Part shown: positions 1-37,490 of the stretch, piece after piece
Position numbering within the stretch: position 1 is the stretch's first letter
How the letters are laid out: each line of letters opens with the position of its first letter
Assembly: GCA_012728095.1 (NCBI GenBank)
Contig: JAAYFU010000023.1
Location: forward strand, 1-37,490
Length of the DNA: 37,490 bases
DNA from: Clostridiaceae bacterium
GTDB taxonomy: Bacteria > Bacillota > Clostridia > DSM-8532
Direction of reading: 5' to 3'
Translations under genes and position numbers: made by a program
The notes under the pieces: generated by a model
What the model saw: only the letters and a program-made list of their open reading frames with translations
Database searches by the model: none
Told to the model about the DNA's origin: nothing

Positions 1-1017
1 CTCTACAATCGCGGAGAGGAACGAATAAGGGCGATAAAAGAAAGAAAAGGTATAGAGATACTTTCCAACAATGATAACATTGTCCATGGATTTGCCGAAC
101 TGAAAATCGTAACTTCAAATATAGCCGAAGCTATTCATGGAAGAGATGTCATTATGGTGGTGCTCCCTGCGACAGGCCACAGGTTTATTGCAGAACAACT
201 GGCACCGCACCTTGTTGACAATCAGATTATTGTCCTGAATCCGGGCAGAACAGGAGGAGCCCTGGAGGTGCTGGCTGTCCTGAGAGAAAAAGGTTGTACT
301 GCTGATGTCGTAGTGTGTGAAGCCCAGACGCTTCTCTATGCCAGCCGTTCCATAAACCCTGGCCAAACCCAGATTTTCCGTATAAAAAACAGCGTTCCGG
401 TAGCCGCAATTCCTGCTCACCGGACTCCTGAGGTGGTTAATATACTTCGTACTGCTTTGCCGCAGTTTATACCCGGCGATAATGTTATGAAAACCAGCCT
501 TAATAACATTGGATCTATTTTCCATCCGGCGGTAACGGTGCTGAACGCAGGCAGAATAGAGAGCACGTTTGGTGATTTTGAATATTATACAGAAGGAATA
601 ACGCCATCTATCGCATTGATATTGGAAAAAATGGACAAAGAACGTGTCAGCGTTTCCGAGGCCCTGGGTTTCCAGGCCATGACAGCCAGGGAATGGTTGT
701 ATTTCGCTTATGATGCGGCAGGCCGGACCCTTTATGAAGCAATGAGAAACAATCGCGGCTACGATGGTATCATGGCTCCAAAGACGATTATGAACAGGTA
801 CATTACTGAGGATGTTCCTATGAGTCTGGTTCCTATTGCTTCCCTCGGAAGGCTTTGTGGTGTGTCAACACCCGTTATTGATTCTATTATTCTTTTAAGT
901 TCGGTATTGCACAATACGGATTATTGGGCAACGGGACGAACAGCTGACAGGATGGGGCTTACGGGTATGACGCTGAAGGAAATAAGAAGCTTCATCATCG
1001 AGGGAATAAGAAAATAG
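1..1017 (+). CDS. Octopine/opine dehydrogenase family NAD(P)-dependent oxidoreductase, 5' end missing
   Basis: The frame is open from base 1, so the protein enters from outside the window; the first ATG at 154 is internal. What remains is the second half of a Rossmann domain (VIMVVLPATGH around base 150) and the alpha-helical octopine/nopaline dehydrogenase domain, recognisable by NNIGSIFHP near base 505-530, where the family has a conserved His-Pro. This family reductively joins an amino acid to a 2-oxo acid, or catalyses the reverse oxidation, using NAD(P)H. The substrate cannot be read from sequence. The stop is 15 bases before the next gene, with AAGGAG in the gap, so the two are almost certainly cotranscribed. 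The nucleotide-binding GxGxxG motif lies upstream of the window and cannot be checked. Confidence 0.82.
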   Translation, partial: LYNRGEERIRAIKERKGIEILSNNDNIVHGFAELKIVTSNIAEAIHGRDVIMVVLPATGHRFIAEQLAPHLVDNQIIVLNPGRTGGALEVLAVLREKGCTADVVVCEAQTLLYASRSINPGQTQIFRIKNSVPVAAIPAHRTPEVVNILRTALPQFIPGDNVMKTSLNNIGSIFHPAVTVLNAGRIESTFGDFEYYTEGITPSIALILEKMDKERVSVSEALGFQAMTAREWLYFAYDAAGRTLYEAMRNNRGYDGIMAPKTIMNRYITEDVPMSLVPIASLGRLCGVSTPVIDSIILLSSVLHNTDYWATGRTADRMGLTGMTLKEIRSFIIEGIRK

Positions 1018-1032
1018 AAGGAGTGATTAGCA

Positions 1033-2703
1033 ATGAAAGGAAAAATTATTGCTGGCGCAATTGGGAACTGTGTACACGTTGCGGGAGTAGTTAGATTCCT
1101 CAAGTTAGCCGAAGAACTGGGCTATGAAGTAAGGTTTTTAGGAGCTGCCGTTCCTGTTGACGAGTTCATAAAAGAGATTCAAGATTATGAACCGGATATT
1201 GTCGGGATAAGTTACCGGTTGACACCCGAGGTTGCTGAAAGACTTCTCCAGGATTTTAAGACTAAAATAGGCAAAGAGGCATTATCCAGGTATAGATTTG
1301 TATTTGCAGGCACTCCTCCGGTATGTAGAGTGGCGGAAGAAACCGGGATATTCGAGCGCTGTTTTACAGGCCTGGAAAACACATCAAAGGTCATGGAGTT
1401 TTTAGGATGCAATGAAGGAGAATGTCTAAAGAAGCAGAGAAGTGATAACCTGCTTGACAGACTGGAATCAGCAAAGCCGACTCCAATACTTCGCCATCAT
1501 TTTGGTCTTCCTGACCTGGAAAGGACAATACAGGGAATTCGTGAAATTGCCGAGTCCGAAGTGTTAGATGTCATTTCTATTGCACCGGATCAAAATGCCC
1601 AGGAATCCTTTTTCAGACCTGAAGAAATGGATCCCATGCAGAGCGGAGGCGGGGGTGTTCCCTTACGCAGCAGGGATGATTTGATTCGTATTAAGGAAGC
1701 CAGCCGGACAGGGAACTATCCGTTGCTCCGTATTTACAGCGGAACAAGGGATCTTTTGTCATGGGCTGAGCTTTCGAAGGAAACTATCAATAACGCATGG
1801 GGCGCTGTACCTCTATGCTGGTACAGTGTGCTTGACGGACGGTCAAAACGTCTTCCCGAAGACGCTATAAGGGAGAACCAGGAAGCAATGAGCTGGTATG
1901 GGAGAAACAACATTCCGCTGGAAGTTAATGAAGCTCACCATTGGAGCCTTCGGGACGCACATGACGCGATTGCTGTAGTTATGGCATATCTGGCGGCATA
2001 TAACGCAAAAGCAATGGGAGTAAAACACTATATTGCGCAGTATATGTTTAATTCGCCGCCGATGATAACGCCGGCCATGGATCTTGCCAAGATGCTGGCC
2101 AAAATTGCTCTTATTGAATCGCTTCATGACAAAAACTTTATTTCATACAGACAGGCACGGGCAGGTTTGCTGCATCTTTCTCCGAGGGAGAATGTCGCAA
2201 AGGGACAGTTGGCTGCTTCAACCGTCCATGCACTCCAGATTAAGCCGGATATTATTCACGTCGTAGGTTACTGTGAAGGCGATCATGCGGCAGAAGCAAG
2301 GGATGTAATAGAAAGCTGTGAAATAGTGCAGGGTGTTATCAGAAATTGTATTACCGGCAATGCTGATTCTAAAATAGATCCTGAAGTAATAAAAAGAAGA
2401 GACGAACTTCTGGAAGAAGCTTCAGTAATTCTGGATGCCATAACAGAATTAGGCCGAATGATGGGCAGAATCGAAGATAACGATCCATTAACAAATCCCG
2501 CTGTATTGGCCGAAGCCATCAAAGTTGGAATACTGGACGCGCCGCACTTAAAAGGCAATCCCTATGCCGCAGGTCAACTGGAAACCCGCTGTATAGAAGG
2601 CGGAATAGATGCGTGGTGTAAAAAGGAAGAACGCAGGATATTTGAAAGGGAAAGACTGTCAAAATATGTCCAGTTGAAATCTATCAGGCCTGTATATACC
2701 TGA
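1033..2703 (+). CDS. B12-binding plus glutamate-mutase-E-like fusion protein
   Basis: This is a 556-residue cytoplasmic protein. Residues 1 to about 135 resemble the small cobalamin-binding subunit of glutamate mutase (GlmS/MutS): the GAIGNCVHVAG segment aligns with the DxHxxG loop, keeping His15 and Gly18 but with Cys13 where Asp is usual. Residues from about 150 to the end resemble the large TIM-barrel subunit (GlmE/MutE, methylaspartate mutase E family), most clearly in the C-terminal AEAIKVGILDAP and YAAGQ segments, which match the end of clostridial GlmE. Known glutamate mutases carry these parts on two polypeptides; here they are one chain with the B12 domain first. The likely role is an adenosylcobalamin-dependent carbon-skeleton rearrangement, but the substrate is unknown. 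It follows the opine dehydrogenase-like gene by 15 bases with a good AAGGAG site. Confidence 0.75.
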   Translation: MKGKIIAGAIGNCVHVAGVVRFLKLAEELGYEVRFLGAAVPVDEFIKEIQDYEPDIVGISYRLTPEVAERLLQDFKTKIGKEALSRYRFVFAGTPPVCRVAEETGIFERCFTGLENTSKVMEFLGCNEGECLKKQRSDNLLDRLESAKPTPILRHHFGLPDLERTIQGIREIAESEVLDVISIAPDQNAQESFFRPEEMDPMQSGGGGVPLRSRDDLIRIKEASRTGNYPLLRIYSGTRDLLSWAELSKETINNAWGAVPLCWYSVLDGRSKRLPEDAIRENQEAMSWYGRNNIPLEVNEAHHWSLRDAHDAIAVVMAYLAAYNAKAMGVKHYIAQYMFNSPPMITPAMDLAKMLAKIALIESLHDKNFISYRQARAGLLHLSPRENVAKGQLAASTVHALQIKPDIIHVVGYCEGDHAAEARDVIESCEIVQGVIRNCITGNADSKIDPEVIKRRDELLEEASVILDAITELGRMMGRIEDNDPLTNPAVLAEAIKVGILDAPHLKGNPYAAGQLETRCIEGGIDAWCKKEERRIFERERLSKYVQLKSIRPVYT

Positions 2704-2857
2704 ATGACCAATATGATGAAGGTAACCTAGAAAAATAAACCGGGTCAATGCTTGTTATGAACTTGACTTTACAAGAATTTTCATGTAATACTTTGCAAGT
2801 AAATGTTTGATTTTGGAAGATGGGTTACCGTCTATTCGCATAGTTACCAGGAAATAG

Positions 2858-3097
2858 TTTTTCAATGTTCACCGGAAGATCGACCGGGGTATAACCATTG
2901 GCATGAAAGAATCTAAACTGGAACAGGCACTGTCCGTCGTTGATTATGAAAAAGATACGTCATCCTCACCGGTCATTTACTACGAGATCCAGACCTGAAA
3001 ACATCCATCGGATACATATCAGATACGGGTAGAAAACAGTGTAGTTGACAGGATTGTAGTCAGCAACCGACCAAAATTCGAAGATTATATAAGATAG
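2858..3097 (+). pseudogene. Decayed gene fragment with an in-frame stop
   Basis: One frame reads sensibly across an internal TGA at 2996-2998: DRGITIGMKESKLEQAL before it, and YQIRVENSVVDRIVV after it, ending at a TAG at 3095. The RGITIGM...E pattern followed by an RVENSVVDRIVV strand resembles the repeated module of small secreted or lipoprotein families of unknown function in Firmicutes. No start codon or ribosome site is visible and the frame closes upstream at 2855. I read it as the 3' remnant of a lost gene. The rest of 2704-3107 shows nothing else I can support. Confidence 0.4.
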
Positions 3098-3107
3098 AAC
3101 AAAGCGA

Positions 3108-3136
3108 TTGTATGTTAAACGAAAATATGCTAAAAT
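3108..3136 (+). promoter_or_regulatory. Sigma-A-type promoter for the MFS transporter
   Basis: TTGTAT (3108-3113), a 17-base spacer and TAAAAT (3131-3136). It is the only clear promoter in the 570-base gap before the transporter and implies a leader of about 130 bases. Confidence 0.5.
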
Positions 3137-3144
3137 ACGGTAGA

Positions 3145-3178
3145 TGCCTGATCGTATGAATAGTCGTACAGTCAGGCA
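3145..3178 (+). promoter_or_regulatory. Inverted repeat at the expected transcription start
   Basis: TGCCTGA (3145-3151) pairs with TCAGGCA (3172-3178), with partial extra pairing of TCGTA-like sequence inside. It begins just after the predicted start of transcription, so it could be a repressor site or a 5' RNA hairpin of the transporter leader. No T-run follows it, so it is not a normal terminator. Confidence 0.35.
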
Positions 3179-3273
3179 CTATCCTGATATGATAAGTTCT
3201 GAACGCAGGATTCGTAGTATGGCAGGAACCATCATGTCAGTAAAATTATCAAATTATAAGGAGTAGTACGGTT

Positions 3274-4461
3274 ATGAAGGCAGCAGTCAAAAACAGGTAT
3301 CTCATTCTTGTGATGGGGATGATTATTCAGCTTTGCGCGGGCATAATTTATATGTGGAGTGTGTTTAAAGGCCCCGTTTCAACTCATCTTTCGTGGGATT
3401 CAGCCAGTGCTTCAATTACTTCGTCGATCATGCTTGCCACATTTGTTATCGGAATAATCATAGGCGGGCGTATGCAGGATAAATATTCACCTGCGCCGGT
3501 AGCTTTGGCAGGAAGTATCTTCCTTGGTGTGGGAATGATTTTAAGCTCATTTACTCCACAGTCTTCTCCATGGTTGATTTATATTTTTTATGGAATAATA
3601 GGCGGCTTTGGAGTCGGCTGTGTCTACACCACCACTGTATCGGTAGTACAAAAATGGTTCCCGGACAAGCGTGGATTTGCAACGGGAATGATGGTGGGAG
3701 CATTCGGATTTTCTCTTGTTTTATTCGCTCCGTTGACCAATATGTTGCTAATAAACTGGGGAGTGCCAAAAACATTCTTGTTTTTTGGTATTTTGTTTTT
3801 AATCATATGTTCCGTCTGTTCGATATTATTAAGCAATCCCGAAACAAAACAGCAAAGTGGTATGTTAGTAAGTACCCAAAAACAATATACGACTAAAGAG
3901 ATGCTTCGAACCAAGGAGTTTTACCTTCTTACATTCTCCATGTTCTTCCTTTTACCCGCATATTTTATACTGAATCCACTGTTTAAATCGTTAGGAATGG
4001 AGCGGGGACTTACAGATAGTATGGCTACTTTTGGAGTAATGCTTACTGGTGTGGCAAGCGCCAGCGGACGGTTGCTTACTTCATGGTTTTCTGATTATGC
4101 AGGAAGAAAAAACGCTATATACCTGATTTCCCTGATTACTCTTGTTGCCGCTCTGGCTATGATATATGCCGAAGGCGTACTGTTCCTGGTATGTATTGCA
4201 GCCATTGCATTTAGTTTCGGAGGATCTGCCAGCGTATATGCGGCTACGGCTGCTGATTTGTTTGGTACTAAGCATATGGGGCTTAACTATGGGTGTGTTA
4301 TGGTAGGCTTTGGTGTATCAGCGCTGTTATTCCCAATCATATCTAATCTTTTAAGCGCTACGGGAGTGTATACATATTCGTTTATGGTAGCGGCAGCAGG
4401 ATGTGTTATAACACTCATTCTTGTCGCGTTTTTAAAAGTTCCCGGAAAGGCCGGCAAATAA
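3274..4461 (+). CDS. MFS transporter, OxlT-like (oxalate/formate antiporter family)
   Basis: A 395-residue inner-membrane protein with about 12 hydrophobic segments. The start region (YLILVMGMIIQLCAGIIYMWSVF), the GGRMQDKYSP loop between TM2 and TM3 and the KWFPDKRGFATGMMVGAFGF segment are typical of the OxlT branch of the major facilitator superfamily, which exchanges small carboxylates such as oxalate/formate or lactate. The real substrate cannot be assigned; many clostridial members are only annotated as OxlT-like. AAGGAG precedes the ATG by about 10 bases. It has its own promoter at 3108, so it need not belong with the B12 enzyme upstream, although a carboxylate carrier beside such an enzyme would make sense. 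A hairpin at 4544 probably ends the transcript. Confidence 0.85.
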   Translation: MKAAVKNRYLILVMGMIIQLCAGIIYMWSVFKGPVSTHLSWDSASASITSSIMLATFVIGIIIGGRMQDKYSPAPVALAGSIFLGVGMILSSFTPQSSPWLIYIFYGIIGGFGVGCVYTTTVSVVQKWFPDKRGFATGMMVGAFGFSLVLFAPLTNMLLINWGVPKTFLFFGILFLIICSVCSILLSNPETKQQSGMLVSTQKQYTTKEMLRTKEFYLLTFSMFFLLPAYFILNPLFKSLGMERGLTDSMATFGVMLTGVASASGRLLTSWFSDYAGRKNAIYLISLITLVAALAMIYAEGVLFLVCIAAIAFSFGGSASVYAATAADLFGTKHMGLNYGCVMVGFGVSALLFPIISNLLSATGVYTYSFMVAAAGCVITLILVAFLKVPGKAGK

Positions 4462-4543
4462 AATCGGGTTTATCCCCATTCAGTTAATAAACTTTTTAAT
4501 TATAACAGTGGGTTAATAATGTAAATCAACGATGCCAGTAAGG

Positions 4544-4588
4544 TACATCCCGGATGTATTGCTCAATATTTCCGGGATGTATTTGTAT
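4544..4588 (+). terminator. Hairpin downstream of the MFS gene
   Basis: TACATCCCGGA (4544-4554) pairs with TCCGGGATGTA (4571-4581), an 11-bp perfect stem with a 16-base loop, followed by TTTGTATT. The T-run is short, so termination strength is uncertain. Confidence 0.55.
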
Positions 4589-4604
4589 TCAAATAAAGAT
4601 ATTT

Positions 4605-5222
4605 GGTTCTACGTCAATTGTTGGGGTTGGACAAAGTAAAATGAAGTAGCTCTATGTAATACTGGCAGATAATCGAAAAGGCTGTCTGCCAGTATCATTA
4701 GCTTTTTATGTATGGTTTTAAGCCATGGCATGGAGTATTCGGTAGCGAAATCTTTCAAAGTTCTTCATACCAAAAGCATTCCTTTTAATAACTTTGATTT
4801 TATTGTTAATACCTTCGGTATAACCGTTGTCTATTAAACGGCTGGTTATCCTATGATATCTCGGAAGAAACGATATTTGCTCATAAAACCTCTTTTTACA
4901 TGACGGGCATACATATCGCCTTTTTCTTAGATAAAGGATTGTGGGGCTTCCGAATGAAGATATGTCCTTGATCTTTTGGATCCGATAATCATGGATTTTA
5001 TCTGTGCTGTTGTTTCAGCGAGGACACTGATGAATTCTTCTGGGCATTATTAGGTTGATATTCAGTTGGTTATCTTTTCTTTCAACTTTAGTTACTTTTA
5101 CATCTTCCAATCCGATCAATTCTTGCATATAATTTGTATAGAGCATGGGTTGAATCTCTTTTCAAATGTAGTATGAGCAACTTCATTTTACCTGAGATCA
5201 ACTTCATGCTCGTTTTTTTAAA
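4605..5222 (-). mobile_element. Internally deleted ISL3-family insertion sequence remnant
   Basis: The transposase remnant at 4718-5146 is flanked by inverted repeats: GTAAAATGAAGTAGCTC at 4636-4652 and its near-complement at 5175-5191 (16 of 17 match). The outer ends are estimated from the left-end sequence GGTTCTACGTCAATTG; the right end has diverged, so the boundaries are approximate and no target duplication could be confirmed. An 11-bp perfect hairpin (4659-4669 with 4685-4695) sits inside the left end, just past the transposase stop. At about 0.6 kb it is far shorter than the usual 1.3-1.5 kb ISL3 element and cannot move by itself. Confidence 0.7.
4718..5146 (-). pseudogene. ISL3-family transposase, central domain deleted, one nonsense codon
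   Basis: Read on the minus strand from the ATG at 5144-5146, the frame is continuous for 143 codons except for a TGA at codon 44 (5015-5017), which stands where the first zinc-finger motif CPxC needs its second Cys. The N-terminal part has the ISL3 features MQELIGLEDVKVTKVE, HDYRIQKIKD, a second finger CPSCKKRF and SFLPRYHRITSRL. It then jumps directly to the C-terminal signature NGYTEGINNKIKVIKR and FERFRYRILHAMA. ISL3 transposases are usually around 400 residues, so roughly 250-290 residues, including the catalytic acidic residues, are missing, and the deletion is exactly in frame. It is inactive. Confidence 0.85.
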
Positions 5223-5290
5223 AAAATGTTGAATCATCTCATTTAATCATTCTTAGTTAAGTTTCTAATTAAACTCTAATTTATCTGATA

Positions 5291-5318
5291 TTTGCGCCTA
5301 ATAATTGTACTATACAAT
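5291..5318 (+). promoter_or_regulatory. Candidate promoter with a small palindrome at -10
   Basis: A weak -35 (TTTGCG, 5291-5296), a 16-base spacer and TACAAT (5313-5318). The -10 is the right arm of the perfect inverted repeat ATTGTA-CTA-TACAAT (5304-5318), which could be an operator. It precedes the 5366 gene, whose start has a strong CGGAGGTG site. Confidence 0.35.
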
Positions 5319-5365
5319 ATGAAACGTAAAAGCATAACGGGAAAAGAGTACGGAGGTGCTTAATA

Positions 5366-5800
5366 ATGGATATTAGGTTGATCGATGAATTCAGAAGAAG
5401 GACAAATGCAAGTTATGAGGAAGCAAAATACTACTTGGAAAAGTGCAACGGCGATCTTCTTGAAGCCATAATAGCCTTTGAAAAAGAAAGAACAGGAGAA
5501 GGTTTCCATAGAAACGAACATTTACGCGGGGGAGTAAATCGTCTGATTAACGGACTGTTAAGAGTGGTACAAAAACTTTTGGACATAAAGCTTATTATTA
5601 TAGACAGGACCGGAAGAGATTTCCAGGTACCGCTGCTTCTGTTGTTGGTCTTAGGTCCGATATGGCATATACTTATACTTGTTGCCATTGTTATGCTTAT
5701 TATGGGATTTAAATTCTTATTCCGTGAAATACCCGACCCCAATGTCAATGTGTTTGACTTTGTGGAGAAAATAAAAGAAAAAGTCAGAGAGGACCATTAA
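5366..5800 (+). CDS. UBA-like/DUF4342 membrane protein, paralogue 1
   Basis: A 144-residue protein. Residues 1-40 form a UBA/TS-N-like three-helix module (IDEFRRRTNASYEEAKYYLEKCNGDLLEAIIAFE), the same fold found at the start of EF-Ts. Residues from about 70 carry a beta-hairpin-like segment (KLIIIDRTGRDFQVPL) and then a long hydrophobic stretch (about 88-115), the pattern of DUF4342 proteins. The function of the family is unknown. GGAGGTG lies upstream of the ATG. It is followed 29 bases later by a paralogue and then by a two-component system, so it probably forms a four-gene operon and may be the sensor system's target or partner. Confidence 0.75.
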   Translation: MDIRLIDEFRRRTNASYEEAKYYLEKCNGDLLEAIIAFEKERTGEGFHRNEHLRGGVNRLINGLLRVVQKLLDIKLIIIDRTGRDFQVPLLLLLVLGPIWHILILVAIVMLIMGFKFLFREIPDPNVNVFDFVEKIKEKVREDH

Positions 5801-5829
5801 GCCGCCTATGCTTAACCGGAGGTTTTATT

Positions 5830-6447
5830 ATGATTACAATGGAGCAGATTGATGAGTTTAGAAAACGAACTCATTCAAGTTATGAAGATGCCAGGTTTTT
5901 TCTTGAAAAAAACAATGGCGATATTCTGGAAGCAATAATAGACTTTGAAAGAACAAAGACAGGAAAAGGTTACAGGTATCAAAACAATAAGCAAAAGAAT
6001 GACCTGGGCGACAAGTTTGCCGATCTTTTGCAAAAAGGAATTGATACCAAGATAGTCGTTGAAGATAAAGAATCAGTCCTGTTTAAAGTTCCGATAATTA
6101 TATTGTTTTTGCTTTTGCCTCTCTGGGCTTTTGTGCTCATATTTGTTATACTATTGTCAACTTTAGGATATAAATTCAGTGTGCGGGAGGAAAAGAGCCA
6201 AAGCACAAATATTAATTCCATCGTTAAGAGTATCAATAACAAGTTGATGGACAAGGAAAAAGAAAAAAATAATAACAGGAACCCACAAACCAAAAGTGAA
6301 CACGATTCCGGGACACAAATCACGGTTGATTACGGCAGCCGGGTTCCTGCGCGTAATGCGACCGATGTGCCGAATAAGTCGGATACTGACCAATCAGCAG
6401 ATGTTCCCGATAACGAAGATGGCTATAATGAGTATACGGTAGAATAG
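5830..6447 (+). CDS. UBA-like/DUF4342 membrane protein, paralogue 2 with acidic tail
   Basis: A 205-residue protein built like its upstream neighbour: a UBA-like module at residues 3-42 (IDEFRKRTHSSYEDARFFLEKNNGDILEAIIDFE), a KIVVEDKESVLFKVPI strand pair near 75-90, and one or two hydrophobic segments at about 88-115. It differs by a hydrophilic, probably disordered C-terminal extension (about 130-205) rich in Asn, Asp, Glu and Lys. The two genes are an obvious tandem duplication that has diverged. The start codon ATG at 5830 has GGAGG about 9 bases upstream. The response regulator gene begins 19 bases after the stop. The molecular role is unknown. Confidence 0.75.
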   Translation: MITMEQIDEFRKRTHSSYEDARFFLEKNNGDILEAIIDFERTKTGKGYRYQNNKQKNDLGDKFADLLQKGIDTKIVVEDKESVLFKVPIIILFLLLPLWAFVLIFVILLSTLGYKFSVREEKSQSTNINSIVKSINNKLMDKEKEKNNNRNPQTKSEHDSGTQITVDYGSRVPARNATDVPNKSDTDQSADVPDNEDGYNEYTVE

Positions 6448-6466
6448 GAAAGACAGGTTTAATATT

Positions 6467-7162
6467 ATGGCAGAGCGAATACTTATTATTGAAGACGAAA
6501 GCAAAATAGCCCGTTTTTTAGAGCTTGAGCTTAAGCATGAAGGGTATGAGGTCGAAATTGCATATGACGGGCGATCCGGTCTTGAGAGAGCGGAAAAGAA
6601 TGATATTGATTTAATTATTCTTGATCTGATGCTCCCCTTAATGAGTGGTATTGAAGTATGCAGGAGAATCAGGAAGTTTTCTGATGTGCCCATTATCATG
6701 CTTACTGCCAAGGATGATATTTCCGATAAGGTTACGGGTTTGGACAGTGGCGCTGATGATTATGTAACAAAGCCTTTTGCAATAGAAGAGCTTTTAGCGA
6801 GAATCAGGGTCGCACTAAAAAGAAGGGCTATGTCAACCAGGGATACCAACAGCGAAACCATTACCTCCGGGAAGCTGGTATTAAATAAATTACAGCATAA
6901 GGTTACATATGACGGAGAAGAGGTATTTCTGTCGAAGAAGGAATACGATCTTCTTCTATACCTTATGGAGAACAAAGGAATTGTGCTTGACAGGGAGAAA
7001 CTTATAGAGAATGTTTGGGGTTACGATTTTATAGGGGATACAAATGTCACGGATGTATATATACGTTACCTCAGAAGCAAGATAGACCAAAAATATGGGG
7101 TTTCATTCATAAAAACGATTCGTGGGGTAGGTTATATTTTTGAAGACCAGGCGGAAAACTGA
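6467..7162 (+). CDS. OmpR/PhoB-family response regulator
   Basis: A 231-residue cytoplasmic transcription factor. The receiver domain (1-120) has the acidic pair E9/D10, the phosphoacceptor Asp53 (LIILDLMLP), Thr80 and Lys102 (VTKPF). The C-terminal winged helix (about 133-228) ends with VRYLRSKID-type and TIRGVGYIFE motifs typical of OmpR/PhoB DNA-binding domains. Its stop codon lies inside the start of the kinase gene, so the pair is translationally coupled. Its targets are not visible, but the DUF4342 genes directly upstream are natural candidates. The short palindrome at 5304-5318 is not a typical tandem direct repeat of this family, so autoregulation remains a guess. Confidence 0.93.
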   Translation: MAERILIIEDESKIARFLELELKHEGYEVEIAYDGRSGLERAEKNDIDLIILDLMLPLMSGIEVCRRIRKFSDVPIIMLTAKDDISDKVTGLDSGADDYVTKPFAIEELLARIRVALKRRAMSTRDTNSETITSGKLVLNKLQHKVTYDGEEVFLSKKEYDLLLYLMENKGIVLDREKLIENVWGYDFIGDTNVTDVYIRYLRSKIDQKYGVSFIKTIRGVGYIFEDQAEN

Positions 7163-8501
7163 ACAGAAGAAACGTAATTCTTCATTGGCTTCCAGAATAT
7201 CGGCATTTTATACCAAAATGTTTGCCCAATGGCTTACAATAGTTTTGGTAAGCATTATTATAGTGGTAATCGGTTTCTCAGCCTTTTCACAATATTATGC
7301 GGTAAAACCCTCAATTGATATCCTGGAAGAGCAAACCAGTGTCGCAGAAATTGTTGAGGCAATCCGGTCCAATAAAGACAGTTTATTTTCTTTGCTCAAC
7401 TCAGATAGTCAAATTATCGCATCTTCAGAAAAACTTTTATCCGAAAATCTAACGGTATATAATATTGATTATGTCGGAGCCCAAATTCATAACAGGAAGG
7501 TTTATGTTTCCATTGCAAAGAATTATTTTCTGGAGAACCAGGATCTAAAACTGATAATCTTTTTTAATATCACCCTGATGCTTATTGAAATAGCAATTAT
7601 CGGCGCTCTTGCCATTTTGCTGTTCTTTATTTCGGTATTGACTATATATATACAAGGCAATTACTTAACCAGAAAAACCTTCAGACTGCTTGATGAGTTC
7701 ATTGAGAAAGCCAATAATATTTCGTCCCAGAATCTGAATCTCAGACTTAATGTAAACAATTCAACCGATGAGCTTGTGGAATTGTCAATGACATTCAACC
7801 GGATGATGGATCGTATAGAAAGCGCTTATGAAAAGCAAAAGCAATTCGTTTCCGACGCGTCACATGAGCTTCGTACACCTATTGCGGTAATACAGGGCTA
7901 TGCCAGGATGCTTGAAAGATGGGGCAAGGATGACAAGGAAATCCTGTATGAATCAATCGAAGCCATCAACAAGGAAGCAAAAAACATGCAGGATCTTGTG
8001 GACAAGCTTCTTTTCATCGCCAGAAACGATAAGGATACGATGGTTCTTATCAAGGACAGGTTCAATATGAGCGAACTGATGGAAGAAATGGTTAAGGAGA
8101 CTATCATGCTGGACACTAAACGTAATATAGAAAGCCAGGTAGAACCGGATATATATGTAAATGGAGACAGGGACAGGATTAAGCAGGCTTTGCGAATATT
8201 CGTAGATAATGCCATAAAGTATACCGATGAAGGAGGCAAAATAGTCTTACGTTTGGGAAAAGACGGAGAGTATGCGGTGGCATCAGTAATTGATAATGGT
8301 AAGGGCATATCCGAGAAAGATTTGCCAAACATTTTTGATCGCTTTTATCGGGTTGAGTCATCAAGAGAGCGTGATAAGGGCGGTCACGGCCTGGGCCTGG
8401 CTATAGCCAAAATAATAGTTCTTCGTCACGGCGGCCGTATCAAGGTGTCCAGCAAACTGGGCGCAGGTTCGCGCTTCAGGATATATTTCCCTTTAAATTA
8501 A
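7140..8501 (+). CDS. Sensor histidine kinase (HAMP-HisKA-HATPase)
   Basis: A 453-residue membrane kinase, partner of the regulator upstream, overlapping it by 23 bases. The predicted TTG start at 7140 gives a basic N-terminus; a later start cannot be excluded. TM1 is at about 31-50, an extracytoplasmic sensor loop at about 51-137, TM2 at about 138-170 and a HAMP domain at about 171-225. The phosphorylated His is His242 in SDASHELRTP. The ATPase domain shows the N box (DNAIKYT), the G1 box (DNGKGI), the F box (FDRFYR) and the G2 box (GHGLGLAIAK). The sensor loop is small and unlike any domain I recognise, so the signal is unknown. Confidence 0.92.
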   Translation: MKTRRKTEQKKRNSSLASRISAFYTKMFAQWLTIVLVSIIIVVIGFSAFSQYYAVKPSIDILEEQTSVAEIVEAIRSNKDSLFSLLNSDSQIIASSEKLLSENLTVYNIDYVGAQIHNRKVYVSIAKNYFLENQDLKLIIFFNITLMLIEIAIIGALAILLFFISVLTIYIQGNYLTRKTFRLLDEFIEKANNISSQNLNLRLNVNNSTDELVELSMTFNRMMDRIESAYEKQKQFVSDASHELRTPIAVIQGYARMLERWGKDDKEILYESIEAINKEAKNMQDLVDKLLFIARNDKDTMVLIKDRFNMSELMEEMVKETIMLDTKRNIESQVEPDIYVNGDRDRIKQALRIFVDNAIKYTDEGGKIVLRLGKDGEYAVASVIDNGKGISEKDLPNIFDRFYRVESSRERDKGGHGLGLAIAKIIVLRHGGRIKVSSKLGAGSRFRIYFPLN

Positions 8502-8550
8502 TTCTGTTTATTATTAATATTTTCCTTGTAATTACCATTTGGCAACATAA

Positions 8551-8579
8551 TTGAAAAGGTTATAGAATAATGATAAGAT
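8551..8579 (+). promoter_or_regulatory. Sigma-A-type promoter upstream of the 8682 gene
   Basis: TTGAAA (8551-8556), a 17-base spacer and TAAGAT (8574-8579). It probably drives the PLP-enzyme gene and perhaps the following division genes. Confidence 0.5.
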
Positions 8580-8681
8580 ATTCTTGCCGTCAAATAGCTT
8601 AATTATGCTATTATCTGGTTGCTTAAAACAAATAATACAACAGATAAGTCCGGCATTGATTATTATATACCAGGGGAAAAT

Positions 8682-9968
8682 ATGGAAAACAAAAGAGAAT
8701 ATTATAAGGAATTCAATATCAGTCCCAAAATTATCGAACTGGCCAGAGCAGCCGAAGATACCGTAAAAGAAAGCTTTGACCGAATCAATTATGTCAGGGA
8801 ACAAAACCAGCTTAAGGTAATTCGCGCAATGCAGCTCGAAAAGCTCAGCGATTCTCATTTTTCAGGTACCACAGGATATGGATATAATGACAGAGGAAGA
8901 GAGGTTCTCGATGCCGTATATGCCCATGCGTTCAATGCAGAGGATGCATTGGTAAGACACAGCATAGCTTGTGGTTCCCATGCTTTATCCCTTTGCCTGT
9001 ACGGTATTTTGAGACCGGGAGACGAACTCCTTTCAATAACCGGCAAACCATATGATACACTGGAGGAAGTCATAGGCATAAGAGGAAAGGAAGATGCAGG
9101 CTCGCTGAAGGATTACGGGATAATGTATTCCCAGGTTGAGCTGAAGAACGGACTTATTGATGATGAGGCCGTTGTTAATGCTATAAACGACAAAACCAAG
9201 CTTGTTTTTATCCAGCGATCAAGAGGATATGATTGGAGACCTGCCATAACCATAGATGAAATAGAAAGAGTAACGAAACTGGTAAAATCGGTCAAGAATG
9301 ATGTCCTTGTAATGGTTGACAATTGCTATGGCGAGTTTGTGGAAGATCGTGAACCTACCGATGTAGGGATAGATATTATGGCGGGCTCGCTTATTAAGAA
9401 TCCGGGAGGCGGAATTGTTCCTTCAGGTGGTTATATTGCAGGAAAAAAGGAGCTAGTCGAGAAAATATCATATAGAATGACATTACCCGGATTGGGACGC
9501 GAGGTGGGAGCTACTTTAGGCAATAACAGGCTTATGTTCCAGGGTTTCTTTTTAGCTCCGCATGTTGTGGCCGAAAGCCTGAAAGGGGCTGTTTTTACCG
9601 CACAGATTATGCAGGATATCGGCTTTACGACGCATCCCGGCCCGTTTGATCCACGTTGCGACATTATACAGGCAATCAGATTTAACAGCGAAAAAGAAGT
9701 CATTGCGTTTTGCCAGGGCATTCAAAAAGGCTCGCCTGTTGACTCGTTTGTTAAACCTGAGCCTTGGGATATGCCGGGATATGATTCTCCGGTAATAATG
9801 GCGGCCGGAGCGTTTATCCAGGGTTCGTCAATAGAGCTTAGCGCAGATGCGCCTATCAGAGCCCCATACACTGCATATATGCAGGGGGGACTTGTTTATG
9901 AGCACGTTAAACTGGGAGTAATGTGCGCCATTCAGGAACTAGTTGACCATGGAATGATAGTACTTTAG
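8682..9968 (+). CDS. Methionine gamma-lyase-like PLP enzyme ('aluminium resistance protein' family)
   Basis: A 428-residue fold-type I PLP enzyme. The start at 8682 is chosen over an in-frame ATG at 8619 because GGGG lies 7 bases upstream and the next residues (MENKREYYKEFNIS) match the usual start of the family. Features include the phosphate-binding region HSIACGSHAL, the Asp-containing strand VMVDNCYGEF and the probable PLP lysine Lys239 in GSLIKNPGGG. The family resembles Cys/Met metabolism enzymes (YnbB of Bacillus) and was named for an aluminium-resistance phenotype, but its reaction is poorly established. It lies upstream of the HlyD-like gene with a 56-base gap, not beside hflX/glnR as in Bacillus. 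Confidence 0.85.
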   Translation: MENKREYYKEFNISPKIIELARAAEDTVKESFDRINYVREQNQLKVIRAMQLEKLSDSHFSGTTGYGYNDRGREVLDAVYAHAFNAEDALVRHSIACGSHALSLCLYGILRPGDELLSITGKPYDTLEEVIGIRGKEDAGSLKDYGIMYSQVELKNGLIDDEAVVNAINDKTKLVFIQRSRGYDWRPAITIDEIERVTKLVKSVKNDVLVMVDNCYGEFVEDREPTDVGIDIMAGSLIKNPGGGIVPSGGYIAGKKELVEKISYRMTLPGLGREVGATLGNNRLMFQGFFLAPHVVAESLKGAVFTAQIMQDIGFTTHPGPFDPRCDIIQAIRFNSEKEVIAFCQGIQKGSPVDSFVKPEPWDMPGYDSPVIMAAGAFIQGSSIELSADAPIRAPYTAYMQGGLVYEHVKLGVMCAIQELVDHGMIVL

Positions 9969-10024
9969 CATCATTAATAAAAACCGTAATTATACCGACA
10001 TACTCCTTAAGGGAGCAAATACAA

Positions 10025-11353
10025 ATGATTAACGAACTCGAAGAAAGGAGCAGGAAAAGAAAGAAGAAACGCAGACGCAGAAGGCTGTTAAGCCTGCTGG
10101 TTTTTGTTTTGATGCTTATTTATATTCCTGCAATTTGGAAATGGATCTTTTCGGTTAATCATGAATTAGGTGTGATAAGAACATCCACATTGGAATTGAA
10201 AACTCCCATTGAAGGCATATTGTTCAGAAAAGAGCTGGTGTTAAAGTCTCCCGGCACAGGGGTTTTGTTTCCTGTTATCCAAAACGGGGAGCGAGTCGGA
10301 AAGGGAAATGAAATAGCGTCATATATTCAATCAAGTATGCGGGATGTGGTGGAAAGCTACAGGCAATCGGAAATAGATATTCTGAAAAGGGTTGCGGCAG
10401 GATATGACGCTTCCACGGGCGCTAACCGCGAAATGTGGGAATCGGCTATAGAAATTCAGGTCGCAAGACTTATCGAAATATCAAATTCCGGCGACCTAAG
10501 TAATGCAGAGGATATTCGTTCAAGCATAGACCGGGTATTGGAAGCAAGGACCCGGGCAATGCTCGAGAGCAGTTTGGCAGCAGACCGCTTCAAGAATGAA
10601 AAAGCTGAGCTGGAAAGGCTGAGAAGTAATGTTAAGAAATCGGTGATAAGCGTTTACTCTCCTGAGTCAGGGATAGTCATGTACAAATGCGACGGATTTG
10701 AAGAGGTTTATCCTTACGAAAACAGACATAATATCACAGTCGAGGATATAAGAAAAGCACTGACCGAGAATAACTCCCCGGAAAAAACCTTCACTCCTTC
10801 AGAAATAACTGTAAAAGAGAATGAAGCCTTTGGTAAACTTATCTTTAACGATGAGGCCTGGATCACCTTCAGCGTATCCGAAAAACAGGCAAAGGAAATT
10901 ACGGTTATGTTTGAAAAAGCAAAGATGAATGACAGGGAATTGTCTTTGGATATTGAAATTGAAGGGATTCAGGAACGAATACCTGTTACAATAGAAAACA
11001 TAGGTGAAGAGAGTGAAGGGTTCCGGCTGATTACCGCCAAAATGTCCAAGATGATTGAAAAAACAATGGATTACCGTACAGTTAAGGGAAACCTGGTAAT
11101 CAGAAGCGTTACGGGTATGAAAGTACCTCAAAGAAGCCTTTTCAATATTAATACCGTTGACGATACAGCTGATATAGCTATCGTGGAAATGGACAAAGCG
11201 AAATTCGTGCGTGTCAGGATTGTTGCAAGACAGGACAGCAACGCTATTATAGAGAATATTGATAGCACGGATACTGAAAACAGTGTAAATATTTTTGATG
11301 TATTTCTGGTAAATCCCAAGAATGTCGTGGAAGGCCAGGTGATAGAAAGATGA
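10025..11353 (+). CDS. HlyD-like membrane-anchored protein
   Basis: A 442-residue protein with a strikingly basic N-terminus (RSRKRKKKRRRRR, residues 9-21), one transmembrane segment (about 22-42) and a large extracellular part. The IEGILFRKE and SPGTGVLFPVIQNGERVGKG segments (about 62-95) resemble the split biotinyl-lipoyl-like half-motif of HlyD/RND adaptor proteins; a helical region follows at about 105-205. No partner ABC or RND transporter is encoded nearby, so an efflux role is doubtful. The gene overlaps yggS by 4 bases (ATGA), and the same neighbourhood (HlyD-like, yggS, sepF, yggT, divIVA) is, to my knowledge, common in Clostridia. This points to a cell-envelope or division role. Confidence 0.7.
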   Translation: MINELEERSRKRKKKRRRRRLLSLLVFVLMLIYIPAIWKWIFSVNHELGVIRTSTLELKTPIEGILFRKELVLKSPGTGVLFPVIQNGERVGKGNEIASYIQSSMRDVVESYRQSEIDILKRVAAGYDASTGANREMWESAIEIQVARLIEISNSGDLSNAEDIRSSIDRVLEARTRAMLESSLAADRFKNEKAELERLRSNVKKSVISVYSPESGIVMYKCDGFEEVYPYENRHNITVEDIRKALTENNSPEKTFTPSEITVKENEAFGKLIFNDEAWITFSVSEKQAKEITVMFEKAKMNDRELSLDIEIEGIQERIPVTIENIGEESEGFRLITAKMSKMIEKTMDYRTVKGNLVIRSVTGMKVPQRSLFNINTVDDTADIAIVEMDKAKFVRVRIVARQDSNAIIENIDSTDTENSVNIFDVFLVNPKNVVEGQVIER

Positions 11354-12051
11354 ATATGGACAATAATCTTGTTAATGCCATTAACAATGTTAAGCAGAAT
11401 ATCCGTGAAGCAGCCTTAAAATCCGGCCGAAGACCTGAAGATATCCTGCTTCTGGGTGTCACAAAAACTGTCGATGTTGAAACCATGGAAAAAGCATATG
11501 ATTTGGGAATAACGCATTTTGGCGAGAACAGGGTTCAGGAATATTTGAAAAAAACCGATATAATAAAAAGAGAATGCCATTGGCATATCATAGGAAGGCT
11601 TCAGACCAATAAGGTAAAATACCTGGATCAGCGCATTACCCTGATTCATTCGTTGGACCGTATTGAACTGGCTGAGGCGCTTCAGATGAGGGGACAAAAA
11701 ATAAACCATGTTTTCCCGGTGCTGGTTCAGGTTAATGTGTCGGGCGAAGACACAAAAGCCGGGATTGATCCGGACGACTTAAGAAGTTTTGTTTTAAAAC
11801 TGTCAAAAATGGATAATATCAAAGTAAAGGGGCTAATGACCATCGCGCCTTATACGGAAGACCCCGAAAAAGTCCGGTATATTTTTAAAAAAATTAAGCA
11901 ACTGGCGATTGACATTGAGAGGGAAAAAGTAGAAAATATTAGTATGACTGAATTGTCAATGGGCATGAGCGGGGACTATAAAATCGCAATTGAAGAAGGT
12001 TCCACTATAGTAAGAATCGGTAGTGCCCTTTTCGGAGAAAGAGTTTATTAG
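11350..12051 (+). CDS. ylmE: YggS/YlmE family PLP homeostasis protein
   Basis: A 233-residue single-domain TIM-barrel protein of the YggS/PLPBP family, which binds pyridoxal phosphate without known catalysis and maintains PLP and amino-acid balance. The PLP lysine is in LLGVTKTVD (about residue 36). GENRVQEYLKK, WHIIGRLQTNKVKYL and the C-terminal SMGMSGDYKIAIEEGSTIVR are diagnostic. It begins inside the last codons of the HlyD-like gene and leads into sepF after 48 bases, the standard ylmE-sepF arrangement of Gram-positive division clusters. Confidence 0.95.
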   Translation: MNMDNNLVNAINNVKQNIREAALKSGRRPEDILLLGVTKTVDVETMEKAYDLGITHFGENRVQEYLKKTDIIKRECHWHIIGRLQTNKVKYLDQRITLIHSLDRIELAEALQMRGQKINHVFPVLVQVNVSGEDTKAGIDPDDLRSFVLKLSKMDNIKVKGLMTIAPYTEDPEKVRYIFKKIKQLAIDIEREKVENISMTELSMGMSGDYKIAIEEGSTIVRIGSALFGERVY

Positions 12052-12099
12052 CCGTTTTGGCTTACAATATTTTACTAATGAAAACTGGAGGAAAATACT

Positions 12100-12555
12100 A
12101 TGGCTAAATTACTTGAGAAGGTACTTGATTTTGTCGGTTGGGAAACTGATACCGATTATGAAGAAGACATTTATGAAGATGAAGTAATTGAAAGTACTCC
12201 TCAAAGACCGGAGCGAAATTTCTCCCACAAAAAGGCCCCTCAGGGAAAAATTCTTAACATGAATAACAATAATAACCTGAAAGTTGTTGTTCTTTCACCT
12301 CAGAATATTCTCGAAGCCAGGGAACTCTGTGACCATCTGAGATCCAACAAACCGGTAATTATGAATGTAGAAGGCGTTGATACCCCGTTAGCGCAAAGAA
12401 TGGTGGATTTCTTAAGCGGAGCTGTTTATTGCCTTGACGGAGATATTCAAAAAATATCAAGCGGCATCTTTCTTGCAACGCCGGCATCTATTGAAATAAC
12501 CGGCGATTTTAAAGACGAGATGCATAGCAAGGGCGTTTTCTCCTGGGTTAAATAA
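12100..12555 (+). CDS. sepF: Cell division protein SepF
   Basis: A 151-residue protein. The N-terminal amphipathic helix (MAKLLEKVLDFVGW) anchors it to the membrane; an acidic, disordered linker follows (about 15-60), then the SepF core (about 64-150) with VVLSPQNILEARELCDHL, NVEGVD and FLSGAVYCLDGDIQKI. SepF ties FtsZ to the membrane and stacks the Z-ring. TGGAGG lies well placed before the ATG. It ends 2 bases before yggT, indicating translational coupling. Confidence 0.95.
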   Translation: MAKLLEKVLDFVGWETDTDYEEDIYEDEVIESTPQRPERNFSHKKAPQGKILNMNNNNNLKVVVLSPQNILEARELCDHLRSNKPVIMNVEGVDTPLAQRMVDFLSGAVYCLDGDIQKISSGIFLATPASIEITGDFKDEMHSKGVFSWVK

Positions 12556-12557
12556 CC

Positions 12558-12833
12558 ATGGCAGTGCTGCAGACTTTCATCATAGCTCTGAGATCAGTTG
12601 TTTATGTAATGGAAGTTGCGCTTGTCATGAGGGTGATTTGCGAGTTTAGACTTATACGCAGGAATTCCGGACCATTTCAGTTTCTTCTGTTAATTACGGA
12701 ACCCCTGCTTAATCCTGTACGTAAAATGCTCATGAAAGGGAACAAACAGAAACCCTTAAGATTCGACATTTCACCATTGTTTGTTATTATTTTACTTAAT
12801 TTGATTAATACATTACTGAAAAGATATGTATAA
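12558..12833 (+). CDS. YggT family membrane protein
   Basis: A 91-residue protein with two hydrophobic segments (about 4-26 and 70-88) and the YggT-family ITEPLLNPVRKM motif between them. It starts 2 bases after the sepF stop without a separate strong ribosome site. YggT proteins (YlmG in Bacillus and plastids) are linked to membrane and division-site organisation; the mechanism is unclear. The gene normally next in the cluster, ylmH (S4-domain RNA-binding protein), is absent; divIVA follows after 21 bases. Confidence 0.88.
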   Translation: MAVLQTFIIALRSVVYVMEVALVMRVICEFRLIRRNSGPFQFLLLITEPLLNPVRKMLMKGNKQKPLRFDISPLFVIILLNLINTLLKRYV

Positions 12834-12854
12834 TCATGAACGGGGGCGTGTGTT

Positions 12855-13331
12855 GTGAATTTTGTTCCTAATGACCTGCAAAACATTGCCTTTAAAAAAG
12901 CCGTGATGGGTTACAATATTCTTCAGGTGGAGGATGTTCTTTTAAAGGTTGTCGAGGATCTTTCCGAGTTGATCAAGGAAAATGCAAGGCTGAAAGAAAA
13001 ACTTGAAGATACTGAGGATAAAGTTAAATATTATAAAACCATTGAAAACAATCTGCACAACAGCCTGATAATTGCGCAGCAGACCAGCGAGGAAATTGTG
13101 GCAAACGCGAGACAGAACGCTGAAAACATTCAGAAAGAAGCTGAGCTTAAAGCTCAGCAAATAATTGAAGAAGCTCATAAACAGGTATTGAGCGTCAAGT
13201 TTGAATATGAGAATTTAAAACGGGATGTATTAGCATATAAGGCGAAAATTGAAAGCATAATAAAATCGCAGCTGATGGCTATGGAATGTCTCGAAGAAAA
13301 TCTTAAATCATTGGAAAAAGAAGCCGTTTAG
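12855..13331 (+). CDS. divIVA: DivIVA domain protein
   Basis: A 158-residue cytoplasmic coiled-coil protein. The N-terminal DivIVA membrane-curvature domain includes NFVPNDLQNIAFKKAVMGYN and VEDVLLKVVEDL. A long coiled coil (about 35-150) follows, including a QTSEEIVANARQNAENIQKEAE stretch with heptad spacing, which I quote only as a pattern of small and charged residues. The start is GTG, preceded by GGGGG about 9 bases upstream. DivIVA marks negatively curved membrane at poles and septa and here closes the division gene group. Confidence 0.92.
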   Translation: MNFVPNDLQNIAFKKAVMGYNILQVEDVLLKVVEDLSELIKENARLKEKLEDTEDKVKYYKTIENNLHNSLIIAQQTSEEIVANARQNAENIQKEAELKAQQIIEEAHKQVLSVKFEYENLKRDVLAYKAKIESIIKSQLMAMECLEENLKSLEKEAV

Positions 13332-13362
13332 AAAGCCATAGTATAATATAGTATACCTGTTG

Positions 13363-13389
13363 TTAGCACTCTCACGACGAGAGTGCTAA
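13363..13389 (+). promoter_or_regulatory. CIRCE operator (HrcA-binding site)
   Basis: A perfect CIRCE: TTAGCACTC (13363-13371), 9 bases, then GAGTGCTAA (13381-13389). HrcA binds this element and represses heat-shock operons. A possible -10 TATAAT at 13342-13347 would place it in the early transcribed region, the usual position. Confidence 0.95.
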
Positions 13390-13396
13390 TTTTATA

Positions 13397-13425
13397 TTGA
13401 CATTCTCTGACCATAATATTATCAT
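13397..13425 (+). promoter_or_regulatory. Sigma-A-type promoter for htpG
   Basis: TTGACA (13397-13402), a 17-base spacer and TATCAT (13420-13425), just downstream of the CIRCE. If this is the main promoter, the operator sits immediately upstream of -35, so HrcA would block polymerase access rather than elongation. Confidence 0.6.
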
Positions 13426-13464
13426 ATCTTTGAACAACTACGCACTAAAGGGAGGTTCATACAA

Positions 13465-15327
13465 ATGATCAATGAAAAAGGCAGTATTTCTATTCAGACA
13501 GAAGATATATTTCCAATTATAAAAAAGTGGTTATATTCAGATAAAGATATATTCTTAAGAGAACTGGTTTCCAATGCCGCAGACGCAATCAGCAAGCTGA
13601 AAAAACTGGCCGACATTGGTGAGGCAAAACTTCCTGAAGACTATAAGCCCAGGATTACCGTATCGGTAAACAAAGAAAAAGGAACCCTTGCCATTACCGA
13701 TAATGGTATTGGAATGACCGATGAAGAAGTCAAAAAATATATTAATCAGATTGCCTTTTCAGGAGCAAAGGATTTTATAGAGAAATATAAGGATAAAACT
13801 GACGATCAGCAGATTATAGGCCATTTTGGATTAGGCTTCTATTCAGCATTTATGGTAAGTTCAAAAGTAAGAATCGATACTCTTTCATACCAGGAAGGCC
13901 AGAGCGCCGTAGCATGGGAAAGCAAAGGAGACACCGAGTATACCATGGAAGGTTCCGACAAAAAAGATGTCGGTACTACAGTAACTCTATTTATTGCCGA
14001 TGATTCAAAGGAGTTCCTGGATACCTGGAAGGTTCGCGAGATTTTAAGAAAGTATTTTGCCTTTTTGCAATATGAAATATATTTGGTTGATGAAAACGAA
14101 AAGAAGGATGATAAGAAAGATAAAGAAGAAAAACCCGTTAACAATACCAGTCCCCTCTGGCTGAAAAATCCGAAGGATTGTACCGATGAAGAGTACAGGA
14201 ACTTTTACCATGAAGTATTTACCGATTTTAATGATCCGCTGTTCTGGATACACATCAATATGGACTATCCCTTTAACATGAAAGGAATCATATACTTTCC
14301 GAAACTTAAGCATGAATTTGATACCATAGAGGGAAAAATCAAGTTATTCTATAACCAGGTCTTTGTTGCGGATAATATTAAAGAGGTTATTCCGGAATTT
14401 CTCATGCTGTTGAAAGGCTGCCTTGACTGCCCGGATCTTCCTTTGAACGTGTCAAGGAGCTTTTTGCAGAATGAAGGTTACGCAGAAAAAATATCAGCCC
14501 ACATAACCAAAAAGGTAGCCGATAAATTGCAGTTGATGTTTAAGAAAGACAGGGAGAACTATGAGAAGTATTGGGATGACATTAATCCCTTTATAAAATT
14601 CGGCTGCATGAAAGAACCCAAGTTCTTTGAGAGGGTAAAGAATATTCTGATTTACAAAACCATTAACGGTAAGTACTTAACCCAGGAAGAATACCTGGAA
14701 CAGAACAAGGGATCCAATAAGAAAATCTATTATGTAAATGATGAGAAACAACAGGCGCAATATGTCCGCATGTTTAAAGAAAACGGCATGGATGCTGTAA
14801 TACTTAACACATTGATTGATAATCATTTTATCAGCTTCATGGAAGTGGAAAACAAGGATGTCAAGTTCCTGCGTGTCGATGCTGATATTATAGACAATAT
14901 GAAGGATGAGAACAGCAAGGAAAAAGACAACAAGAAACTGCAGGAAAAACTTGAGAAGATTATTAGAGAAGCCACAGGAAAAGATAAGCTTAAAGTAAAG
15001 GTTGAAGGTTTAAAGAGCGAATCGACACCGGCGGTTATCCTTTTATCCGAGGAATCCCGCAGATTTAAGGAAATGAGCCGCACTTTCGGAACCAGTATCA
15101 GTACGGCCGATCTTTTCCCGGACGAGGAGACGCTGGTTCTGAACAGCAACAATCCAATAGTAAAGAAAATAGCAGATTTATACGAGGAGGAAAACAGAAA
15201 AGAGGATGCTTTAACGGCGGCAAATCATATTTATGATCTTGCCCTGCTTAATCACAGGCAGCTTGAGCCGGACGCAATGGTCAAATTTATTGAACGGAGC
15301 AACTCTCTTCTAATGAAATTACTATGA
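13465..15327 (+). CDS. htpG: Molecular chaperone HtpG (Hsp90)
   Basis: A 620-residue cytoplasmic ATP-dependent chaperone of normal length. The N-terminal GHKL ATPase domain has [22 protein letters not shown] and [13 protein letters not shown]; a charged linker (about 205-225, rich in Lys/Glu/Asp) leads to the middle domain, where [11 protein letters not shown] carries the conserved catalytic Arg region. The C-terminal dimerisation domain runs from about 500. GGGAGG precedes the ATG. The perfect CIRCE upstream predicts HrcA control. The stop overlaps the queA start by 4 bases. Confidence 0.96.
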
Positions 15328-16349
15328 AGTTAAAAGATTTTAGTTACGAGTTACCTGAAAGACTGATAGCCCAAAATCCCGCCGAGAGACGTGATATGTC
15401 CAGGCTTCTTGTCCTGGACAGAAAGAGTGATACTTTAGTTCATAAGCTATTTAAAAATCTGCCTGAATTCCTGGATCCTGGGGATTGCCTGGTGATAAAC
15501 AACACCAGAGTGATCCCGGCAAGACTTTTAGGAGAAAAGGAGAAAACCGGCGGAAAAATAGAATTTGTACTTTTGAAGCGAAAAGAGAAAGACATTTGGG
15601 AAGTCATACTAAAGCCCGGAAAGATCGCAAAGCCCGGAAGCCGTTTTGTTTTCGGCAGCGGTCTTTTAAAGGCTGAAATCCTTGAAATAGTTGAAGAAGG
15701 AAACAGGATTGTAGAATTCTATTATGACGGAGTATTCGAGGAGATTCTTGATAAAGTAGGAATAATGCCGCTGCCGCCGTATATACATGCAAGTCTTGAG
15801 GATAAGGAGCGGTATCAGACAATTTATTCCAAGATAAACGGCTCAGCGGCTGCCCCTACGGCGGGTCTGCACTTTACTCATGAAGTGTTTGAAAACCTTG
15901 CCAAAAAAGACGTTAAGGTTGCGGAAGTGACTCTTCATGTCGGCCTTGGCACCTTCCGTCCGGTGAAAACCGAAAATATTACGGAGCATCACATGCATAA
16001 GGAATTTTACTCTGTAACTCCGGAAGCCTGTGACATTATCAACAGGACAAAAGAAGAGGGGAAAAGAGTAATTGCCGTAGGGACCACCAGTGTACGTGTT
16101 TTGGAAACCACATCGGACGAAAACGGAAGAGTCTGGCCGGGCAGCGGGGAGACGGATATTTTTATATATCCCGGGTATAGATTTAAAGTAGTTGATGCTC
16201 TTGTAACCAATTTCCATCTTCCCGAATCCACGTTAATAATGCTGGTCAGCGCGTTTGCCGGAAAGGACAGGATAATGCAGGCATACCAGGAAGCAATCAG
16301 GTTGGAATATCGTTTTTTCAGTTTCGGAGATGCTATGCTGATTCTTTGA
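15324..16349 (+). CDS. queA: S-adenosylmethionine:tRNA ribosyltransferase-isomerase QueA
   Basis: A 341-residue enzyme of standard length that transfers the ribosyl part of SAM to preQ1 in tRNA to make epoxyqueuosine. Diagnostic segments: [29 protein letters not shown] at the start, [10 protein letters not shown], the [13 protein letters not shown] active-site region, and [17 protein letters not shown]. It begins ATGA-overlapped with htpG, so translation is coupled and the tRNA-modification enzyme should be cotranscribed with the heat-shock gene. Usually queA sits with tgt or ruvB; those are not in the window. Confidence 0.96.
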
Positions 16350-16379
16350 TTTTTTAATCTAATTTTAATTATGGTCCCA

Positions 16380-16407
16380 TTGTTTTATCATTTAGTTACT
16401 GTATACT
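16380..16407 (+). promoter_or_regulatory. Candidate promoter for the 16434 gene
   Basis: TTGTTT (16380-16385), a 16-base spacer and TATACT (16402-16407), preceding a GGAGG site at 16424-16428. Confidence 0.45.
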
Positions 16408-16433
16408 CGAATTAGATTAAAGCGGAGGCGTTA

Positions 16434-17108
16434 TTGAGTATGAGAAACAATTCGAAATATATTCTTGGGGCCATACTTGTTATAATCGGCATATTGACAA
16501 TATCCGGCAACATAGAGAGACTTACGGCATGGCTGGTGAATTTAACCTGGCCCATGATGTTCGTTGCGATAGGATTTTTCTTCTTCCTTGGCTACCTTTC
16601 AAGAAGACCTTCAGGAGCAGGTTATCTGGTTCCGGCCGGTATCTTCTTTACTCTCGGAGTAACATTCCTTCTGGGAGAAATGCTCAATTCTTACCATTTG
16701 GTATGGCCGTTGTTCATAGCATCTCCGGCAGTAGGGCTTTTATTGCTCTATTTGTTCGGCAACAGAAGTCCCGGGTTGCTTGTGCCGATAGGTATTTTGT
16801 TTACCATTGCGGGAACATGCTTCTTATCCGAACTGTTTAATCTCTGGGGAGTATTATGGCCAGGTTTCATCATTGCTCCGGCTGTGGGATTGTTTCTCCT
16901 TTATATTGCCGGAAACAGGGATCCCGGTCTTCTTATTCCCGTATTTATTCTTACGGGAATAGCGGTGATATTTTTCTCGATAGGTACCATGAGACTTATT
17001 GGCAGATACTTCAAATACATTGCAGGCGGAGCTTTGATAATTGCCGGTATCAGCACTATATTGAAAAGACCCTCATCACGGAGATATGACGACCAAAACC
17101 GTTTTTAA
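16434..17108 (+). CDS. LiaF/DUF5668-like polytopic membrane protein with internal repeats
   Basis: A 224-residue, very hydrophobic protein with about eight membrane-spanning stretches. A TTG start at 16434, 5 bases after GGAGG, is preferred; the ATG at 16440 is possible. Residues about 62-110 and 113-161 are an internal duplication with a period near 50 (LVPAGIFFTLG, then WPLFIASPAVGLLLLY; LVPIGILFTIAG, then WPGFIIAPAVGLFLLY), and a third partial copy begins at about 164. The repeated pairs resemble the LiaI/LiaF transmembrane region and DUF5668. Such proteins often act in envelope-stress sensing, but no LiaRS-type partner is adjacent. A terminator follows. Confidence 0.7.
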   Translation: MSMRNNSKYILGAILVIIGILTISGNIERLTAWLVNLTWPMMFVAIGFFFFLGYLSRRPSGAGYLVPAGIFFTLGVTFLLGEMLNSYHLVWPLFIASPAVGLLLLYLFGNRSPGLLVPIGILFTIAGTCFLSELFNLWGVLWPGFIIAPAVGLFLLYIAGNRDPGLLIPVFILTGIAVIFFSIGTMRLIGRYFKYIAGGALIIAGISTILKRPSSRRYDDQNRF

Positions 17109-17114
17109 GATAAA

Positions 17115-17155
17115 GGGGGCGGTAATCTGTTTAACAACAGAACCGCCCTGCTTTG
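17115..17155 (+). terminator. Rho-independent terminator after the 16434 gene
   Basis: GGGCGGT (17117-17123) pairs with ACCGCCC (17142-17148); further pairing of CTGTT with AACAG closes the loop, followed by TGCTTT. The U-run is short but the stem is strong. Confidence 0.65.
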
Positions 17156-17301
17156 AGTGTTTCTTTGCGCCCTCCCAACAAACCTGATTCGACGTATGCT
17201 GTGTTTTTTCCTCGGGGCGCATTCTTCTAACACCTCATTTGTTCATTAATATTTTGTATCATCATTTTCATATTATACATTGAATTTGATGACAAAATAT
17301 G

Positions 17302-17442
17302 TTAATTATAAGGCGCCTCGTTACCCGGTACTTTTGGATTCTTACTGTTTGGTACCTGATCCAGCCGCTTTTTATTTTCGCCGCTCTTTGCTTGTTTTTC
17401 GCTTGAGTTATAAGTTGGGTTGTTGCGTGGGTTTTTGGCCAT
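17302..17442 (-). CDS. Small hydrophilic protein, 46 residues, unknown
   Basis: On the minus strand an ATG at 17440-17442 is preceded by an excellent AAAGGAG site 7 bases away and opens a 46-residue frame to a TAA at 17302. It begins MAKNPRNNPTYNS and ends PKVPGNEAPYN; it is rich in Asn, Lys, Pro, Ser and Glu, with no Cys, Trp, Phe, Met (after the start) or hydrophobic segment. This composition resembles small acid-soluble or other minor spore proteins of Firmicutes, but I recognise no specific family. A 60-residue frame (17268-17450) overlaps it in another phase but lacks a usable start. It stands alone between two convergent/tandem units, as small spore genes often do. Sporulation-specific expression is an inference. 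Confidence 0.6.
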   Translation of the reverse strand: MAKNPRNNPTYNSSEKQAKSGENKKRLDQVPNSKNPKVPGNEAPYN

Positions 17443-17602
17443 TGGCTCACTCCTTTCGTGTTTTGCCCATTATTATTGCTTTAAGGAGTGAAAAATATAC
17501 TAATAAACATGTGTCATTTTGAGGGCATAAAACGGCCGAAGAATCTTTATGTCAACTCAGAATACCCCTCGCATTAGCTAAGGGTGTCTAAAGTCAAATT
17601 AT

Positions 17603-18805
17603 CTAAATGCTCAATACTTTGCCCATAAACAAAACTGTGCCGGTTGTATCATCGGTTATCAAGAAAATAAACGGCCTGTCAGCTATAAAAGTTATCAGCT
17701 CAACATGAGCTGAGGTTGCCATGACTACTACCGTGGCGGCAGCGGCTTCACTGCCCTCCTCGTTAACTTCTATAACTGCTTTATGAAGTACATCATTTAT
17801 ATATACTCCATCTCTTATCCCATTGAAATCTGCATTTGCGGCAAAGGCTTTTTCCATGCCGAGAGCTTTTAAACCACTGCCGAGACTTTTTATTCCGTAT
17901 TCAAGCTTAAATTTCGGCAGTTTCAGTTGAACTCCTCTGGTCTTTTTCAATGAGCTTTTAATAATATTCCATTGTTCCGGAGTCATATTTTCAATAAACT
18001 CATTAATATCAACACCTTCATCCGGAAGAATAACATGCATTGAAGTTTTATTTTTCCCGTAAGGAAGCCGGATGGCTTTATAACCATTTCTTTTGGCGTA
18101 TTCATATTCGCCTGTGCGGGACATCATATCCACGGTGATCGTATTGCCGTCATAGGCATAAAAATTAGCTTTGGAGGTCATTTCAGGCTTAAACGGCTCT
18201 GTCCATTCACCTTTAAAATAAATGGCATTAATAATATACATAATTATAGATGAGTCAATTGGGCCCGTGAGCATTTTTTCGATTTTGCCTTTAGTTTCTT
18301 TTTCGATCCATTTATTTATTGTATCGACGGATTTTGGGTCCGAAAAATCAAGGGAGCTTACCTCAGCATTAAAATTCTTCTCATTCCTTGTTATAAACTC
18401 TTTATTTATAAGTTCGCCTTCTCTTATCCAAATGGAGTTAGCAATATTTAAGCTAATATCCTTGTCTAGGTTTTTCAGGTGAGAAATCAAATTCTTGTAG
18501 CTCTGGTTCACTAAAGCTTTGTCAATGCCTGTAAACCCGAGAACTTTTTCCATACCCTCTTTTGTATCACCATCAGCTCCGTTGTATGTCATGGTTAAAG
18601 CAACGGAGATACTTAACGGAGAGATAAAAACATTTTTATCAGCATCCTCACTGTTGAGGGTTTTGAACATGTCAAACGCGAATTTGCTACTGCCGTCTAC
18701 CACATATTCGCTTACACTGGATACATCATAAGCATTTCCGGAGCTGCAGGCTACAGAAGTTATTAATACCGAAATAATAGCTAAAAGCACCAATAATTTC
18801 TTCAT
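17603..18805 (-). CDS. Serpin-family protease inhibitor, lipoprotein
   Basis: A 400-residue secreted protein. The N-terminus is a lipoprotein signal ending SVAC (Cys20), so the mature serpin (about 30-400) should be tethered outside the cytoplasmic membrane. Serpin landmarks: NVFISPLSISVAL, NSIWIREG, IINAIYFKGEW, LPKFKLEYG and the closing ADRPFIFLITDDTTGTVLFMGKV. The reactive-centre hinge EEGSEAAAAT (Glu349 to Thr358) has Gly at P15, Ser at P14 and small residues P12-P9, the consensus for an inhibitory serpin. Counting from P15 puts P1-P1' near Ser365-Ala366, which suggests an elastase- or subtilisin-like target rather than trypsin; this is approximate. The ATG is preceded by CAGGTGA. No protease gene is adjacent. 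Confidence 0.93.
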   Translation of the reverse strand: MKKLLVLLAIISVLITSVACSSGNAYDVSSVSEYVVDGSSKFAFDMFKTLNSEDADKNVFISPLSISVALTMTYNGADGDTKEGMEKVLGFTGIDKALVNQSYKNLISHLKNLDKDISLNIANSIWIREGELINKEFITRNEKNFNAEVSSLDFSDPKSVDTINKWIEKETKGKIEKMLTGPIDSSIIMYIINAIYFKGEWTEPFKPEMTSKANFYAYDGNTITVDMMSRTGEYEYAKRNGYKAIRLPYGKNKTSMHVILPDEGVDINEFIENMTPEQWNIIKSSLKKTRGVQLKLPKFKLEYGIKSLGSGLKALGMEKAFAANADFNGIRDGVYINDVLHKAVIEVNEEGSEAAAATVVVMATSAHVELITFIADRPFIFLITDDTTGTVLFMGKVLSI

Positions 18806-18940
18806 GTTTTATCACCTGAGTTTCCTTGTCATTAAATAACTTTTAATAATTAGACGAACCAACGTAAAAATAGTTCATTTTAAGGCTTGGATCCTATTCC
18901 GTCCGTCTCGTACCCTTTAGCAAATCAACAGCTTACAGAC

Positions 18941-19130
18941 GTCATCCTGACCGAAGCGGAGCGCCTCTACTGTCATCCTGAGCGAAGCGGAGCGGAGTCG
19001 AAGGATCTGCCTCACAGTCATTCTGAACGTAGCGAAGCGGAATGAAGAATCTTTTTTGTTAACACAAAGATTCTTCGCTAACGCTCAGAATGACATGTGG
19101 TGCGCCATCCTGAACGCAGTGAAGGATCTT
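18941..19130. repeat. Cluster of five dispersed repeats (GTCATCCTGAGCG...GAAGGATCT type)
   Basis: Five copies of a 26-40 base unit beginning GTCATCCTGA or GTCATTCTGA and normally ending GAAGGATCT: 18941-18966 (lacking the usual GGATCT end), 18972-19008, 19017-19052, an inverted copy at 19066-19095, and 19104-19130. The third and the inverted fourth copies face each other across about 14 bases and could form a long hairpin between the serpin and aroF-pheA genes. Related short palindromic repeats are scattered through many bacterial genomes; their function is unknown. Confidence 0.85.
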
Positions 19131-19141
19131 TATGAAACATA

Positions 19142-20710
19142 TCATGCCCGTTTCTTCCTTCTGAACACCACAAATTCCGTATAGTTTTCTTCCTCATCCT
19201 GTATGGAATCCTTAATGATCTCAAGCCGATTCAGCCGTGCTGCTGTTTCACTTGCTATAGCGGCAGAGCATTTGTCGTTTAGGGCGGCAACGACCGCTGC
19301 GGCGGCGGAAGTCGTAGAATAAGGTATCAGCCTACACTCGGGCATGGTAGAAAGAAATTTTTTGCATTGTTCAAAAGCTTTTTCGTGGGAATATATTTTA
19401 CGAATACTGGATAGCTCTGTTCCGGCAGGCGCTACAAGCATCTGTTTTATAGGCAGCTTAATCCTGTTGATTATCTCAATGTTCTCATCTTCCAACAATT
19501 CCTGTACTCTTTCAACCTTGCCTGCTAAAGTGTTCTCAACAGGAACCACACCAATTTCTATCCTGTTGTTTAAAACAGCGTCAAAAACATCCTCAAAATG
19601 TTCAAGGCCGGTTAATGCATGCGTAGGATATAACTTTTCCGCGGCCTCATTGGCAAAGGAGCCTGGAGTTCCCGCATAGGCAACGGTATGGGGGATAGAG
19701 ATATGCCTTCCTTCCAGGCGGGCATATTCTCGTAACTTGGGCATGATGTATGAGAATTCTGACGGAGTAATGGACTGAGGTCCATCAGAAAGAGCCTTTG
19801 CAGGATTATTATGGACCTCAATAATTACACCGTCGGCACCTACGGAAATTGCCGCCTTTGACAGGGGCTCCACCATCCATGACAGTCCGCATCCATGACT
19901 GGGATCAACCAGGACAGGCAAATGGCTTATTCGCTTAAGAGCGGGAACCGCGCTTAAGTCGAGAGTATTTCGGGTATAGTTTTCATGGGTACGGATGCCT
20001 CTCTCGCATAAAATAACATTTTGGTTTCCTTCATTCATGATATACTCGCAGGCCATTAAAAGCTCTTCGATTGTATTTGCGAATCCTCGTTTTAACAGTA
20101 TCGGCTTTTTAATTCTTCCAAGTTCTTTTAAGAGCTCAAAATTCTGCATATTACGGGCGCCTACCTGGATCAGATCAACATATTGTTCGAATATCTCCAA
20201 GTAATACGGATTCGTGATTTCCGAGACGATAGGCAATCCAACTGCATCGCCGGCTCTTTTCAAAAGCATGAGCCCTTCGGTTCTTAACCCCTGGAACGCA
20301 TAAGGCGATGTGCGGGGCTTGAAAGCGCCGCCCCGAAGCATGCTGGCTCCTGCATTCTTTACCTGTTGAGCAATCTGCATAATCTGTTCTTCAGATTCTA
20401 CCGAACAAGGGCCTGCAATGACTACGATATCCTTGCCTCCTACCAGTACATTTCCAACCTTAATAACAGTGTTTTCAGGATGGAATTTACGGTTTGCTTT
20501 TTTATACGGCTCCTGAACCTTTAAGACTTTCTCGACGGCTTCATGCATGCTGACCTCGTCTATTGACAGGTGGGAAGTATCACCCACAAGACCAAGGACC
20601 GTCTTTTCAGTGCCATAAATGGGGGCTATGCTTAATCCCTTATCAATCAACCAGCTTTTCAAGGATTCTACTTTCTCATTATCAACACCTGTTTTTAATA
20701 CAATTATCAT
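19142..20710 (-). CDS. Bifunctional DAHP synthase / prephenate dehydratase
   Basis: A 522-residue fusion. Residues 1 to about 67 are a ferredoxin-like regulatory domain as in Thermotoga-type DAHP synthase; about 85-335 is the type I-beta DAHP synthase barrel (AGPCSVES, GASMLRGGAFKPRTSPY, GARNMQNF, LVDPSHGCG), the first step of aromatic synthesis. From about 340 to the end is a prephenate dehydratase catalytic domain (VAYAGTPGSFANEAA, PVENTLAG, ending NYTEFVVF), which makes phenylpyruvate. The dehydratase motif usually reads TRF; here it is TEF, so the Arg is replaced. The ACT domain that normally senses Phe is absent: the protein stops after the motif. AGGAGG precedes the ATG. Expression is controlled by the T-box at 20750-21041. 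Confidence 0.93.
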   Translation of the reverse strand: MIIVLKTGVDNEKVESLKSWLIDKGLSIAPIYGTEKTVLGLVGDTSHLSIDEVSMHEAVEKVLKVQEPYKKANRKFHPENTVIKVGNVLVGGKDIVVIAGPCSVESEEQIMQIAQQVKNAGASMLRGGAFKPRTSPYAFQGLRTEGLMLLKRAGDAVGLPIVSEITNPYYLEIFEQYVDLIQVGARNMQNFELLKELGRIKKPILLKRGFANTIEELLMACEYIMNEGNQNVILCERGIRTHENYTRNTLDLSAVPALKRISHLPVLVDPSHGCGLSWMVEPLSKAAISVGADGVIIEVHNNPAKALSDGPQSITPSEFSYIMPKLREYARLEGRHISIPHTVAYAGTPGSFANEAAEKLYPTHALTGLEHFEDVFDAVLNNRIEIGVVPVENTLAGKVERVQELLEDENIEIINRIKLPIKQMLVAPAGTELSSIRKIYSHEKAFEQCKKFLSTMPECRLIPYSTTSAAAAVVAALNDKCSAAIASETAARLNRLEIIKDSIQDEEENYTEFVVFRRKKRA

Positions 20711-20749
20711 AATTATGTCCTCCTGTTCAGTATCTTAATTTATAGAATT

Positions 20750-20783
20750 AAAAAAGCCTTCATCCCTGTAAGGGACGAAGGCT
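20750..20783 (-). terminator. T-box terminator hairpin
   Basis: On the minus strand AGCCTTCGTCCC pairs with GGGATGAAGGCT with a TTACA loop, followed by six T. It is the regulated terminator of the T-box leader. Confidence 0.9.
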
Positions 20784-21041
20784 ATGCTCCGCGGTACCAC
20801 CCAAATTCATCAATAAAAATTGATGCACTCACCAGATACGGGATACTTAATATCCGATATCCTGCCTTTTTAACGTCAGGCCCACGCACTCGCCTACTAG
20901 CTTTCGCATTTAGCTCGTGTACTCAAGGGAGAACTTCGGAATGTCTTAATTCATGAAACCACTCTCAGTCTATGATGGTTTCTCCCTGTAAGCTAAGACA
21001 ATCTTACTTTTCCCCGTCATCGTATTTAACATGATGATTTT
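20750..21041 (-). promoter_or_regulatory. T-box leader, predicted tRNA-Phe sensing
   Basis: The minus-strand leader has the T-box GGGTGGTACCGCG (complement of about 20790-20802), followed by a terminator hairpin and T-run (20750-20783) whose 5' side would compete with the antiterminator. Upstream is a Stem I-like structure: GGGGAAAAGTAAG at its 5' base (about 21003-21015), GTCTTAG pairing with TTAAGAC higher up, and CCGAAGTTCTCCC returning on the 3' side. The codon opposite the AGTA motif reads TTC (20931-20933), which predicts tRNA-Phe. T-boxes let uncharged tRNA switch transcription on, so phenylalanine starvation should raise expression of the fused enzyme. The family assignment is firm; the specifier is a manual structural reading. 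Confidence 0.9.
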
Positions 21042-21047
21042 TAAAAT

Positions 21048-21076
21048 ATAATATGATGTAACCTTAAAATTGTCAA
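21048..21076 (-). promoter_or_regulatory. Sigma-A promoter for the T-box/aroF-pheA transcript
   Basis: On the minus strand TTGACA (complement of 21071-21076), a 17-base spacer and TATTAT (complement of 21048-21053). It is close to the consensus and places the transcript start near 21041, at the 5' edge of the leader. Confidence 0.85.
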
Positions 21077-21130
21077 CCGTCATTTCGAACAATTTTGCAA
21101 CCATCAACACCATCGTAAATATAGAGTATT

Positions 21131-21238
21131 GCCATTCTGAGCACTAGCGAAGGATCTTGCTCCCCTGTCATCCTGTGCCAGCGAAGGATCTTAATCCCCC
21201 GTCATCCTGAGCGGAGCGTAGCGGAGTCGAAGGATCTT
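21131..21238 (+). repeat. Second cluster of the dispersed repeat, three copies
   Basis: Copies at 21131-21158 (GCCATTCTGAGCACTAGCG...), 21167-21192 (GTCATCCTGTGCCAGCG...) and 21201-21238 (GTCATCCTGAGCGGAGCG...), each ending GAAGGATCTT and all in the same orientation. The same unit occurs five times at 18941-19130, so the clusters bracket the aroF-pheA locus. Confidence 0.85.
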
Positions 21239-21555
21239 ATCTTGACATTAATAATTATTCCAAAATTATTCTATTAAATGGTATAATAACAAAAAAACAA
21301 TAATTGGGTACATATATGAAAAATATGATAAAGAAAAACACCAAAGAACTGGTGATTGTTGAAATGAATGATTTATAAATCAGGGAGTGTGCGTACTAGA
21401 AAAGATGAAGTTGAAAATTAAAATGAATATCCTTCTAATATGCCTATCATAAATAGTTTTGAAAGCCTTGAGTTTAACAGCAGAGTTGCTTTTTTTGTCG
21501 GCAAAAGAGGTTATGGCCTTTGGACTTTGAATATTTGTTTAATGGAGAAATAATC
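21239..21555 (+). other. Gap with no supported gene
   Basis: Only tiny frames are present (a 20-codon ATG frame at 21316 with no good ribosome site, and short broken frames at 21403-21540 that read FESLEFNSRVAFFVGKRG and then stop). These may be gene debris. A TATAAT at 21282-21287 is a possible -10 without a matching -35. Confidence 0.3.
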
Positions 21556-22194
21556 ATGGAGTATGTTTTTGTTTTAAGCAAGTATAATGAGGGATTATTT
21601 AAAACCCAGGTAAGCAAGGCTTTAGAAAAAAGAACGGAATTAGTCTCAAGACAACGATATCCTAAGCTCTGGAGGTTTACCGATAAAATGAACTCGAGGG
21701 GAAAAGTACCTGAAGAAGTACTTAAAAAACGACATGTCAGGTACAGGATATATGGCATAATCCTAATGATTGTGGGCCTTTTTGTATTGATTCCATCACT
21801 TGTGGAACCCAAAGAATTGCTGGTACCGCTGCTGGTGGGAGCATTATCAGTATGTATGGGAATAATATATTTCCGGCAAGGAAGAAAATCGAAAAAGAAA
21901 AAGCTTACATCATTTGATAAAGCTGCTGTAAAGCTTTTCACCGAATATAAGAAAATTCCAGAGCGTCAGATTAAAGTTATTTTTACAGATGATGAGGTTA
22001 AATTAGAGGATAAGATTAATTTTGCCTATAGCGATATTGAGAATATTTTTATAACGGAAGATTTAATTATCTTAATATGGAATAAAAAATTTACTGTACT
22101 GCAGAAGAAGGATTTATCTTCAGGTAATATTGAAGAGTTTATAAGTTTTATTACAAACAAGTCTGACAATTTATTCGAGGTACTTTTTGCATAA
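21556..22194 (+). CDS. YcxB-like membrane protein
   Basis: A 212-residue protein starting MEYVFVLSKYNEG at 21556, chosen because GGAG lies 8 bases upstream; the longer in-frame start at 21520 has none. A soluble N-terminal part (1-75) precedes two adjacent hydrophobic segments (about 82-98 and 102-118), then a basic turn (RQGRKSKKKK) and a C-terminal domain of alternating strands (VIFTDDEVKLEDKINFAYSDIENIFITEDLIILIW), the layout of the YcxB family. Function unknown. It is isolated, with a terminator-like palindrome just downstream. Composition is lysine- and isoleucine-rich and its surroundings include decayed DNA, so it may be an accessory gene. Confidence 0.55.
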   Translation: MEYVFVLSKYNEGLFKTQVSKALEKRTELVSRQRYPKLWRFTDKMNSRGKVPEEVLKKRHVRYRIYGIILMIVGLFVLIPSLVEPKELLVPLLVGALSVCMGIIYFRQGRKSKKKKLTSFDKAAVKLFTEYKKIPERQIKVIFTDDEVKLEDKINFAYSDIENIFITEDLIILIWNKKFTVLQKKDLSSGNIEEFISFITNKSDNLFEVLFA

Positions 22195-22238
22195 TCTTAG
22201 TTTGGAAGCATGGTAATAGAATCAAAAAGACAAAGAAA

Positions 22239-22260
22239 AAACGGTTTAAATAAACCGTTT
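22239..22260. terminator. Palindromic terminator-like hairpin
   Basis: AAACGGTTTA (22239-22248) and TAAACCGTTT (22251-22260) form a 10-bp perfect stem around AA. With A-runs upstream it could serve either strand; no long T-run follows on the plus strand. Confidence 0.5.
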
Positions 22261-22487
22261 AAGATGAATAACCACTATTACTAAGACCTGACAGCAACAA
22301 GCGTCGCCATCTCTACTATTATTAGAGCATAATTGTTAGAAGTGTAAACATTATTATTGTAATATTTGGCTGGGTTTTTGAATATTGTCTTTCGATAGTA
22401 GTCATGATTAATGATTTTGTTTTTTCAATAGAATATAATAGTAATGTAGACATGTTTTATATAGCTGAAAGAAGGATTAATAGTTTT

Positions 22488-23168
22488 ATGGATAAAAAGA
22501 ATTACAGGATTAAAATTCTAAAAAACGGCCCATATCTTGTAACTGGCAATATACCTTTATCAGAAAAAATTATCCGTTATGTTGATAAAAAATATAAGTA
22601 CATAGATGGACGTAAGTTTCCCCAGTCTGAGAAATATTTACTTTGCCGCTGTGGCATGACAAAGAATACACCATTCTGTGACGGAACCCATGTGAAGATA
22701 GGATTTGATGGCACTGAGACCGCTCCCAACAACACATATGAAAGCAGAAGTGAATTGCTGGAAGGACCAGGCATTGATCTTTTGGATGATAAAAGATGCG
22801 CTTTAGCATGGTTTTGTCATAGGGAAAAAGGTGATGTGTGGGAGTTGGTAATGAATTCTGATAATGAAGAAAACATTCAGGAAGCAATACGTGGTGCTTG
22901 TGAATGCCCTTCCGGCAGGCTTGTTGCCAGGGATAAACAAGGAAATGAGATCGAGCCGGAGTATGAACCATCAATTGATATCATTCAGGACTATCAAATG
23001 AAAGTAAGCGGTGGTATTTTCGTTAAAGGGAGAATACCGATTGAATCATCGGATGGGTCTACATATGAGATAAGAAACAGGGTAGTTTTATGCCGCTGCG
23101 GCAAATCCCACAACAAACCATTTTGTGATGGCACACATGTTAAAGTAGGATATATTGATAAAAAATAA
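22488..23168 (+). CDS. Iron-sulphur protein with two CDGSH domains around a Fer4_19-like domain
   Basis: A 226-residue protein from the ATG at 22488; an ATG at 22404 would add 28 residues that look unlike the family. GAAGG lies 12 bases upstream. The first CDGSH motif is CRCGMTKNTPFCDGTH and the second, at the C-terminus, is CRCGKSHNKPFCDGTH; both have the three Cys and one His that bind a [2Fe-2S] cluster. Between them, CALAWFC and CECPSGRLV form a divergent single-cluster ferredoxin-like (Fer4_19/DUF1271) domain. Family members are probably redox or cluster-transfer proteins in the cytoplasm; the partner is unknown. It stands alone, so its role cannot be taken from neighbours. Confidence 0.88.
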   Translation: MDKKNYRIKILKNGPYLVTGNIPLSEKIIRYVDKKYKYIDGRKFPQSEKYLLCRCGMTKNTPFCDGTHVKIGFDGTETAPNNTYESRSELLEGPGIDLLDDKRCALAWFCHREKGDVWELVMNSDNEENIQEAIRGACECPSGRLVARDKQGNEIEPEYEPSIDIIQDYQMKVSGGIFVKGRIPIESSDGSTYEIRNRVVLCRCGKSHNKPFCDGTHVKVGYIDKK

Positions 23169-23432
23169 TTCGTCAGCGTAAGCCTAAGAGACATTTTATT
23201 GTAAACAAAGAGTTTTATACTGATACGTTTTTATTAAGCGGTCGATATCCTTGGCGCCGTTTGAATACGTGGCACTGGGCCATCAACTGACAAAGCGGTT
23301 ACGTTTCAGGGCATATGTCGGAAAAGTCTTTGATAATGGTCGTCTATAATCAAGTATAAAAAAATGTATCGCAAAATACCCTCACGTTATATGCAATAAT
23401 AATCATCTAGTGATATTCAAGGGGTGTTTAGT
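23169..23432 (+). other. Gap without a supported gene
   Basis: About 260 bases with only short broken frames, such as QLTKRLRFRAYVGKVFDNGRL near 23287-23350, which is preceded by a stop and has no start. It may be gene debris. The only functional element seen is the AAGGGG ribosome site of the next gene. Confidence 0.3.
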
Positions 23433-23858
23433 ATGGGTTTATTTGAGTTCTTTGGTGAATATCTGAACCCCGGAAATGTCGGAAATATAGAGAAGATTGA
23501 CCCAAATCAGTTAAGGAAAGGTAAAGGAATGTTGATATTTAAATCAATAATATCAGTTGCGATACTTATTGGAGTTTACATATTGATCTTTGGATTGAAA
23601 TTCCAATATAAAGGTTTTCTAATTTACGTTGGCATTGTATTTGTATATTGTCTAATTAGCTATTGGATTGTTCCAAGACCTGACTATTCAAATATCGGAT
23701 GGCTGGGTGGATTAATGGACCATCCATTCAGGTATTCCGATGATTTGAATAGAATGTTGATATTTTTACTGGTAATTCTATATCCTGGAAGGTTAATATC
23801 TACGACTATATATAGTTGGTTTTTGCTGTTGAGGGAAAAAAACTCTAAGATTAAATGA
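23433..23858 (+). CDS. Hypothetical membrane protein
   Basis: A 141-residue protein starting MGLFEFFGEYLNPGN at 23433, 8 bases after AAGGGG; a GTG at 23424 overlaps that site and is less likely. Three hydrophobic segments lie at about 34-52, 60-78 and 105-128, separated by a polar loop containing VPRPDYSNIGWLGGLMDHPF. I do not recognise the family. A T-rich hairpin follows directly and the next gene is convergent, so it is a single-gene unit. Confidence 0.5.
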   Translation: MGLFEFFGEYLNPGNVGNIEKIDPNQLRKGKGMLIFKSIISVAILIGVYILIFGLKFQYKGFLIYVGIVFVYCLISYWIVPRPDYSNIGWLGGLMDHPFRYSDDLNRMLIFLLVILYPGRLISTTIYSWFLLLREKNSKIK

Positions 23859-23866
23859 CCTTTTTA

Positions 23867-23894
23867 TACATTTTCCGATAATGTAATTTTTTTA
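23867..23894 (+). terminator. Terminator between convergent genes
   Basis: TACATT (23867-23872) pairs with AATGTA (23880-23885), followed by ATTTTTTT. The stem is short but the T-run is clear. Confidence 0.5.
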
Positions 23895-23926
23895 AATCCT
23901 TTGATTCACTGTATTCAGGAATCAGA

Positions 23927-24973
23927 CTATGCTTTATATCTATGATAAACCAAACAAACCAGTGTCAGTACCCCGCAATAACCTATCGTGGGGTACAGAT
24001 ATTTTACCAGGTTTGAAAAACCGGTAAGGCTTGCTAAAAAAGCCAGGCAGGAGCAGGCCAGAACAACAAAAACAGCCGTTTTTGTGTTCATGTTGCATAT
24101 TCTGGCCGTAAAACCATATAAATCGCTTACTGCAGAAGTATAGATTTCAGCCAGTAATACAATTGCGTATATTATCCTGAACCAGGGAGAAATATTTCGG
24201 GCAACCATAATCATTGGAATCTCCAAGTGCTTTATTGAATCTGCATTTACATAAAGGGTCAGGAATATTGCCGCCGCTCCGATGCCAAGTCCGGTTCCGC
24301 CTAAAAGTGCGCCTTTTCGGATGGTTTTTTTGTCCTTGGTCTGGTTTCCCAGGGGACCCAGTATCGAGATTGAAGGTATTATGTTATAGGATATGTAAAG
24401 TATTGAAGCCCACAGCCAGTTTCTGAGCATTACGGGCCGTTCAATAACATTATGTTCTATTTGGGATAAGGGCGGAGCTGTTAACAGGGTTACAATACCG
24501 ACTAAAACTGCTGAAAGCACCAGGAAAGGGGCAACAAAACTTATAGAGTTTACGATGCTGTTAAAGCCGCCTAAAACCGTAATGACGGTAATGGTAGCCA
24601 TAAACAGGCTGCCAAGTAAGGGATTAAGATTAAATTCCTGATTAAAGAGGGCTCCGGATCCTGCAATCATTGCGGTCAATGCACCAAAAAGGAAAAAGGT
24701 GATTACAGCGTCGGAGAAACTACCAAGGAATCTTCCTCCAACTTCTTTTACTATGGGAAGATGCGATGAAACATTAAGCTTAAAGCCCATTTCCATAATG
24801 ATATACCCGAAATAAATAAACAAAACTGTAACTGTGAAGATTCCGATAAGTCCTTTTTTGCCGAAACTTACGAAGAATTGAAGGATCTCCTGGCCTGAAG
24901 CGAATCCGGCGCCTACAATGGTTCCTATATAAGTTCCGGCAACTTTAAATGCTGTAATTTTTTTATTTTTCAA
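23927..24973 (-). CDS. YkvI-family membrane transporter
   Basis: A 348-residue inner-membrane protein with about ten hydrophobic segments. The N-terminal FKVAGTYIGTIVGAGFASGQEILQFF is the hallmark of the YkvI family, distantly related to amino-acid/cation symporters of the APC/LeuT fold, where the unwound GTIVGAGF segment of TM1 would line the substrate site. The substrate is unknown. The start is a TTG at 24973, with AAGGAG 10 bases upstream; the nearby ATG at 24980 is out of frame. It is transcribed away from the Crp-family gene, so the 24974-25159 gap should hold divergent promoters. Confidence 0.85.
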   Translation of the reverse strand: MKNKKITAFKVAGTYIGTIVGAGFASGQEILQFFVSFGKKGLIGIFTVTVLFIYFGYIIMEMGFKLNVSSHLPIVKEVGGRFLGSFSDAVITFFLFGALTAMIAGSGALFNQEFNLNPLLGSLFMATITVITVLGGFNSIVNSISFVAPFLVLSAVLVGIVTLLTAPPLSQIEHNVIERPVMLRNWLWASILYISYNIIPSISILGPLGNQTKDKKTIRKGALLGGTGLGIGAAAIFLTLYVNADSIKHLEIPMIMVARNISPWFRIIYAIVLLAEIYTSAVSDLYGFTARICNMNTKTAVFVVLACSCLAFLASLTGFSNLVKYLYPTIGYCGVLTLVCLVYHRYKA

Positions 24974-25159
24974 TCAACATACGCTCCTTGTTTTTACCCT
25001 ACAATAAGAATATCCTTTAAAAAATTAAAATAGCACTGTAAATCCGTTTTTATAGATTTTTTTTCTGCCATGAAAGTACTAATCATGGTATAATATTTTT
25101 GATTTTGTTTACTGCTGTAAAGCAATAGTGCAATGAAGACTTTTTCTCAGGAGAAGAAA

Positions 25160-25852
25160 ATGGACGAAATCTACCTTCCGGCTCTGCAAAAGTGCGAGTT
25201 ATTCAATAATATCGGAAAAGATGAATTAAAGTCGCTTTTAACGTGTCTTGATCCTTTGGTCCAAAGCTATCCTAAAAATGCTATAGTGGTTCGAAAAGGA
25301 GAGAAGTTGGATAGTCTGGGTATTGTTCTTAAAGGTGAGGCTTCAGTTTTTAAGGAGACTTTTTCAGGAAACAGGATTTTGCTTAAAAATCTGAGCCCGG
25401 GTGAAATGTTCGGAGAGATAGCAGTTTTTGCGCGTCAAAATGAATGGCCGGCTTTGATACAGGCTATAACTCCATTGACTGTTTGCTTCTTTCCTAAAAA
25501 CAAGATAATAGATCAATGTACTAACGCATGCGAATGGCACAATTCTTTGGTTAGAAACATGCTGGGGGTGATTTCGGAGCGCGCTTTAAAGCTTAGCAAA
25601 AAAATGGAGTATATCTCTATAAAAACCATGAGATCTAAGCTATGCACTTTTCTTTATGAACAATACCTCAAGAATAAGACCACAACATTTACCCTGCCAA
25701 TGAACCGCCAACAATTGGCCGAATTCTTGAATGTTTCAAGGCCATCCATGTCCCGGGAGCTTTCAAGAATGAGAGATGAAGGTATTATTGATTTTCATCT
25801 GTCAGCATTCAGAATTCTGGATTTCGAAAAATTAAAAGAATATTGTGAATAA
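25160..25852 (+). CDS. Crp/Fnr-family transcription regulator
   Basis: A 230-residue regulator. The ATG at 25160 is chosen because AGGAG lies 6 bases upstream; the in-frame ATG at 25133 has no site. The N-terminal cyclic-nucleotide-type beta-roll (about 1-125) includes GIVLKGEASVFKE and LSPGEMFGEIAVFA, but the full cAMP-binding RxS pattern is not evident, so the ligand is open. The C-terminal helix-turn-helix (about 160-225) has NRQQLAEFLNVSRPSMSRELSRM. It lacks the N-terminal Cys cluster of Fnr. A TGGTATAAT extended -10 at about 25086-25094 is a likely promoter. It starts a compact unit with the next two genes (gaps 23 and 12 bases). Confidence 0.9.
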   Translation: MDEIYLPALQKCELFNNIGKDELKSLLTCLDPLVQSYPKNAIVVRKGEKLDSLGIVLKGEASVFKETFSGNRILLKNLSPGEMFGEIAVFARQNEWPALIQAITPLTVCFFPKNKIIDQCTNACEWHNSLVRNMLGVISERALKLSKKMEYISIKTMRSKLCTFLYEQYLKNKTTTFTLPMNRQQLAEFLNVSRPSMSRELSRMRDEGIIDFHLSAFRILDFEKLKEYCE

Positions 25853-25875
25853 GTTCGGAGAGGGGATCAGCGAAT

Positions 25876-26424
25876 ATGAATGAAAAGAATAAGGATATTG
25901 CTACCAGAGTAAGGGGGTTAAGGCTCTTATCAGGACTTTCAATCGAGGAAGTTGCCAAGGCTTTTGGTGTTAGTCCGACTCTTTATGAACAGTATGAAAA
26001 AGGCGAGGATGATATTCCGGTAAGCCTTCTTAATGAGATATCAAATTATTTCGGGGTTGATATGACCGAGATTCTTACAGGAACTTCGCCTAAGCTCCGC
26101 GATGTTTGCTATGTAAAGAAAGGAGAAGGCTTAAGAGTCGAACGTTATGATCAATACGAATTTCAGAGCCTTGCCTATAAATATGCAAAAAGAAAGATAG
26201 AGCCGCTTTTGGTAACGCTAATACCGGGCAAGGACCCTGAACTTGTTTCCCATAAAGGACAGGAGTTCAACTATTGCCTTGAAGGCCGTATGAAGGTGAT
26301 AGTAGGCCAGGATGAATATATTCTGGAGCCGGGCGACTCTTTGTATTTTAACCCGATGATACTCCATAAAATGCTTCCGTTGGATAATAAAGAAGCGAAA
26401 TTTTTAACGGTGATTCTACTATAG
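25876..26424 (+). CDS. XRE-type helix-turn-helix regulator with C-terminal cupin
   Basis: A 182-residue protein. Residues 8-65 are an XRE/lambda-repressor-like helix-turn-helix (VRGLRLLSGLSIEEVAKAFGVSPTLYEQYEKG); residues about 105-180 form a cupin barrel (GQEFNYCLEGRMKVIVGQDEYILEPGDSLYFNP...H) that probably binds a small ligand or metal. Such XRE-cupin regulators typically control a neighbouring catabolic gene. The acyl-CoA synthetase starts 12 bases downstream, making it the likely target or operon partner. AGAGGGG lies upstream of the ATG. Confidence 0.92.
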   Translation: MNEKNKDIATRVRGLRLLSGLSIEEVAKAFGVSPTLYEQYEKGEDDIPVSLLNEISNYFGVDMTEILTGTSPKLRDVCYVKKGEGLRVERYDQYEFQSLAYKYAKRKIEPLLVTLIPGKDPELVSHKGQEFNYCLEGRMKVIVGQDEYILEPGDSLYFNPMILHKMLPLDNKEAKFLTVILL

Positions 26425-26436
26425 GAGGATAATTAA

Positions 26437-28107
26437 ATGAATCTGGCGCACCGATATTTGGAAAAAGAAACATTTACAAGTTATGAAGATTTCGCTCAAA
26501 ATTTAAAGATTAAAGTTCCCGAAAACTTTAATTTTGCCTACGATATTATCGATGAATATGCCCGACTGGAACCGGAACGACTGGCATTGGTCTGGTGCGA
26601 CGATCATGGGGAAGAAAGATATTTTACCTTCGCTGATTTAAAATTCTGGTCTGATAAAACAGCGAACTTTTTAAAGGCAAAAGGAATTAAAAAAGGCGAT
26701 AAAGTAATGCTTATTTTAAGAAGGCGCTATGAGTTTTACTTTTTCTGTTTTGCCCTGTGCAAAATTGGCGCTGTGTATATTCCTTCAACCAATCAGCTTA
26801 AAGAAAAGGATATCATATACAGGAACAATGCCGCAGAGGTAAAGATGATAGTGTCATACAACTGGCCGGAGGTAATCGACAGTATTGAAAAATCGCTGCC
26901 TGATTCACCTACGGTTGAAGCTACTGTATTGGTCGGCGGGGAACGTGAAGGCTGGATTAACTATGACCAGGAAGTTCAAGATGCCTCAGATATTTGGGTG
27001 AGACCTACAGGAGACGAAGCTACAAAGAATTCAGACCTTATGCTGATATACTTTACCTCCGGTACCACCAGTATGCCTAAAATGGCATGTCATGACTTTA
27101 CATATCCACTTGGGCATATCGTAACCGCCAAGTACTGGCAGCGGGTGGTGGAAAACGGCCTTCATCTTACCGTGGCCGAATCAGGCTGGGCTAAGTTTGG
27201 CTGGGGAAAGCTCTACGGACAATGGATCTGCGGAGCGGTCCAGTTTGTTTATGATATGGAGCGGTTTGACCCTGAAAAACTGCTGAAAACTATAGAAAAG
27301 TACAGACTGGCTACTTTTTGCGCGCCTCCGACAATTTACCGATTCTTGATACAACAGGATTTATCAAAATATGATTTGTCTTCCCTGGTGCACTGCTCAA
27401 CCGCAGGCGAACCTCTAAATCCCCAGGTATTCTATACTTTTGAGAAATATACGGGTCTGAAGATATTAAACGGTTTCGGACAATCTGAATCCACGGTTAT
27501 GGTGGCTAATTTTGAATGGCTGGATATAGATCCCGGAGCTATGGGCAAGCCTAATCCCGCATACAATATTGATATCGTGGATGAAGACGGGAATTCTGTT
27601 CCTGTTGGTGTTGAGGGCGAACTTGTTGTGAGGGATGTGGATACCAATAAACCTGTTGGACTTTTCAACGGCTATTACAAAAATGAAGAAGGAACAAAAA
27701 AGGTTTGGTATAACAATACATATCACACCGGGGATGTTGTTTACATGGATGAGCACGGACTGTTTTGGTTTGTGGGAAGAAATGACGATGTGATTAAGGC
27801 TTCCGGTTACCGTATAAGTCCCTTTGAGGTAGAAAGCGCAATAATAGAACATCCGGCAGTGGTGGAATGCGCGGTTACAGGAGCACCCGAGCCCATAAGA
27901 GGAACGGTGGTTAAAGCAACAGTTGTTTTGGCAAAAGGTTATACTCCTTCAGAAGAATTGAAGCGTGATATACAGAATTATGTGAAAAGTGTAACTGCGC
28001 CATACAAGTATCCTCGTATAATTGAATTCGTTGACGAGCTTCCAAAGACCATCAGCGGAAAGATAAAAAGAGCGCAGATCAGGAAGGCGGACCACGGGCA
28101 GGAATAG
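26437..28107 (+). CDS. AMP-forming acyl-CoA synthetase
   Basis: A 556-residue enzyme of the ANL superfamily, which activates a carboxylic acid as acyl-AMP and transfers it to CoA. Motifs: A3 loop YFTSGTTSMPKM, A5 NGFGQSES, A7 YHTGDV, the hinge region GRNDDVIKASGYRISPFEVES and the catalytic A10 lysine in KTISGKIKRAQIR. Overall layout resembles medium-chain or aromatic acyl-CoA synthetases (ACSM type), not acetyl-CoA synthetase. The substrate acid is not determined. GGAGG lies 9 bases upstream. Position directly after an XRE-cupin regulator and a Crp-type regulator suggests ligand-dependent control. Confidence 0.93.
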   Translation: MNLAHRYLEKETFTSYEDFAQNLKIKVPENFNFAYDIIDEYARLEPERLALVWCDDHGEERYFTFADLKFWSDKTANFLKAKGIKKGDKVMLILRRRYEFYFFCFALCKIGAVYIPSTNQLKEKDIIYRNNAAEVKMIVSYNWPEVIDSIEKSLPDSPTVEATVLVGGEREGWINYDQEVQDASDIWVRPTGDEATKNSDLMLIYFTSGTTSMPKMACHDFTYPLGHIVTAKYWQRVVENGLHLTVAESGWAKFGWGKLYGQWICGAVQFVYDMERFDPEKLLKTIEKYRLATFCAPPTIYRFLIQQDLSKYDLSSLVHCSTAGEPLNPQVFYTFEKYTGLKILNGFGQSESTVMVANFEWLDIDPGAMGKPNPAYNIDIVDEDGNSVPVGVEGELVVRDVDTNKPVGLFNGYYKNEEGTKKVWYNNTYHTGDVVYMDEHGLFWFVGRNDDVIKASGYRISPFEVESAIIEHPAVVECAVTGAPEPIRGTVVKATVVLAKGYTPSEELKRDIQNYVKSVTAPYKYPRIIEFVDELPKTISGKIKRAQIRKADHGQE

Positions 28108-28165
28108 TCCGTCTTCTGCATTTCAGGCGGATTAATCGGTGTTTTCAGTAAACCTAAATTTTATA

Positions 28166-28194
28166 TTGCAATTTACTTTAATTAGGTGTACAAT
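28166..28194 (+). promoter_or_regulatory. Promoter of the metal-resistance operon
   Basis: TTGCAA (28166-28171), a 17-base spacer and TACAAT (28189-28194). The -10 lies inside the left end of the palindromic operator. Confidence 0.75.
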
Positions 28195-28225
28195 AACATA
28201 TGAACAATTGTTCATATGTTATTGT
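28190..28225 (+). promoter_or_regulatory. 36-bp perfect palindrome, ArsR/CadC-type operator
   Basis: The left arm ACAATAACATATGAACAA (28190-28207) is followed without a gap by its exact complement (28208-28225). The core ATGAACAA/TTGTTCAT is typical of SmtB/CadC-type metalloregulator sites. Its overlap with the -10 box and start site predicts repression relieved by metal. Confidence 0.88.
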
Positions 28226-28285
28226 ATTTTATAGCGTAAAAGTAAACTTTATAAAATTTATTTATTACGGAAAGGTGTACCGGGT

Positions 28286-28660
28286 ATGAGTATGAACAAT
28301 AAGAAAAAGAAAGCCGAAACCTGCGGACAAATATGTATTCATGATGACATTGTAGAAAAGGTTCAGCAGAATATGCCGGAAGAGAATAATCTTTATGATT
28401 TGGCTGAGCTTTTTAAAGTGTTTGGCGATTCAACCAGGATAAAGATTATTTGGGCTCTTTTCGAATCTGAGATGTGCGTCTGCGACATTGCTTATCTGCT
28501 TAATATGACACAGTCAGCCATTTCACATCAGTTAAGGGTTCTTAAAGCCTCAAAGCTGGTGCGAAGCAGAAGATCGGGAAAGACAATATATTATTCGCTG
28601 GCCGACAGCCATATTAAACAAATCTTTGAACTTGGTATGGAGCATATAACAGAAGAATAG
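28286..28660 (+). CDS. cadC: ArsR/SmtB-family metal-sensing repressor, CadC-like
   Basis: A 124-residue winged-helix repressor. It keeps both CadC metal sites: the alpha3N site Cys13, Cys17, Cys64 and Cys66 (ETCGQIC and MCVCDI), which binds Cd/Pb-type soft ions, and the alpha5 site Asp107, His109, His120 and Glu123, with exactly the spacing of CadC. The DNA-recognition segment is MTQSAISHQLRVLK. It should bind the palindrome at 28190 and release on Cd, Pb or Zn. The ATPase gene begins just after it, with the GTG at 28664 or, more likely, the ATG at 28673. Confidence 0.93.
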   Translation: MSMNNKKKKAETCGQICIHDDIVEKVQQNMPEENNLYDLAELFKVFGDSTRIKIIWALFESEMCVCDIAYLLNMTQSAISHQLRVLKASKLVRSRRSGKTIYYSLADSHIKQIFELGMEHITEE

Positions 28661-28672
28661 CAGGTGATTTAT

Positions 28673-30769
28673 ATGACAATAAAAAGGGACTATGAAGTAA
28701 GAGGCCTAAGTTGTGTCAATTGCGCAGGCAAAATTGAAGCAGGCATTAAGGAAATTGACGGCGTCAATGATGCCATTATAAACTTTCCGCTTTCCAGGCT
28801 GTCGGTAGAAATTGCTGATGACAGCGCATTAAAACAGATTGAAAGCCGAATTCAGGAGATAATGGAAAGCATCGAGGCAGGATCAAAGCTGGTAATAAAT
28901 GATAATAAAGTCGAAGATCAACGGCAAATGATATCAAAGATGACATTGTTAATTTATATACTTGCAGCAATCTCTTATTTTGCGGGATTCTTTCTTGTCA
29001 ATAACTTAACTCTTAAACTGATTCTTTTTATTCTGACCTACATAGTCTTTGGACATAAGGTGCTTATAAAATCAGTGAAAAATATTTCAAAGGGCAATGT
29101 TTTTGACGAGAACTTTTTAATGTCCATTGCTTCAGTTGGCGCGTTTATAATAGGAGAATATCCCGAAGCCGCAGCAGTTATGATGTTCTACCAGGTTGGT
29201 GAACTGTTCCAGGATTATGCGGTCGATCATTCGAAAAGGGCAATTAAAAGCCTTATTGCAATAAAGCCGGATTATGCAAATATTAAAACTCCTGAAGGCT
29301 ATGAAAAGGTAGATCCGTCAAATGTAAAGATAGGGGATTTGATTGTCATACGTCCTGGTGAAAGAGTGCCATTGGACGGCATAGTCATTGAGGGCACTTC
29401 CTCACTTGATACTTCTGCTTTAACAGGAGAATCCCTTCCCAGGGAGATTGGAGCCGGGAATGAGATATTATCTGGAAGTATTAATCTTTCAGGAGTCTTA
29501 ATCGTTCGGGTTACAAAAATATTTGAAAGCTCAACGGTTAACAGGATTCTATCCATGGTAGAGAACGCCGCACGGAAAAAAGCAGTGTCAGAGCGCTTTA
29601 TAACACGATTTGCAGCTGTTTATACCCCTGTGGTGGTTGGGGTTGCGGCTTTGCTGACCGTGATTCCTCCACTGTTATTTAACGGGGATTTCAGCCAATG
29701 GATATATCGTGCCCTGGTATTCCTGGTAGTATCTTGTCCGTGCGCATTAGTGATATCAATACCATTGGGTTTCTTCGGAGGAATCGGAGCAGCCTCGAAG
29801 AGAGGAATACTGGTTAAGGGCGGGAATTACCTTGAAGCGTTGGCAAAGGTAAATACCATGGTATTTGATAAAACCGGCACATTAACAAACGGTTCATTTG
29901 AGGTTACAGAAATAATTAATGAGAACAGTTTTACAAAAGAACAGGTGCTTTACTATGCGGCTCATGCCGAAGCCTTTTCCAGCCATCCGTTGGCAGTTTC
30001 GGTTTTGAGAAAGTATGGAAAGGAACCGGATAAGAATTTGGTTACCGAATATGCCGAATATGCCGGAATGGGTGTTTCTGCAAAGGTATCGGGGAAAGCC
30101 GTACTATTGGGAAACCGTGTACTTTTAAGTAAATACAATATTGAAGTTAAAGAGGTTAAGAGTTCCGGAACACTTATGTATCTTGCTGTTGACGGGGAAT
30201 TTGCCGGATCGGTAATCCTTGAGGACACAGTTAAAGAAGACGGAATAAAGGCTATCGAAGAGCTGAGAAGCCTGGGTGTCGACGATATAGTAATGCTGAC
30301 CGGTGACAGGAAGGACGCAGCTGATGCGGCAGCCCAAAAACTTGGTATAAAGTCGGTGTATTCAGAGCTGCTTCCTCATCAGAAGGTTGACTGTCTTGAA
30401 AAGATTATTGAGGAGCGTAAAAATACCGGGAAGATAGCCTTTGTAGGAGACGGTATAAATGATTCGCCTGTTATAGCAAGAGCCGATATCGGGATTGCCA
30501 TGGGCGGGACGGGATCTGACGCGGCGATAGAAGCAGCAGATATTGTTATGATGACCGATGAGCCGGGCAAAATTCCGGAAGCGGTACGAATCGCCAGAAA
30601 AACAAAGGTAATCGTGTATCAGAATATAGTCCTGTCTATGGTAGTGAAAGTGATTGTGCTTGTATTGGGGGCAGGAGGAGTGGCAACCCTTTGGGAAGCC
30701 GTTTTTGCAGATGTAGGAGTTGCGCTTTTGGCAATACTGAATGCCATGAGGCTTACACGTATAAAATAG
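28673..30769 (+). CDS. cadA: Cd/Zn/Pb-exporting P-type ATPase (PIB-2), CadA-like
   Basis: A 698-residue membrane pump from the ATG at 28673, which has AGGTG 6 bases upstream; a GTG at 28664 would add three residues. The single N-terminal HMA metal-binding domain has Cys14 and Cys17 (GLSCVNC). The membrane CPC motif is Cys355-Pro356-Cys357, the phosphorylated Asp is Asp399 (DKTGTLT), the nucleotide domain has SSHPLAV, and GDGINDSPVIARADIGIAMG is the hinge. These place it with Cd/Zn/Pb exporters, not Cu pumps. Eight transmembrane helices are expected. It is the effector of the CadC-like repressor upstream and is followed by a strong terminator. Confidence 0.95.
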   Translation: MTIKRDYEVRGLSCVNCAGKIEAGIKEIDGVNDAIINFPLSRLSVEIADDSALKQIESRIQEIMESIEAGSKLVINDNKVEDQRQMISKMTLLIYILAAISYFAGFFLVNNLTLKLILFILTYIVFGHKVLIKSVKNISKGNVFDENFLMSIASVGAFIIGEYPEAAAVMMFYQVGELFQDYAVDHSKRAIKSLIAIKPDYANIKTPEGYEKVDPSNVKIGDLIVIRPGERVPLDGIVIEGTSSLDTSALTGESLPREIGAGNEILSGSINLSGVLIVRVTKIFESSTVNRILSMVENAARKKAVSERFITRFAAVYTPVVVGVAALLTVIPPLLFNGDFSQWIYRALVFLVVSCPCALVISIPLGFFGGIGAASKRGILVKGGNYLEALAKVNTMVFDKTGTLTNGSFEVTEIINENSFTKEQVLYYAAHAEAFSSHPLAVSVLRKYGKEPDKNLVTEYAEYAGMGVSAKVSGKAVLLGNRVLLSKYNIEVKEVKSSGTLMYLAVDGEFAGSVILEDTVKEDGIKAIEELRSLGVDDIVMLTGDRKDAADAAAQKLGIKSVYSELLPHQKVDCLEKIIEERKNTGKIAFVGDGINDSPVIARADIGIAMGGTGSDAAIEAADIVMMTDEPGKIPEAVRIARKTKVIVYQNIVLSMVVKVIVLVLGAGGVATLWEAVFADVGVALLAILNAMRLTRIK

Positions 30770-30799
30770 CGGGTTTAAGCGATAATATTGACCAAATAG

Positions 30800-30835
30800 G
30801 ACACCCTGCATTTATCAGCAGGGTGTCATGTTATT
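30800..30835 (+). terminator. Terminator after the metal ATPase gene
   Basis: GACACCCTGC (30800-30809) pairs perfectly with GCAGGGTGTC (30818-30827), loop of 8, followed by ATGTTATTT. A strong 10-bp stem. Confidence 0.75.
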
Positions 30836-30881
30836 TCAAATGAGAAACTGTTTGGATATTTCTCATTTCTCTTTACGGTTT

Positions 30882-32630
30882 TTATTGCTTTAAACCTATT
30901 ATTTTCCTGTTATTCAGTGGAATAATATTACCATTTACATCAACGACACGGGCTACAGAACTCATCTTGCTTAAAAAGGACGCTGCAGCGGCACGTGTAA
31001 ATGGATAATCCTTACCGTATGTTTCAACCGTTCTCTCCGTTGTTGACATACCGGCTGAAAAGTTATTTGCATACATAAAAACAATGGAATCTTCCAGATC
31101 ATAATCCAATCCGAATACAGCGGCAATAATCCGGGCTATTTCCCCCCTGTTGAGTGGTATGTCCTTTGCCGTTGGATCGGTGTACCCCTTTAGCGGCAGG
31201 TTGTATTCAGCGAGGGCATTATAGAATTTATCGGAATAATGTGTGCCCATATAGGTTTCATCATATGGAACCTGTCCGTATTTTGCGAGCATAGTAACAA
31301 AATGTGCTTCAGTCAGGCTGTCATCAGGCCTGAACATACCGTTATGTCCTACTATAATACCATTTTCACTTGCCCATTTGATGGCATCTTCATGAGGATA
31401 CCCCAATGGCACATCTGAGAATGGAGTTTTACCCGGAAGTGTGACAAATCCCGGAAGTTTAACTTTCAGACCAAGCGGAGTGGGTTCTTTTATAGTTTTA
31501 TCTGTTCCAAGGCCGGTAGTTGCAAAAAAACTGTTATTTCCCGGATATCCCATAACCCAAACCGAACCGTCTTTTTTTATGGCATAAAGCGAAAAAGCGC
31601 CCAATGAAAAGCCGGCAACATCATCAAGAATTTTCTTTGGTTTAGTAACTGGCTGAGCCTTATCGTCATAAATTCGATCGAACTCCGGACCCCAGAGCCA
31701 TAAACTGCCGTCTTTCTTTAGTGCGGCAGTATTATACCAGTCTGCCTGAACCAGTATTACATCATCCATGATTTTGAGCGGTTCTTCAGAATTATTATTG
31801 ACAATTATATTGAAATCTTTATCTTCAATGGTACGCTTGCCATTTCCAAGTTGTCCCATGGAATTATCTCCCCAGACCCATAGAGAATTATCTGCCTTAA
31901 TTGCTGCACAATGATAGCTTCCGGCTGACGCATATATTGCTCCGTCCATAACCTTGGTGATTTTTCTGGATTCATAAACGCCGGTAAATTTCCATTGCCA
32001 TACGCTCCCATCCCTTTTCAGAACGACCGTATTATCACCCGATATGGAGACAGTAAGCACGTCATCCATCATTTTTTTTGGTGATTCACAAGGCTCGGTC
32101 GTACCATCCCCAAGTTGACCATATAAATTATATCCCCACATATATAAGCTGCCGTCATATGTCACGTACGCGCAATGCATAGTGCTACAAGCGGCTGATA
32201 TCACATTGTCTGCTATCTTTGTCAGGTCAAGATTCGGAAATTCTCCTAAGATTAGTTTTCCTGTGGGGTTTCTCCCCTGAAACCACAAACTTCCGTCTTC
32301 CATGATATACATACGATTTCGATAATCAGCTGAAATTGATACGATCTTGGTATTTTTCATTAACTCTTTAGGGGTCGGAACATTATCACTCGGATACAGA
32401 TTTGAATGCATGCCAAACGGGTATTGATCTCTTCCCCATGCCCAAAGAGAGCCGTCTTCTTTCAATGCTAAGACATATTCAGTGGCATTACTCAGAGTTT
32501 GATGATATACCTTATCCAGATAAAGTCTGCCTGAAGATATGGTATGGCTAAAAGGGCAAAGAGTAAATAGAATTGTGAGAGATAACAGAATACATATTTT
32601 GGACTTTTGAGACTCGGGAAATGATTTCAT
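30882..32630 (-). CDS. Secreted RCC1-repeat protein with SLH domains
   Basis: A 582-residue protein. The N-terminus has a basic stretch and a hydrophobic segment (about 13-30), a probable signal peptide. Seven RCC1-type repeats follow (about 50-385), each with a DGSLWxWG-like strand: SLWAWG, SLWFQG, SLYMWG, SVWQWK, SLWVWG, SLWLWG and SVWVMG; seven is the number of blades in an RCC1 propeller. From about 405 on are S-layer-homology modules (PFSDVPLGYPHEDAIKWASENGI...FRPDDSLTEAHFVTMLAKYG, a second less clear one and a partial third), which bind pyruvylated wall polymer. So it is likely a wall-attached propeller; the ligand is unknown. GGAGG lies 9 bases before the ATG. Confidence 0.88.
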   Translation of the reverse strand: MKSFPESQKSKICILLSLTILFTLCPFSHTISSGRLYLDKVYHQTLSNATEYVLALKEDGSLWAWGRDQYPFGMHSNLYPSDNVPTPKELMKNTKIVSISADYRNRMYIMEDGSLWFQGRNPTGKLILGEFPNLDLTKIADNVISAACSTMHCAYVTYDGSLYMWGYNLYGQLGDGTTEPCESPKKMMDDVLTVSISGDNTVVLKRDGSVWQWKFTGVYESRKITKVMDGAIYASAGSYHCAAIKADNSLWVWGDNSMGQLGNGKRTIEDKDFNIIVNNNSEEPLKIMDDVILVQADWYNTAALKKDGSLWLWGPEFDRIYDDKAQPVTKPKKILDDVAGFSLGAFSLYAIKKDGSVWVMGYPGNNSFFATTGLGTDKTIKEPTPLGLKVKLPGFVTLPGKTPFSDVPLGYPHEDAIKWASENGIIVGHNGMFRPDDSLTEAHFVTMLAKYGQVPYDETYMGTHYSDKFYNALAEYNLPLKGYTDPTAKDIPLNRGEIARIIAAVFGLDYDLEDSIVFMYANNFSAGMSTTERTVETYGKDYPFTRAAAASFLSKMSSVARVVDVNGNIIPLNNRKIIGLKQ

Positions 32631-32954
32631 CGTGTTTGACCTCCGAATAGAAAATGTAAATACTATCAGCTTTCTTACATTTTATATGACTTGCTTTTGA
32701 CTGCGGGCTTAAATGGAGAAGAAATATTAGTACATAATGTAAAGATATATTTTTTTAATTATACCATAATTCTTCGATATACAATAAACACGTTAACCAT
32801 TGAGGCGATTTATCCCGGTTATAAAAGTAACAGGAAAAATAAATCAGTAGAACCTTTCCAAGGGTTTAACGGGTTATAGCCTAAGGATCTTTCTGTACCA
32901 TACGAATCATTTTGTGTTATATTATTAAATAACACATGCGGCGGAGGGTATACC
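32631..32954. other. Divergent intergenic region
   Basis: It separates the minus-strand RCC1 gene from recG. A perfect inverted repeat TGTGTTAT-N8-ATAACACA lies at 32913-32936, 18 bases before the recG start and upstream of its GGCGGAGGG site. A 62-codon frame at 32691 has no ribosome site and is not supported. Nothing else is clear. Confidence 0.4.
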
Positions 32955-35018
32955 ATGCCTCAGGGGGATATATTCAGGATGTCCATAAAATATGTAAAGG
33001 GCGTTGGAGAAGCAAGGGCCAGGCTTTTGGCAAAACTGGGCATTTATACTGTTAATGATGCGCTTAATTTCTTTCCCCGTGATTACCAGGACAGATCAAT
33101 TCTAAAAAAAATAAATGAGCTGCAAGACGGTGAGGAATGCTCAGTAAAGGCGACCCTTGTTTCAGATGTAACAGAATCGAAGCCCCGGAGAAATCTCTCC
33201 ATAATAAAGACCCTTGTTTCCGACGGGACAGCCTTTTTATCCATGACATGGTTTAACCAGGGCTATATTAAGAACTACCTGAAAAACGGGACTGAATATG
33301 TTTTTTTCGGAAAAGTAAAAAGAAACGGCATGCGGCTGGAGATGCACAATCCTGTTATCGAAACAGCCGAACAATCCGGCAAGTATACCGGAAGGATACT
33401 TCCGGTTTATCCTTTGACTAAAGGCTTAACTCAAACACATTTAAGGACAGTAATAGAAAACTCGCTGAAACTCGCCGAGAACAAGTTTGAGGAAATATTG
33501 CCGCAAAATTTAAGAGAAAAATATAATCTCAGCCAGATTGGTTTTTCATACGAAGAGATCCACTTTCCCCAAAGCTTGCATCATATGGAGCAGGCCAGGA
33601 GACGGCTTGTTTTTGAAGAACTTCTGACTCTCCAATTATGCCTTTTGAAATCAAAAGGCATAAGCAAGGAACAGAAGGGAAACAGGTTTGAGCCGGTAGA
33701 TATGAGCCCGCTGTTAAATAAGCTGACATTTAAGCTTACTTCAGCGCAGAAAAAGGTGTTTGAAGAAATCTGCAATGATATGCAGTCAGACAGGAAAATG
33801 AACCGGCTGATTCAGGGGGATGTGGGGTCCGGCAAGACAATAGTGGCAGTCATGGCTATTTATATGGCTGCTAAAAACGGGTATCAAAGCGCCTTCATGG
33901 TTCCTACCGAAATACTGGCCGAGCAGCATTACAGGAGTGTGAAACAACTTTTCGAGGATCTCGGAATCAGCGTAAGACTTCTTACAGGAAGCACAAAAAA
34001 GAAAGAAAAAGAAGAAATAAAGGCGCTTGCAAGGGAAGGTAAGATTGATGTTTTGATTGGTACCCATGCAATCCTGGAAGATGATACCGAGTTTTATAAA
34101 CTGGGGCTTGTGATAACAGACGAACAACACCGTTTTGGGGTGCGCCAGAGAGCAAAACTTTCGGTTAAGGGGGAAAACCCGGATCTGCTTGTTATGACTG
34201 CGACTCCAATACCGAGAACCCTGACTTTAACTTTATACGGTGATTTGGACGTATCAATAATAGACGAATTGCCACCCGAAAGAAAACCGATTGATACTTA
34301 TGCCGTAAATGAATCATACCGGGAGAGGGTATATAAATTTATAAGAAAAAATGTTGCCGAGGGCAGGCAGGCATACATTGTTTGCCCGTTAGTTGAAGAC
34401 TCGGGTCAAATTGAAGCTGAATCAGCGGAAGGACTTGCCGAGCGTATAAGGGACAATGAACTGAAAGGCTTGAGAGTAGGGCTGATACATGGAAAAATGA
34501 AAAGTTCAGAAAAAGATAAGGTCATGCGAAAATTCGTTGACGGCCAGATTGACGTGCTGGTTTCAACAACGGTTATCGAGGTAGGCGTTAATGTCCCGAA
34601 CGCGAATTTAATGGTCATAGAAAATGCCGAACGCTTCGGACTTTCACAGCTTCATCAGCTGAGAGGGAGGGTAGGAAGAGGAAAATACAAGTCCTACTGC
34701 ATTTTGTTTAATCAAAGTAAAAGTGATATTGCAAGACAAAGAATGGAAATAATGACGAGTATCAATAACGGTTTTGTAATATCGGAGAAAGATCTGGAAC
34801 TCAGAGGACCGGGTGATGTGTTCGGTGTCCGGCAGCATGGCCTGCCGGAACTTAAGATTGCTAATCTTTATCGTGATATGGACATTTTAAAAGATGTTCA
34901 GAAAGCCGTAAAACATATTATTGATAACAATTTATTATTAAATGACGAATACATGCTGTTGAATAAAAAGTTAGATGATATAATAAAAGAAAAATTTAAT
35001 GAAATATCGTTAAATTAG
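32955..35018 (+). CDS. recG: ATP-dependent DNA helicase RecG
   Basis: A 687-residue helicase that remodels stalled replication forks and Holliday junctions. An N-terminal wedge/OB region (to about 230) contains KYVKGVGEARARLLAKLGI and FFPRDYQDRS. The helicase core has Walker A GDVGSGKTIVA, the DEQH box ITDEQHRFGVRQR, motif III TATPIPRTL and motif VI QLHQLRGRVGRG. Length is normal for the family. The ATG has GCGGAGGG 7 bases upstream. It is followed by rsmD after 36 bases, an arrangement common in Firmicutes. Confidence 0.96.
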   Translation: MPQGDIFRMSIKYVKGVGEARARLLAKLGIYTVNDALNFFPRDYQDRSILKKINELQDGEECSVKATLVSDVTESKPRRNLSIIKTLVSDGTAFLSMTWFNQGYIKNYLKNGTEYVFFGKVKRNGMRLEMHNPVIETAEQSGKYTGRILPVYPLTKGLTQTHLRTVIENSLKLAENKFEEILPQNLREKYNLSQIGFSYEEIHFPQSLHHMEQARRRLVFEELLTLQLCLLKSKGISKEQKGNRFEPVDMSPLLNKLTFKLTSAQKKVFEEICNDMQSDRKMNRLIQGDVGSGKTIVAVMAIYMAAKNGYQSAFMVPTEILAEQHYRSVKQLFEDLGISVRLLTGSTKKKEKEEIKALAREGKIDVLIGTHAILEDDTEFYKLGLVITDEQHRFGVRQRAKLSVKGENPDLLVMTATPIPRTLTLTLYGDLDVSIIDELPPERKPIDTYAVNESYRERVYKFIRKNVAEGRQAYIVCPLVEDSGQIEAESAEGLAERIRDNELKGLRVGLIHGKMKSSEKDKVMRKFVDGQIDVLVSTTVIEVGVNVPNANLMVIENAERFGLSQLHQLRGRVGRGKYKSYCILFNQSKSDIARQRMEIMTSINNGFVISEKDLELRGPGDVFGVRQHGLPELKIANLYRDMDILKDVQKAVKHIIDNNLLLNDEYMLLNKKLDDIIKEKFNEISLN

Positions 35019-35054
35019 GATGAAAAAAGTAAAACATGGTTTTTTGGAGAACTT

Positions 35055-35612
35055 ATGTTACGTGTTATTGGTGGAACAGCCCGGGGTGTACCGTTAAAAT
35101 CCCCTGATCCAAAGAATACACGGCCTACAATGGACAGGACGAAAGAATCCTTATTTAATATTCTGATGCCTTATATATCGGATGCAAGAGTGTTGGACCT
35201 GTTTTCCGGCTCCGGCAGTTTAGGAATAGAATCATTAAGCAGAGGAGCAAAAGAAGCGGTATTTGTGGACAACAGCAAGCACTGCAGGAATATAATAATT
35301 GAAAACTTAAAGAAGACAAAACTGGAGGATCATTCCACGGTAATTGTTTTGGATGTTTTTAAGGCAATAAAGCTTTTAAGTAAAAGGAACGCAAAATTTG
35401 ATATAATTTTTATGGATCCACCCTATAATATGAATTTTGTTGCAAAGACAATACAAAACATAGTTGAATTTGATATAATAGCGGAAGAAGGTATTATAGC
35501 CTGCGAACATCATGTTAACGAACAGCCCCCTGACAGTGTGGGATGCCTGAGAAAGGTAAGAACCAAGGACTACGGGGAAACGATATATTCATTTTATGTA
35601 AGGCAAAGCTAA
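35055..35612 (+). CDS. rsmD: 16S rRNA (guanine(966)-N2)-methyltransferase RsmD
   Basis: A 185-residue SAM-dependent methyltransferase. It begins with the family motif MLRVIGGTARGVPLKSP, then RPTMDRTKESLFNIL, the SAM-binding VLDLFSGSGSLGIESLSRGA and the catalytic DPPY motif in IIFMDPPYNM. It methylates G966 of 16S rRNA in the 30S head. It lies between recG and coaD, the usual place, with a 24-base gap to coaD. Confidence 0.95.
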   Translation: MLRVIGGTARGVPLKSPDPKNTRPTMDRTKESLFNILMPYISDARVLDLFSGSGSLGIESLSRGAKEAVFVDNSKHCRNIIIENLKKTKLEDHSTVIVLDVFKAIKLLSKRNAKFDIIFMDPPYNMNFVAKTIQNIVEFDIIAEEGIIACEHHVNEQPPDSVGCLRKVRTKDYGETIYSFYVRQS

Positions 35613-35636
35613 GCAAAAAACAAAGGAGGAAGTTTA

Positions 35637-36116
35637 TTGAGAACTTTTGTATATCCCGGCAGCTTTGATCCTGTAACCAACGGTCATTTGGATATTATAA
35701 ACAGGGCGTCAAAAATATGCGATAAGCTTATAGTATTAGTCTCAGTCAATACTTCCAAAACGCCGACTTTTACAATCGAGGAGAGACTCGAACTTTTGAA
35801 CCTGGCGGTAGGGAAACGGGACAACGTTGAGATCACAAGCTTTTCCGGTCTCTTGATAGACTTTATGCGAAAGGTCAATGCAAAGACGATAATAAAGGGT
35901 CTAAGGGCTGTTTCGGATTTTGAGTATGAAATGCAGATGGCTCTGTTGAATCATCAAATGGATAATGAGATAGATACTCTGTTTATGATGACCAGCATTC
36001 AAAACTCATTTTTAAGCTCAAGCGCCGTTAAGGCGGTAGCTATGAACGGCGGCAAAATTAATGATTTTGTTCCTGAGCAAATCGCCGATATAATTATTAG
36101 AAAACTAAGAAAATAA
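35637..36116 (+). CDS. coaD: Phosphopantetheine adenylyltransferase CoaD
   Basis: A 159-residue enzyme of the penultimate CoA synthesis step, making dephospho-CoA from phosphopantetheine and ATP. Motifs: the start [16 protein letters not shown] with the nucleotidyl-transferase TxGH-like [24 protein letters not shown], and the C-terminal [13 protein letters not shown], where the usual Arg of the SSTxVR-type loop is Lys. The start is TTG with an AGGAGG site 6 bases upstream. Order rsmD-coaD is conserved in Firmicutes. Confidence 0.95.
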
Positions 36117-36141
36117 ACTTGTTTTAGTTGGAGGTCGAACC

Positions 36142-36582
36142 ATGGAATTACTTGATCTTTTGGAACAGCTCGAAGATATGGTAGAAAACGCAATGAATAT
36201 CCCGCTTTCAGGAGGGAGATGTGTTATAGATAGAGAGGCCGTATTGGAATTGGTCCAGGAGATACGGCTGAAACTGCCGGATGATATAAAAGCGGCAAAG
36301 CGTATCGCTGAGGAAAAACAACGCATATTGGCCGAAGCCCAGCAGGAGGCGGAAAACATTATCAGAAACGCTGAATCTCGTATTGCCGCTTTAGTCGATG
36401 AAAATGAAATTACCAAAAAGGCATATGAACAGGCAGAGATAATTATAGCAAATTCAAAGAAGAACGCCAGGGAAATTCGCCTGGGAACCAGGGAATATGC
36501 TGACAGTATCCTTAACAAGGTGGAGGAAATACTGGAAGACGCTTTGAATGTAATCAAACAAAATCGCCAGGAACTGAAATAG
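36142..36582 (+). CDS. Conserved coiled-coil protein of the coaD-ylbJ locus
   Basis: A 146-residue, highly charged, all-helical protein. A short N-terminal region (MELLDLLEQLEDMVENAMNIP) is followed by a long coiled coil (about 48-140) resembling ATP-synthase b-subunit or DivIVA-like helices (AEAQQEAENIIRNAE). Databases often label such clostridial proteins 'ATPase', but no Walker motif is present, so that label is misleading. It lies between coaD and the convergent ylbJ and is followed by a terminator. GTTGGAGG precedes the ATG. The function is unknown; a structural or membrane-adjacent role is possible. Confidence 0.7.
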   Translation: MELLDLLEQLEDMVENAMNIPLSGGRCVIDREAVLELVQEIRLKLPDDIKAAKRIAEEKQRILAEAQQEAENIIRNAESRIAALVDENEITKKAYEQAEIIIANSKKNAREIRLGTREYADSILNKVEEILEDALNVIKQNRQELK

Positions 36583-36623
36583 ATAGAGACCTCCTTTTAG
36601 TTCGCTGTTAAAAGTTATTTTTT

Positions 36624-36652
36624 AAGGGACGGTATTAAAGCCGTCCCTTTCT
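36624..36652. terminator. Terminator between convergent genes
   Basis: AAGGGACGG (36624-36632) pairs with CCGTCCCTT (36641-36649), loop of 8, with T-rich sequence on both sides, so it may serve both the coiled-coil gene and ylbJ. Confidence 0.85.
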
Positions 36653-36689
36653 TAATGCGCCTGTAACCTTTGTATGTCATAAAACATAT

Positions 36690-37490
36690 CTAATTTCTGT
36701 TCTTATATAAAGATTTTCTGTCAAGCGGTGATACCCGGTAAGGATTAATTATGAGAGACAGTATTAAAACCAATATGATTACAGTGCGGGTCCACAATAA
36801 ACCAGTACCGGAAACGGCCACCAATTCCGAGGTTTGGACAGTTATTGGCATGAAGCCTATGGTAAGGATAGTTAATATACCCGCTATTATACCATGTAAC
36901 AGTTTGCCAAGGAAGAAAAACCGATACTTGCATCCGGTGCCTTTCATTATCCCCATAACCTGCGTATGGACAGAGAATCCCGCAAATCCGAAAATGATTG
37001 ATACAACAGCCAACCGGACATTGAGCTTGAAGCTTTTCAGATTGTAAACAGCCTGGGCTCCGGATGTTATTTCCATGAATCCTCTTAAGAGGGCGGTAAT
37101 GAATTCGGAGAATACCGATGCATGTGAACGGCCGGTGAATAATAAGCCAAAAAATCCCGCCAAGAGAGAAAATACTCCTAATAGCGATAACAACTCGGAT
37201 ATGACGGCAAAAAACACAATGTATCCTGAAACCTTTATGCACAGTATTGCGGCTTCTTCAATTGATGCCGCGATTAGAGCCGGAAGGCTTATTGCTGCCG
37301 GGATGCTTTTTTTATATTCCTTATCATATCTTCCTCCGTTTAGTATGGTATCGTCTTTTCGCTTTCCGTATGCCAGTTTTCCTATGATAATTGCGGCTGT
37401 TAAACCTGAGACCCAGTGTATCAAAAGCAGAAAAACACCAAGCTTGACGCTTTTAAACAAGCCAGCGCCTATTGTTCCGACAATGAAAAG
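36690..37490 (-). CDS. ylbJ: Sporulation integral membrane protein YlbJ, N-terminal part outside the window
   Basis: The frame is open to the right window edge (the apparent TTG start at 37460 is internal), so only the C-terminal 266 residues are seen of a protein usually near 400. About six hydrophobic segments are visible. Diagnostic sequence: LFIVGTIGAGLF near the edge, RGFMEITSGAQ, and FGFAGFSVHTQVMGI followed by the FFLGKLLHGIIAG helix, the pattern of YlbJ and related nucleoside-gate-like proteins. YlbJ is a sigma-E-dependent protein needed for spore cortex formation in Bacillus. Its place beside rsmD-coaD matches other Firmicutes. Confidence 0.9.
   Translation of the reverse strand, partial: LFIVGTIGAGLFKSVKLGVFLLLIHWVSGLTAAIIIGKLAYGKRKDDTILNGGRYDKEYKKSIPAAISLPALIAASIEEAAILCIKVSGYIVFFAVISELLSLLGVFSLLAGFFGLLFTGRSHASVFSEFITALLRGFMEITSGAQAVYNLKSFKLNVRLAVVSIIFGFAGFSVHTQVMGIMKGTGCKYRFFFLGKLLHGIIAGILTILTIGFMPITVQTSELVAVSGTGLLWTRTVIILVLILSLIINPYRVSPLDRKSLYKNRN

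Follow-up and report, generated by a model that had tools for sequence, protein, structure and literature searches.

A gene pair for a predicted B12-dependent mutase and an opine dehydrogenase, often under c-di-AMP riboswitches, as a candidate osmolyte pathway

We describe a two-gene system in which a predicted adenosylcobalamin-dependent mutase (B12E) is paired with a predicted opine dehydrogenase (ODH). In 31 of 80 carrier genomes, against about 0.06 expected, a c-di-AMP riboswitch (RF00379) lies directly upstream of the pair. Since c-di-AMP is an osmotic-stress messenger, this frequent switching suggests that the pair probably makes a protective solute. The mutase and the dehydrogenase, joined in some species by an amide ligase, would produce an amino-acid-derived osmolyte, a reading to which we give roughly an even chance. 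The broader proposal, that the system is a B12-dependent, c-di-AMP-controlled pathway to a new class of compatible solute, carried by about one fifth of the sampled genomes of the phylum, is tentative and falls somewhat short of an even chance.

In the proposed pathway, B12E would belong to the glutamate-mutase superfamily as a carbon-skeleton mutase whose substrate pocket has been rebuilt, and would isomerise an amino-acid-type substrate via radical chemistry. ODH would condense an amine with a 2-oxo acid to give a secondary amine; either of the two steps could come first. A Ddl-like ATP-grasp ligase, or else an asparagine-synthase-like enzyme, would in some species go on to cap a carboxylate as an amide and so neutralise it. 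The product would most likely be a small compatible solute that is synthesised at low c-di-AMP levels, that is, under osmotic stress. If this is true, the supply of vitamin B12 is tied to osmotic tolerance, and a new reaction type is added to the B12 radical enzymes. A preliminary description of the DNA had proposed an uncharacterised pathway in which a B12-radical rearrangement is tied to a secondary-amine amino acid. The mutase and the linkage of the pair partly support that proposal, but the pair had already been predicted in 2009. The same description missed the riboswitch control and the partner ligases that depend on ATP, the two most telling hints of what the pair does.

The pair was found at the start of the window, by which we mean the whole stretch of 37,490 nucleotides that was analysed. 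Its relevant features are the following.

1 to 1017, forward strand: ODH, C-terminal 338 residues; PF02317 (Octopine_DH), E 5.7e-50, 169.7 bits against a cut-off of 30
1033 to 2703, forward strand: B12E, 556 aa, a single chain with B12-binding and GlmE-like (methylaspartate-mutase-like) parts, 15 bp behind ODH
1039 to 1353, forward strand: B12-binding domain of B12E, residues 3-107; PF02310, E 3.4e-11
1069 to 1086, forward strand: motif C13-V-H15-V-A-G18 of B12E, inside the B12-binding domain
1444 to 2634, forward strand: GlmE-like barrel of B12E, about residues 138-534; 359-372 collinear columns with GlmE in hhalign
3274 to 4461, forward strand: MFS carboxylate transporter of the oxalate/formate-lactate family; NCBIfam NF049980, 314 bits

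The window starts at a contig end (contig C75), and the ODH frame is open at position 1. The missing 5' part, the first 36 codons or so, is located on contig C12, which was reached via a 127-bp contig overlap. The joined ODH begins MQNENAKKMYKFAILGAGHGG..., and its start falls at L003:235 (minus strand). The join is supported by synteny, because a large glycoside-hydrolase gene upstream of ODH is shared with a relative (L005). No terminator-like site was found in the 570-bp gap between B12E and the MFS gene. The downstream gene, described earlier as an OxlT-like carrier, does encode an MFS protein, but the NCBIfam model of the L-lactate transporter fits it better (314 bits, cut-off 320) than that of the oxalate/formate antiporter (176 bits). 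It adjoins the pair in the two closest relatives (L004 and L005) and is absent from that position in L006 and the wider family. The transporter was rejected as a third pathway member since its adjacency is restricted to those two near relatives, and its membership in the system is doubtful. The other neighbours considered as partners (Lgt, Lnt/Crp, MatE, PEPCK and O6-methylguanine methyltransferase) were judged to reflect local synteny.

The pair itself is conserved far more widely. Sixty homologous loci were read, all with B12E, and ODH is linked on the same strand in 57 of them. The order ODH-B12E is found in 52 of the 60, the two genes mostly overlapping or lying within about 100 bp, so that the tight coupling first noticed in the window (15 bases) is borne out across homologous loci and the linkage does hold in other genomes. 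In one locus (L046) an ATP-grasp gene is inserted between ODH and B12E. The three unlinked loci comprise one contig end (L051) and two genomes (G660 and G695) that have ODH elsewhere. In a protein search of 391 genomes of the class, 21 gave full-family matches and 17 others matched by the B12 domain alone. When 348 genomes from across the phylum were sampled, a profile search detected the B12E family in 72. The distribution within the window's genus is patchy, as 4 of 11 sampled genomes carry the pair. The family profile had no match in the viral contigs scanned, nor in plasmids.

Riboswitch control is one of the best guides to what the pair may do. The genome-wide search of the 80 carriers returned 115 c-di-AMP riboswitches, of which 32, in the 31 genomes mentioned above, are correctly oriented near B12E; a riboswitch was assigned to the pair if it lay on the right strand and within 2.8 kb of the B12E start. 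The other 49 carriers have no c-di-AMP riboswitch at the pair. Where present, it precedes ODH or a ligase gene ahead of ODH, with a gap to the first gene of 5-366 bp in the 21 loci measured. Riboswitch-led pairs span 16 families, and on the B12E tree the riboswitch label has to change at least 8 times, which indicates that the link was gained or lost repeatedly. As a control, 20 loci of true GlmE were searched and none carried a c-di-AMP riboswitch. Co-regulation persists where the two genes are separated: in both G660 and G695, the gene that comes first after a c-di-AMP riboswitch is the unlinked ODH (L160 and L188). A stem resembling an intrinsic terminator lies between riboswitch and ODH in L117 and L114, which would fit an OFF switch; none was found in L042. 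Other genes behind c-di-AMP riboswitches in a sample of the regulon include TrkH, permeases, DapB and cell-wall hydrolases. In published reports, these riboswitches control osmotic and cell-wall genes, their targets include the uptake and synthesis of solutes (PMC9337991, PMC7266159), and c-di-AMP/Na+ riboswitches control ablA, which leads to the osmolyte precursor beta-lysine (PMC9337991).

The window itself departs from this pattern. No c-di-AMP riboswitch was detected in its ODH leader even at E<=5, nor at the pair in its genus. The genus has Ddl at the canonical level only (76.9 bits), and searches of the window genome found neither a specialised ligase nor GlmL, an accessory protein discussed below. 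The osmolyte role is therefore assigned to the window genome by extension. Two c-di-AMP riboswitches occur elsewhere in that genome (contig C80, 12466-12603, and contig C5, 47216-47351; loci L150 and L151), where one lies ahead of a dapB-like gene and the other ahead of an SH3/NlpC-P60-like gene for a cell-wall hydrolase. Another riboswitch class was seen once: at locus L011 of G134, a fluoride riboswitch (RF01734; positions 182-243, 50.3 bits, gathering 34) lies some 120 bp ahead of the point where ODH starts, and no other pair was seen under this element.

Ligase genes form the second group of clues. A Ddl-like ATP-grasp ligase is encoded inside the riboswitch-led operon in five genomes (G328, G621, G708, G664 and G418). 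In three others (G507, G540 and G614) only two c-di-AMP riboswitches were found, one leading ODH-B12E and one leading a Ddl-like ligase that belongs to the subfamily seen in the operons. In G724 and G430 it is AsnB-type genes that lie behind a c-di-AMP riboswitch. For the AsnB neighbours the best-scoring model is asparagine synthase B, with TIGR03104 below its cut-off. Two of the riboswitch-led proteins stand out.

L164, 247-1740: asparagine-synthase-like protein directly behind a c-di-AMP riboswitch, beginning MYRIAG...
L179, 1490-2941: asparagine-synthase-like protein directly behind a c-di-AMP riboswitch, beginning MSRIVA...

Both are without the N-terminal Cys, so that use of glutamine is probably impossible, and they may be ammonia-using or lactam/amide-forming ligases.

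These same ligases allow another interpretation, which is the main rival to the osmolyte reading although we judge it unlikely. The pair would make an unusual amino acid for the cell envelope (a peptidoglycan cross-bridge or surface polysaccharide), to be attached by ATP-grasp ligases, Ddl-like or other. Ddl-like ligases in the operon would suit such a role, and cell-wall hydrolases are also among the genes under c-di-AMP riboswitches. Some pairs are located within surface-polysaccharide loci, which point in this direction as well: L046, with its intervening ATP-grasp gene, lies among Wzx/Wzy-type and UDP-sugar genes; L130 carries a DegT aminotransferase and an ATP-grasp gene, and L148 a glycosyl transferase and an ATP-grasp gene. 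However, most pairs are stand-alone two-gene operons that include no envelope genes, and in G507, G540 and G614 the riboswitch-controlled set that was found consists of the pair and the ligase alone.

A catabolic role is improbable. Under this alternative, ODH would split an opine into an amino acid, an oxo acid and NADH, and B12E would feed one of the products into fermentation. Glutamate mutase and ornithine aminomutase channel their substrates into fermentation in this way, and GlmL, which accompanies some of the pairs, serves elsewhere as an accessory protein in the fermentation of glutamate and ornithine. The amidohydrolase genes that neighbour L037 and L137, and the MFS carboxylate carrier behind the pair in the window, also count in its favour. 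On the other hand, the operons of the pair show no recurring fermentation genes, whether for ammonia lyase, CoA transferase or others, and a catabolic route is unlikely to involve ligases that consume ATP. The riboswitches, too, argue for synthesis or uptake of solutes, for which they have been reported (PMC9337991, PMC7266159).

The assignment of ODH to the octopine/opine dehydrogenase family, made at the outset, is confirmed by the PF02317 match above cut-off and by an invariant triad. Full-length matches link the family profile to CENDH (1bg6) at E 2.8e-117 and to octopine dehydrogenase (3c7a) at 1.2e-48. H211, R302 and D307 (L004 numbering) are invariant in 46 ODH homologues and align with the catalytic His, Arg and Asp of 1bg6 and 3c7a. 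An additional invariant Arg, R119 (L004), is located in the sequence NPGRTGG, which reads NPGATGG in CENDH. ODH is best explained as a predicted NAD(P)-dependent opine dehydrogenase dedicated to B12E.

The cobalamin-binding domain of B12E is recognised by PF02310, and its His15 is present without exception in the 50 aligned homologues covering the position. The Gly of the DxHxxG motif is nearly invariant across the family. The first reading of the window, with Cys13 in place of the usual Asp and His15 kept, holds for the family at large: the residue two positions before the cobalt-binding His is Cys in 43 and Asp in 3 of the 50 homologues. A second, diverged subgroup (L049-L053) has the normal DAHTLG motif with Asp present. 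The window genome carries a cobalamin adenosyltransferase (E 1.6e-51). A structure model of B12E, computed with the window and the near-identical L004-L006 as input, reached a pLDDT of 42 with the B12 domain alone folded, and is too poor to use. In L148 (8466-10366), B12E is split into two frames of 395 and 244 aa, by a frameshift or as a true two-subunit form.

The barrel was compared with GlmE at profile level. The window protein did not match Met_asp_mut_E (PF06368) even at E<=10, nor was it recognised above cut-off by TIGR01503; two relatives match PF06368 weakly, the better at 9.8e-5. In hhalign, the B12E barrel was collinear with GlmE across 359 columns, with a score of 56.6 and a probability of 90.6%. 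The controls stayed far lower: 22.0 at most for GlmE with shuffled columns, 12.3 for reversed GlmE and 12-20 for nine unrelated families, while methylmalonyl-CoA mutase gave 24.4 over 70 non-collinear columns. GlmE and methylmalonyl-CoA mutase, which are known relatives, score 43.6 against each other, which makes B12E no more distant from GlmE than these two accepted relatives are from one another. As judged from these profile alignments, the relationship between B12E and GlmE is distant but real. The one-chain fusion of a MutS-type B12 domain and a MutE-like domain is thus supported, and no characterised family with a different activity was found among those examined.

GlmL/MutL provides independent support for a B12-radical mutase, as the following fusions and neighbours in relatives indicate.

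L128, 1739-5380: B12E-GlmL fusion, 1214 aa, beside a diverged ODH
L129, 6309-10007: B12E-GlmL fusion, 1233 aa, beside a diverged ODH

In both, the B12E chain continues into a C-terminal GlmL/MutL domain (PF13941, E 4.9e-81 and 7.5e-82). A separate GlmL adjoins the pair in L139 (NF040745, 496 bits, cut-off 475) and in L143, whose GlmL clusters with that of L139. That B12E is instead a corrinoid methyltransferase or a cobalamin-dependent sensor is very improbable: the B12 domain does score best in a library scan with methyltransferase corrinoid proteins such as MtgC, and DxHxxG is common to both classes, but the barrel aligns with GlmE along its length, GlmL is known from adenosylcobalamin mutases, and no corrinoid-activation gene recurs beside the pair.

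B12E is probably a mutase acting on a substrate other than glutamate. In the profile alignment, the residues with which GlmE binds glutamate, namely R66, R100 and R149 (the arginine claw), E171 and K326, correspond to B12E H156, Q190, Y235, a gap and V411, while E330 and Y177 are retained as E415 and Y264. With the glutamate-binding arginines out of register, glutamate is probably not the substrate. Two conserved arginines, R154 and R233, lie two residues off two of the claw positions and could take over from the claw. The initial label of glutamate-mutase-like therefore stands for the fold and the probable chemistry but not for the substrate. Among genomes with B12E, some (G020, G054, G134 and G189) may also have methylmalonyl-CoA mutase, and usually there is no true GlmE; within the class, G189 alone of the sampled genomes combines B12E with GlmE. 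Elsewhere, L074 (G022) encodes a GlmE homologue at 421 bits, compared with 726-785 for its kin, which is possibly a mutase with another substrate.

Matched by description, the B12E family is almost certainly one that was predicted in 2009 (BMC Genomics 10:78; PMC2667541). The passage in question describes a B12 family from 11 bacteria, given no function, with an N-terminal B12-binding domain and a predicted TIM barrel, "always adjacent" to a PF02317 octopine/nopaline dehydrogenase and, in several of the organisms, close to D-Ala-D-Ala ligase and asparagine synthase (PMC2667541). Our family has the same domain order, linkage and Ddl-like or AsnB neighbours, whereas that passage draws no link to glutamate mutase or GlmL and the study mentions neither c-di-AMP nor ydaO (PMC2667541). 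What is new is the glutamate-mutase/GlmL relation, the loss in register of the arginine claw, the CxHxxG motif, the c-di-AMP control and the co-regulation of unlinked genes. Our literature search, with the 2010 and 2013 c-di-AMP/ydaO papers outside its range, returned no report joining opine dehydrogenase with glutamate mutase, or octopine with a c-di-AMP riboswitch. The riboswitch link makes the role of the family directly testable.

B12E resembles GlmS/GlmE in its B12-binding Rossmann domain, its collinear barrel and, for four relatives though not for the window genome, a GlmL that is fused or adjacent. Unlike the separate S and E subunits it is one chain, mostly with Cys for the DxHxxG Asp, and without counterparts of R66, R100, R149, E171 and K326 in register. 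To our knowledge, glutamate mutase is not known as a partner of opine dehydrogenase. ODH shares the full-length profile match and the His/Arg/Asp triad with CENDH and octopine dehydrogenase, but differs from them in its extra invariant Arg and its obligate B12 partner. Synthesis of the osmolyte NAGGN (N-acetylglutaminylglutamine amide) employs an ATP-dependent peptide ligase and an asparagine-synthase-like amidotransferase and, in contrast to the pair described here, neither a mutase nor an opine dehydrogenase. AblA is a radical-SAM enzyme, not a B12 mutase, and its system differs from the B12E-ODH pair in having no opine dehydrogenase. The ablA/beta-lysine system nevertheless offers a parallel, in that a mutase makes an unusual amino acid under the control of c-di-AMP and/or Na+ riboswitches (PMC9337991).
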